DNA of 45,816 nt from Pirellulaceae bacterium (lineage in GTDB: Bacteria; Planctomycetota; Planctomycetia; Pirellulales; Pirellulaceae), in assembly GCA_030748485.1 (NCBI GenBank), contig JASMLW010000161.1, positions 1 through 45,816 of the forward strand. The letters run 5' to 3'. The position numbers were made by a program, and so were the translations under genes. Under the pieces are notes generated by a model. That model did not search any database. It saw only the letters and a program-made list of their open reading frames with translations, and was not told the DNA's origin. Below, piece after piece: positions 1-45,816 of this stretch (positions are counted from its first letter, which is position 1; each line of letters begins with the position of its first letter).

Positions 1-1461
1 GGCGGGATCCGGTGCGAAGTCGGCCTCGCGAAACCGCGGCTCTCCCTGGCCCATGCCGACGGCGAAGTCGAAGTACATGTCGACGATGTCTTGCGGGTAG
101 CACGTTCGGAACCTGCCGTCGAAAGCCACCTGAACTCCGTCGCCCGGTTGCTCGGAGCCAAAAGCGGAAATCGCGTATTGGGCCCACATGAAACGCACGA
201 CCAACTTGCCGCTCAACTTCTGATCCGACATGAATTGAAACGCCGAGACCGGGTAGGCGTCGCGCTTGACCGTGATCGTGTTCAGCTGACGAGTCAATGA
301 GAGCCCGATCAAACCGATACCGCACAGCAGGACGACGGCGAACAGCGGCCGGAGCCGTTGGCTCAGCGACTGGCCGAACGTCTCTTCGTCCAGACCGATC
401 CGGAGTCTCGCCAAGAAGCTCTGCAGGTACGGTGGCAGCCAAAAGGCGCACATGATCGCCAGGAACGCGATGTGCCGCCGGTGAGCGAACGACTGCGAGA
501 GGACGGCGGCCAGCAAAAGCAATTGTGTGATGTCGCGCGGACGCCGGCAGCAGGCAATTGCGAGTGTGCCGACGATGACGAGCGTCCAGTACGGAGCCCA
601 AACGTATGTGAACTCGGGTGAACGCCACTCGAGAATCTCGGGGCGCGGCGATCCGAGCGATCCGAGCATCCAACGATGCAGTTCCCAGCCGTAGGGGTTG
701 AGCAGCGTGACTGCGGCACAGATGGCGACGACGGCGGCGAACTGGGCGACAACCGGTGCGGCTCGCCATCTCAGACAGACGATCGCTTCGCAGGACCGCA
801 GCCCCAAGTAGGCGGTGAAGATAACCAATCCAGCCGCGAATCCGCCGTGCGAGTTGGCCCACAGGCAGAACAACACTGGAGCTGCCCACAGCCATCGGCG
901 GCGGGAGTTGTTGAAGTCCGCCTCGCTCGACCAAACTCCATCGCGCCGCCATGGCAACGCCCAACGCCCTTCCCAGCCGCGAAAGCACCACGTCAACGCA
1001 CCGATCATGACGGCAAAGAAGAAGTAGGTGAACAGCTGCGGGCGAATGGTCCAGAAGTGCATCAGGTTGGCGGCGGCCAGCAACATTCCCGCGATCGCCG
1101 CCAATTGCCGCACGCCGGCGCTGCGTGCGGCGGCGTAGCTCCAGGCGAACACGAAAACTCCCAGCGCGCACTTCAGCGCCAGCAGGGCGGGCGCTCCGAA
1201 ATGCTTCATGATCGACGCGTACGTGATCTCCGCCAGGTTCTCGTGGTTGATCCAGCGGTAGCCGGGCGCGTTGTACGAGTATGTCGTCTCGGCCGGGATG
1301 CCGCTTCGCAGGACATCTTTACCGTAGGCGACGTGACCCCAGAAGTCGGGATCGGTGTTGTGGTGAGATATCGCCAGGCCGGCGGTCGCCAACAGGAGGG
1401 CGACAATGAGCCCGTCGATCGCGGCCGGGCGACGCAACAGGTTGGTATGCTCGTTGCTCAC
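1..1461 (-). CDS. Multi-membrane protein, GT-C-like, partial (paralog of the next gene)
   Basis: The frame is open from a GTG at 1461 down to the window edge, giving 487 codons with no stop, so the C-terminus is missing. After a short N-terminus (VSNEHTNLLRRPAAIDG) a hydrophobic segment is followed by HNTDPDFWGHV and then WINHENLAE. Near the window edge AFDGRFRTCYPQD appears. These blocks match the same blocks in the gene at 1461-3218, so the two are tandem paralogs. The layout (acidic DPD just after the first membrane segment, many membrane segments, a soluble tail) resembles GT-C type glycosyltransferases, but I cannot identify a substrate. The GTG shares one base with the TAG stop of the upstream gene, which suggests translational coupling. 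The coding strand is supported by the paralogy. Confidence 0.8.
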   Translation of the reverse strand, partial: MSNEHTNLLRRPAAIDGLIVALLLATAGLAISHHNTDPDFWGHVAYGKDVLRSGIPAETTYSYNAPGYRWINHENLAEITYASIMKHFGAPALLALKCALGVFVFAWSYAAARSAGVRQLAAIAGMLLAAANLMHFWTIRPQLFTYFFFAVMIGALTWCFRGWEGRWALPWRRDGVWSSEADFNNSRRRWLWAAPVLFCLWANSHGGFAAGLVIFTAYLGLRSCEAIVCLRWRAAPVVAQFAAVVAICAAVTLLNPYGWELHRWMLGSLGSPRPEILEWRSPEFTYVWAPYWTLVIVGTLAIACCRRPRDITQLLLLAAVLSQSFAHRRHIAFLAIMCAFWLPPYLQSFLARLRIGLDEETFGQSLSQRLRPLFAVVLLCGIGLIGLSLTRQLNTITVKRDAYPVSAFQFMSDQKLSGKLVVRFMWAQYAISAFGSEQPGDGVQVAFDGRFRTCYPQDIVDMYFDFAVGMGQGEPRFREADFAPDPA

Positions 1462-3218
1462 TACGTCGATTCCTTTCGTTGCGTCGAATCTGCTTGGCCT
1501 GTGGCCATGGCGTCGCGGCGAATCGGCAACGCCGGCCATGTCACGGATCCGATCTGTTTGGCGTCGTCAATTCGTCGTCGCCGGGGTGGGAGCCAAGCGG
1601 AACTTTGGGGGTCGTCGTACACGGCGCGGCGACCCCAGATTTGCGCCAGTGAATCTTGGTAGAGCAGTGTCCATTCGTCGCTCTGGCTCCACATGACGAT
1701 TTGCGAATGTGGTTGCCGACGGCTCACCAGTACGAGATTCGGATCGCCGTGTTCCAAAACGCGGCGGCCGGCGAACGGCTGCGAGTGCTGATCCCGGTGG
1801 CGCAGAGCTGTGATCTCACCGAGGATCAGATCGAAGTGCATGTCGACCACGTCTTGTGGATAGCAGGTGCGGAATCGGCCGTCGAACGCGACCTGGATGC
1901 GCGGACTGTCGCCGCGGTCTCCAAAGCATGCGATCAAGTACTGGGCCCAGTTGTAGGTGACGACCAGGCGGCCGTTGAGATGTTCATCTTCGATGAATTG
2001 AACGGCGCTGACGGGGAAGCGGTCGCGTTCAACCGGCATGTCGGTGAGTCGCTGCGCGAGGTTCCATGTAAGGATGGCTGCGGCAAAAGCTCCGACGAGT
2101 GAGAAGCCGACCGTTGCCGCTCTTCCCAGTGGTCGATCAGTATCGTTCGTTTCGGACGAGCCAACTAGATTCCATCTCGCCAGAGCCGACTCAAAGTGAG
2201 GCGTCATCCAAAGAGCGAAAGGCAGAGCGAAGAACGGAATGTGGCGCTGGTGGCTCATCGATTGCCAAAACGTCAGCGCCAGGATGACGCAGTGAGTAAA
2301 GTCTCTGGAGCGTTTTGTTCGCAACATCGTGAAGCAGAAGCAGGCGGCGCAGATCCACCACGGGATCCAATCGAGTGACAGTTCGGGCGGATGCCACTCG
2401 GTGATCTCGGGGCGCGGCGCGCCGAGGGATTCGAGCAGCCAGAAGTGGAGGTTGGGACCGTATGGATTGATCAGTGTCGCCAGCCCGGCGACGACCGCCA
2501 TCAGGGCGAGTCGGCGAACGACTCCCCAAGCTTCTGCTCCCCAGCACGAGAGAGCTTCGATCGCTCGCAACACCAGGTAGGCGACGTAGATTGCCAAGCC
2601 GGCGGCGAATGCTCCGTGCGTGTTCGCCCAAAGCAAGAAGAGTATCGGCGCCAACCAGAGGCGCCGCATGCGCTGTGACGAGTAGTCGGGCAGTGGTCGG
2701 TCGACGGGGCGACTTCCGAACGACAACCACCAACGGCCTTGCCAACCAGCGAAACAATGGTCCAGCAGCGCCAGCAGCAGAGCGAAGTAGAGGTACGAGA
2801 AGAGTTGCGGGCGGACTTGCCAGAAGAAGTTGAGATTGAGGGCCGTGAGCATGGTGATCCCGGCCGCGACGAGCCATGCCGACCCGCGACGGAGCAGCGT
2901 CATCAGTATCCAGCCGCAGACGGCGACGCCGGCGAGACACTTGAGGACGATTAATCCCGGCGCTCCGACCGCACTTGCTCCGGCGGCTAGCGCAGCTTCG
3001 GCGAGGTTTTCGTGATTGATCCAGCGGTAGCCGACTCCGGTGAACGAGTAGGTCGTCGATTGGGGCAGGCCGTACGTCCAAACGTCTCGCCCAAACTGCA
3101 CGTGTCCCCACAGGTCCGGGTCCGCGTGATTAGCGGAAAGTGCGAACGCGGAGGCGAACAGAGTGGCGACGACGCAAATCACAAGGAATCGGTTGTGACG
3201 CGGGTCTGAATTTGTCAT
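1461..3218 (-). CDS. Multi-membrane protein, GT-C-like
   Basis: About 585 residues from the ATG at 3218; an in-frame ATG at 3254 would add 12 residues, and neither start has a strong Shine-Dalgarno sequence. The N-terminus (MTNSDPRHNR) leads into a membrane segment, then NHADPDLWGHV, where the acidic DPD sits at the first extracytoplasmic loop as in GT-C glycosyltransferases. Further hydrophobic segments follow, and the soluble C-terminal third contains AFDGRFRTCYPQD. It is a tandem paralog of the downstream gene, whose GTG start overlaps this gene's TAG stop by one base. A role in cell-surface glycan assembly is an inference from topology only. Confidence 0.75.
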   Translation of the reverse strand: MTNSDPRHNRFLVICVVATLFASAFALSANHADPDLWGHVQFGRDVWTYGLPQSTTYSFTGVGYRWINHENLAEAALAAGASAVGAPGLIVLKCLAGVAVCGWILMTLLRRGSAWLVAAGITMLTALNLNFFWQVRPQLFSYLYFALLLALLDHCFAGWQGRWWLSFGSRPVDRPLPDYSSQRMRRLWLAPILFLLWANTHGAFAAGLAIYVAYLVLRAIEALSCWGAEAWGVVRRLALMAVVAGLATLINPYGPNLHFWLLESLGAPRPEITEWHPPELSLDWIPWWICAACFCFTMLRTKRSRDFTHCVILALTFWQSMSHQRHIPFFALPFALWMTPHFESALARWNLVGSSETNDTDRPLGRAATVGFSLVGAFAAAILTWNLAQRLTDMPVERDRFPVSAVQFIEDEHLNGRLVVTYNWAQYLIACFGDRGDSPRIQVAFDGRFRTCYPQDVVDMHFDLILGEITALRHRDQHSQPFAGRRVLEHGDPNLVLVSRRQPHSQIVMWSQSDEWTLLYQDSLAQIWGRRAVYDDPQSSAWLPPRRRRIDDAKQIGSVTWPALPIRRDAMATGQADSTQRKEST

Positions 3219-3527
3219 AGGAAAATATAGGCCGCAGTCAACAGTCGTTCGCATTGCAATTCGCTGGCAGAATCGTCAGAAGCGTCACAACCTTTGTAGC
3301 TGGCTACGTTCGCCAGAACGTGGAGGCGGTTCGTTTGATCGCCAGACCACCCGTGACGTCCGACGTCCCAAGATCATCCGCAATCCTCCACTGCCACTTG
3401 CGGGCGGGTTGAGCGCGGAGGTTGTGGTTGTCGACTACGGCGGGGACGTTACATTGGCGGAAGGAAGCGGGGGCAGGGATGCGGGGGCAAGGAGCATCGG
3501 ATCGCAGTAATCGATTGATGGGATACT
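3219..3527. other. Divergent intergenic region
   Basis: This gap separates the minus-strand membrane genes from the plus-strand MoxR gene and must hold promoters for both. No gene is evident. A purine-rich stretch near 3459-3505 carries two G5 runs and one G3 run. I could not assign promoter elements. Confidence 0.5.
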
Positions 3528-4484
3528 ATGAAAACTCACGTCGAGATCGACGGGGTGCGACTGAGACTCGGTCAGCCTCGTGAGGCGAAGGGCGCGTGGA
3601 TCGGTCAGCGCGAGATTCTCAAGCAACTGCTCGCGTGTTGGGTGGTGGTTGACGAAGCCGATCTTCCGCTAACGCCGCGGCTTGTGGGGAGCCCCGGAAT
3701 CGGGAAGACTGCGCTGGCGATGGCCGGGGCTCGCGAGCGCGAGCAGGAGCTTTACATCTACCAATGCACGGCCGACACGCGGCCGGAAGACCTGCTTGTG
3801 ACGCCCGTTCTTTCGGAACAGGGAAAGATCGCTTACCACGCGTCGCCGTTGGTGACCGCGATGTTGCGGGGCGGCGTGTGCATTTTGGATGAAGGGAATC
3901 GGATGAACGAAAAGTCGTGGGCCAGTTTGGCTCCGCTTTACGATCACCGCCGTTATGTCGAATCGATTGTGGCGGGAATCACGATCAACGCCCATCCGGA
4001 TTTTCGTTGCGCCGTAACGATGAACCAGGACGAGTCGACGTATGAGATCCCCGATTACATTCTCAGCCGCCTGCAACCGACGCTTGCTGTGGGGTTTCCC
4101 GACCGGCAGGACGAGATGGCGATTCTGCAATACCACCTGCCGTTCGCTGAGTCGGACATGTTGGCGATAACGGTCGATTTTTTGCAACAGTCGCACGGTT
4201 TGCGGCTCGACTTTTCGCCGCGTGACGGGATCAATCTGCTCCGCTACGCGATCAAGCGGTTGAGTCAGGATCCCGATCATCCGTTGAACAAAGACGCGGT
4301 TTGGCGCGAGGCGTTGGAGCGATGCTTGGGTGAGGACGCGGTTGACCTCGAGTCGCTGGCCGCGAAGAGGCAGCGCACATTGGGAGGCGACGCCGTACCG
4401 CTGGGGCTGGGCGATTTCTTTTTCTCGCCCGACGATCCGCTGCACCCCGACCAGGAATTGGACGACGAGGACGACGAGTTCTGA
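3528..4484 (+). CDS. MoxR/CbbQ-type AAA+ ATPase
   Basis: This 318-residue ATPase carries Walker A GSPGIGKT at residues 54-61, Walker B VCILDEG at 117-123 followed by NRMNE, a sensor-1 Asn in TMNQD near 166, and an arginine-finger candidate in YILSRLQP near 181. These match the MoxR/CbbQ group of AAA+ proteins, which remodel or activate partner proteins and often pair with a VWA-domain protein. The C-terminus is very acidic ([10 protein letters not shown]). The next gene begins 22 bases downstream on the same strand, so the two form an operon, but no VWA-domain gene follows. The start ATG is preceded by a GATGGGAT stretch that could serve as a ribosome-binding site. The family call is secure; the substrate is unknown. 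Confidence 0.9.
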
Positions 4485-4506
4485 AGAATCGATCGTTGCA
4501 GTTGCC

Positions 4507-6438
4507 ATGCCACACGAACTACTGGGTATCGGGAAGCGAATTACGGCGCTGCCGATCATTCACGGCAGCGGCGACTTCGCAATTGAGGTCCGGCGTTTCT
4601 TGTTGGAGAACGCGTTTGATTGCCTAGCCGTGCCGTTACCGCCTTCATTTCAAGAGGATGTGGAGACGGCGATTGAGTTGCTGCCGGCTCCCACGGTGGT
4701 AATTCAGGGCGCGACGCGGCAAATGTTCAAGACGTCGTGGAGTCCCGACGACGACCGCGATGAAGACGATGACCCGGACGACGCTCCGCGCGCGCTTGAT
4801 TACGTGCCGATCGATCCTTGTCAGGGCGTCATCGCTGGAGTGCGCGTCGCGCTGGGGGAGCACAAGCGGCGGGCGTTCATTGACATGGAGACGGAGTTGT
4901 TTGAGCCGATCTCATTGCCTCTTCCCGATCCATACGCGTTGAAGCAAGCTCGCTTGGAGCGGTTCGTCGCGGCGCTGGCTCCTTCGATCGGGAGATTGCC
5001 GGACGGTCAGCCGACGAGTCGAGTCAGGCATATGGCTCGGCGGCTGCGCGAGCTCGAAGCGGAGAACGAGCACGTGGTGCTGTTGTGTTCCGTCTTGGAG
5101 TGGCCGTGGATTCGTGAAGCGTATTGCGAATTGGCGGACGATCCTGAGATCGGCAACGACGGCCAGGGCGTCGATTGGGACGATGTAATCTCGCACCGCG
5201 AATTGGAGACGCAGACTTTTCAAGTCAACGAGGACTCGTTGCTATTTGTACTGGGCGAGTTGCCGTTCATATCGGGGTTGTACGAGCAGGCGCGGGCTCA
5301 GTTGGACGATGATGAGAACTTGTCGGTTGATGGAGTGAAAGAGCTGTTGCTCACGGCGCGGGGGACGTACGTTGAGGAATTGGGTGGGCGAGCGCGCCGT
5401 ATTACTCCGCAGCTGTTGGCCCATTGCCTCAAGTACGTGCGCAATCTGTCGCTGGTCGAACGGCGGCTCACCCCTGACTTGTATTCCATTGTGATCGCGG
5501 CCAAGCAAGTCGCCGGTGATCAATTCGCGATGCACGTTGCCGAGACGGCTCGCGCGTATCCGTTTTCGGGGGGAGCGGGCTTGGCGGAGATCAAGATGGG
5601 CGTCGAACAGTCGCGGCTGCCGGGTGGCGAGATTGTGGGGATGGTCAGCCGATTGCCGGGGCCGCCGGTGACGTGGCGCAGCTGCGAATTGAAACGCCGG
5701 CCGGACCGCCGCGAGAAGGAGCGGTGGCGGACTCGTTGGAATCCGTTCTCGCAATGCAGCTACCCCCCGGAGGATGAGCTGATCGAAAACTTTCGGTCTC
5801 ACGTCGTGGAACGAGCCAAGCAGATCATGGGCGCGGACCTGGTGCGGACAGAGAAGTTTTCGACGAGCATCAAAGACGGTATCGATATTCGGGAGACCGT
5901 GCGGCACTGGTATGACGGGGAGATCTACGTCAAGGTCCTGCCGCCGAGTCGTGGTGCGTTGGACTGCACAGTGATGTTGTTCGATTCACCGGCGGATCCA
6001 CGGGAGTATTCGTGGCGCACGACTTGGTTCGCGGAGCACGAAGAAGAATCGACATTGTCGTTTTTTGCGACCGACTACCGTCACGAGTTGGTTGGGCCCG
6101 GGATCGGGGTGGCCTCATATGGAGGCGCGATGTTCCTCTATCCGCCGGTGGCGATCCCCGACATTTGGACGGACCCTCGATTGAATTTCACAGAAACGAT
6201 GGAGGAGCGATTGCTGGCGTCGGCCTGTTTGCACAGTCGAAGCCCGGTGATTGCCTTGTTGAGCGGTCTACCGCCAGGTGCGGGATGGCGGCGGTTAGCT
6301 CGGCGATACGGCAAGCGATGGATCCACGTGCCCCTGGGGCAGTTCAGTGAGTCGACGGTGCGGCAATTGCAGATGGTGCACGTCCTCAATGGGAAGGACG
6401 TGCGCAGTTACGCCGCGGATTTCATTCGCCGCGCATGA
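4507..6438 (+). CDS. Conserved-looking MoxR partner, possibly TraB/DUF5682-like
   Basis: This 643-residue protein starts at the ATG at 4507, just after the MoxR stop; the open frame extends further upstream only because it overlaps MoxR out of frame. The N-terminus reads LPIIHGSGDFAIEVRRF, then a predicted strand (FDCLAVPLP). That arrangement resembles the start of TraB/DUF5682-type proteins, which occur beside MoxR ATPases in other bacteria. HVVLLCSVLEWPWI near residue 195 would be the matching central strand. An acidic loop (DDDRDEDDDPDD) lies near residue 85. No signal peptide or membrane segment is seen. The partnership with MoxR rests on the 22-base spacing. The TraB/DUF5682 link is tentative and needs a profile search. 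Confidence 0.7.
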   Translation: MPHELLGIGKRITALPIIHGSGDFAIEVRRFLLENAFDCLAVPLPPSFQEDVETAIELLPAPTVVIQGATRQMFKTSWSPDDDRDEDDDPDDAPRALDYVPIDPCQGVIAGVRVALGEHKRRAFIDMETELFEPISLPLPDPYALKQARLERFVAALAPSIGRLPDGQPTSRVRHMARRLRELEAENEHVVLLCSVLEWPWIREAYCELADDPEIGNDGQGVDWDDVISHRELETQTFQVNEDSLLFVLGELPFISGLYEQARAQLDDDENLSVDGVKELLLTARGTYVEELGGRARRITPQLLAHCLKYVRNLSLVERRLTPDLYSIVIAAKQVAGDQFAMHVAETARAYPFSGGAGLAEIKMGVEQSRLPGGEIVGMVSRLPGPPVTWRSCELKRRPDRREKERWRTRWNPFSQCSYPPEDELIENFRSHVVERAKQIMGADLVRTEKFSTSIKDGIDIRETVRHWYDGEIYVKVLPPSRGALDCTVMLFDSPADPREYSWRTTWFAEHEEESTLSFFATDYRHELVGPGIGVASYGGAMFLYPPVAIPDIWTDPRLNFTETMEERLLASACLHSRSPVIALLSGLPPGAGWRRLARRYGKRWIHVPLGQFSESTVRQLQMVHVLNGKDVRSYAADFIRRA

Positions 6439-6767
6439 ATTGCGTTCCTGGGGCGGCGCCCTTGTCATCACCCACATTTTTGGCCGTAGGCCAAATTCAC
6501 CGTAGCCTGGGGCAACGCCGCGTTTACGCCCCCTCCGCCGCAGGCGGCATAGGCCCGTGCTTGAGGGCGGGTGAACCAGGCGTTCCAGCTGCAACCAACG
6601 TTCCATTCCCGCGTCGCCCCGCGCCACCGCGTTCCACACTCGCGACACTCACGACACCTCGCCACCAACGCACGACCAGGGGCGTTTACGCCCCCCTCCG
6701 CCGCAGGCGGCATAGGCCCGCCCTTGAGGGCGGGTGAACCAGGCGTTCCAGCTGCAACCAACGCTCC

Positions 6768-6929
6768 ATTCCCGCGTCGCCCCGCGCCACCGCGTTCCAA
6801 CGATTTCGTGCCGGCTGCATCCAACGCCCCATTCCCGCGCTGCCCCTCGCCATCGCGTCCCAACGATCTCGTGCCGGCTGCATCCAACGCCCCATTCTCA
6901 CGTCGCCCCGCGCCACCGCGTTCCAACGA
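6768..6929. repeat. 63-bp tandem repeat, about 2.6 units
   Basis: Units start at 6768, 6831 and 6894, each beginning ATTC and sharing a CGCGCCACCGCGT-type core followed by CAACGAT and GTGCCGGCTGCATCC. The third unit is cut off where the next cassette begins. It is part of the mosaic at 6506-7298. Confidence 0.85.
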
Positions 6930-7020
6930 CACGAGGGCGTTTACGCCCTCCTCCGCCGCAGGCGGTCATAGGCCCGTGCTTGAGCACGGGTGAACCAGGC
7001 GCTCCGGCTGCAACCAACAC

Positions 7021-7262
7021 TCCATTCCCGCGTCGCCCCGCGCCACCACGTTCCACTCTCGCGTCGCCCCGTGCCACCGCGTTCCACTCGCGCTGCCCCG
7101 CGCCATCGCTCCATTCGCGTCGCCCCGCGCCACCGCGTTCCACTCTCGCGTCGCCCCGCGCATCGCGTCCCCTTCCCGCGTCGCCCCGCGCCACCGGTGT
7201 TCCACACTCACCCGGCCCCGCGCCACCGCGATCCACACTCACACGGCCCTGCGCCGCCGCGC
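7021..7262. repeat. About 31-bp minisatellite, eight units
   Basis: Eight consecutive units of 27-32 bases begin at 7021, 7052, 7083, 7110, 7139, 7169, 7201 and 7232. Most start TCCA and contain CGTCGCCCCGCGCCA or a close variant. Similar single units follow the cassettes near 6602 and 6765. The length changes between units are not multiples of three, which argues against a coding repeat. Confidence 0.9.
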
Positions 7263-7320
7263 GCGCGACCAGGGGCGTTTACGCGGCAACGCCCCAGGAG
7301 CACTCGGTAGGCGTTCGCCC

Positions 7321-7371
7321 CGCTCCCGTTGGTCGCTGAAATCGAGCGCGAGAAACCCAAATCCTCAACGC
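7321..7371 (-). repeat. Dispersed intergenic repeat, copy 1
   Basis: Read on the minus strand, this copy goes from GCGTTGAGGATTTGGG through CGATTTCAGCGACCAACG to GGGAGCG. It matches copies near 14718, 15781, 15886, 28198 and 45401. Confidence 0.8.
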
Positions 7372-7725
7372 AAAAAATGGGAGGGCAAGAATTAGTTCTG
7401 GGTTTTTGATGGGTCAATCCGAGAAAAAACGATGAACTAAGTAAACGCCGATGGGTCGGTCGAGAGGATGTGAGCCTGCCCGGCGCGCCACTATCGCATC
7501 CCAGAAGAGCCAACTTCTGTCTCGATCGCCCCGTTTGTTGATGCGACTGGGAGCAGAGTGAATGGTGTGCCGAGCGTCGTACACTTCCCAGCGTCCGAAC
7601 GACGTTGCCACCGCACTCGAGGGGGTGCGAGTTTTCGGGGGATTCCTCGTACCCCCTCCCGCTCCCCGGTCGCCGCTGAAGGTCCGTACGTGAACAGAGC
7701 CCGGAGAGACTGCCGCGAACAACCG
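7372..7725. other. Intergenic stretch without a gene
   Basis: Between the repeats and the next gene I see no convincing coding sequence; the open frames here have skewed composition and no recognisable protein. A degenerate trace of the dispersed repeat (CGCTCCCCGGTCGCCGCTG) is visible near 7662. The stretch around 7372-7440 is less GC-rich than its surroundings. Confidence 0.5.
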
Positions 7726-8574
7726 CTATCGACCGCCCTCGGCTGGCAACATTCGCGCGCCGGTTGACAGCTGCAATTGATCGCGAAGCCGCGACGTCGA
7801 ACGAATTCTCAGTTCGGTCGAACCGCGCAAGACACCCGCGCCGGGCGAAGCCAGCTGCGCATGAAGCACCGCGTCTCCACCAACGTGCAGGTCCACCTCC
7901 GGCCGCACGCGGCGGAAGGGAAGCCGTACGACGCCCTCTTGAGAAGCCCGCAACGGCTGAGCCCACGACTCGATCTCGGCAAAGCGTTTCGTCCGCGAGT
8001 TGTACGCCAACAACACGACCCGCAATGAACCCGTCGCCTCCACGGCGTTCCCCTGCGCATCGCGACCCTCGATGTTCAATGCGACGCCGTCAGCCTCAGC
8101 GTCGGCGTCCCAATTTGTGACCCAACCCGAAACATGTATGGAAGACATTCGCGCTGCTCGGCGCGACTCGGCTGAATCCGCTACGCGACGGTCGACGTTT
8201 CGAACGCTCTTCGCTCGCCTCATCAAATCCGCATATGTGATCGATTTATCCGGTCTCACCAACAGGGCGAGTCGACGAAAGTCGGCAACTTCGTATCGTC
8301 TCCCGAAAAAGACCACTTCGCGAATTTCCCGCCACGCAACCGGATAACTCAACACCAGCGAACGGCCGCGGCGGAACAGCCACAGATTCGACTCATCTGT
8401 CCTCGCATCCAACTCCCCCAATCGGCTCGACCCATCCCGCAACACGGCGGTTATCCGCTCGTCATCACCCACTTGATCACCCGCTTGCGCGGCAGTGGAT
8501 GTCAGCAGCACGATGGCCGCGAGGGCCGGCGCTCCCAAACATTTCGGCGGCTCGATGAATCGCTTTGTAGTCAT
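7726..8574 (-). CDS. Secreted protein of unknown function
   Basis: The ATG at 8574 gives 282 residues. It is chosen because it follows a GGCGAGGGC ribosome-binding-like stretch and begins a clear signal peptide (MTTKRFIEPPKCLG, then ALAAIVLLTSTAAQA with cleavage after AQA). Residues 35-100 are rich in beta-forming sequence (RITAVLRDGSSRLGEL, ESNLWLFRRG). A second beta-rich block (VSGWVTNWDADAEADG, GSLRVVLLAYNSRTKRF) could be an immunoglobulin-like fold. I do not recognise the family. It is transcribed divergently from the isomerase-like gene at 8922. Confidence 0.7.
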   Translation of the reverse strand: MTTKRFIEPPKCLGAPALAAIVLLTSTAAQAGDQVGDDERITAVLRDGSSRLGELDARTDESNLWLFRRGRSLVLSYPVAWREIREVVFFGRRYEVADFRRLALLVRPDKSITYADLMRRAKSVRNVDRRVADSAESRRAARMSSIHVSGWVTNWDADAEADGVALNIEGRDAQGNAVEATGSLRVVLLAYNSRTKRFAEIESWAQPLRASQEGVVRLPFRRVRPEVDLHVGGDAVLHAQLASPGAGVLRGSTELRIRSTSRLRDQLQLSTGARMLPAEGGR

Positions 8575-8921
8575 GACGCCCTCGCCGTGAATTGAGTACC
8601 CAAGGTCAATGCAACAAGGGGCAATCACCGTGCCGCTTCCCGGCCACCGGCGGCGCGTCACCGCAGTCAAGTCGTCTTGAGCACGACGGTTACGACGCGG
8701 ATCCGCGCAGCCCGTCGTCGTCGAGAGAACGCTTGCGGTGTTGATTTTTCGCCACACGTTGCGTTCACTGAACATCATCGCGACTCGATCCAAGCGGCCG
8801 CCGCCGTTACGCAAATCGTTGAAACCAAGTGGTTGCCGCACACATCCCGAATCGCGCCCAGCTGGAGCCTCTCACGGCGCGAGACTTGCAACCCTGCGAC
8901 CCACACGCCCAGGAGCTGTTC
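8575..8921. other. Divergent intergenic region
   Basis: This gap separates two divergent genes. It holds no evident coding sequence, and the open frame that crosses it is only an upstream extension of the gene at 8922. The downstream end carries the AGGAG of that gene. Confidence 0.4.
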
Positions 8922-9860
8922 ATGACGAAATCATTCCACGAGAGTCGGCCGACCCATCACAACAGGCGACACGCCCTCGCGGCGGGTGTGGCGACGACCT
9001 CACTGGCTGCGCTAGGTCCCCCTGTCCTCGCTCAGCAGCAACAGCGGCAAGCCGATGACAAGCGAAATCGAATCTGTGCATTCATCAAGTTCGTGCAGGA
9101 TCTGCCCTACGACGAACTCGCCGAGCGGATTGCGGAAATGGGATTCGACGGAATCGAGGCGACCGTTCGCAACGGCGGACACGTGCTGCCCGAACGCGTC
9201 GAAGACGATCTGCCGAAGCTGGTCGAGGCGCTCGAGAAACACGGTCTCGAGATCTCCGTCATGGCTTCCAACGTCAATTCGGTCAAACAACCACTCACCG
9301 AAAAAGTCCTCCGCACGGCAGCTCGACTGGGCGTGCGAACTTACCGCATGGGCTACTATCGATACGACGCCAAACGGCCTGTCGCCAAACAGATCGATGA
9401 ATTGCGGCCAGTCGTTCGCGACTTGGCGCAGATGAATCGAGAACTCAAGTTGCGAGCCGTCTACCAAAACCACGCCGGCGCCAGTAGCGTCGGAGCGCCG
9501 ATTTGGGACATCTATGAACTCCTCCGTCGACATTCCGTGAAAGAGATTGGCGTGGCGTTCGACATTCGTCACGCCACCGTCGAAGGCGGCTTGGCCTGGC
9601 CTTTGCACTTCAACGTGGTGCAACCGGTTCTCGGAGCCGTGTATGTGAAAGACTTCGTCTGGAACGAGTCGGCCAGGCCGGTCAACGTGCCGCTGGGCGA
9701 GGGGCGAGTTGATCGGCGGTTCTTCAAATTGCTCGGCGAATCCAAGTACAGCGGTCTGATTAGCCTGCACGTTGAATACCTGCCCAAGGCGGGTCTCGCC
9801 AAAAACCTTCAGGCGCTGCGCGACGACCTGGCCACGCTGCGGAAATTGCTCAAAGCGTAA
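8922..9860 (+). CDS. Tat-exported TIM-barrel sugar phosphate isomerase/epimerase-like protein
   Basis: The ATG at 8922 has AGGAG at 8911-8915 and gives 312 residues. The N-terminus has a twin-arginine pattern (NRRHALAAG) and a hydrophobic stretch ending VLAQ, so export by Tat is likely. The mature part fits the AP-endonuclease-2 TIM barrel. It has an early strand and helix (ELAERIAEMGFDGIEATV), an NHAG segment near residue 190, a FDIRHATVEG segment with candidate metal ligands near 230, VYVKDFVW near 265, and a late SLHVEYLP strand. Secreted proteins of this type are common in planctomycetes. The substrate is unknown. The next gene begins 23 bases downstream on the same strand. Confidence 0.85.
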   Translation: MTKSFHESRPTHHNRRHALAAGVATTSLAALGPPVLAQQQQRQADDKRNRICAFIKFVQDLPYDELAERIAEMGFDGIEATVRNGGHVLPERVEDDLPKLVEALEKHGLEISVMASNVNSVKQPLTEKVLRTAARLGVRTYRMGYYRYDAKRPVAKQIDELRPVVRDLAQMNRELKLRAVYQNHAGASSVGAPIWDIYELLRRHSVKEIGVAFDIRHATVEGGLAWPLHFNVVQPVLGAVYVKDFVWNESARPVNVPLGEGRVDRRFFKLLGESKYSGLISLHVEYLPKAGLAKNLQALRDDLATLRKLLKA

Positions 9861-9883
9861 ACTGAAATCCATCAAGAGTCTTC

Positions 9884-10285
9884 ATGAACATCAAGTCGTA
9901 CTTCCTGTGGGGCGTCGGAATCTTCGTGATCTTGTCCGTGGGCGGATACATCGCCACTCGATTCATGGTCGCCCTCTACTCCGTTTTCGAAGACTGGCAG
10001 TCGCGCCGTGACGATGAGCAATTGCGAGCCGAATCGGAATCGCGCCGTGAGATGTTGCGGAAGCAGAATGAAGAGCGACTAGACACGGGTTGCGATCATT
10101 TCTTTGACGACGCCTACGGCGCGTTTCCGCCCGATGTCTGTTGTCGCTGTGGACTGGAGCAGCAGAAGCCGCTGGGCGGCTGCGACCACCAGTGGCAGAA
10201 GATCGACGGCCCGCTGCCGGGCAGCCATTGTGTCAAATGCGGAAAACTCCACGGCGGAGCGAAAAGTTCCGGTCCCAGTCCGTAG
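9884..10285 (+). CDS. Membrane-anchored protein with two Cys/His (zinc-knuckle-like) repeats
   Basis: This is a 133-residue protein. Residues 5-32 form one membrane helix (YFLWGVGIFVILSVGGYIAT). A charged, probably coiled segment rich in Glu and Arg follows to about residue 66. The C-terminal part contains two matching units, CDHFF...CCRCG (residues about 70-90) and CDHQW...CVKCG (about 99-119). Each has a C-D-H start and a C-x-x-C end, and the spacing is nearly equal. This looks like an internal duplication of a metal-binding module, probably zinc. It follows the isomerase-like gene by 23 bases. The function is not known to me. Confidence 0.75.
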   Translation: MNIKSYFLWGVGIFVILSVGGYIATRFMVALYSVFEDWQSRRDDEQLRAESESRREMLRKQNEERLDTGCDHFFDDAYGAFPPDVCCRCGLEQQKPLGGCDHQWQKIDGPLPGSHCVKCGKLHGGAKSSGPSP

Positions 10286-10568
10286 AAACGCACGCCGCTG
10301 GCGATCTCAATCAACAGTTGGGAATTGCATTCGCCGCCAGATTTGGGACATTGGTCGAGTTGCAAATCGTGTGACACGCGCTGCGCTGCGGGGCCGCGGC
10401 GTTGTTAAGTCCGTCGGCGGCAGTTCGCGATCGCGCTGCGCCCCGTTCTCGCCGAGGTTGAACGCTCAACCTTTCCGGCGAGTCGCGGGTGCGCATCCAA
10501 ACTCGCGCCCGCCCCCCGCCGGACAGGCGTCCCAACAAGACCAGTCAATTGATTGCGCGGAGCCCGAC

Positions 10569-11183
10569 ATGGCGAAACCTCTCGTGTTTCAGTATGGAGA
10601 TCGTGAACTGCCGTTCCAAATCTCCAAAGTCGAACGATCCAAACTGTACGGCTACAAAGAGCTCGAAGTGCTCGACGGAAAGGGACGCGAGTGTGAGCTG
10701 GCCACTCTCGCCGGCGACGGTCAAACGCTCGTCGGACGCGGCGGCACGGCGATCGCCTATGTCTCCACCGACGGCATGTGGTGCGAACGCGGCAAGCTCA
10801 AACCGGTCGACCTGGAGGGCCGCGAGATCACGCCCGTCCCGTCTTCGTTCAACGCGCCCACCGATCTCGCCGCCAAGACGACGATTGAGGACTATCTCGA
10901 TCACGACATCCTCTACGTCTATCAGTTGATGACGGAGGAGGATATCGCCGACCTGCTCGACGAACTCAAGCAAGGCGAGATCTTCAAATTCACGTTCAGC
11001 TACCGCGGAGGTTTGGAGCCCTACGTCGCCTTCATGCTGATGGCGGCGGACGGCAATGTCTTCATGACGGTTGGGACACGCGTTCAATTGGAGTTCATCG
11101 GCTTCCAGCAGGCGGGAGTTGTCGCCGCCGAAGAGGAAGCCGAGGACGACGAACAGGACGCAATGGACTTTGGCATGATCTAG
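10569..11183 (+). CDS. Unknown protein in the DNA ligase operon (204 aa)
   Basis: I start this at the ATG at 10569, preceded by GCGGAG; the longer open frame upstream has poor coding character. The protein begins MAKPLVFQYGDRELPF and is soluble. It has beta-rich stretches (GRGGTAIAYVSTDGMW), then PVPSSFNAP and TIEDYLDHDILYVYQL, and ends in a very acidic tail (EEEAEDDEQDAMDFGM). No catalytic motif is recognised. It precedes the next gene by 51 bases, and that gene overlaps the ligase, so a role in the same process is likely. A distant link to Ku-type end-binding proteins would be attractive given the neighbours, but the sequence alone does not show it. Confidence 0.75.
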   Translation: MAKPLVFQYGDRELPFQISKVERSKLYGYKELEVLDGKGRECELATLAGDGQTLVGRGGTAIAYVSTDGMWCERGKLKPVDLEGREITPVPSSFNAPTDLAAKTTIEDYLDHDILYVYQLMTEEDIADLLDELKQGEIFKFTFSYRGGLEPYVAFMLMAADGNVFMTVGTRVQLEFIGFQQAGVVAAEEEAEDDEQDAMDFGMI

Positions 11184-11234
11184 GCCGACTCGAAAGTCGG
11201 GACTGGTTCAATCCTCTCTGAGCGAGCTAAAGAA

Positions 11235-11981
11235 ATGGGCGAAATCAACATTGCTAACGACGCGGGTCGAGACGCGATCATTAACACGGAACACGTTCGA
11301 TCGTCGAAGAAAGTCCGCTGGCTTGACGAACAGGATCGCCAGGTCAACAGCGTTCGCATCATGAAAGCTACGATCGACTGCGGCTACGACGCGCTGATGG
11401 ACCAACACGACACGGCCGAAGCCGTCGGCCAGTCGCTTATCGACGGCGATCCGGAAATCGACGTGGAGGCCGTCGGTTCGTTTCTCCGCGAGGTGTCTCG
11501 AGTCTATGTCGACAAGTCGCGCCACCTTGTGCACAAGATCAAACGGTTCGAGATCATCCGCGCTCCCGATGGTTCGGAGCGCGAGCGGCGGCCGCGCAAC
11601 CTGCAGCCGCCCAACGTGTCGACTGACATCCCGCTGCGTTGGTCGGGCATCATGATCAAGAAACAAGAGGCGTATAAGAAATTCGTCTTCGTCAGCAAGC
11701 AGCAAATGGTTCACGTCAACGGCTTGACGTACGACTTCCTGTTTTCCATGGCCAAGTCGTTGGAGGAAGCAGACAGCCTCATGCTGCTCGGCGCCGGCCC
11801 CAAATCGAATCAACCGCTGATCCTCCGACGAGGGGCCAGCCCCTACCGCGGATTCTTGGAAGGACGCACCGACGGCGAGAAATACTGTCTCATTCTGCAC
11901 CTCTCCAATCTGGAGTTGCGGGCGCCGGAAGCTCCCAAAGAAGAAGCTCCCAAAGAGAAGGACGAGGAGGCTAAGTCATGA
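11235..11981 (+). CDS. Unknown protein translationally coupled to the DNA ligase (248 aa)
   Basis: This is a 248-residue soluble protein. It begins MGEINIANDAGRDAIIN, carries a basic central segment (ERERRPRNLQPP), then PLRWSGIMIKKQEAYKKFVFV, and ends in a Glu/Lys-rich tail with two PKEEAPKE-type repeats. I recognise no family or catalytic motif. Its TGA overlaps the ATG of the ligase gene in an ATGA (11978-11981), so translation of the two is probably coupled and the products may form a complex. The basic middle could bind nucleic acid, which is inference. Confidence 0.8.
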   Translation: MGEINIANDAGRDAIINTEHVRSSKKVRWLDEQDRQVNSVRIMKATIDCGYDALMDQHDTAEAVGQSLIDGDPEIDVEAVGSFLREVSRVYVDKSRHLVHKIKRFEIIRAPDGSERERRPRNLQPPNVSTDIPLRWSGIMIKKQEAYKKFVFVSKQQMVHVNGLTYDFLFSMAKSLEEADSLMLLGAGPKSNQPLILRRGASPYRGFLEGRTDGEKYCLILHLSNLELRAPEAPKEEAPKEKDEEAKS

Positions 11982-13450
11982 AGGTCGACAAATTGGTCGA
12001 CCCCTCCCGGGTCGAAATCAAATTGGGTGAATTCGGCGTCGCTCCAGCAACAGCGCTGACCGACATTGGCATGCACGCCCTGGTCCAAGACTTTCGTCGG
12101 CAAACGGGGCTCCGCATGTATCCGCTCGCCAAAGAGGACGTGCGGAAGAAGCTCCCCGAGGCGAGCTACCACGTCAGTCGCAAGATCGACGGTGAGTTTA
12201 CGGTCGCCGCCTACCGCGATGGGCAGATCGTCACCGTCAACCCGGGCGGTTCGGTCAGGACCGGAATGCCGTGGCAACAGGACGCCGCCGAGTTGTTTGA
12301 GAAGGCCGGATACAAAGAAGCGATGATCGCCGGTGAGTTGTATGTCGCCGTCGATGAAGACCGCCGTCCCCGTGTTCACGATGTGACGAGCACGGTGCGG
12401 CAACCGCAATCAAAGGACGATCTGGACCGGATTCGATTCGCCGCCTTCGATATCGTTCGCCTCGATGAGAAACTGGTCGATGGCACCTTCGATGAACGAT
12501 GGGCGAAACTGACCAAGATCTTTCCCAAAGAGGGCAAAGCCCATATCGTCCAAGCGCAGCAGGTGAGCGATTCGCAAGGCGTTCACGATCTGTTCGAGAA
12601 GTGGGTCGAAGGCGAAGGCGCCGAAGGCGTTGTCGTCCGCAGTGATTTGGCCGGGCTGTTCAAGGTCAAGCCGCAACATACACTCGACTTGGTGGTCGTG
12701 GGCTTCACCGAATCGGTCGACGATCGACAGGGGATGCTCCACGATCTGCTGACCGCTGTCGTACGACGAGATGGCGCGATGCACCTGCTCTGCAAAGTCG
12801 GCGGTGGATTCGACGACGAGCAACGTCGCAACTTGCTGTCCGATCTCAAAGATCTGGTCGTCGAGAGCGACTACACCGAGGTGAACTCCGACCATGTCGC
12901 CTACCAGATGGTCCGTCCCGAAATGGTGATTGAGATCACCTGTCTCGATCTCGTCTCGCAGACAACTCGCGGCGGCCCGGTCAACCGGATGGTCGTTCGC
13001 TGGAACAACGACGAATCAAAATACGAGATCCTCCGTCGGATGCCGCTGGCCAGTGTCATCTCGCCGCAGTTCGTTCGCATTCGCGAGGACAAGAGACCCC
13101 ACCCCGACGATGTTCGCATCGACCAAGTCGCCGACCTGGTCGAGGTCGCACAGTTCGACATCGACGCCGGCTCCATGACGCTGCCGAAGAGTGAAATCCT
13201 CCGCCGTGAGGTCTACACCAAGCAGCTGAAAGGCGCGAACATGGTGCGCAAACTCGTCATGTGGAAAACCAACAAGGAGCAAGAGAGCGAAGACTATTCC
13301 GCGTTCGTTATCCACTACACCGACTTCAGCCCAAATCGCAAAGAACCTTTGCAACGCGACATTCGCGTCTCCAATTCTCAAGAACAGATCGAAGCGATGT
13401 GGGTGGCGCTCAAGGAAGCCAATATCAAGAAGGGCTGGAGCGAAGCCTGA
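11978..13450 (+). CDS. ATP-dependent DNA ligase with an extra C-terminal domain
   Basis: This 490-residue protein shows the ordered motifs of the covalent nucleotidyltransferase superfamily. Motif I is RKIDGEF with the candidate adenylated Lys69. GELYV lies near residue 119, motif III is FAAFDIV (154-160), motif IV is EGVVVR (216-221) and motif V is FKVKP (228-232). An OB-fold follows, with TLDLVVVGF (235-243), KVGGGFDDEQRRNL (273-286) and FVRIREDKRPHPDD ending near 378. The last roughly 100 residues (391-490) form an additional domain ending KKGWSEA, loosely reminiscent of WGR domains. The adenylation core is complete, so activity is expected. The gene overlaps the upstream gene and faces the primase/HAD gene across a 75-base gap. 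It is not the NAD-dependent replicative ligase. Confidence 0.85.
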   Translation: MKVDKLVDPSRVEIKLGEFGVAPATALTDIGMHALVQDFRRQTGLRMYPLAKEDVRKKLPEASYHVSRKIDGEFTVAAYRDGQIVTVNPGGSVRTGMPWQQDAAELFEKAGYKEAMIAGELYVAVDEDRRPRVHDVTSTVRQPQSKDDLDRIRFAAFDIVRLDEKLVDGTFDERWAKLTKIFPKEGKAHIVQAQQVSDSQGVHDLFEKWVEGEGAEGVVVRSDLAGLFKVKPQHTLDLVVVGFTESVDDRQGMLHDLLTAVVRRDGAMHLLCKVGGGFDDEQRRNLLSDLKDLVVESDYTEVNSDHVAYQMVRPEMVIEITCLDLVSQTTRGGPVNRMVVRWNNDESKYEILRRMPLASVISPQFVRIREDKRPHPDDVRIDQVADLVEVAQFDIDAGSMTLPKSEILRREVYTKQLKGANMVRKLVMWKTNKEQESEDYSAFVIHYTDFSPNRKEPLQRDIRVSNSQEQIEAMWVALKEANIKKGWSEA

Positions 13451-13457
13451 GCGGTTC

Positions 13458-13503
13458 GCGTTGAGTGATGGTTTGCGTTGAGTGATGGTTGCGTTGAGTG
13501 ATG
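13458..13503. repeat. Triple 13-bp direct repeat between convergent genes
   Basis: GCGTTGAGTGATG occurs at 13458-13470, 13475-13487 and 13491-13503, separated by 4 and 3 bases. It fills most of the gap between the ligase stop and the primase/HAD stop. No clear terminator hairpin is seen there. Confidence 0.9.
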
Positions 13504-13525
13504 ACGTCGAGGTCGAGCGCACGGC

Positions 13526-14620
13526 TCAACGGCGAAACTGGTGGATCGCCGTGATCGCGTCGTCCCAACTGCCGGTGAAGGGAATCGCTCGGTCGTCGAC
13601 GTAGACGTGCGCGGGCGGCTTGTGCTCGCAGACATCGTCCACTTCGATGTCGTACTGTTTCAACCACCGTTCGATGGCCGTGCGGCCTTTCTCCGTGCGG
13701 CACCGGGCCGAGTGGACCACGACGCGAAAGTACTGCCGCAAGCGGGCAATGGCGGCTCCCGTCCCGTGGATCGGCGGGTCGGGTATCACGTCCTCGCCCG
13801 CCCACGGACTGCGGTAGCTGTGAATCACGCCGTCAAAGTCGATGCAGACCGTCTTCCGCGCCGGTACGATTCCGTGCTGAGCCAAGATGGCCGGAGAGAC
13901 GGGCTGAGTCGATAGGATGCGCTCGATCGCGTCGTCTCCATCCAACCACTTCTGATCGACGCCTGGCTCGTCATTCCAGATGCGCGTGAAGTGATCCTTC
14001 GTGTGGTGACGCCCCGGCAAACGCAACCAATTGCCGTAGTGGTGGAGGATTCCTTTGCCTGGAAAAATCTCGGGAGCCGTATCGAGTCCGCGAATGGCGA
14101 AGTCAGCCACTAACGTCGATCCGAAGTCGTAAACGATGTCGCTCGACATGGGCAAAGCGAACAGCACTAGCAAGTGAAACCCGCCCGCTCCATTGCTGTC
14201 CATCAACAGCGAATCAAATCCCAACTCCTGAAGCCTCATCCACCAACCGTGCGCCGCCACGAAGTTTCCCTCCGCCGAGACGCTGTGGTCTTCCTCGTCG
14301 TGCAAGTCAACGTCGATTGCCAACCACCGCGACGTGCGGTCGGCGCTAACGCTGTGCAGCCCCAAGACGGTCCCGTTGTCGCCGGCCTTGAAATGCTTCT
14401 CCAACGACGATTCCTGCAAAAACACTTTGCCGCGCTCGTCGCGGAACGGAGCCGTGATGGCGTGATTCAGCCGCCCGTCGCGCCCCTTCTTGCGCTGTCG
14501 CTTGGCCAGATATCGCCCCCACACATCGGTGCGATTCACCATGTTCTTCATCACCCACGTCGCCAAGTCCGGCGCCCGTCGTCGCCAATCCGACTCCATG
14601 TGCTCGAGATAACTCGACAC
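13526..14620 (-). CDS. Archaeo-eukaryotic primase-polymerase fused to a HAD phosphatase
   Basis: I choose the GTG at 14620, seven bases after GGGGAG; earlier starts would make the protein run through an intergenic repeat. The 364-residue product has two domains. Residues about 25-230 resemble the archaeo-eukaryotic primase (AEP) fold as found in TOTE-type systems: NRTDVWGRYLAKRQ, then WLAIDVDLHD with candidate metal ligands D103/D105, SNGAGGFHLL with H149, and EIFPGKG...GNWLRLPGRHH. Residues about 256-364 carry all four HAD motifs: CIDFDGV (D261, D263), VVVHS (S304), EHKPPA (K334) and VYVDDRA (D342, D343). The HAD part resembles small HAD phosphatases common in phages. The gene converges on the DNA ligase, so polymerase, phosphatase and ligase lie side by side. 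The DNA-repair role is inferred. Confidence 0.8.
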   Translation of the reverse strand: MSSYLEHMESDWRRRAPDLATWVMKNMVNRTDVWGRYLAKRQRKKGRDGRLNHAITAPFRDERGKVFLQESSLEKHFKAGDNGTVLGLHSVSADRTSRWLAIDVDLHDEEDHSVSAEGNFVAAHGWWMRLQELGFDSLLMDSNGAGGFHLLVLFALPMSSDIVYDFGSTLVADFAIRGLDTAPEIFPGKGILHHYGNWLRLPGRHHTKDHFTRIWNDEPGVDQKWLDGDDAIERILSTQPVSPAILAQHGIVPARKTVCIDFDGVIHSYRSPWAGEDVIPDPPIHGTGAAIARLRQYFRVVVHSARCRTEKGRTAIERWLKQYDIEVDDVCEHKPPAHVYVDDRAIPFTGSWDDAITAIHQFRR

Positions 14621-14670
14621 TGCCAAACTCCCCGTAAAACTCCGCCGACCGAGCGAAGCCAAAACCCCCC

Positions 14671-14771
14671 ACTGGCGGCGCCACTCAAGGCGAGCTGCCG
14701 GTCGGCAGTCATTCGTCCGCTCCCGTTGGTCGCTGCTATCGATCGAGAGAAGCCCAAAACTCCTCGACGCC
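14671..14771 (-). repeat. Dispersed intergenic repeat, copy 2 (extended form)
   Basis: On the minus strand this runs from GGCGTCGAGGA through CGATAGCAGCGACCAACG and GGGAGCGGACG into GGCAGCTCGCCTTGAGTGG. The core is 14718-14771. It lies just upstream of the primase/HAD gene and creates a false N-terminal extension of its open frame. Confidence 0.85.
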
Positions 14772-14785
14772 ATCAATGTGCTAGC

Positions 14786-14817
14786 GGTTGAGTTTACCCG
14801 TTAAACACGACCCAACC
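14786..14817. promoter_or_regulatory. Nested inverted repeat in a divergent intergenic region
   Basis: GTTTA (14792-14796) and TAAAC (14802-14806) form an inverted repeat nested inside GGTTG (14786-14790) and CAACC (14813-14817). It lies between the divergent starts of the primase/HAD gene (14620) and the DUF1571 gene (14971). It could be an operator or simply a hairpin; nothing in the sequence decides this. Confidence 0.35.
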
Positions 14818-14970
14818 GGCGCGCGCCGTCGTCAAAATCCTGTTGTGGCCCGAGGTTGTGTCGAAAGGTATTGACCCGGACAAAGTCCTTCCGTTAATGA
14901 ACGTGTCGGAGGCGTTGCGGATGGAAACCACCCTCCCGGTTGGTAGCTGTACGCCTTGCATGGAGTGACC

Positions 14971-15774
14971 ATGATCCGCCGACGTCCTATCCTAATCAGC
15001 CTGTTTATCTTAACGGCTTTGGCGTGTGGTGTGCTTACCCGAGGTGAGCTGCCACAGTTGAAATCCGTCCATCCGCTCGAGGGCGTATTGCGCTGGGCGG
15101 AGGAAGCAGAGCGCCGGATCGAGCGAGATGTTCACGGATACTCCTGCATTCTCGTCAAGCGGGAGCGAATCGACGGCGAGCTGAGTGATTACGAGTTCAT
15201 GTTCGCCAAGGTGCGGCACGAGCGGCCGGACGCGCCGTTCGGCGTCTACCTCAAGTTCCTCGCCCCCAAGCGGATCAAGAACCGCGAGGTGCTGTACGTG
15301 GAGGGCGAGAATGACGGCAAGTTGGTCGCCCGCAACGGTGGGCGGCGTTTTGCTTACATCACGACCAGTTTGGATCCGCTCAGTGAATTGGCCATGCGCG
15401 ACAATCGCCATCCGATCACGGACATCGGCATTCAGAATCTGCTCCGCCGGCTGATTGAAACAGCTCACGACGAAATCGCCGGCCAACCGGTCGTTGTCGA
15501 GATGTTCAAGAACGCCAGAGTCGACAATCGCTCTTGTACGGGCATCGTGGTTCGCCAAGAGAAGCGGACTGAGAAGTCGACGTTCTTCTTCGCGCGCGTC
15601 TATATCGACAACGAACTGGAGATGCCGATTCACTACGAGGCGTTCGACTGGCCGGACGAAGATGGCGGGGAACCGGTATTGCTCGAGCAATACACTTACC
15701 GCGACATCCGCATCAACCCCGGACTTCGCGACATTGACTTTCGTCGCGACAATCCTCAATACGGATTCCGCTGA
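14971..15774 (+). CDS. DUF1571-family exported protein
   Basis: The ATG at 14971 is five bases after GGAG and starts a signal peptide (MIRRRPILISLFILTALACG); a TTG at 14956 would add five residues. The 267-residue product contains RDVHGYSCILVKRERIDGEL, APFGVYLKFLAPKRIKNREVLYVEGENDGKLVARNGG split over residues about 80-115, and a late EMPIHYEAFDWP. Together these match the DUF1571 family, which is common in planctomycetes. The fold is expected to resemble outer-membrane lipoprotein-sorting proteins, but the function is unknown. Confidence 0.8.
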   Translation: MIRRRPILISLFILTALACGVLTRGELPQLKSVHPLEGVLRWAEEAERRIERDVHGYSCILVKRERIDGELSDYEFMFAKVRHERPDAPFGVYLKFLAPKRIKNREVLYVEGENDGKLVARNGGRRFAYITTSLDPLSELAMRDNRHPITDIGIQNLLRRLIETAHDEIAGQPVVVEMFKNARVDNRSCTGIVVRQEKRTEKSTFFFARVYIDNELEMPIHYEAFDWPDEDGGEPVLLEQYTYRDIRINPGLRDIDFRRDNPQYGFR

Positions 15775-15780
15775 TCCACA

Positions 15781-15941
15781 TGTGGCGTTGAGGATGCGGG
15801 GCTTCGCTCGGTCGATTCCAGCGACCATCGGGAGCGGACGAAGGAGATCCGAGCGGTAGCTCGCTTTGTGAGTGGCACTGCCACTTGTGGCGTTGAGGAT
15901 GCGGGGCTTCGCTCGGTCGATTCCAGCGACCATCGGGAGCG
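15781..15941 (+). repeat. Dispersed intergenic repeat, copies 3 and 4 in tandem
   Basis: Two identical 56-base copies (15781-15836 and 15886-15941) lie 105 bases apart. Each runs from TGTGGCGTTGAGGATGCGGG to CATCGGGAGCG. Between them is the extended part of the element, including GTAGCTCGCTTTGTGAG and the hairpin AGTGGCA-C-TGCCACT (about 15871-15885). Confidence 0.95.
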
Positions 15942-16016
15942 TCTTTGTGCCCCTGTGCCTCCGTGTGAGATTCCTTTCTCGCACAAGGTCACCGCTGCCA
16001 CGAGGGAAGTGTGGGT

Positions 16017-17381
16017 TCACTCCCATTCGCCGAGGACAGCTTCGCGGCGAATGATCTCGGCGTTGCGGGCGACCTGCAGCGTGTAACCCCGGAACGGCAT
16101 CGCCTGCTTGGCGTCGCTGAGCGCCTGGTCGAGCGTCTTCTGGTCGATGATGCGAGTTTCATTAATGCGAATGAGCACGTCACCCTTTTCGACCTTCAGC
16201 CCGGCGGCGGGTGAATCGGCCACGACCGAGTCAACCTGGTAGCCCAAGGTGGCCGCTTTGCCGGTGACGCCAAAGTCGCCGTCGATCAAATCGGAATGTC
16301 GTCGCACGGCGACTTCTGCATTCCGCGCGACGGTGACGAACACTTTGTCGTCGCCAATATTTTGGCCGATGAGTGCGGTGAGTCCGTCGAAGTCGACGAC
16401 CAGTTTATCCGTGTAGCGGAATATCACGTCCCCGATTTCAAAACCGACTCGATCCGCGGCGCTGCCCGGATGCACGTACGTGATCATGCAGCCGAGCGGG
16501 TGGGTGTCGCCACCGACGCCGAGGAATGCACCACGGCGATAGTCGACCTTGGTGGCCGGCATCGCCTTCTTCAGCGCGGCTCCGGACTCAGGCGTGATTG
16601 CCGTGCCGTAGAGCCGCATGACCACGCAATTGCGGAACTTCAGTAGAGAGTCAAATGACTTGTCGGTGACGGGAACGTACTTGAGCTCCAGTTGAATGAG
16701 CGACGTAACCTTGGAGAGCGATTCGATGGCTCGGTCGCTCGCCGGGCACCGTTTGACAGCTACATACTCCAGATCCGGCAGATCTTCCAAGGGAACAAAC
16801 CACGAATCGTTAACCGCATCGCCGCTGAAAGCGACTTGCTTGAGGTCGATCAGGTACTCGATCGCCTGGATGTCGGCGTCGGCGCCCTTCCACGACTGAT
16901 CGATCTCGATGCTCGAAGCGGCGAGGCGGTTGTCAATTCTGGTCGTCATGAATTTGGCGCCGAGCGATTGCAGGCGGCCGATCGTGCGATGAGCTCGCTC
17001 GCGGCGCACGCTGGTGTACGATTTCGTCGCGATCGCCGCGACGATTCGCTCCGGCGACCGCGTCAGCCCTTCCAGCGCCGACGTCGCCGACACTCGCGCC
17101 GCGCCATCTTCCGACAGGGCGATTTCGTAGAGGACATAGACGCCTCGAGTTTTTGTCTCGCGATCGCCCTGCTCCACCGTCTTCACGACGACCGGGATCG
17201 CCGGCTGTCCGGCTGCGATGAGCGCTTGGGTCGCTCCGTCCCGCACGGCGAATTGGTCATGACCCAACTCGCTCGCCCACTGAATCAACTGTTGGCGAGG
17301 CGGTGGATTTTCTCCCTCCACCGCCGCGCATGTGGCGCTCGCCATGGTGAAGGCAATCAGAATGCACAGACGTCGCAACAT
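16017..17381 (-). CDS. Exported protein with repeat region and two PDZ domains, no protease domain
   Basis: The ATG at 17381 follows GGAG and begins a signal peptide (MLRRLCILIAFTMASATCAA), giving 454 residues. Residues 40-130 look like short alpha-helical (HEAT/ARM-like) repeats (ATQALIAAGQPAIPVVVKTV). Residues about 170-280 look like leucine-rich-repeat-type segments (LEDLPDLEYVAVKRCP, LIQLELKYVPVTD). Two PDZ domains follow: about 287-360 (GCMITYVHPGSAADRVGFEIGD) and about 380-440 (VVADSPAAGLKVEKGDVLIRI). No serine-protease triad is present, so this is not a DegP/HtrA protease. A scaffold or binding role in the periplasm is inferred. It lies downstream of the DUF4254 gene on the same strand, 318 bases away. 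Confidence 0.8.
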   Translation of the reverse strand: MLRRLCILIAFTMASATCAAVEGENPPPRQQLIQWASELGHDQFAVRDGATQALIAAGQPAIPVVVKTVEQGDRETKTRGVYVLYEIALSEDGAARVSATSALEGLTRSPERIVAAIATKSYTSVRRERAHRTIGRLQSLGAKFMTTRIDNRLAASSIEIDQSWKGADADIQAIEYLIDLKQVAFSGDAVNDSWFVPLEDLPDLEYVAVKRCPASDRAIESLSKVTSLIQLELKYVPVTDKSFDSLLKFRNCVVMRLYGTAITPESGAALKKAMPATKVDYRRGAFLGVGGDTHPLGCMITYVHPGSAADRVGFEIGDVIFRYTDKLVVDFDGLTALIGQNIGDDKVFVTVARNAEVAVRRHSDLIDGDFGVTGKAATLGYQVDSVVADSPAAGLKVEKGDVLIRINETRIIDQKTLDQALSDAKQAMPFRGYTLQVARNAEIIRREAVLGEWE

Positions 17382-17699
17382 TCGCACCGGCTCCGAGTTA
17401 CTTGAGTGTTCCATTTTTGCCGGAGTTCGCCCGCATTTCCAGGTGGATTCGGCAGCCGCTCCCAATGAAGCTCGAAATGGAACAACCCAGCGAATGGGGG
17501 AAGACAGTGCTCCCATGGACCAAGCGAACCCAGGAAGCGACCGCAACGAGACCGGAGACCGGCTAAATGTCTGCGATCTAATGGGTAATGACGAACGAAC
17601 GACCAATCGCCGTTGGCCGAGAGGAAATCGGAATGGCGAGCCAAAATAGGATGCGGATGATCGCCCGCGGTCCAATTCACTACGGGCGAGTTCCAATAG
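17382..17699. other. Intergenic region upstream of the PDZ protein
   Basis: There is no coding sequence I can support here; the minus-strand open frame is an upstream extension of the PDZ gene without a start signal. It probably contains that gene's promoter, which I could not pinpoint. Confidence 0.4.
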
Positions 17700-18296
17700 T
17701 CACGCCGGCTGTCTTTTGTAGAGATAGGGATTGAGCGTCGGGTCGTTGTACATTTTGAACTGGCGATAGGTCCGATGCCGTTTCCGTCCGGCTTGAATGT
17801 CCTGGAGCAGTTCGTTCAGCGAATTCGAAAGATCCTCGCGCTGAACCAGGCAGACATGCAACTTTTGGCGCACCGACTCGAGATGCTCCTCGTCGACATC
17901 CTCGCGCTGCAGTTGCTCGTCCATGTGGTAGATCCTCAACGCCAGAATCGACAATCGATCAATGGCGCTGCCCGGTGTCTCTGTGTTGAGCCGAGCATCC
18001 GGAGCCGTCTCGACTCGATCCTGCTCAAGTCGATTGGTGATCCAATCGTCCATCCGTTCGATCCAATCGTTCCGTTTCTGGTTCAGCCCGTCGATCGCTC
18101 GCTTGACCTGGGCGATGCGGGCGTCGGAAACGTCCACTGATCGAGCCACATCCTCTTCATGCCACAACTTGTAGTTGAAAGCGTGTTGCTCGCAGGCGAC
18201 TTGCAGGAGACCGTCGTAAGTGTTGTCGACCGGGTCGCGATGCCATCGCGCGACGGTCTCTTCTTGCATCTTGATGATTTCGTGAACATCGATCAT
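17700..18296 (-). CDS. DUF4254-family protein
   Basis: The ATG at 18296 follows GGAGG closely and gives 198 residues. The sequence contains FNYKLWHEEDVAR (about residues 41-53), then AIDGLNQKRNDWIERMDDWI (about 67-86). Both are hallmarks of DUF4254, an all-helical cytoplasmic family. The rest is also helical and charged. Its molecular role is unknown, although members are often found near glycan-synthesis genes. Here the neighbours are a divergent M28-like peptidase and a downstream PDZ protein, so context gives no clear job. Confidence 0.85.
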   Translation of the reverse strand: MIDVHEIIKMQEETVARWHRDPVDNTYDGLLQVACEQHAFNYKLWHEEDVARSVDVSDARIAQVKRAIDGLNQKRNDWIERMDDWITNRLEQDRVETAPDARLNTETPGSAIDRLSILALRIYHMDEQLQREDVDEEHLESVRQKLHVCLVQREDLSNSLNELLQDIQAGRKRHRTYRQFKMYNDPTLNPYLYKRQPA

Positions 18297-18537
18297 CACA
18301 TCCTCCAACGACCGGCGACAACCGGCGACAAGCGGTTTTCCTGCCCGATGTGCCCTGTGAATCAGGGCGAATTGCACAGGAAGTGTATGCGGAACGCCCG
18401 CGAATCGACAAGGGAGATTGCCCCTGGGCTGGTGATTTGCGCCCTCACACCCGGTGATTGATTCCGATTCTCGCCGGCGTTTCCTAGAATGAACCAGTTG
18501 CTAGAATGCGACATACGACTTCGGACGAGATCATGTA

Positions 18538-19548
18538 ATGGCGAATATGAATCGACAGAGCGTAGTGATCGGCCTGTGTCTGGTCGCGGCGATCGCGGTG
18601 ATCGGCGGCGTGATCGCTTACAACGGCGGCAACGACAACGAGGCGCAGGCGCAACGCGTCAAATCGCGACTCAAGCTGGCTGACATTCCCTTTGACGGCG
18701 CCCAGAGCATGAAGTTCCTCGAGAACATCTGTGCGATTGGCGGCCGGGTCAGCGGCACGCCCGGCATGGCGAAGCAACAGGAGCTCTTGAAGCGACACTT
18801 CACCGAATTGGGCGGAAAGGTCTCGCTGCAGTCGTTTCGAGTGCGACATCCAGAAACGGGATTCCCCGTGACGCTGGCCAACATGATCGTCGAATGGCAC
18901 CCGGAGCGCCAGGAGCGGATCCTGCTTTGCGCCCATTACGACACGCGGCCCTTCCCAGACAGAGATCGCCAGAACCCGCGGGGAATATTCATCGGCGCGA
19001 ACGACGGCGCCAGCGGGGTCGCCGTGCTCGCCGTGCTCGGCCAACAGATGGCGGACCTCCGCGGCAAGTACGGAGTCGACTTCGTCTTGTTCGACGGCGA
19101 GGAGTTGGTTTACGACAGCAATCGCGACGAGTACTTCTTGGGGTCGAGATACTTCGCCACGGAATACAAAAACAACCCCCCGCGGCACCGCTACAAATAC
19201 GCCGTCCTGCTCGACATGGTTGGCGACGCGGAGCTGCATCTCTATCAGGAGAAGCACAGCGTCCGCTGGCGCGATACGCGGCCGTTGACGTTCTCGATTT
19301 GGCGGAAGGCGAAAGAACTGGGCGTCCGCGAGTTCATCCCCCGCTCGCGACACGAAGTCCGCGACGACCATCTCATGCTGCATGACATCGCCAAGATTCC
19401 CACCTGTGACATCATCGATTTCGATTACCCGCGGCCCGGCCGGCTCTCTTATTGGCACACTCAACAAGACACGCCCGACAAGTGCTCGGCCCTGTCGCTC
19501 GCCAAAGTCGGCTGGGTTGTTTCCGAGTGGTTGAAGTCGGTCGAGTAA
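18538..19548 (+). CDS. M28-family metallopeptidase / glutaminyl cyclase-like protein
   Basis: This 336-residue protein has an N-terminal membrane anchor or signal (SVVIGLCLVAAIAVIGGVIA) and an exported M28 domain. Candidate zinc ligands are His133 in CAHYDTRP, Asp156 in GANDGASG, Glu188/Glu189 in FDGEE, the Asp in LLDMVGD, and a late His in SYWHTQQDTPDKC. The CIDFDYPRPG-like region is replaced by CDIIDFDYP before that His. This combination fits the branch of M28 that includes glutaminyl-peptide cyclotransferases. Whether it cyclises N-terminal Gln or cleaves peptides cannot be told from the sequence. The ATG at 18538 is preceded by no strong Shine-Dalgarno sequence; M4 is an alternative start. 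Confidence 0.85.
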   Translation: MANMNRQSVVIGLCLVAAIAVIGGVIAYNGGNDNEAQAQRVKSRLKLADIPFDGAQSMKFLENICAIGGRVSGTPGMAKQQELLKRHFTELGGKVSLQSFRVRHPETGFPVTLANMIVEWHPERQERILLCAHYDTRPFPDRDRQNPRGIFIGANDGASGVAVLAVLGQQMADLRGKYGVDFVLFDGEELVYDSNRDEYFLGSRYFATEYKNNPPRHRYKYAVLLDMVGDAELHLYQEKHSVRWRDTRPLTFSIWRKAKELGVREFIPRSRHEVRDDHLMLHDIAKIPTCDIIDFDYPRPGRLSYWHTQQDTPDKCSALSLAKVGWVVSEWLKSVE

Positions 19549-19706
19549 TCACCGCTCGCAAATCCGCTCGCGACTCGTCGAACTGAACCGCGACAGCAAA
19601 TCGGCCGCTCCCACATGACAGCTCAGCTCGGCGCACCGATAATGTGCGACTCGTGAGGCTGGCAGTCGGTCACACTTGTGCAACGCGCGGATCGCCGGAG
19701 AAACTC

Positions 19707-20768
19707 GTGGCTCAGTTCAATATCGCTGTCTATCCAGGTGACGGAATCGGAGCGGAAGTCATCGCCCAGGCTCTCCGCGTGCTCGCTTCGGTCGCCGAAC
19801 ATTCCGCGACCAGCTTCACCTACCATACGCTGGATTGGGGCGTCGCCCATTGGGAGCGACACGGAACGGTGGCGCCTCCCGACTTCATCAGTATTCTCCG
19901 ACCGTTCGATGCGATTCTTCTCGGAGCCGTGGGCTGGCCGGAGAAGATCCCCGATCACATCACACTGGCTCCTCTCGTCACGATACGCCAGACGTTCGAT
20001 CAATACGCCTGTGTCCGACCGTCTCGCCTCTACCCGGGAGTCCGCAGCCTGCTGGCGGACAAAGGGCCAGAAGATATTGACCTGGTTGTCATTCGTGAAA
20101 ACTCCGAAGGCGAATACACCGACAACGGCGGACGGTTCCGCAAGGGAACTCCGCTGGAAGTCGCCATCCAAACGGCCACCCATACGCGCCGCGGCGTCGA
20201 ACGGATCTTGAGGTACGGGTTTGAACTCGCTCGCAAACGCCGCCATCGACTGACAATGGTCACAAAGTCGAACGCTCAACGCTACAGCTACGTGATGTGG
20301 GACGAGATTCTCGAGGAGATCGCCCCCCAGTACTCGGACGTCGAATCAAGCCGCCAACACTGCGACGCGGCCGTGATGAACTTTGTCCGTTGCCCCGAAC
20401 AGTTCGATGTCGTCGTCGCATCCAACCTGTTCGGAGACCTGTTGACCGACCTCGGCGGAGCCATCGGCGGCGGTCTCGGTCTGGCTCCCAGCACCAACAC
20501 CAATCCCAGTCGAGAATTCCCGTCGATGTTCGAACCCGTTCACGGGTCGGCTCCGGACATCGCCGGTCACGGAATCTCCAACCCGATCGCCGCGATACTC
20601 AGCGCCGCCCTGATGCTCGACCACCTCCAACTCGACGAACACGCCGAACGCATCCGCGACGCCGTCGCCAATACGCTCGCCGCCGGTCACAAAACGCCAG
20701 ACCTCGGCGGTCAGCTGACCACCGAACAGATGGGAGAACGTGTCGTCGACGCGCTGCAATGGACCTGA
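19707..20768 (+). CDS. Isocitrate/isopropylmalate dehydrogenase family, D-malate/tartrate dehydrogenase-type
   Basis: The GTG at 19707, six bases after GGAG, begins VAQFNIAVYPGDGIGAEV at the usual start of this family and gives 353 residues, the normal length. It has the substrate loop near GWPEKIPDHITL, RENSEGEYTDNGG, KSNAQRYSY, the metal-binding Asp in SNLFGDLLTDLGG, and EPVHGSAPDIAG. The GWP..PDH segment is typical of D-malate/tartrate dehydrogenases rather than LeuB, though the exact substrate is uncertain. The enzyme would oxidatively decarboxylate a 2-hydroxy acid with NAD. It is a single gene that converges, three bases apart, on the small His-rich gene. Confidence 0.85.
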   Translation: MAQFNIAVYPGDGIGAEVIAQALRVLASVAEHSATSFTYHTLDWGVAHWERHGTVAPPDFISILRPFDAILLGAVGWPEKIPDHITLAPLVTIRQTFDQYACVRPSRLYPGVRSLLADKGPEDIDLVVIRENSEGEYTDNGGRFRKGTPLEVAIQTATHTRRGVERILRYGFELARKRRHRLTMVTKSNAQRYSYVMWDEILEEIAPQYSDVESSRQHCDAAVMNFVRCPEQFDVVVASNLFGDLLTDLGGAIGGGLGLAPSTNTNPSREFPSMFEPVHGSAPDIAGHGISNPIAAILSAALMLDHLQLDEHAERIRDAVANTLAAGHKTPDLGGQLTTEQMGERVVDALQWT

Positions 20769-20771
20769 CGA

Positions 20772-21122
20772 TCAGTGCGTGTGCTTGGTTTCGAAACCGT
20801 ACTTCTTCAACCAGGCTTCCATCTTGTGCGCGGACGAGTGCGTTTTCAGCGTCACGTTTCGCCACTTCGGGCAGCGGTACTGAACGTCGACGTGATCGTC
20901 GTGCTCGTGCTGCTTCACGTCGCAGCCGAGCCGCTTGAGAAAGTCGTGATTCGCCTTCGCCTCTTTCTCGTCCTTGAAGTGGACCGCCTTCCACGACGCC
21001 AATCGGAATGACACGACTTCCTTGTTAGCCGCCTCCGCCGGCGTCCACGACGCGCTGAGGGCGAACAAGACGAGGGCGAGCAGAGTTCGTTTCGTCAGGC
21101 AAGTCTTCGTCAGGCAAGTCAT
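20772..21122 (-). CDS. Small secreted His-rich protein of unknown function
   Basis: The ATG at 21122 follows AAGGAG by six bases. The 116-residue product has a signal peptide (TLLALVLFALSASWTPAEA) after an N-terminus with a TCLTK duplication, caused by a repeated CGTCAGGCAAGTC in the DNA. The mature part is basic and His-rich, with QHEHDDHVDV, one Cys pair (GCDV, RCPKW) and a C-terminal KHTH. Metal binding is plausible but not shown. It is preceded by an unusual 12-bp tandem repeat. Confidence 0.75.
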   Translation of the reverse strand: MTCLTKTCLTKRTLLALVLFALSASWTPAEAANKEVVSFRLASWKAVHFKDEKEAKANHDFLKRLGCDVKQHEHDDHVDVQYRCPKWRNVTLKTHSSAHKMEAWLKKYGFETKHTH

Positions 21123-21159
21123 CGTATGCTCCTTGAGCTGTCAGCAAATCGTCGCCAGC

Positions 21160-21231
21160 ATTGCTAGCGTCATTGCTAGCGACATTGCTAGCGACAATGC
21201 TAGCGTCAATGGAAGCGTCAGTGCAGGCGCT
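21160..21231. repeat. 12-bp tandem repeat, six units, with GCTAGC palindromes
   Basis: Units begin at 21160, 21172, 21184, 21196, 21208 and 21220. The first four contain ATTGCTAGCG or AATGCTAGCG, each with the 6-base palindrome GCTAGC; the last two are degenerate. The array starts 38 bases upstream of the His-rich gene on its promoter side. It could be a multi-site operator or a simple repeat. Confidence 0.9.
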
Positions 21232-21313
21232 GGTCGGTCCTTGGTATCGGCCCACGGGGTCGGTCTCTTGAGCCATCATATACTTTTCGCGCAAACAGGT
21301 CCGCTGGACGCTT

Positions 21314-21577
21314 TTACCCGCCACCCAAGGTGGGCAGGAAGTGCACTTCGTCGTCTGGGCCGACGCGGTGGAGGAGTCCGAGAGAGCTGAACGCACCGCC
21401 CACGACGACGGACATCCCCGGCCTCAATTCGCCGTTTTCGACAAACCGCTCTTTCGTGCCTGGAAACCGCCGCTCGAGGTCGTCCAGGACGGCGCGCACG
21501 TTGGATCCCTCGGCATCGACGGTTTCCGCGCCGCCGACAAGTTCGCGGACGGCGGGAGGGATGAACACGCGCGGCAT
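21314..21577 (-). CDS. MoaD/ThiS-family sulfur carrier protein
   Basis: This 87-residue protein begins MPRVFIPPAVRELVGG and contains ELRPGMSVVVGG and DDEVHFLPTLGG. It ends with a Gly-Gly-Gly tail, so the terminal glycine that is thiocarboxylated in MoaD-type sulfur carriers is available. Its start lies 19 bases after the stop of the molybdenum-subunit gene, on the same strand. This points to a MoaD role in molybdopterin assembly for the enzyme encoded upstream. The extra terminal Gly beyond the usual Gly-Gly is a small oddity. ThiS-like functions cannot be excluded, but the context favours molybdopterin. Confidence 0.85.
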   Translation of the reverse strand: MPRVFIPPAVRELVGGAETVDAEGSNVRAVLDDLERRFPGTKERFVENGELRPGMSVVVGGAFSSLGLLHRVGPDDEVHFLPTLGGG

Positions 21578-21596
21578 GGAGTCCGCTCCAACGCGG

Positions 21597-23867
21597 CTAC
21601 TTGCTTTGAATCGCCTTCAGAACTCGTGGCGGAGACATCGGCAGCGATTCGATCCGCACGCCGATCGCTTGGTAGATCGCGTTGGCGATCGCCGCGGGCG
21701 GTGGACAAATCGGGACTTCGCCAACGCCGCGGACGCCGTACGGATGAGCCGGGTCGGGCACTTCCACCAGGATCGTATCGATCATCGGCACGTCGTAGCA
21801 GGTCGGCATGCGGTAGTCGAGGTACGTCGGGTTTCGCATCTCACCTTCATCGTCGTACCAATACTCTTCGTTCAGGGCCCAGCCGATGCCTTGCACGGCT
21901 CCGCCTTGAATCTGGCCTTCGACGTAACTGGGGTGGATGGCGGTGCCGCAATCTTGCGAGGCCGTGTAGCGGAGTATCTGGACTTTGCCCGTATCGGGAT
22001 CGACTTCAACATCTACGCAGTGCGTGCCGAAGGCTCCGCCGGGGGATTCTTCACTCGCGGTCCCTTTGGCGACGACCGGGCCGCCGGTGGCGTTCAACTT
22101 GGCGGCTAGTTCCTTGAAGGTCAGCCGCTGGTCCGCCGGTCCGACCGCGGAGCCGTCTACGTACTTGACCGCGTCCGCTTCGACTTCCCACAGCATGGCG
22201 GCCCGCTCGATCAGTTGCTGTTGGATTTCGACAGCCGCTTTGACCGCCGCAATGCCGGTCGCAAAAGTAGTTCGACTTCCTCCCGTCACATCGGTGTATC
22301 CGATGCTGTCCGTGTCGGCGACGGTCGGAGTCACTTCCTCTGCGGTGATGCCTAGCGTTTCGGCCAGCTGCATCGAGATCGAGGTTCGCGTGCCGCCGAT
22401 GTCGGTCGACCCCTCGACCAGCGTGACCGTGCCATCCAGATTAACGGTGGCCGTGACGCTCGACTTCAATCCACAGTTGAACCAAAAGCCGGACGCGATG
22501 CCGCGCCCGCGATTCGGACCGCCCAGCGGCGATTGATAGTGTTCGCTTTGTCGAATCGCATCGACCGTCTCCTGCATACCGATGCGGGGAAAGACGGGGC
22601 CATCGACGCGGCGCGTGCCTTCCACGGCGGCGTTATTGATCCGAAACTCGGCGCTGTCGACCCCGAGTTGCTCGCAGATTTCATCGACGAGCGTTTCGGT
22701 GGCGAAGGCGACATGCGTCGATCCGGGCGCTCGATAGGCGTTGGTTCGCGGCTTGTTCACACAAACGTCAAACCCGTCGACGCGGGCGTTGGCGATGTTG
22801 TAGCACGAGAAGACGCACATGCACCCCGGCGCGATCGGCGATCCGGGAAAGCCGCCGGCTTCGAACGCCAACCAGGCCTCGCCAGCGACCAGCTTGCCGT
22901 CCTTCGTCGCTCCCAGCTTGACTTTCATATACGAACCGGGCGTCGGTCCGGTCGCTTCGAAGACATCGTTGCGGCCCATCACGATCTTCACCGGCCGCCC
23001 TGTCTTTTTCGACAGCATCGCGGCGACGGGTGGGAGATAGACTGAGATCTTGCCGCCAAACCCGCCGCCGATTTCCATCGGCGTCACTTTGACACTGGAA
23101 ACGGGGATCCTCAGCAATTCGGCCGTTTGTTGGCGAGCCGTGAACGATCCCTGTGTGCTCATCCAAACGGAGACTTTGCCGTCGGCGTTCCAAAAAGCCG
23201 TCGCGTTGTGCGGTTCGATGTAACCCTGGTGGACGGTTGTCGTTTCAAACTCGCGCTCGACAACGATGTCGGCGTCGGCGAAGCCCTGTGCGGTGTCGCC
23301 CATTTCAAAACAGAAGTGCTTGGCGATATTGGTCGGCTTCGAACTATCGTCGCTGGCGGGGTGACTGCCCAGCGACTCCGTGCGGACATCGTCGTTGAGC
23401 ACAGGCGCGCCGTCCTCCATCGCTTTGCGAATGCAGGTGACCGCCGGCAAGACTTCGTATTGAATCTCAATCAAACCGACCGCTTCTTGAGCGATGTGAA
23501 TGTTATCGGCGGCGACGGCCGCGATAGCGTGGCCCTTGTAGAGGACCTTGTCGGCGGCCAACACGTTGGCGGCGAGGTGTCGCATGTTGACCGCGCCTTC
23601 ACCGAGTTCGACGGTGCGGTCGCCTTGTTCGGGCATGTCGGCTGAGGTGACCACAGCGCGAACACCCGCCAGCGCGGCGGCCTTGGACGTATCGATGCTG
23701 ACGATTTTGGCGTGAGCGTGCGGGCTTCGCAGCATGGCTCCGGCCAGCATGCCGGTCAGATTGAGATCGGCGCCGAAGAGCGCCCGGCCGGTGACCTTAT
23801 CCACGCCGTCATGGCGGACGGGTCGAGTTCCGATAACTTTGTAATTGGGCTTATCAGCAGTCGCCAT
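21597..23867 (-). CDS. Xanthine dehydrogenase-family molybdenum-binding subunit
   Basis: This 756-residue subunit starts MATADKPNYKVIG and has the N-terminal a/b hammerhead (GRALFGADLNLTG). It then shows QGYIEPHNATAFW, EIGGGFGGK, NAYRAPGSTHVAF, EGQIQGGAVQGIGWAL and, near the C-terminus, GVRGVGEVP with the catalytic Glu of the GVGE motif. It carries the Mo-cofactor of a molybdenum hydroxylase that would oxidise a heteroaromatic or aldehyde substrate. The substrate cannot be read from sequence. It lies between the 2Fe-2S gene (44 bases upstream) and the MoaD gene. Confidence 0.9.
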   Translation of the reverse strand: MATADKPNYKVIGTRPVRHDGVDKVTGRALFGADLNLTGMLAGAMLRSPHAHAKIVSIDTSKAAALAGVRAVVTSADMPEQGDRTVELGEGAVNMRHLAANVLAADKVLYKGHAIAAVAADNIHIAQEAVGLIEIQYEVLPAVTCIRKAMEDGAPVLNDDVRTESLGSHPASDDSSKPTNIAKHFCFEMGDTAQGFADADIVVEREFETTTVHQGYIEPHNATAFWNADGKVSVWMSTQGSFTARQQTAELLRIPVSSVKVTPMEIGGGFGGKISVYLPPVAAMLSKKTGRPVKIVMGRNDVFEATGPTPGSYMKVKLGATKDGKLVAGEAWLAFEAGGFPGSPIAPGCMCVFSCYNIANARVDGFDVCVNKPRTNAYRAPGSTHVAFATETLVDEICEQLGVDSAEFRINNAAVEGTRRVDGPVFPRIGMQETVDAIRQSEHYQSPLGGPNRGRGIASGFWFNCGLKSSVTATVNLDGTVTLVEGSTDIGGTRTSISMQLAETLGITAEEVTPTVADTDSIGYTDVTGGSRTTFATGIAAVKAAVEIQQQLIERAAMLWEVEADAVKYVDGSAVGPADQRLTFKELAAKLNATGGPVVAKGTASEESPGGAFGTHCVDVEVDPDTGKVQILRYTASQDCGTAIHPSYVEGQIQGGAVQGIGWALNEEYWYDDEGEMRNPTYLDYRMPTCYDVPMIDTILVEVPDPAHPYGVRGVGEVPICPPPAAIANAIYQAIGVRIESLPMSPPRVLKAIQSK

Positions 23868-23911
23868 AGTATTCTCACTCCCCTGGGGGCGGAGGTTTTA
23901 GCTGGTTGGTT

Positions 23912-24397
23912 TTAGCTGGTCGCCGCGGCCTTCCGTTCGGCTGCGTCTTGGACGGCGCGGACGATCTTGTCGTACCCCGTGCAACGGCACAGATTGCCCG
24001 CCAAAAAGATTCGAATCTCGTCTTCGGTTGGATGCGGGTTGGACTCCAGCAGCGCTTCGGTCTGCATGATCAGACCGGGCGTGCAGATGCCGCACTGCAA
24101 AGCGGCTCCTTCCAGAAACGCACTTTGAACTTCGTCGAGGTGCGAGCCGCAAGCGACGCCTTCGATCGTGCGGATCTCCGCGCCCTCGGCCTCGACCGCC
24201 AGCACCAGACAACTGACGACCGGCCGGCCATCGAGAATCACCGTACAGGCGCCGCAGTTGCCGTTGGAGCAGCCTTCTTTGGCGCCGGTCATGTCGAGGA
24301 TGTCACGCAGCGCCTCCAGCAGCGATTGCCGCGGCTCGCATAAGAACTCGACCGCGTCGCCGTTAATCGTGGCCGACACGATTCGTTTGCTCGACAT
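23912..24397 (-). CDS. 2Fe-2S subunit of a xanthine dehydrogenase-family enzyme
   Basis: This 161-residue protein has the plant-type ferredoxin cluster (EGCSNGNCGACTV plus Cys in VVSCLVL) and the second cluster (CGICTPG and NLCRCTGY). Length and order match CoxS/XdhC-type small subunits. It passes electrons between the Mo-cofactor and the FAD subunit. It follows the FAD subunit gene by 54 bases and precedes the Mo subunit by 44. Confidence 0.95.
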   Translation of the reverse strand: MSSKRIVSATINGDAVEFLCEPRQSLLEALRDILDMTGAKEGCSNGNCGACTVILDGRPVVSCLVLAVEAEGAEIRTIEGVACGSHLDEVQSAFLEGAALQCGICTPGLIMQTEALLESNPHPTEDEIRIFLAGNLCRCTGYDKIVRAVQDAAERKAAATS

Positions 24398-24451
24398 AGA
24401 AAACTCCGTGTTATCAAAACGATAGCGTTAGTAACCAACATTGCGGACCGG

Positions 24452-25345
24452 CTATTGCCCCGGTCGATAATCCAGTTGTTCTCCACGAGCTCGCGCGACG
24501 GCGGCCTTCACAACTCGTTCGACAAGCACGCCGGTCACATGCAGCCGGTACTCGGCCGTGCCGCGCATGTCCGTGATGGGGGAGGCGATTTCCCGCGCGG
24601 CGGCGGCGGCTCTGGCGATCGACTCGTCGTTGACGGGTTGCCCTTCGAGGCATTGGCTGGCGGCCTCCGCATACAGCGGAGTTGGAGCCACCGCGCCGAG
24701 CGCGATTCGGGCCGCGGCGAAGTTCTGTCCACTGTCGTCCAATTGGACAGCCGCTCCCACGCCCACGATGGCGATGTCCATCTCGTTTCGCGGAATCAAC
24801 CGGCGGTAATGCGATCCACTGTGCGGCCCCGGCTTCGGGAGGCGGACTTCCACCAGCAGCTCGCCCGGCTCGAGAATGTTCTCCCCAGGACCTGTGCAAA
24901 ACGACTCGACCGGCGCTTCGCGGCGTCCGTTGGGTCCGGCGATCACAGCCACGCCTCCCAAGGCGATCAAACTGGGAGTCGAATCGGCCGCCGGTCCCGA
25001 GTTGCACAGGTTGCCGCCCACACTGGCCCGGCTCTGAATCTGAACTCCACCGATAATGTGACAACTGTCGGCGAGCGCCGAGTAGCTTTCGTTGACGCCG
25101 CCATCGCCGTAGATTCGGTAACAGGGAGTCGCCGCCCCAACGTGCAAACCGTCGCCGTCGTGTTGCAACACGTTCAGCTCGGCGATCTTCTTGACGTCGA
25201 TCAGCGCAGTGGGCTGGTGCCGTCCGACGCGCATTTGGTCGATGAGGTCAGTGCCTCCCGCCAAAGGTCGCGCCGAACTGTCGCCGGCCAAGGCCTCGAT
25301 GGCTGAATCCAACGCAGTTGGAGCTTCATATTCAAAGGCGTGCAT
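24452..25345 (-). CDS. FAD-binding subunit of a xanthine dehydrogenase-family enzyme
   Basis: From the ATG at 25345 the protein has 297 residues; an in-frame start at 25384 would add 13. It contains the PLAGGTDL FAD motif near residue 30 and the SVGGNLCNSGPAADS motif near 100. A CO-dehydrogenase-flavoprotein C-terminal domain with ITDMRGTAEYRLHV follows. This is the CoxM/XdhB-type subunit and the first gene of the four-gene molybdenum hydroxylase operon. The neighbour upstream on the same strand ends 209 bases away. Confidence 0.9.
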   Translation of the reverse strand: MHAFEYEAPTALDSAIEALAGDSSARPLAGGTDLIDQMRVGRHQPTALIDVKKIAELNVLQHDGDGLHVGAATPCYRIYGDGGVNESYSALADSCHIIGGVQIQSRASVGGNLCNSGPAADSTPSLIALGGVAVIAGPNGRREAPVESFCTGPGENILEPGELLVEVRLPKPGPHSGSHYRRLIPRNEMDIAIVGVGAAVQLDDSGQNFAAARIALGAVAPTPLYAEAASQCLEGQPVNDESIARAAAAAREIASPITDMRGTAEYRLHVTGVLVERVVKAAVARARGEQLDYRPGQ

Positions 25346-25554
25346 GTTTTTCTCGGGGGGGCTTTCGACAAGTCGTTGAGACAATTGGTCAACGCAAATT
25401 CAGTCTTCGATCCGAGTATTCTATCGAAATTGAAACCGCGTGCAATTTGCCGACGACTTGTCGATAGGCCGGCTGAGAACGGCTGATCAGGTGCAGGGGC
25501 CACCAGTTCAGCAGACCAGCGACAACCGAGCCGCAGCCTCTCTTGGCTGGGCGT

Positions 25555-28017
25555 CTAGTCGCCAGCGGGTTGCTCGATACGCAACAATAGCTGCTCGACG
25601 CGACCGTCGGCGGCGCGCGAGTCGATCGTCAGCGCGACCGAGCCGTCGCCCAAGCCGTCGCGAAAGCCGGCGTTGATAATCGTCACCTGGCCGAACGAGT
25701 CCAACGGCTTGGCGACGATCGCCAAATCGCCCGTCGCAGCGTCGTAGCGCCAGACTTGATCGCCCAGCAATTGTCGGCCCCGCCCGCTCTGTGAGTTCTC
25801 AACTGTGCAGAAGACAACATTCCCGCGGCGGTCGCCCCGCGAACCGAAGAAGTCCCCCGGATTGATGAGCGGATCGAAATAAGACGCGCGGCGGTGTGCG
25901 GCGACGACCACGCCGTCGGAAAGGTCCCAGCGGCACTGGCTGAGGATTTCATCCTGCCAACGCCGAAATGTCACCGCCCGCGCATCGAGAGAAAGACGCA
26001 CGGATTGTGCGTAGCGCCCGGCTGCTCCCAGATCTCTCAGCCGGCCGTTCCGCCACGTATAGATGTGAGCATCGCGGGCGCCGTGATGGCAAATGAAAGC
26101 GACCGTCTCGCGCGCTAGATCGTAATCCCCGGCGAAGTCTCCGGTAACGCCGGTGCCCAAACGCTTTTCGTCGTTTTCGGCAAAGATGATCTCAGCGTTC
26201 GCGTCGAGCGTTTGGTAGTAGATGCGACGTTCCCAATGAGACCCGCTGGGGCGGCCCGCAAAGGCGACTCCGGCTCGCAGGCCGATCTCCGGGCGGTACA
26301 GATGACGATTCGCTCGGCCCCGATTGGCGACGATCGTCTTCCCGTCGGCGACCACCACAACGTGCTGCTCCCCGTCGGTCCGCCCCGCCCAGAAGGCGAC
26401 GTCACCCGCCTCGTTCATGGAGGGCCTGCTGAGACTGACGTACGGTCCGAGCGCCGTGTCCGCCACGACCACGCTCTCACCCGACCGGTCAAACCGCACA
26501 ATCGCCTCGCTCGCCCGCCGAGTCGCCACCCAACAAGCGGTGAACTCGCCCGCCATCACGGGTTTGCCGATGAACCGATAGGGACCCGTCGCGTCGGCCA
26601 GCACGGTGGCTCGCTTTCCTCGCAGCATCCCTTCGCGCGGGGCGATCGCCGTCTTGCTCACCGCCCTGGAATCGACACTCTCGGCGAAAACGTCGAGCCC
26701 GTTGCGCCCGGCGGCGAGCGCCACGACCCGGCAACCATCGATCGTCGCCAAGTCCAATCCGTGCGTATCGTAGGGAAGCGGATAAGAGGAGGTCACCGGC
26801 TGTCGACTCACGCCGTCCAGACGCAGAACTTCATTGATGTCCAACGCGTGCAAACCGTGAGACGAAGCGTACAGCGTGTCGCCGCGGCGCTTCAAATCGC
26901 GGACGCCGTTGGCGAAGGGAATCTTCGCGTGCGGAGCCCGCAGTCGGTACGGTCCTCCGAGCGGGCCCAGGCGAAAGAGATAAACGCCGCCGGAAAAATC
27001 GTGTCCCCGTTTCGTATAGGCGTCGCCGCCCGCGACAATCAAGAACAGTTGTTCGCCATCGTCCGCGAAGACGGCGGCCGTCGGTTCGGGACACAACGAG
27101 GGCTCGTCTTCTTGACCGGCGAATCCGAGCCCGCTGAGTTCCGCTGTGGGAGTAACATCGGCGATTTGCGAACCGGTGGCGGGAGCGTACTGCAACAGGT
27201 AGATCGACGCTCGGTTGCACTTGGCGTTCCACGCGGTTACGGAACCGATGGCGACCAGGCCGTATTGACCGTCCGCCTCGATGAACGTGTGCAGATGTTG
27301 CGATTGCCAATCGGCCGGCAACGAAATCGACTGTCGGCCCAGCATCCGGCCTGTCCGCGGATCAAACCGAAACAGCTGCATCAACTCTCGATTGGCGAGA
27401 ACTTTGGTTCGGTCTCGCGGCGCGAAGAGGATTCGCTGTCGCTGGTCGTAGGCGACGCCGGCTCGCGGGGAAACTCGTCCCAAGCCGTTCTTCGCCTCGG
27501 CGGGATCGAGGTTGACGACGCGCGCCGTGCGCCGACTCAACACACCGGAGTTGGGGCTCGACTCCTGCGCGCGCAGCGCGATGACCGCTGTGTCGCGCCG
27601 ATGTCGCCCGTTCTCAGGTTCAATCTCCTCGTACCCATAAATGGAATAGATCGCGTATGAAGATCGAGCATCCGGGCCCTTGTGAGCGACGATCCGTTCG
27701 CGGGGATCGTCTTCGTTGCCCTGACCGGCGTGTGGAAGGGCGATCGCCACGTGCTCCAGAACACCCGTGTCGGGATCCAACTTCATGAGCTGCGGGTGGT
27801 ACCACGAGTTGAGAGGAACGACACCGCCCCAGTCGTAGATCGCGACATCCCAATAGTGTTGCCTGCGAGCCGACCCGTCACTCATGCAGGCGTGGCGCAC
27901 GTCACTGTGGGAGATGCGCGTCAGTCGGTCGGCCGCCAATCCGGCCGAAGAAGAAAAGTTGCAGACGAGGAACAAGCATGCCGCCCACAATGCGCGGGGT
28001 GAGCCACCAAAGTGCAT
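25555..28017 (-). CDS. Large secreted protein, probably beta-propeller-like
   Basis: The ATG at 28017 follows AAGGA by seven bases and begins a signal peptide (ALWAACLFLVCNFSSSAGLAA), giving 820 residues. The body is made of repeated beta-rich units with D-x-x-T-G turns (LDPDTGVLEHVAIALPH, FDPRTGRMLGRQSISLP, YDAATGDLAIVAKPLD). It also carries phrases such as AAVFADDGEQLFLIVAGGDA and ADGKTIVANRG. These suggest one or two beta-propellers, as in PQQ- or TolB-like proteins. No catalytic residues are recognised. The FSGGVYLFRLGPLGG segment and the DIHGLD-like TYDTHGLDLAT turn are typical of such folds. The family is not named with confidence. Confidence 0.7.
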   Translation of the reverse strand: MHFGGSPRALWAACLFLVCNFSSSAGLAADRLTRISHSDVRHACMSDGSARRQHYWDVAIYDWGGVVPLNSWYHPQLMKLDPDTGVLEHVAIALPHAGQGNEDDPRERIVAHKGPDARSSYAIYSIYGYEEIEPENGRHRRDTAVIALRAQESSPNSGVLSRRTARVVNLDPAEAKNGLGRVSPRAGVAYDQRQRILFAPRDRTKVLANRELMQLFRFDPRTGRMLGRQSISLPADWQSQHLHTFIEADGQYGLVAIGSVTAWNAKCNRASIYLLQYAPATGSQIADVTPTAELSGLGFAGQEDEPSLCPEPTAAVFADDGEQLFLIVAGGDAYTKRGHDFSGGVYLFRLGPLGGPYRLRAPHAKIPFANGVRDLKRRGDTLYASSHGLHALDINEVLRLDGVSRQPVTSSYPLPYDTHGLDLATIDGCRVVALAAGRNGLDVFAESVDSRAVSKTAIAPREGMLRGKRATVLADATGPYRFIGKPVMAGEFTACWVATRRASEAIVRFDRSGESVVVADTALGPYVSLSRPSMNEAGDVAFWAGRTDGEQHVVVVADGKTIVANRGRANRHLYRPEIGLRAGVAFAGRPSGSHWERRIYYQTLDANAEIIFAENDEKRLGTGVTGDFAGDYDLARETVAFICHHGARDAHIYTWRNGRLRDLGAAGRYAQSVRLSLDARAVTFRRWQDEILSQCRWDLSDGVVVAAHRRASYFDPLINPGDFFGSRGDRRGNVVFCTVENSQSGRGRQLLGDQVWRYDAATGDLAIVAKPLDSFGQVTIINAGFRDGLGDGSVALTIDSRAADGRVEQLLLRIEQPAGD

Positions 28018-28475
28018 TAACGATCCTTCCAGCGATGCACGGTAGCCCCGTTCCGCACCTTCATTGCGAGGGCCGCATCGTACCGCCACCCGTTCAATTT
28101 CCACCAGACTGATTACGCTCGGAAACACGTGTTGCCCCGTTTTTCTCAAAAAAGACGCCCTCGTCAGTTGTTTGGACAGCACGCCCGGCTACAACAGTGG
28201 CGTCGAGGGTTCGTGATTTCTCTGGTGTTATTCGAGCGACCAACGACACCCGAGCGGCAGCTCGCTTTGTGAGTGGTGCCGCCACTTTGAGCGCTCGCCC
28301 CCCACCTCCGGCGGTCGATTGCGGATGGCGGACAGTCGGCGCACCAAACTCACCCTACCTCGTAGAACGGCCACCGCCAAATCGCCCGAGACAAAGTTTC
28401 AGTACGTTCGAATCGCGAAGAGTCGCGAGGCTCATTGCCGATCTCACCGCTCACCGCTCAATAGGAGTTTTCCCC
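28018..28475. other. Divergent intergenic region with a repeat copy
   Basis: This gap separates the large secreted protein (-) from the sialate O-acetylesterase (+). It contains the dispersed repeat at 28198-28286. The long open frame reading into the esterase gene from 28197 starts inside that repeat and is not used. No other gene is seen. Confidence 0.5.
28198..28286 (+). repeat. Dispersed intergenic repeat, copy 5 (extended form)
   Basis: GTGGCGTCGAGG, then TTCGAGCGACCAACG, GAGCGGCAGCTCGC and TTTGTGAGTGG-TGCCG-CCACT. It is more diverged from the tandem copies near 15781 than those are from each other, but keeps the order of segments and the terminal hairpin. Confidence 0.8.
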
Positions 28476-29891
28476 ATGAGAGTTCGTCGCGTCTTACCCT
28501 ACCTGGTCGTTTTGCTGTTCCTTGCTCCGGCCGCACAGGCCGAAGTCAAGCTTCCCTCGATCCTCGGCGACAGCATGGTGCTGCAGCGCGAGCAGCCCAT
28601 TCTCATTTGGGGTTGGGATGAACCGGGGACGCAGGTCTCAGTCAAGTTGGCCGCCGGTTCGGCCACGGCCAAGGCCGACGACCAAGGCCGATGGCTCGCC
28701 AAGCTTCCGGCGATGAAGGCGGGCGGACCGCATTCGCTAAGCGTCAAGGGCACGACGGAAATCAAACTGAAAGACATTCTCGTCGGTGAAGTCTGGCTGT
28801 GTTCAGGGCAATCGAACATGGAGTGGCGAGTCGCTCAATCGAACGACGCCAAAGAGGAAATCGCCGCCGCCAAACATCCCCAGATTCGCCACATCAAAAT
28901 TCCTCACCGTCCCGCTGCGACTCCGCAAGACGACGTGCCGAGCGACGGCTGGAAGGTCTGCAGCCCCGAGACGGTGGCCGGCTTCACCGGCGTCGGCTAC
29001 TTCTTCGGTCGCCGTTTGAACAAAGAACTCGACGTCCCCATCGGATTGATCGGTTCGAACTGGGGCGGTACGCGGATCGAACCTTGGACGCCGCCCGCGG
29101 GATTCAAGAGCGTGCCCGCCTTGAAAAAAGACTTCGCCGACAAACTCGATTCGTTTCCGCAAAAGCGCGACAACGGAACGATCAATCACCAAACCCCGCT
29201 GGCGCTTTACAACGGCATGATTCACCCGTTGCTGCCCTACACGATCCGCGGCGCGATCTGGTACCAGGGCGAGTCGAACAATGGCGAAGGCATGCTCTAC
29301 AACGAAAAGATGAAAGCGCTGATCGCCGGATGGCGCTCGGTCTGGAAGAACGACGAGTTGCCGTTCCTATTCGTCCAGTTGGCTCCGTTTAAGTACGGTC
29401 GCAGGAACCCTGAGGATTTGGCCGGGATTTGGGAAGCCCAGACAGCCACTCTCGCCGTACCGAACACGGGCATGGCGGTTACGACCGACATCGGCAACGT
29501 GCGGGACATTCACCCGCGGAACAAACAGGATGTCGGCGCGAGGCTCGCACTCTGGGCGCTCGCCAAGACCTACGGCAAGCAAGACGTCGTCTACTCCGGG
29601 CCTCTCTACCGCGGCATGAAAGTGGAAGGCGACAGCATTCGCCTGTCGTTCGACCACGTCGGTGGCGGCTTGGTTTCCCGTGATGGCGAAGACCTCACTT
29701 GGTTCACCATCGCTGGAAAGGACCTGGAGTTCGTTAAGGCGAAGGCCGTGATCGATGGCGACACGGTCGTCGTGTCGGCGGACGGAGTCAAGAACCCCGT
29801 CGCAGTTCGGTTCGGTTTCGACCAAGTGGCCGAACCGAATTTGTCCAACAAGGCCGGCTTGCCCGCGTCGCCGTTCCGCACCAAGGAATAG
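28476..29891 (+). CDS. Secreted sialate O-acetylesterase
   Basis: The ATG at 28476 follows AGGAG by eight bases and starts a signal peptide (PYLVVLLFLAPAAQA), giving 471 residues. The SGNH-type esterase signature is VWLCSGQSNMEW with catalytic Ser113. GLIGSNWGGTRIE and AIWYQGESN are the other conserved blocks, and DIHPRNKQDVG near residue 345 supplies the Asp/His. The N-terminal part (residues 24-100) is a beta-sandwich that precedes the catalytic domain in this family. It probably removes acetyl groups from sialic acids or other glycans outside the cytoplasm. A BNR sialidase-like gene lies 13 kb away at 42535. A strong hairpin follows the gene. Confidence 0.9.
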   Translation: MRVRRVLPYLVVLLFLAPAAQAEVKLPSILGDSMVLQREQPILIWGWDEPGTQVSVKLAAGSATAKADDQGRWLAKLPAMKAGGPHSLSVKGTTEIKLKDILVGEVWLCSGQSNMEWRVAQSNDAKEEIAAAKHPQIRHIKIPHRPAATPQDDVPSDGWKVCSPETVAGFTGVGYFFGRRLNKELDVPIGLIGSNWGGTRIEPWTPPAGFKSVPALKKDFADKLDSFPQKRDNGTINHQTPLALYNGMIHPLLPYTIRGAIWYQGESNNGEGMLYNEKMKALIAGWRSVWKNDELPFLFVQLAPFKYGRRNPEDLAGIWEAQTATLAVPNTGMAVTTDIGNVRDIHPRNKQDVGARLALWALAKTYGKQDVVYSGPLYRGMKVEGDSIRLSFDHVGGGLVSRDGEDLTWFTIAGKDLEFVKAKAVIDGDTVVVSADGVKNPVAVRFGFDQVAEPNLSNKAGLPASPFRTKE

Positions 29892-29924
29892 TGCGAGACT
29901 GAGAGATCGTCGTGAAACAAAACA

Positions 29925-29954
29925 CGGGGCGATCGCAGCAATGCGACCGCCCCG
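29925..29954 (+). terminator. Terminator-like hairpin between convergent genes
   Basis: CGGGGCG pairs with CGCCCCG and inside it TCGCA pairs with TGCGA around a GCAA tetraloop. This gives 12 pairs with one A/C mismatch. It sits 33 bases after the esterase stop and before the 3' end of the opposing gene at 30037. The following T-run (ATTTCGTT) is weak, so a classical intrinsic terminator is likely but not certain. Confidence 0.7.
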
Positions 29955-30036
29955 ATTTCGTTGCGTCAAGCAACAGCTGGTGAAGGCGTAGTGCTGTTGC
30001 TCAACTTCCTCTTCCTGTCTGCACTGGGCCGACGTC

Positions 30037-30801
30037 CTATTTGGCCGGCTTCTTTTCAGCTTTTGGTTTGGCTTTCTCGTCGCCGTCCTTCGGCTTTGGC
30101 GCGGGATCTTGCTTCTTGGCGGCGGCGAAGCGGAGATCGACGATCTCAGCGTTGCGAGGAAGTTTGATGCGGTTGAGATCGATAATGTCGCCATCGACGA
30201 CCAACTCGAGATCGATGCGAGCGCGATTCAAGAATCCATCGGCGCCTTTCTTGCGATCAACTGGTCGCCAAGACATCTTGCCGTCCTCATCGACAACGGA
30301 TGTCACGTACTCGGGTAGTTGTCCGTTCTCTCCCACAAGTTCCTGCGCCCATGGCGAGCCGGCCTTGAGGGCTCGACCCGACTTGAGCAGATTTTTCAGG
30401 TCCAGCCGCTTCGTGGGGTCCGTATCCAGTTTCGGATCGAGCGAGTACCCGCCGGAGGGACCGTAGACCCGCAACACGGGCTGCTTATTGGGAAGCACAC
30501 TCCCCCAGGGCGTCGACGAGTTGACTCGGTACAGGCGGATCACGCCACCCGGAGTTCTCACCTTCTCAACTGCTTGCCAGGCCTTCTCAAACTGATCCCG
30601 GTCCGTGAATCGTATTTCGTAGATGTTCTCTTGAATTCCCGTGCCCACCATCAGCGTGCTCGCCGATTTGCGAAACACGTCGAGTTCTTTTGGCCAGTCT
30701 TTTGGCCAATCACCCGTGTTGGACTTTGATATCAGCCCGCTGGCTCCACCGGTCAGCAGCAGCAAGCAGAGCATCGCCCCGATCCAGATTCTCGCTTTCA
30801 T
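30037..30801 (-). CDS. Exported protein with Lys/Pro-rich tail, unknown function
   Basis: This 254-residue protein has a signal peptide (IGAMLCLLLLTGGASG). Its middle is beta-rich (TGIQENIYEIRFTDRDQFEKAW, GGVIRLYRVNSSTPWG) with an RVYGPSGGYSLDPKLDTD segment. It ends in a long Lys/Pro/Ala-rich tail (PAPKPKDGDEKAKPKAEKKPAK) beginning near residue 230. I recognise no family. Similar low-complexity tails are seen in other exported proteins of this window, for example the deiodinase-like protein. Confidence 0.75.
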   Translation of the reverse strand: MKARIWIGAMLCLLLLTGGASGLISKSNTGDWPKDWPKELDVFRKSASTLMVGTGIQENIYEIRFTDRDQFEKAWQAVEKVRTPGGVIRLYRVNSSTPWGSVLPNKQPVLRVYGPSGGYSLDPKLDTDPTKRLDLKNLLKSGRALKAGSPWAQELVGENGQLPEYVTSVVDEDGKMSWRPVDRKKGADGFLNRARIDLELVVDGDIIDLNRIKLPRNAEIVDLRFAAAKKQDPAPKPKDGDEKAKPKAEKKPAK

Positions 30802-31192
30802 GATCAGTCCTTACCTGTGGAAGAGGTCAAAACAGGCCAGCCTTCTCTCACACTACCAGCCTATGACGACCGAGTCGCCCGTGCCGTTTTCGCGAAAGCA
30901 GATTTTCCCACGAATGGTTTGCCGCAACACCGCCAATCGGAAATCCTTGCTGGTGAAAGACTTCTCTCACAAGGGTCTTGGCGACTTCGCGCCCGGAATC
31001 ATGGATGATGGCTCGACGATCCACGACTACGAAATCGAGCAGACTGCCCGGCGGTTCCAGGGCGGCCGGTAGTTGGTCAACGGTGATTCAATCCGCGCAT
31101 TCGTTACAGGGCGGTCGAAGTCTTGCGCGGGACGATTCAATCCGAACCGCTCGATGCGCCTCGCTCCGTAGCTCACAAAGTCGCTGACTAGC
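30802..31192. other. Intergenic region without a supported gene
   Basis: Overlapping short open frames are present but none has a signal or family feature. GATTCAATCCG is repeated at 31085-31095 and 31134-31144. TAGCTCACAAAG near 31171 is a trace of the extended dispersed repeat. Confidence 0.4.
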
Positions 31193-33247
31193 ATGGAGCT
31201 ATATCCGTGCAGTGTTTGCCTCAGGCGTTTTCAACGCATTCGCGAGACCACCGTGCGCAACCTTGAGCTGTCCAACTCGATCCGCGCAGCCGAATCGCCA
31301 TCCGCGTGGCGGCTTGGCCGGAGGTTCGAGGCGTGCGTTATCGCAGCCTGGGCCGTTATTTGGGTCTCCTGCCTGTCGTCAACGGCGCGCGATTGGGAGT
31401 GGCTTCAGCGAATTGCTTTGCTGCTGGAAGCCTCCATTTTCGCGCTCAGTTGCATCGGAGCCGGATCGCAGTTCGTCAATCGGCTGCGAGTTCGTTTCAA
31501 CCCGCTGGAACGGTTGGGAGTCTCCGCGGCGGCCGGGCTGGCCGCTATCACAACTGCTTTGACGTGGCTAGCGGCCGCGCAGTTATTCCGCGTTTCAGTG
31601 TTGGCGGCACTGTCCTTCGTCCTGAGTCTCTACTGGGCTCCGCGTGGTTGGGTGGAGGTTGGCCAATTGCAGGCGCTGCGCCGCGTGCGCTGGTACACGC
31701 GCCGTCCACAACGAGCTGTCGCCGCCGCGCTCACCTTGCTCGTCATCCTCTCAACTTTGGCTTGGGCGGCAGGTCCGGTTTGGGATTGGGATTCGGAAAT
31801 GTACCACCTGCCGGCGTCCGAGTTTCTGCTGGACAGTGGCGGCCTGAGCGCGTGCTACGACAATCCGCTCAAGTGCGTTCCCGGCCAGGCCTACGTCGTA
31901 TTCGCGCTGGGACTGGCTGCCGGACAACCCAGCTTCGCGGCGCTGAGCATGTGGTGCTGCGCGATCGCCACTTCTGTTCTAACGGCCGGACTCGCCTCGC
32001 GTTGGATCGGTGTTCGCGCCGCATTGTGGGCACCGTTGATCTACTGGTCGGGCGTCATCGTGCTGACGGTCGCGTCGTCGGCCCGAGTCGAGCCCGCCTA
32101 TAGTCTCTACCTCCTGGCGGCTGCCGCGCTACTGTGGTCTGTACGATGCGACGAGGACTACTCGTGGCGGCGCGGCGCGGCGGCGGCGTTGTTGCTCGGT
32201 GCGGCGGCGGCGACCAAGTATCACGCGATTGTCGGATGCCTGGCGTTGCTGTGTGCAGCGCTGACATGGGTCGCGTTCCGCTCTCGTCGGCGACTTGCCG
32301 CGCTGACGTTCGCGAGCGTTGTCATTTCAGCGGCGCTCGTCCTCACGGCGCCTTGGTGGATCAAGAACTGGAGCGCCTTTGGCAATCCAGCCTACCCGGT
32401 GTTCGCCCAAGAGACCGGAGCCATCGGTCAGCCGGGATTCTCGATGCGAAGCAGTGTCGAGCCGGCGCGCAGTCTTCAGACTCTGGTGGGAGTCTTTCGG
32501 CAGCCGAATCGTTACGTGGGCCCGCCAAATCAATTTCCCCACTACGCGTTCTGGGCGGCTCCGGTGCTGCTGCTCGCGCCTCGACTCCGTCGCTATTGGC
32601 CGCTGCTGTTCTTCGGCGTCGCCCTCTACCTGATCACGCTCAACTTCTTTCCATACAATCGATACGCGTTTCCAGCATTCGCGTTCTTGGCGATTGCGAC
32701 TGCCGGCGTCTACGCTCACTTTGACCGTCCGGGAGTAATGCGATTGCTGCTGCCCGGCGCGCTGGTCGCGTTGCTCGCTTTCGCGATCGGTCAACCAGCT
32801 CGCGTTCAACACCTGCCCCAGCTAGCCCGCTATTTGTTTGGCGTGTCCGGTGACCAGGATTTCCTGCGGCGCATCTCCCCCGACTTTCGCAGCGCGGTCG
32901 ATTGGCTCAACCGAGAATCACCAGCGGACGCCCGTGTCCTGTTCTGCTTTGACGCCCGCGAGTTTTCGCTTCGCCGACGGACCATCATCGATCCGCAGAT
33001 GAACATCTGGTTCGAACTGAATCGGGGTGATTCGGCCGCCACAGCAGCTCGGCGGCTCCTGCGTCGGGCAGGCGTGAGCTACGTCGTGGTCAACGAAAAC
33101 AAGTTCCAATACGAATGTCAGCGACGTCCCTATCAAGCCGCGCGGCTGGCCGACTATCACCGGCAACGGCGCGAATTGGTCGAGAACGGCGTGTTGCGCG
33201 TGGTTTATCAATCGGGCGGTGTGACGGTGCTCGAGTTCGACGGCTAG
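31193..33247 (+). CDS. Multi-membrane protein, GT-C glycosyltransferase-like
   Basis: This protein has up to 684 residues; the first ATG lacks a clear Shine-Dalgarno sequence and the true start may be a little downstream. About twelve hydrophobic segments occupy residues 45-560. An acidic loop (GPVWDWDSEMYHLPASEFLL) near residue 195 is where GT-C enzymes carry their catalytic Asp. The soluble tail (DFRSAVDWLNRESPADARVLFCFDAREF) recalls the tails of ArnT/PMT-like proteins in planctomycetes. The likely role is transfer of sugars from a lipid-linked donor at the membrane. It is not obviously related to the pair at 1-3218 beyond topology. Confidence 0.75.
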   Translation: MELYPCSVCLRRFQRIRETTVRNLELSNSIRAAESPSAWRLGRRFEACVIAAWAVIWVSCLSSTARDWEWLQRIALLLEASIFALSCIGAGSQFVNRLRVRFNPLERLGVSAAAGLAAITTALTWLAAAQLFRVSVLAALSFVLSLYWAPRGWVEVGQLQALRRVRWYTRRPQRAVAAALTLLVILSTLAWAAGPVWDWDSEMYHLPASEFLLDSGGLSACYDNPLKCVPGQAYVVFALGLAAGQPSFAALSMWCCAIATSVLTAGLASRWIGVRAALWAPLIYWSGVIVLTVASSARVEPAYSLYLLAAAALLWSVRCDEDYSWRRGAAAALLLGAAAATKYHAIVGCLALLCAALTWVAFRSRRRLAALTFASVVISAALVLTAPWWIKNWSAFGNPAYPVFAQETGAIGQPGFSMRSSVEPARSLQTLVGVFRQPNRYVGPPNQFPHYAFWAAPVLLLAPRLRRYWPLLFFGVALYLITLNFFPYNRYAFPAFAFLAIATAGVYAHFDRPGVMRLLLPGALVALLAFAIGQPARVQHLPQLARYLFGVSGDQDFLRRISPDFRSAVDWLNRESPADARVLFCFDAREFSLRRRTIIDPQMNIWFELNRGDSAATAARRLLRRAGVSYVVVNENKFQYECQRRPYQAARLADYHRQRRELVENGVLRVVYQSGGVTVLEFDG

Positions 33248-33339
33248 AATGTGTTCGACCTGGCTCACAATCGAGCCAGCTGGTCCGGCACCTCACGTGC
33301 GCCGTTCATTCGAGTCCGCTATTACAAGGGAAGATAGGC

Positions 33340-34161
33340 ATGGGTCGAAAGATCATCGCTCTGGCGACCGTCTGCATCTTGGCGAGCAACGTGGCCGCGA
33401 CGGCGGACGATCTGGCTAGCGCCGCGAAGAACGTGCGGCAGATCATCGCTCATCGCGGCGCCAGCCACGAGCGGCCCGAGTGCACGATCGTCTCATTGCA
33501 GCGAGCCATCGAAGTGAAAGCGACTGCCGTCGAAGTCGATGTGAGGACGAGCAAAGACGGAGTCCTCTTCATCCTGCACGACACGACGTTGGACCGCACC
33601 ACAAACGGGAAAGGGAAGGCGTCGCTGCTCACGGTCGATGAACTAAAACGACTCGACGCCGGCGCCTGGTTCGACAAGAAGTATCAGAACGAGCGCATCC
33701 CGACGCTGCAAGAAGTGTTGGTCGCTGCGAAGGGAAAGATCGACGTTCTTCTCGATCTAAAAGAACAGGGCGATCGCTATGACCGGCAGGTCGTCAAGTT
33801 GGTTCGCGAATTCGGCGAACCGCGGCGGACAATCGTCGGCGTTCGCAGCGTCGAACAGGCGCGTCGATTCCGCAAGCTGCTACCTGACGCCCAGCAACTC
33901 GGCCTGATCCCCACATCGAATGACATCGAGGCGTTCCGCACCGCGGGTGTCGAGACGATTCGGTTGTGGCCGCGGTGGATCGAGTCTCAAGGTGTCTCCC
34001 TCGTGCGGCGAGTGCGCAAGTCGGGCGCTCAACTGCATCTCAACGGCTCGACCGGCGAACTAGACGAAATCCAACCGCTGCTGTTGCATTCGCCCGAGTC
34101 GATGTCGGCGGACGACCCCCGCACGCTGATTGCCAACCTCAAGAAACTCAAGCGTCGATAA
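33340..34161 (+). CDS. Secreted glycerophosphodiester phosphodiesterase
   Basis: The ATG at 33340 follows AAGGGAAG and starts a signal peptide (IALATVCILASNVAATA), giving 273 residues. It shows the GDPD signature: IIAHRGASHERPECT with the catalytic His, then AVEVDVRTSKDGVLFILHDTTLDRTTNG with the second His and the metal-binding Glu and Asp, and VLLDLKEQ. The family hydrolyses glycerophosphodiesters to glycerol 3-phosphate and an alcohol. The C-terminal half is shorter than in full-length GlpQ, but the core is complete. It lies 92 bases after the membrane protein gene and 42 before the aminotransferase. Confidence 0.9.
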   Translation: MGRKIIALATVCILASNVAATADDLASAAKNVRQIIAHRGASHERPECTIVSLQRAIEVKATAVEVDVRTSKDGVLFILHDTTLDRTTNGKGKASLLTVDELKRLDAGAWFDKKYQNERIPTLQEVLVAAKGKIDVLLDLKEQGDRYDRQVVKLVREFGEPRRTIVGVRSVEQARRFRKLLPDAQQLGLIPTSNDIEAFRTAGVETIRLWPRWIESQGVSLVRRVRKSGAQLHLNGSTGELDEIQPLLLHSPESMSADDPRTLIANLKKLKRR

Positions 34162-34203
34162 GCTGCGCGCCAACGGCAAGCAACGCGGAGCACGCGGTGA
34201 CCG

Positions 34204-35538
34204 ATGTCGATTCAGGATCCACAGTTCTCCGAATACGGCCAGCGATCGCAGGAGCCATCTCCTGTGAGTCGTTTGATGGATTCGTTCGCGGCCGACTTTC
34301 GCATCGGTGTGGACGTCAACCTCGGCGTCGGGTACGTGAATGAGAATACGATTCCGCGCGACCTGTTCCAGCGCGGCATGGCCGCCGTGCTCGCCGATCC
34401 AGACAAGTATCGGTTCGCACTCAATTATGGCGGACCGCGCGGGTCAGCCAATTTGATCGATTCGATTCGCCGGTACTACATCGATCGCCGCATCGGTGGC
34501 ATGACAGCTGACGCGATGGGATCGAAACGCGTCATCATCGGCGCCAACGGAGCGACGAGTTTGTTGGAGGGCGTCGCTCAATTGCTGCGATCGCCGGGCG
34601 TCGTCGTCACAGGCGACCCGCTCTATTACATTTTTGGAAACACGTTGGAGAGAGTCGGCTACGAGATTCTCGCGTGTCCCGAGGACGCCGAGGGGATCGA
34701 TCCACAGCGGATGATCGAGCTTGTCGAGCAACGGGGCGTCGACGACGTGCGCTTCTTCTACATCGTCACCGTCAACAATCCGAGTTGCAGTTTGCTGGCG
34801 AATTCTCGCCGTCGCCTTATCGTCGATTACGCCAATCAGCTCTCCCGTCGTTTAGGCCGACGCATTCCCGTCATTTTCGATCGCGCCTACGAAGATCTCA
34901 TCCACGATCCGCAAGTCGAGCAGATGGAATCGGCGTTGATGGCGGACGAGCTGGGAATTGTCTACGAGATCGGCACGCTCTCCAAAGTCCTCGCTCCGGC
35001 TTTACGCATTGGTTACTTGATCGGCCCAGCTGGAGGATTGATCGACGCACTCATTCAAAAGACGAGCGACGCCGGCTTCAGCGCGCCGTTGATCAATCAG
35101 GAGATCGCCAGCTATTTGCTCGACAACCACATCGACCAGCAGTTGGCCGACGTCAACGCCGGCTATCGCCAAAAATCTCAACAAGTCCGCCAGTGGCTGA
35201 CCGAGGAACTGGGCGACGAGATCGCCGAGATCCGCGGCGGTTCGGCCAGCTTCTATTTCTATTTGACCTTTCGCAGTGTCGCGACGGACGAATCTTCACC
35301 GTTCTTTCAGTTCGCGACGCGGACGACCGGTCTGGCCGAGATCGACGGGCCGCCCGACGATCGGCGCGTGCGAGTCTTGTACATCCCCGGCGAACACTGC
35401 GTACATCCCGCGGGCGAACTGGTTGAGTTGGGTCGCCGCCAGATGCGGCTGTCGTACGGATTTGAGGAACTACCGCAAATCGAACGGGCCATCCCGATCC
35501 TCCGCGAGGCGCTTGGTTGGGCGAGGCGGAGCCGCTAG
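34204..35538 (+). CDS. PLP-dependent class I/II aminotransferase-like protein
   Basis: This 444-residue protein has the fold-type I pattern: GANGATSLLEG (residues 113-123), VNNPSC (190-195), the PLP-binding Asp226 and Tyr229 in FDRAYED, the Schiff-base Lys261 in GTLSKVLAPALRIGYL, and a late RLSYGFEE with the substrate-carboxylate Arg. It probably transfers amino groups with pyridoxal phosphate. The overall order is similar to 2-aminoadipate or valine-pyruvate aminotransferases, but the substrate is not clear. Confidence 0.9.
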   Translation: MSIQDPQFSEYGQRSQEPSPVSRLMDSFAADFRIGVDVNLGVGYVNENTIPRDLFQRGMAAVLADPDKYRFALNYGGPRGSANLIDSIRRYYIDRRIGGMTADAMGSKRVIIGANGATSLLEGVAQLLRSPGVVVTGDPLYYIFGNTLERVGYEILACPEDAEGIDPQRMIELVEQRGVDDVRFFYIVTVNNPSCSLLANSRRRLIVDYANQLSRRLGRRIPVIFDRAYEDLIHDPQVEQMESALMADELGIVYEIGTLSKVLAPALRIGYLIGPAGGLIDALIQKTSDAGFSAPLINQEIASYLLDNHIDQQLADVNAGYRQKSQQVRQWLTEELGDEIAEIRGGSASFYFYLTFRSVATDESSPFFQFATRTTGLAEIDGPPDDRRVRVLYIPGEHCVHPAGELVELGRRQMRLSYGFEELPQIERAIPILREALGWARRSR

Positions 35539-35549
35539 CCGCGAACGGT

Positions 35550-36842
35550 CTACTCGGCCGTGCGGTCGCCGATGCAATAGAGGTTCTTCTCGCCGCGGAT
35601 GAACAATTGTCCGTCGGACAACGCCGGCGACGCAAATGTGTATTCGCCCAACGAGTTTTCGTGAAGCACGTTGACCTCGACGCCCGGTTTAAGGATCTTC
35701 GTGATCCCATCGTCGGCGACAAAGTAGACCATGCCGGCGGCCGTCAACAATGAGGAGCTATAGTGCTTGCCCATCCGCGTTTGCCAATGGCGTGAGCCAG
35801 TTTTTGTGTCGAAGCAGTTCGCCGTGCCGCGATCGTCCGCCACCAACAGAAATCTGTCGACGATGACCGGCGAGGGAACGTAGCAGCGCACGTTTTGAAC
35901 GTGCCATTGGACGTGACTCTCGGTGACATCGCCGGCTCCACCCGGTCGTATCCCCATGACGTGGTAGGTCGGGTATCCCGCCGCCATGTAAAACTTGTCG
36001 CCGTCGTAAACCATCGACGCGACAAACTGTTCGGTCGGCCCTTCAATGCGCCAATGACGCTTGCCGGTGCGCGGGTCGAGGCTGATGATGCACCTGCTGC
36101 CCGAAAACACCATCTCGTGACGGTTGTTGATCCGGCGAATGAGAGGCGTGACATAACTGCGAGTCTTGTACTCGCGGCCCGTCTTCCAGACTTGTTCGCC
36201 TGTCGCCTTGTTTAATGCGACCACGTACGACTCACCATCGTGATCGCCGTTGATGATCACCAGCTCATTGAACACGACGGGGCAACTGCAATAACCGTGC
36301 GCGCTGACGAAGTCGCCCGGTTTTGTTATCCACCTCTGATTGCCGTCGAAATCGTAGGCGGCCACGACCATTCGCCCCGGAGTTATCAGACGCTTGGCGC
36401 CGACGTTGGGAGCCTCCACCAACTTGTCGTTTCTGGCTTGCAGGAACGACACGTAGATCAGGTTTCCATCCGTCGCCGGCGTGCTGGAAGCGAAACTGTT
36501 CAGCGTGTGCTTCGACTCCAACACGCTCTTGAGCACCACCTTGCGCCAGAGAGTCTCTCCCGTCTTCCGATCGAGACAACTCAGGGTGCGTTCTTTCGTC
36601 GCCAGGTTGCAGCCGACCAGCAGTACTCGATCATTCCAAACGACGGGTGAGGCGTGGCCCACATCCTTGGTGGGCGCTTTCCAGATGATGTTCTCGCCCG
36701 TCGCACCGTCCCATCTCAGCGGCGGGTTTTTCTCCGCACTGGTTCCGTCGCCCCGCGGTCCGCGCCACCCCGGCCAGTTTTCAGCATGAGCGCACGTTGC
36801 CGTCAACAAAACGATGAGGAGTGGAAGATGCGTTTGTTTCAT
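35550..36842 (-). CDS. Secreted PQQ-like beta-propeller protein
   Basis: The ATG at 36842 starts a signal peptide (LPLLIVLLTATCAHA), giving 430 residues. The start region (NWPGWRGPRGDGTSAEKNPP) is the common opening of planctomycete PQQ-binding-like proteins. At least six repeats with xDxxTG turns follow (CLDRKTGETLW, ALNKATGEQVWK, SLDPRTGKRHW, CFDTKTGSRHW). No dehydrogenase active site is recognised, so it is a structural or binding propeller rather than a quinoprotein enzyme. It converges on the aminotransferase gene. Confidence 0.9.
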   Translation of the reverse strand: MKQTHLPLLIVLLTATCAHAENWPGWRGPRGDGTSAEKNPPLRWDGATGENIIWKAPTKDVGHASPVVWNDRVLLVGCNLATKERTLSCLDRKTGETLWRKVVLKSVLESKHTLNSFASSTPATDGNLIYVSFLQARNDKLVEAPNVGAKRLITPGRMVVAAYDFDGNQRWITKPGDFVSAHGYCSCPVVFNELVIINGDHDGESYVVALNKATGEQVWKTGREYKTRSYVTPLIRRINNRHEMVFSGSRCIISLDPRTGKRHWRIEGPTEQFVASMVYDGDKFYMAAGYPTYHVMGIRPGGAGDVTESHVQWHVQNVRCYVPSPVIVDRFLLVADDRGTANCFDTKTGSRHWQTRMGKHYSSSLLTAAGMVYFVADDGITKILKPGVEVNVLHENSLGEYTFASPALSDGQLFIRGEKNLYCIGDRTAE

Positions 36843-37074
36843 CGGGGGAGCCTTCGAGTGAAAAACAATCTGGCGACGTCGAGGGCGACATTGTAGCCGA
36901 AAACGCCCCGCCGGCGCCCTCACCATGCTGATCGATGGTGCATCTCGAGGTCGCGCGGCGACGACGACGACCGTTTTCCAAGGTCCGGTCGGACGACCGC
37001 GCAGTGTGCCGGCTGCCTCCTCCAGCTAGAATGGCCGAATGGATTTCGCGACTCTCTAACCGAAGAGCCCACCG
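36843..37074. promoter_or_regulatory. Divergent promoter region
   Basis: 232 bases lie between the PQQ-like gene (-) and the PSD1 cytochrome gene (+). No promoter elements could be assigned with confidence. Confidence 0.3.
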
Positions 37075-40000
37075 ATGTTTCGAGCTGTGAGATGGTGCTG
37101 CTGCTTACCCGTCTTTCTGTGGACATGTGGGTACGCTCGCGCCCAACAGGAGGCCGTTTCGTTTCAGCGCGACGTTCGCCCGATCCTGGCGGCGAAGTGT
37201 TTCAAGTGCCACGGACCTGACGACCAAGCGCGCGAGGCTGAGCTGAGACTCGACACTTTCGCCGGCTCCACGGCGCGTCGCGACGACGGTCCGGCGATCC
37301 AACCTGGCCGCCCCGCCGAAAGCACATTCGTGCAACGTATCGAGACTGATGACGCCGACCAGCGCATGCCGCCGTCCGACTCGGGGCTGACCATCACCGA
37401 CGACCAGATCGCCACGCTGCGGCGCTGGGTCGCGGACGGCGCCAAATACGAAAAACACTGGGCGTACGTGCCGCCCCAACGCCCCGCCATACCGACGGTG
37501 CGAGACACGAGTTGGCCGCGCAATCCGATCGATTTCTTCGTCCTCGCTCGTCTTGAACGTGAGAACCTGCGACCGTCGCCGCCGGCGGACCGATACACGC
37601 TGGTGCGACGTGTCTATCTAGATCTGATCGGCCTGCCGCCGACGCCGGAAGAAGCGGACGCGTTCGTCCGCAGCGCGGATCCCAACGCGTATGAAACCCT
37701 GGTTGGCCGTCTGCTGCAGTCCGAGCGGTACGGCGAACGGTGGGGACGATTGTGGCTCGACTTGGCTCGTTACTCGGATACGAACGGCTACGAGAAAGAC
37801 CGCGAGCGTTCGATCTGGCCTTATCGAGATTGGGTGATTGACGCTCTGAATGCGGACATGCCATTCGATCAGTTCACGGTGGAACAGATCGCCGGCGACA
37901 TGCTGCCGAACGCGACGCGCGAGCAACGCATCGCCACAGGGTTCCACCGCAACACGATGCTCAACGAGGAGGGCGGCATCGATCCGCTCGAGTACCGTTT
38001 CTATGCGATGATCGACCGCGTCGCGACTACCGGAACAGTTTGGCTCGGCATGACAGTTGGCTGCGCACAATGCCACGCGCACAAGTACGATCCGATGTCA
38101 CAGACCGACTACTACCGGTTGCTCGGTCTGCTCAACAACGCCGATGAACCCGACCTGATTGTCGAGAGCGATGCGGATCGCGAGCGCCGCGCGACGTTAG
38201 AAAAACAGATCGCCCGCTTGGAGCGCGAACTGCCGACTCATTTTCCGGTGGCCGACGAGGAAGACGACAAGGGGCCGCTGCGCAAGAAGAGGTTTGACGA
38301 GCGGTTGCAGGCGTGGATCACCCAACAGCAAGAATCGGCCGTCGATTGGAAAGTCCTGAAGATGGGCGAGTGGCGGACCAATCTGCCCAAGCTCGAATCG
38401 CTCCCCGACAACTCGATACTGTCGACCGGGGATATCACGAAGCGAGATGAGTTTCACTTGCAATTCTCGCTGCCGAAGTCGGACCGACCGTACACAGCGC
38501 TGCGCTTGGAAGTGCTCCCGGACGATCGCTTGCCCGCTCGCGGCCCAGGTCGCGCCTTTTACGAAGGTCGCAAGGGCGACTTCTTCTTGAGCCGCATCGA
38601 GGCGCGGGTGGATGGCGCAGCGGCCGCTTTGAAGGACGCCTCGGCGAGCTTTGCAAAAATCAGCATCGGTCGCGGCGCGGATCCGAAGAACGTGCTTGAC
38701 GAGGACGATTCAACTGGCTGGTCCACGGCGACCCGCGAAGGCCAGCCGCACCAGTTGGTCGTCAACTTCGCCGAACCGATCGCGGGCGAGCGATTGAATG
38801 TAATGATGTTGTTCGAACGTCACTTCGCCGCTTCGCTCGGCCGCTTCCGCTGGTCGATCGGCTCGGCGGATCGAACGATTTCGGCGAGCCAAACGCCGGT
38901 GGAAGTGGAGTGGATTCTGGCTCGCCCGCAGGAAGATTGGAATGCGGATGAGCAGCGTCGTGTGGCTCATCAGTTCGCCCTGCAATCGAGCGAGTTGGCT
39001 GAAGCTCGCAAGCCGATTGAGAAGCTCCGAGCGGCGCTGCCGCGGTCCGCCACCACGATGGTGATGCTCGAACGACCCGCCGACAATCCGCGGCCCACGC
39101 ATCGTCATCACCGGGGTGAGTATCTACAACCCAAAGAAGAGGTTGCGCCGGGCGTGCCGGCGATCTTTCCCGCGTTGGCGGGAGGCTCCAAGAATCGTCT
39201 GGCGTTCGCCCGTTGGCTTGTCAGCGAGAAGAACCCGCTCGTGGGTCGCGTTACGGTCAATCGCGCGTGGCGAGCTTTTTTCGGCCGCGGGCTCGTGGTG
39301 ACTAGCGCCGACTTCGGCACGCAGTCATCGCCGCCTTCTCATCCACAATTGGTGGATTGGCTGGCCGTGGAGTTCATGCAGAACCAAAGTTGGTCGCTCA
39401 AGCAGTTGCATCGGACCATCGTTTTGAGCGCGACGTATCGGCAATCGTCGTCGGTGACGCCGGAAATGCTGCAGCGCGATGCAAACAATGTGCTGCTGTC
39501 GCGCGGCCCGCGCCACCGTGTCGACGCGGAAGTTGTCCGCGACGTCATGCTCCGCGCCAGCGGCAAGCTGTCGAGCAAGATGGGCGGGCCCAGCGTGCGG
39601 CCGCCGCAGCCGGCCTCTGTCACTCAACTCGCGTACGGCAACACCAAGTGGCCAGTGGCCGTTGGCGAAGATCGATACCGCCGATCGATTTATACATTCA
39701 ACAAGCGAACTGCTCCGTTCGCCGCCTTCACCGTCTTCGACGGGCCCACCGGGGAGAACTGCATCGCCCGCCGCGACCGCAGCAACACGCCGCTGCAGGC
39801 TCTGACGCTGCTGAACGACGCGATGTATTACGAGCTGGCTCGCGCGCTTGCCAAACGATCGCTCGAGCAAGTCGACTCAGCTCCCGCGCGGCTCACCGTG
39901 ATGTTCCGCCACCTGTTGACGCGACCGCCGACGGCGGAAGAACTGGCCGCCCTGCATCTGTTCTACGAGCGGCAAATGAAACGACTACAGCAAGGTGGTC

Positions 40001-40110
40001 TGGACGCGAAAAAAATCTGCCAGTCGCCCGACGCGACCAACGAATGGGCCGCCTGTTCGCTGGTCGCCCGCGCCATGATGAACGTCGATGAAACGATTAC
40101 AAAACAGTGA
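37075..40110 (+). CDS. PSD1 and planctomycete cytochrome c domain protein (DUF1549/DUF1553)
   Basis: This 1011-residue exported protein has a signal peptide (CCCLPVFLWTCGYARA). A planctomycete cytochrome c module follows, with the heme motif KCFKCHGPDD (Cys42, Cys45, His46). Then come the DUF1549 block (IDFFVLARLERENLRPSPPA, ERYGERWGRLWLDLARYSDT) and, in the C-terminal third, DUF1553 (RLAFARWLVSEKNPLVGRVTVN, LSATYRQSS, LTLLNDAMYYELA). The family is nearly exclusive to Planctomycetota and related phyla and is always paired with DUF1501. It is thought to work in extracytoplasmic electron transfer or carbohydrate breakdown, but no activity is established. The DUF1501 gene follows at once. Confidence 0.95.
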   Translation: MFRAVRWCCCLPVFLWTCGYARAQQEAVSFQRDVRPILAAKCFKCHGPDDQAREAELRLDTFAGSTARRDDGPAIQPGRPAESTFVQRIETDDADQRMPPSDSGLTITDDQIATLRRWVADGAKYEKHWAYVPPQRPAIPTVRDTSWPRNPIDFFVLARLERENLRPSPPADRYTLVRRVYLDLIGLPPTPEEADAFVRSADPNAYETLVGRLLQSERYGERWGRLWLDLARYSDTNGYEKDRERSIWPYRDWVIDALNADMPFDQFTVEQIAGDMLPNATREQRIATGFHRNTMLNEEGGIDPLEYRFYAMIDRVATTGTVWLGMTVGCAQCHAHKYDPMSQTDYYRLLGLLNNADEPDLIVESDADRERRATLEKQIARLERELPTHFPVADEEDDKGPLRKKRFDERLQAWITQQQESAVDWKVLKMGEWRTNLPKLESLPDNSILSTGDITKRDEFHLQFSLPKSDRPYTALRLEVLPDDRLPARGPGRAFYEGRKGDFFLSRIEARVDGAAAALKDASASFAKISIGRGADPKNVLDEDDSTGWSTATREGQPHQLVVNFAEPIAGERLNVMMLFERHFAASLGRFRWSIGSADRTISASQTPVEVEWILARPQEDWNADEQRRVAHQFALQSSELAEARKPIEKLRAALPRSATTMVMLERPADNPRPTHRHHRGEYLQPKEEVAPGVPAIFPALAGGSKNRLAFARWLVSEKNPLVGRVTVNRAWRAFFGRGLVVTSADFGTQSSPPSHPQLVDWLAVEFMQNQSWSLKQLHRTIVLSATYRQSSSVTPEMLQRDANNVLLSRGPRHRVDAEVVRDVMLRASGKLSSKMGGPSVRPPQPASVTQLAYGNTKWPVAVGEDRYRRSIYTFNKRTAPFAAFTVFDGPTGENCIARRDRSNTPLQALTLLNDAMYYELARALAKRSLEQVDSAPARLTVMFRHLLTRPPTAEELAALHLFYERQMKRLQQGGLDAKKICQSPDATNEWAACSLVARAMMNVDETITKQ

Positions 40111-40153
40111 GCTCCCGTCTTGCTCGGGTAACCCGGAACGAAAGGGCTTCGCG

Positions 40154-41632
40154 ATGACCGATAGCATTCGCAACGGGGGACGAGATCGACTTCGCCTGCG
40201 GACTCGCCGACATTTCTTTCACGATTGCGGTGTGGGAATGGGTCGAGTCGCGCTGGCCTCGTTGCTCGCGCAGTCTCTACCGGCGCCCGTTGGCGGTGAA
40301 GAGAAGAGTCCGGCGCGTCGACCGAATCCGACCGCTCCCAAGCCGACCCACTTTCCCGCCAAAGTCAAGCGAGTCATCTACCTGTTCATGGCGGGGGCTC
40401 CGAGCCAGTTGGAGATGTTCGATCACAAGCCCAAGCTGCGCGAGCTGGAGGGCAAGTCGATCCCGCCTTCCGTGATTCGCGGCCAACGATACGCGTTCAT
40501 CCAACCGGATGCGGCCGTCTTGGGTCCGCGATTCAAGTTTCGGCGACACGGCGAATCGGGGGCGGAGATATCGGACGTCATGCCCCACCTGGCTAAAGTC
40601 GTCGATCAGATCGCCATCGTACGCTCAGTCCATACCGATCAATTCAACCATTCGCCCGCGCAGCTGTTCGTCAACACGGGCAGCGGCATCCCCGGGCGGC
40701 CGAGCATCGGCTCATGGCTCAGTTATGGTATCGGCAGCGAGGCGGACGACCTGCCCGCCTTCGTGGTTCTGAAGAGCGGTGGGAGTTTGAGCGGCGGAGC
40801 CTCGATGTGGAGTTCCGGCTTCCTGCCTTCGACGCACCAAGGCGTGCCGTTTCGTTCGCAGGGAGATCCGATTCTGCATCTCTCCAATCCGGAGGGTGTT
40901 GACGGTCAAGCGCAGCGCGAGTCGCTCGACTTGATCGGTGATTTGAACCGGCAGCGGTTGTCGGCGGTTGGCGACCCCGAGATTCAAACTCGCATCGACG
41001 CCTACGAAATGGCCTATCGCATGCAGTCGCGAGCTCCTGAACTGATGGACTTTTTGCGGGAGACGGACGCGACGATGAAACTGTACGGAGCCAATGCGGA
41101 CGGCAAACCCTCGTACGCCAATAACTGCCTGCTGGCTCGTCGACTGATCGAACGCGACGTCCGTTTCGTGCAGGTCTACCACGCCGGTTGGGATCATCAC
41201 TCCAACGTCGAGGGGGGTGTGACGAGTCAATGCAAACAAACGGATCAGGCGTCCGCCGCGCTGATCCAAGACCTGCGGCAACGAGGTCTGCTGGACGACA
41301 CGCTGGTCGTTTGGGGCGGCGAGTTCGGTCGGACGCCGATGGTCGAAGCGAGCGGCGCACTCGGCCGCACCCGAGGCCGCGATCATCATCCCCAGGCGTT
41401 CTCGATGTGGTTCGCCGGCGGCGGTGTTCGTCGAGGAGCCAGCGTTGGAAAGACCGACGATCTCGGTTTCCACGTGGTCGAGTCGCCCGTGCACGTCCAC
41501 GATGTGCAGGCCACCATCATGCACCTGCTCGGCATGGATCATGAACGGCTGACTTTCGACTTCCGCGGTCGAGCCTACCGACTGACGGACGTTCACGGCA
41601 AGCTCGTCAAATCAATCCTCACCCCGGCGTAA
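40154..41632 (+). CDS. DUF1501 protein, Tat-exported
   Basis: I favour the ATG at 40154 (492 residues), which puts the twin-arginine segment RTRRHFFHDCGVGMGRVALA near residue 17. An ATG at 40088 overlaps the previous gene and would add 22 residues. The DUF1501 family shares the alkaline-phosphatase-like fold: VIYLFMAGAPSQLEMFDHKP, VRSVHTDQFNHSPAQLF, VYHAGWDHHSN, VVWGGEFGRTP and GRDHHPQAFSMWFAGGG. It is the standard partner of the PSD1 gene upstream. The two products are presumed to act together outside the cytoplasm. Confidence 0.95.
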   Translation: MTDSIRNGGRDRLRLRTRRHFFHDCGVGMGRVALASLLAQSLPAPVGGEEKSPARRPNPTAPKPTHFPAKVKRVIYLFMAGAPSQLEMFDHKPKLRELEGKSIPPSVIRGQRYAFIQPDAAVLGPRFKFRRHGESGAEISDVMPHLAKVVDQIAIVRSVHTDQFNHSPAQLFVNTGSGIPGRPSIGSWLSYGIGSEADDLPAFVVLKSGGSLSGGASMWSSGFLPSTHQGVPFRSQGDPILHLSNPEGVDGQAQRESLDLIGDLNRQRLSAVGDPEIQTRIDAYEMAYRMQSRAPELMDFLRETDATMKLYGANADGKPSYANNCLLARRLIERDVRFVQVYHAGWDHHSNVEGGVTSQCKQTDQASAALIQDLRQRGLLDDTLVVWGGEFGRTPMVEASGALGRTRGRDHHPQAFSMWFAGGGVRRGASVGKTDDLGFHVVESPVHVHDVQATIMHLLGMDHERLTFDFRGRAYRLTDVHGKLVKSILTPA

Positions 41633-41647
41633 CGAGGGAACGCATTC

Positions 41648-42406
41648 ATGGGCGACGGCGAATTCGCAGGGCGAACCGCGCTGGTGACCGGCGGAGCCAA
41701 AGGGATCGGCCGCGCCTGCTGTGACGCGCTGGCTGAACAGGGAGCTCGCGTCGCTATCAATTACTTGAGCAGCCGAGAGCAAGCGGAGCGCGCGGCCGCC
41801 GACATCCGCGAGCGGGGCGGCCAAGCCAGAGCCTTCGCCGCCGACGTTTCTCAACACGAACAAGTCGAGCAACTTGTTCGCAATGTCGAAGATGAACTCG
41901 GGCCGATCGACTTGTTGGTTAACAACGCCGGTGTCTTTGACTTCGTTGCACACGACGAAACCACACCCGAACTGTGGCGACGGACGCTGGATTGCAATCT
42001 GACGAGCGCCTACCTGGTCAGCTGGGCCGTCAAGACGAGCATGATCGAGCGCCGGTTCGGCCGCATCGTCAACGTCGCCTCCATCGCAGCGCTCCGCGCG
42101 CGTCCGATGTCGATCGCGTACGCGGTCAGCAAGGCCGGGATGGTCGCGCTGACCAAAAGCCTAGCCGAAGCCGTCGCCGAACACGGTGTCCGAGTCAATG
42201 CGATCGCGCCCGGTCTCATTCAGACCGAGATCCTCGATGGCGTCGATCAAGCCAGCCTCGACGCGCTGATCGCAGCCACGCCGATGAAACGAATCGGTCA
42301 GCCCGACGACATCAGCGATGTCGTCGTCTTCTTGCTCAGCGATCGATCGCGGTTCATGACGGGGCAAACTCTGGTCGCCAGCGGCGGCCGGGTGAAGCTG
42401 CCCTAG
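41648..42406 (+). CDS. Short-chain dehydrogenase/reductase (FabG-like)
   Basis: This 252-residue cytoplasmic Rossmann enzyme has the nucleotide motif TGGAKGIG (residues 14-21), NNAG near 92, and the active-site Ser145, Tyr158 and Lys162 (NVASIAAL and AYAVSKAG). ALVTGG and IAPGLIQTEI are also family hallmarks. It would reduce or oxidise a carbonyl substrate with NAD(P). It follows DUF1501 by 15 bases, so it is in the same operon. Nothing in the sequence identifies the substrate. Confidence 0.95.
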   Translation: MGDGEFAGRTALVTGGAKGIGRACCDALAEQGARVAINYLSSREQAERAAADIRERGGQARAFAADVSQHEQVEQLVRNVEDELGPIDLLVNNAGVFDFVAHDETTPELWRRTLDCNLTSAYLVSWAVKTSMIERRFGRIVNVASIAALRARPMSIAYAVSKAGMVALTKSLAEAVAEHGVRVNAIAPGLIQTEILDGVDQASLDALIAATPMKRIGQPDDISDVVVFLLSDRSRFMTGQTLVASGGRVKLP

Positions 42407-42534
42407 GCTCCGCATTCGCCGGCGGAAAAAACAGCTCAACGTCACGCGATGGCGAGATTCTCGGCGAGTTTGGCGGTAAGATCAGCGATCGCTGAACGCG
42501 TTCATCCACCCATATTCATCGGGAGAGCGACAAC

Positions 42535-43776
42535 ATGCGATGCCAACTGTTGTTAGGGGCGCTGATGGGAATTGTCGCGACTCAAGTTGGACCGGCGTGG
42601 AGCCAAAGTCCGCAGTCGAAGAGCATCAACGTGCTCAAGCCGTCGAAACTCTCGGCCGCCCCGATCGCCGCCGTCCGCACGCCGCTCGGAATCTCCAACG
42701 ACTACAAACCGTTCATGACTCAATTGAAGAGTGGCGATTTGCTCATCGTCGCGTTTTGTTTTGGCAAGATCGGGGGAGTCGACGGCTACGCTGAGCGGGC
42801 CGTGTTTTGGAGATCGCAGGACGGCGGGCGCACGTGGGGCCCGCGCGAAGAGCGACTGGACCTGCAGGGCCGCGAGTTCGGCCTCACGACGCTGCACGAC
42901 GGCACGCTCATCATGACCTGCCACTGGTTGGCTCGCGACGTGTTCAATCCGTCCAAGCACACGCACAGCAAAATCTTTCGCTCGACCGATGAAGGCAAGA
43001 CGTGGTCTGAAAAGCGGATTGGTCCAGCCGGTTTCCCCGATCGCGCCGAGACGGTGGCCGATTGGGTCGCCTTCGAGCAACCCGACCCGGAACGGCCGGG
43101 CAAGTTCACGACCTGCGTCGGCGTCAGCATGCAACACGGCCGGGAGAACGCGCCGCGCGTCGCTCGCATCTGGCGCTCCAAAGACAGCGGCAAGACGTGG
43201 GATCGCAGCCTCAACCCCGACACGAAGGGCTGGATCGACGTCGATGGTTTTTTCTCGCAAACCGTGACCTTCCGCTCGAAGTCGGGCCGGCTGTTCCATC
43301 CCGTCCGCGTCGACCGCACCGGACCGCATTGGCATATTCCGGGCACTCCGGAAAGTCTCAAGAGTGAGCAAGGGGATCAAGGAGACCGAATGCTGCTGTG
43401 GGAGTCGTCCGACCGCGGCCGCACCTGGACCAAGCACCGCAAACACGGCAACTTCGGAACGTACGGCGAGATGTACCCGCGGTTCATTCAACTGCGCGAT
43501 GGACGCTTGCTGTTGACCTTCACCGTCCGCAGCAATTCAACCGACGGGCACGGGTTGGGGCTCCGCGCCATCATCAGCGACGACGACGGCGACACGTGGG
43601 ACTTCGCGAAAGACCGGCTGGTCATCAGCGACGTCAACACCGGCTCGAGTGGCGGTGGATTCGGCAACACGATTCAGATGAAAGACGGCTCGCTAGTGAG
43701 TTGCTACAGTTACCGAGCGAAAGACAATACAACGCGAATTGAGGCCGTGCGTTGGTCGCTTCCCGCTCGCCAGTAA
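42535..43776 (+). CDS. Secreted BNR/sialidase-like protein
   Basis: This 413-residue exported protein has a signal peptide (LLLGALMGIVATQVGPAWS). Five Asp-box motifs are visible (SQDGGRTW, STDEGKTW, SKDSGKTW, SSDRGRTW, SDDDGDTW), the mark of a six-bladed sialidase beta-propeller. The usual arginine triad cannot be placed with certainty, so catalysis is not proven. It follows the SDR gene by 128 bases on the same strand and may act on glycans together with the sialate O-acetylesterase at 28476. Confidence 0.9.
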   Translation: MRCQLLLGALMGIVATQVGPAWSQSPQSKSINVLKPSKLSAAPIAAVRTPLGISNDYKPFMTQLKSGDLLIVAFCFGKIGGVDGYAERAVFWRSQDGGRTWGPREERLDLQGREFGLTTLHDGTLIMTCHWLARDVFNPSKHTHSKIFRSTDEGKTWSEKRIGPAGFPDRAETVADWVAFEQPDPERPGKFTTCVGVSMQHGRENAPRVARIWRSKDSGKTWDRSLNPDTKGWIDVDGFFSQTVTFRSKSGRLFHPVRVDRTGPHWHIPGTPESLKSEQGDQGDRMLLWESSDRGRTWTKHRKHGNFGTYGEMYPRFIQLRDGRLLLTFTVRSNSTDGHGLGLRAIISDDDGDTWDFAKDRLVISDVNTGSSGGGFGNTIQMKDGSLVSCYSYRAKDNTTRIEAVRWSLPARQ

Positions 43777-43819
43777 CGTGCCGATCGTGCCCTTCGTTGA
43801 TTGAGAATCGACATCGGCT

Positions 43820-43849
43820 GTGCCACACACAAGGCGAGCTGCCGCGCTC
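43820..43849 (-). repeat. Dispersed intergenic repeat, partial copy
   Basis: Read on the minus strand this is GAGCGCGGCAGCTCGCCTTG followed by TGTGTGGCA. It matches only the GGCAGCTCGC...GTGGCA end of the extended element seen near 14671 and 28198. Confidence 0.5.
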
Positions 43850-43862
43850 ATCTATTCGGCGT

Positions 43863-45278
43863 TCATGGCGAGTCGTTCTCGGCCGGCTCAGCCTTGTCCT
43901 TCTTGTCTTTTTCTTTGTCCGTCTGCTCCGCTTTCTGCTTCTCGGCCTTTTCTTTGGCGGCCTCATCTTTCTCAGCCTTCTTTTTTTCGGCCGCTTTCGC
44001 GGCTTTCTCCTTTTCCGCCTTCTTCTTAGCGGCGGCCGCCTGAGCTGCTTTTTCTGCGGCGTCTTCTCGCGCTTGATCCAACAACAGCATCACAATCGAT
44101 CGCTCGAGTTCGCGCGGCTTGTAGCCAAACGGCCCGCGACCACCCTTGTAGGCGACTTTGCCGCAGCGATCGATCAGGTAGAGTCGGTCGGGAAAGGCGG
44201 CGTAGGCCTTGGCGACCTTGTCATCGATGGTGTCGACGAGCATCGGGCAGAGGAGTTGCAGAGAGCTGCTGCACTGGTCGGCCAGCGCGAGCCGTTCGTC
44301 GAACGATTTGGGTTGCGTGGCCTTGATGCCGAATTGATCATTGAACGTCAGCCGCCAGCCATCGGTCGGATGAGCCTCACGGATATAGATCGTGTAAAAG
44401 TCGACTTGTTTCTCGTACGCGGCGAACACCTTGTCCATGACCCCAGCCTGGGATCGAAAGGGGCCTCACGTAAAGCTGCCGAAAATCAGCACAACGGGCC
44501 GGTCGCCTCGTTTGCTGAGCGTGACCGTCTCGTCCAGGCCGCGAACCTTGAGCGTGAAATCGGGCGCTGGGTCGTTGACGTTCGGCCCGTGTTCGAGCGC
44601 GCCGAGTTGGCCGCTGAGCAACATCTCGAGGTCCTTCATGCGGTTCTGTCCGGGCCGGTAGAGCGGTCCCGCGTTACCCGGTTCCTGCAAGTGTTTGGGC
44701 GGAGCGCCGAGCCCCGCTTGCAAGTCAGCCAGAGTAAAGAAGCCAACCTCGTCGCCGTCGGTCTCCTTGAAGAACTGCACGATCTCGTCCTGAGTCACTT
44801 TGCCGTTGGAGTCGCGGTCCAAACGAAAGAACAACTCTTCCCCCATCACGGCGGCCGGTCCCGACGGCCGGGGCGGATCGCGGAGATCCTTTTGAGTCAA
44901 CCGCAAGTCCCCCGAGCGATCGAGCTTGAGGAAGAGCGACTTGTGCAGTTCCATTTCGCGGACCTCAATGGCTCCGCTCTTGTCGGCGTCGAACGTGGCC
45001 ACGAGCCACTTCCAGTCGTAACGAGTCTGGCTTCCCTTCCACCAACCTTCACCGGGACGCATCCCTTCACCCTTCATCAAGGCGGCCGCCATCGACGCCC
45101 ATTCGGGGCGGTCGGGCCAGTCCTTCTCCAGCATCTGACTGAGGCGTTGCAGCGTAGCGTTCTGAGCGCGCAGCTCTTTTTGGTCCTGGCCTCGACTGGC
45201 CGAAACGGGGACCAACAGGGCGACTAACATCGCGACTAACGTCGCGAAAGACAGGGAACACCGAATCCAGCGGACCAC
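43863..45278 (-). CDS. EF-hand/deiodinase-like probable selenoprotein with in-frame TGA
   Basis: The GTG at 45278 lies seven bases after AAGGAG and starts a signal peptide (LVAMLVALLVPVSASRG). The frame meets TGA at 44466-44468 (codon 271), then stays open to 43863; read through, it gives 471 residues. Residues 97-185 hold about four EF-hand loops (DADKSGAIEVRE, DRDSNGKVTQDE). Residues 238-400 match iodothyronine deiodinase-like proteins: APDFTL, VVLIFGSFT-U-GPFR, DFYTIYIREAHPTDGW, VDTIDDKVAKAYAAFPDRLY. The TGA falls exactly where the family has its active-site Sec or Cys. A hairpin (44439-44455) follows at bacterial SECIS distance. The last 70 residues are a Lys/Ala/Glu-rich tail. Substrate is unknown; a peroxiredoxin-like or dehalogenation role is possible. 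Confidence 0.85.
44439..44455 (-). promoter_or_regulatory. Candidate bacterial SECIS hairpin
   Basis: On the RNA strand GAUCCCA pairs with UGGGGUC (seven pairs, one U-G) around a GGC apical loop. The loop begins 17 nucleotides after the UGA at 44468-44466. Known bacterial SECIS elements have a G in the first two loop positions and about 16-37 nucleotides between UGA and loop. It lies within the coding sequence, as bacterial SECIS elements do. Confidence 0.75.
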
Positions 45279-45565
45279 GGGGATTCTCCTTGGTGAATCG
45301 TGAATGGAGCAGCGTGACGTGGCGACCTTTCCATCATAGCTGAGCGGCCCGGCGAGATCCGATCGAGCCGTCCAAATCGCTCAGTTTGCGCGGTGGTCAT
45401 GTGTGTTGAGTTTTTCGGCTTCTCTCGATCGATTCCAGCGACCACCGGTAGCGGACCGCGGTGGTCAATCGACTCACTGGACCGCTCATTTCCGATACAC
45501 TTGCTCCTTGATTTGTTCGGCGATCGCGACATGGTCGTGTCGACACGGTGGTTTTGGAGAGCTCA
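45279..45565. other. Divergent intergenic region with a repeat copy
   Basis: This region lies between the deiodinase-like gene (-) and the AbgT gene (+). It contains the dispersed repeat at 45401-45455. No gene is supported. Confidence 0.4.
45401..45455 (+). repeat. Dispersed intergenic repeat, copy 6
   Basis: GTGTGTTGAG, TTCGGCTTCTCTCGATCG, ATTCCAGCGACCACCGG and TAGCGG follow the order of the core element at 15781-15836. The extended end is absent. Confidence 0.8.
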
Positions 45566-45816
45566 ATGGAATCTTTGAATCAACGCGGTGGGATCTTGAA
45601 CTGGGTTGAGAAGGTCGGCAACCGGCTGCCGGATCCGGTAACGCTATTCGTCATCGGAGCCGCCGCCGTCCTGCTCGGCTCCGATCTGGCCGTGCGATTC
45701 GGATGGACGGTGACGCATCCTGTGGATGGTTCGGAGCAAGTTGCAATCAGCCTGCTCAGCAAGGACGGTCTGCAATGGGTGTGGCTCAACCTGGTGAAGA
45801 ACTTCACCGGATTCGC
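45566..45816 (+). CDS. AbgT-family transporter, N-terminal part
   Basis: The ATG at 45566 follows GGAG by six bases; the gene runs off the window after 83 codons. The start (LNWVEKVGNRLPDPVTLFVIGAA, in residues 11-33) is the typical opening of AbgT-type antiporters, with the first membrane helix beginning at TLFVIGAAAVLLG. The family exports or imports p-aminobenzoyl-glutamate or related drugs and metabolites using the proton gradient. The rest of the protein is needed to judge function. Confidence 0.8.
   Translation, partial: MESLNQRGGILNWVEKVGNRLPDPVTLFVIGAAAVLLGSDLAVRFGWTVTHPVDGSEQVAISLLSKDGLQWVWLNLVKNFTGF

Follow-up and report, generated by a model that had tools for sequence, protein, structure and literature searches.

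The question raised by this locus is whether two adjacent open reading frames on the minus strand of a planctomycete contig belong to a single gene whose internal TGA codes for selenocysteine (Sec). The window, as used below, is the whole stretch of DNA that was analysed: 45,816 nt, positions 1-45,816 of the forward strand of contig JASMLW010000161.1 (Pirellulaceae bacterium, assembly GCA_030748485.1). The original prediction had placed the TGA at the active site of a deiodinase-like protein and proposed that the organism decodes it as Sec.

Gene Layout and Protein Parts

Translation of the minus strand from 45278 to 43866 gave 471 residues with one internal TGA, codon 271 (44468-44466), in the context ...VVLIFGSFT-U-GPFRSQAG.... 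The gene-ending TGA (43865-43863) came after a Lys/Ala/Glu-rich tail. Under the standard code (table 11) the same region is divided into two open reading frames, 44466-45278 and 43863-44438. The features assigned to the gene were as follows.

43863..45278, minus strand: the complete gene, from its GTG start to its TGA stop, coding for 471 residues, with predicted Sec at 271
45192..45278, minus strand: signal-peptide-like N-terminus, residues 1-29, with hydrophobic core LSFATLVAMLVALLVPVSA, by sequence inspection only
44724..44990, minus strand: four EF-hand-like loops, residues 97-108, 120-131, 154-165 and 174-185
44103..44630, minus strand: deiodinase domain PF00837, residues 217-392, E 2.6e-33
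44466..44468, minus strand: TGA read as putative selenocysteine 271, motif GSFT-U-GPFR
44439..44455, minus strand: predicted bacterial SECIS hairpin of 7 bp (GATCCCA/TGGGGTC), spanning nt 11-27 downstream of the UGA
44271..44273, minus strand: Cys336, a conserved second Cys, present in 25 of 25 alignment rows and Leu in mouse DIO2 and DIO3
43866..44075, minus strand: Lys/Ala/Glu-rich helical tail, residues 402-471, which differs between relatives

The GTG start was preceded by AAGGAG at a distance of 7 nt, and third-position GC was similar on either side of the internal TGA (0.78 and 0.72). The deiodinase domain (115.7 bits against a cut-off of 27) spanned both sides of this codon, as did a match to NCBIfam family NF038285 over residues 54-402 (375.9 bits, cut-off 250). 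The solved core of mouse DIO3, which with DIO2 was the best solved relative by sequence, aligned with residues 245-392 (E 8.7e-26). With all three alignments crossing codon 271, the claim of an in-frame TGA at a deiodinase active site was confirmed. On the sequence evidence, 45278-43863 of the minus strand makes up one gene, whose only internal TGA is codon 271, far beyond what would be expected by chance. The interval originally proposed, 44439-45278, covered the upstream open reading frame, but the gene itself reaches 43863. By coincidence, that interval also took in the whole SECIS-like hairpin (44455-44439) and ended at its limit.

Residues 2-22 formed a helix in the AlphaFold model, and the protein can be regarded with good confidence as exported, as judged from its N-terminal sequence. 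An EF-hand_6 profile scored 35.3 bits (cut-off 25), which placed the loop region among the EF-hands. By inspection loops 97-108 and 154-165 were canonical and loops 120-131 and 174-185 less so, while D97, D120, D131, D154, N158, G159 and E165 were unchanged in all eight full-length relatives aligned. A match to NCBIfam XopAW (21.8 bits, cut-off 120) reflected EF-hand similarity only and was set aside.

The neighbourhood told little about function and was not used as a clue to it. The contig appears to stop 538 nt upstream of the gene, and the neighbours at 37075-43776 were of planctomycete type (a PSCyt1/PSCyt2/PSD1 protein, a DUF1501 protein, an SDR and a BNR-repeat protein). Across 50 loci, with duplicates and the window included, the recurrent flanking genes, named by inspection, were a pilin-like gene (10/50) and a small lipoprotein gene (7/50). 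Both lay upstream of the EF-deiodinase gene in L058, L063, L064, L077, L095 and L096, the pilin-like gene (FTLVELLVVIAIIG) being DUF1559-type by inspection. A cluster of conserved antisense open reading frames was disregarded as it overlies the gene itself.

The Active-Site Codon in Relatives

Among 124 homologue rows read (duplicate loci included, rows gapped at the active-site column skipped), the codon was TGA in 97, TGC in 21 and TGT in 6, and conserved sequence continued downstream of it. The expectation that homologues carry Cys or Sec at this column was thus borne out in every row read. Homologues with a true stop and no conserved sequence beyond it, named in the original prediction as counter-evidence, did not occur. 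Several loci (L045, L056, L058, L064 and L069) held neighbouring copies of deiodinase-like genes, and in L045, L056 and L069 copies with TGA and with Cys at the active site were found together.

A Hairpin Downstream of the UGA

Delivery of Sec-tRNA-Sec to UGA by SelB bound to a hairpin is an established mechanism, and searches for bacterial SECIS elements follow the rule that the apex lies 16-37 nt after the UGA. The loop of the window hairpin is GGC (44448-44446), although the structure is equally readable as six pairs with apex AGGCT. This apex begins at 17 nt and is of the same type as that of E. coli fdhF, in which AGGTCT starts 18 nt after the UGA.

Folded singly, the window sequence had ordinary stability (z -0.41, with 58 of 200 shuffles as stable), and a fold of 45 nt favoured a different structure. 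Single-sequence folding was therefore dropped as proof of a SECIS, and the case for the hairpin rests on comparison across relatives. An Rfam scan of the window returned nothing above any gathering score; at E up to 10 the sole match in 43800-45400 was a plant-virus element, attributed to chance.

The comparison was made on distinct sequences of 48 nt that contained no N, 76 from Sec and 11 from Cys relatives. All seven pairs were formed in 38 of the 50 Sec relatives of one group, which was defined by the downstream peptide R.[QN].[GA] and picked after folds had been looked at, and the mean was 6.44 of 7 pairs. In 1000 resamplings, in which synonymous codons were drawn randomly by each gene's own usage, the mean was 3.69 pairs and all seven were formed 0.1 times (maximum 2). 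Across 48 distinct rows, 91.7% of cells were paired and 38 cells had changed on both sides, with a covariation score of 0.370 against 0.148 when shuffled (0/500 shuffles as high); four pairs showed a double change, compared with 2.2 expected from shuffles (14/500). Sliding the register by 1-3 columns left 26-58% paired, the values for one column being 52-58%, and RNAalifold recovered six of the seven pairs unaided.

The seven-pair hairpin was found in 0 of 25 Cys rows (mean 2.56 pairs). The nine Cys rows whose downstream peptide was similar (R.[QH].G) formed two to five pairs each, compared with seven pairs in 32 of 40 Sec rows in the same control comparison. In this register the other 26 Sec sequences paired no better than the null (2.88 against 2.93 of 7 pairs). 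In a looser scan that allowed the apex anywhere 16-37 nt after the UGA, these 26 had a hairpin at another position within that range (6.5 bp versus 4.52, 0/100 runs). The Cys group (n = 11) did not exceed the null in that scan (16/100), one sequence having a 10-bp stem. Judged by these comparisons, the hairpin is a predicted bacterial SECIS under selection, with a G at its apex.

Selenocysteine Machinery of the Genome

The genome to which the window belongs (8.73 Mb in 649 contigs, 95.88% complete, 6.19% contaminated) contained a tRNA-Sec with anticodon UCA (68.5 bits), and selB (368 bits) and selA (554 bits) adjacent on one contig, both without an internal stop. It also contained selD (402 bits; L022, contig C328), which itself has a TGA at its active site (THGGG-U-ACK). 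All four components required by the proposal that the organism decodes Sec were therefore present. A second SelD-like match (L023, C646; 257.6 bits, over the cut-off) lay inside a frame of 772 residues, the N-terminal part of which was oxidoreductase-like by inspection.

The GC of the sel contigs was 0.60-0.62, compared with 0.61 for the window, and the SelB was 55-57% identical to that of three genomes of the same family. These two observations make it less likely that the sel contigs are contamination.

The genome gave five PF00837 matches, of which three exceeded the cut-off; each of the five had TGA at the active-site column. The four further deiodinase-like genes (L026 on C533, L028 on C249, L029 on C288 and L030 on C603) had one active-site TGA each. 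L030 fuses a PQQ-type beta-propeller with a GCLT-U domain; in L029 such a domain is joined to a part that weakly resembles DsbD_N (18.0 bits, below the cut-off of 25).

Distribution of Relatives and Co-Occurrence with selB

Own genome apart, the deiodinase part was matched in 10 of 59 near relatives. Scanning named genomes yielded 46 loci, the labels being planctomycetes for 43 and Gammaproteobacteria, Chloroflexota and an uncultured bacterium for the rest. At E 1e-3 the EF-deiodinase profile matched 263 of the phylum's 392 genomes, the window's own genome among them, many of these matches being weak and possibly to other thioredoxin-like proteins. At E 1e-80 there were matches in 23 of the order's 396 genomes, again with the own genome counted, and the full-length protein is thus sparse in the order. 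The two genes labelled Gammaproteobacteria and Chloroflexota (L079 and L080) were a close pair of Sec deiodinase-like genes nested among planctomycete sequences, a placement that could reflect either transfer or a binning error.

A TGA deiodinase-like gene was read in 36 genomes, and in 34 of these selB scored over its cut-off. It was not found in the other two, G362 (64% complete) and G204 (85% complete). By comparison, selB was present in 3 of the 19 genomes whose best EF-deiodinase match was a Cys form; G284 and G107, with neither TGA in the match nor selB, were left out of this count as their active-site codon was unread. One genome (G433) held a TGA form, a Cys form and selB together. The association between selB and codon form (Fisher 4e-9) is overstated by that value, because the tree offers only two to three independent comparisons; moreover, the genomes were chosen non-randomly, from best matches, and the remaining genes in the Cys genomes were read in part. 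The co-occurrence of selB with TGA forms is accordingly taken as supportive and not as proof of its own.

Sec/Cys Switches and a Companion Change

A quick IQ-TREE phylogeny was built from 75 rows (68 family, 7 outgroup). The active-site residue and the residue three before it were masked in the 68 family rows and left unmasked in the 7 outgroup rows. Duplicate loci (L031, L034, L035, L036, L038, L039, L041 and L089) and matches below 240 residues, including the Cys row of L056, were left out. The tree contained three Sec/Cys changes, and three were forced by well-supported branches alone; a previous tree, built with fewer Cys rows, required four changes, two of them forced by well-supported branches. 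The outgroup rows were all Sec, yet spread over more than one clade, and Sec-to-Cys is the simplest direction because of their uniform state. The data are best read as at least three Sec/Cys switches in the Sec-to-Cys direction, a direction that appears best supported for a Cys clade of 14 rows nested beside three Sec sisters.

Every one of the 43 distinct Sec family rows had Ser at the residue three before the active site (residue 268 in the window protein), and the two main Cys clades had Asn there throughout (23 rows). A third, small Cys clade had Cys or Ser there, outside this rule, and the short Cys row of L056 had Ser (GSFTC), against it. In two of the switches, a change from Ser to Asn thus appears as a parallel companion to the Sec/Cys exchange. 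The counterpart of Ser268 in DIO2, Ser127, is described as belonging to the proton relay (PMC11592359).

Fold and Active-Site Residues

The AlphaFold model, made from 25 aligned rows with Cys replacing Sec, had a mean pLDDT of 88.3 and a pTM of 0.84. Its best fold matches were mouse DIO3 (4tr3, E 2.0e-10) and DIO2 (9h48, E 2.1e-10), with ResA-like thioredoxins and 1-Cys peroxiredoxins ranked behind them. Among the residues named in PMC11592359, alignment mapped DIO2 Ser127, Thr129, Sec130 and Tyr157 to S268, T270, U271 and Y298, and Glu160, His162, Pro163 and Trp167 to E301, H303, P304 and W308, while the Arg275 clamp of DIO3 was kept as R381. The full catalytic relay of DIO2/DIO3 was not found, as the second relay histidine, His182 of DIO2, aligned with Pro323, and this position hardly varied across the 25 aligned rows.

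Deiodinase-like proteins have been given a UxxC motif (PMC13188914). The motif here is UGPF, so the UxxC reading was dropped and Cys336 was considered instead. In the exact HMM column of Cys336, Cys was present in 86 of 97 rows, and 6 of the other 11 had Cys one column along. Cys336 is a possible resolving thiol. The AhpC-TSA profile (PF00578) scored 29.8 bits (cut-off 26), far weaker than PF00837. Two long Cys relatives from genomes without selB (G010 and G628) carried a fused CMD domain (27.3 and 26.4 bits, cut-off 23); in a third Cys relative, G429, the CMD score of 17.9 bits was below that cut-off.

Alternative Explanations and Likely Activity

A frame interrupted under the standard code, in a single metagenome-type assembly, could be that of a pseudogene cut by a true stop codon. 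This is very improbable in view of the dozens of relatives that have TGA at the same codon between stretches of conserved sequence, Cys as the only alternative in the rows read, and the apparently selected SECIS in a genome with complete Sec machinery. An open UGA inside a conserved gene might also be expected if UGA had been reassigned to an ordinary amino acid, or were read through at a low level by a near-cognate tRNA. We find this barely credible, as UGA terminates other genes, such as 37075-40110 with its Pfam-supported domains, as well as the window gene itself, selA and selB are free of internal stops, a tRNA-Sec with anticodon UCA is present, and homologues have Cys at the site. UGA codon 271 is, we conclude, almost certainly decoded as Sec.

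A further alternative has Sec decoding in common with our main reading and differs from it in chemistry only. The protein would be a reductive dehalogenase that retains the deiodinase active site and removes iodine or another halogen from aromatics outside the cell, with Ca2+ binding controlling the domain. Such an activity would suit the finding that the nearest solved relatives by both sequence and fold are deiodinases, not peroxiredoxins, and that S268, T270, Y298, E301, H303, P304, W308 and R381 match named residues of DIO2/DIO3. It sits poorly with the nearly invariant Pro323 in place of DIO2 His182, with the conserved Cys336, a position occupied by Leu in DIO2 and DIO3, and with the CMD fusions in two Cys relatives, and thyroid hormones are unexpected in bacteria, as argued too in PMC1088965. 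We consider dehalogenation unlikely. More doubtful still is its fuller form, in which an exported, Ca2+-dependent selenoenzyme dehalogenating aromatics would be kin to the stock from which the animal deiodinases were drawn.

Thiol or peroxide redox chemistry is the probable alternative to dehalogenation, and an exported selenol oxidoreductase of this type is the most likely predicted activity. On the redox side stand the AhpC-TSA match and the CMD domains fused to the two long Cys relatives. SelB would presumably bind the hairpin and bring Sec-tRNA-Sec to the UGA, the Sec being supplied by the genome's own SelA, SelB, SelD and tRNA-Sec. The product would then be exported by its N-terminal signal peptide and would bind Ca2+ through its EF-hands. 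As a putative selenol oxidoreductase of the deiodinase/peroxiredoxin branch with a thioredoxin fold, it might use Sec271 for attack on an electrophile such as a peroxide or a disulfide, and a thiol would re-reduce Sec271, perhaps with Cys336 taking part. Overall, it is very likely that the locus is one selenoprotein gene encoding a predicted exported, Ca2+-binding selenol oxidoreductase.

Relation to Known Systems

Deiodinase-like proteins with Sec and with Cys were reported in bacteria from the Sargasso Sea in 2005 (PMC1088965). The Sargasso Sea selenoprotein shares PF00837 with the window protein, together with Sec and Cys forms and a bacterial SECIS; the main text of that report does not mention an EF-hand, and its table holds four Sec sequences. 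A deiodinase-like selenoprotein fused with EF-hands was reported from ocean metagenomes in 2021 (PMC9402790). As likened by its description, this Global Ocean Sampling fusion has in common with the window protein the deiodinase-like selenoprotein part, an EF-hand domain (PF13499) and an extra conserved Cys of unknown role. It is of metagenome origin, and the description names no organism, SECIS test or Sec/Cys history. The family NF038285 (deiodinase family protein, deiodinase_rel) likewise covers an EF-hand part and a deiodinase domain. Its name is silent on Sec, whereas the window gene has an active-site TGA and a charged C-terminal tail.

Mouse DIO3 and DIO2 (4tr3, 9h48) have the thioredoxin fold, Sec and most relay residues in common with the window protein, which differs from them in having Pro323 for the second relay His, Cys336 for Leu, and a bacterial rather than a eukaryotic SECIS. 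In addition, EF-hands and a signal-peptide-like start replace the transmembrane region of the deiodinases (PMC11592359). Selenoproteins have been reported in planctomycetes (PMC4807772, in whose main text the word deiodinase does not occur), and deiodinase-like proteins are counted among more than 110 prokaryotic selenoprotein families in a 2026 review, which describes the replacement of Sec by Cys as rare among prokaryotes and documented chiefly for FdhA and SelD (PMC13188914). Among the best matches in the open-licence PMC literature, no title dealt with deiodinase-like selenoproteins in planctomycetes or with their Sec/Cys switches. The kind is already known, from the deiodinase-like proteins of 2005, the EF-hand fusion of 2021 and NF038285, and the gene is a well-supported new member of it; the evolutionary side result on Sec and Cys may be new.

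The catalytic residue of this protein is encoded by a stop-like codon, so that under the standard code the gene falls into two parts, and many of the deiodinase-like matches listed in the phylum hold one TGA. The finding ties the animal deiodinases to a bacterial family that is open to expression and assay. If the dehalogenating reading were true, nature would already have matched Sec/Cys enzyme pairs with which to ask what Sec buys. The recurrent Sec/Cys switches, with the accompanying Ser/Asn change, would provide naturally occurring pairs in which to test the reasons for keeping or losing Sec.
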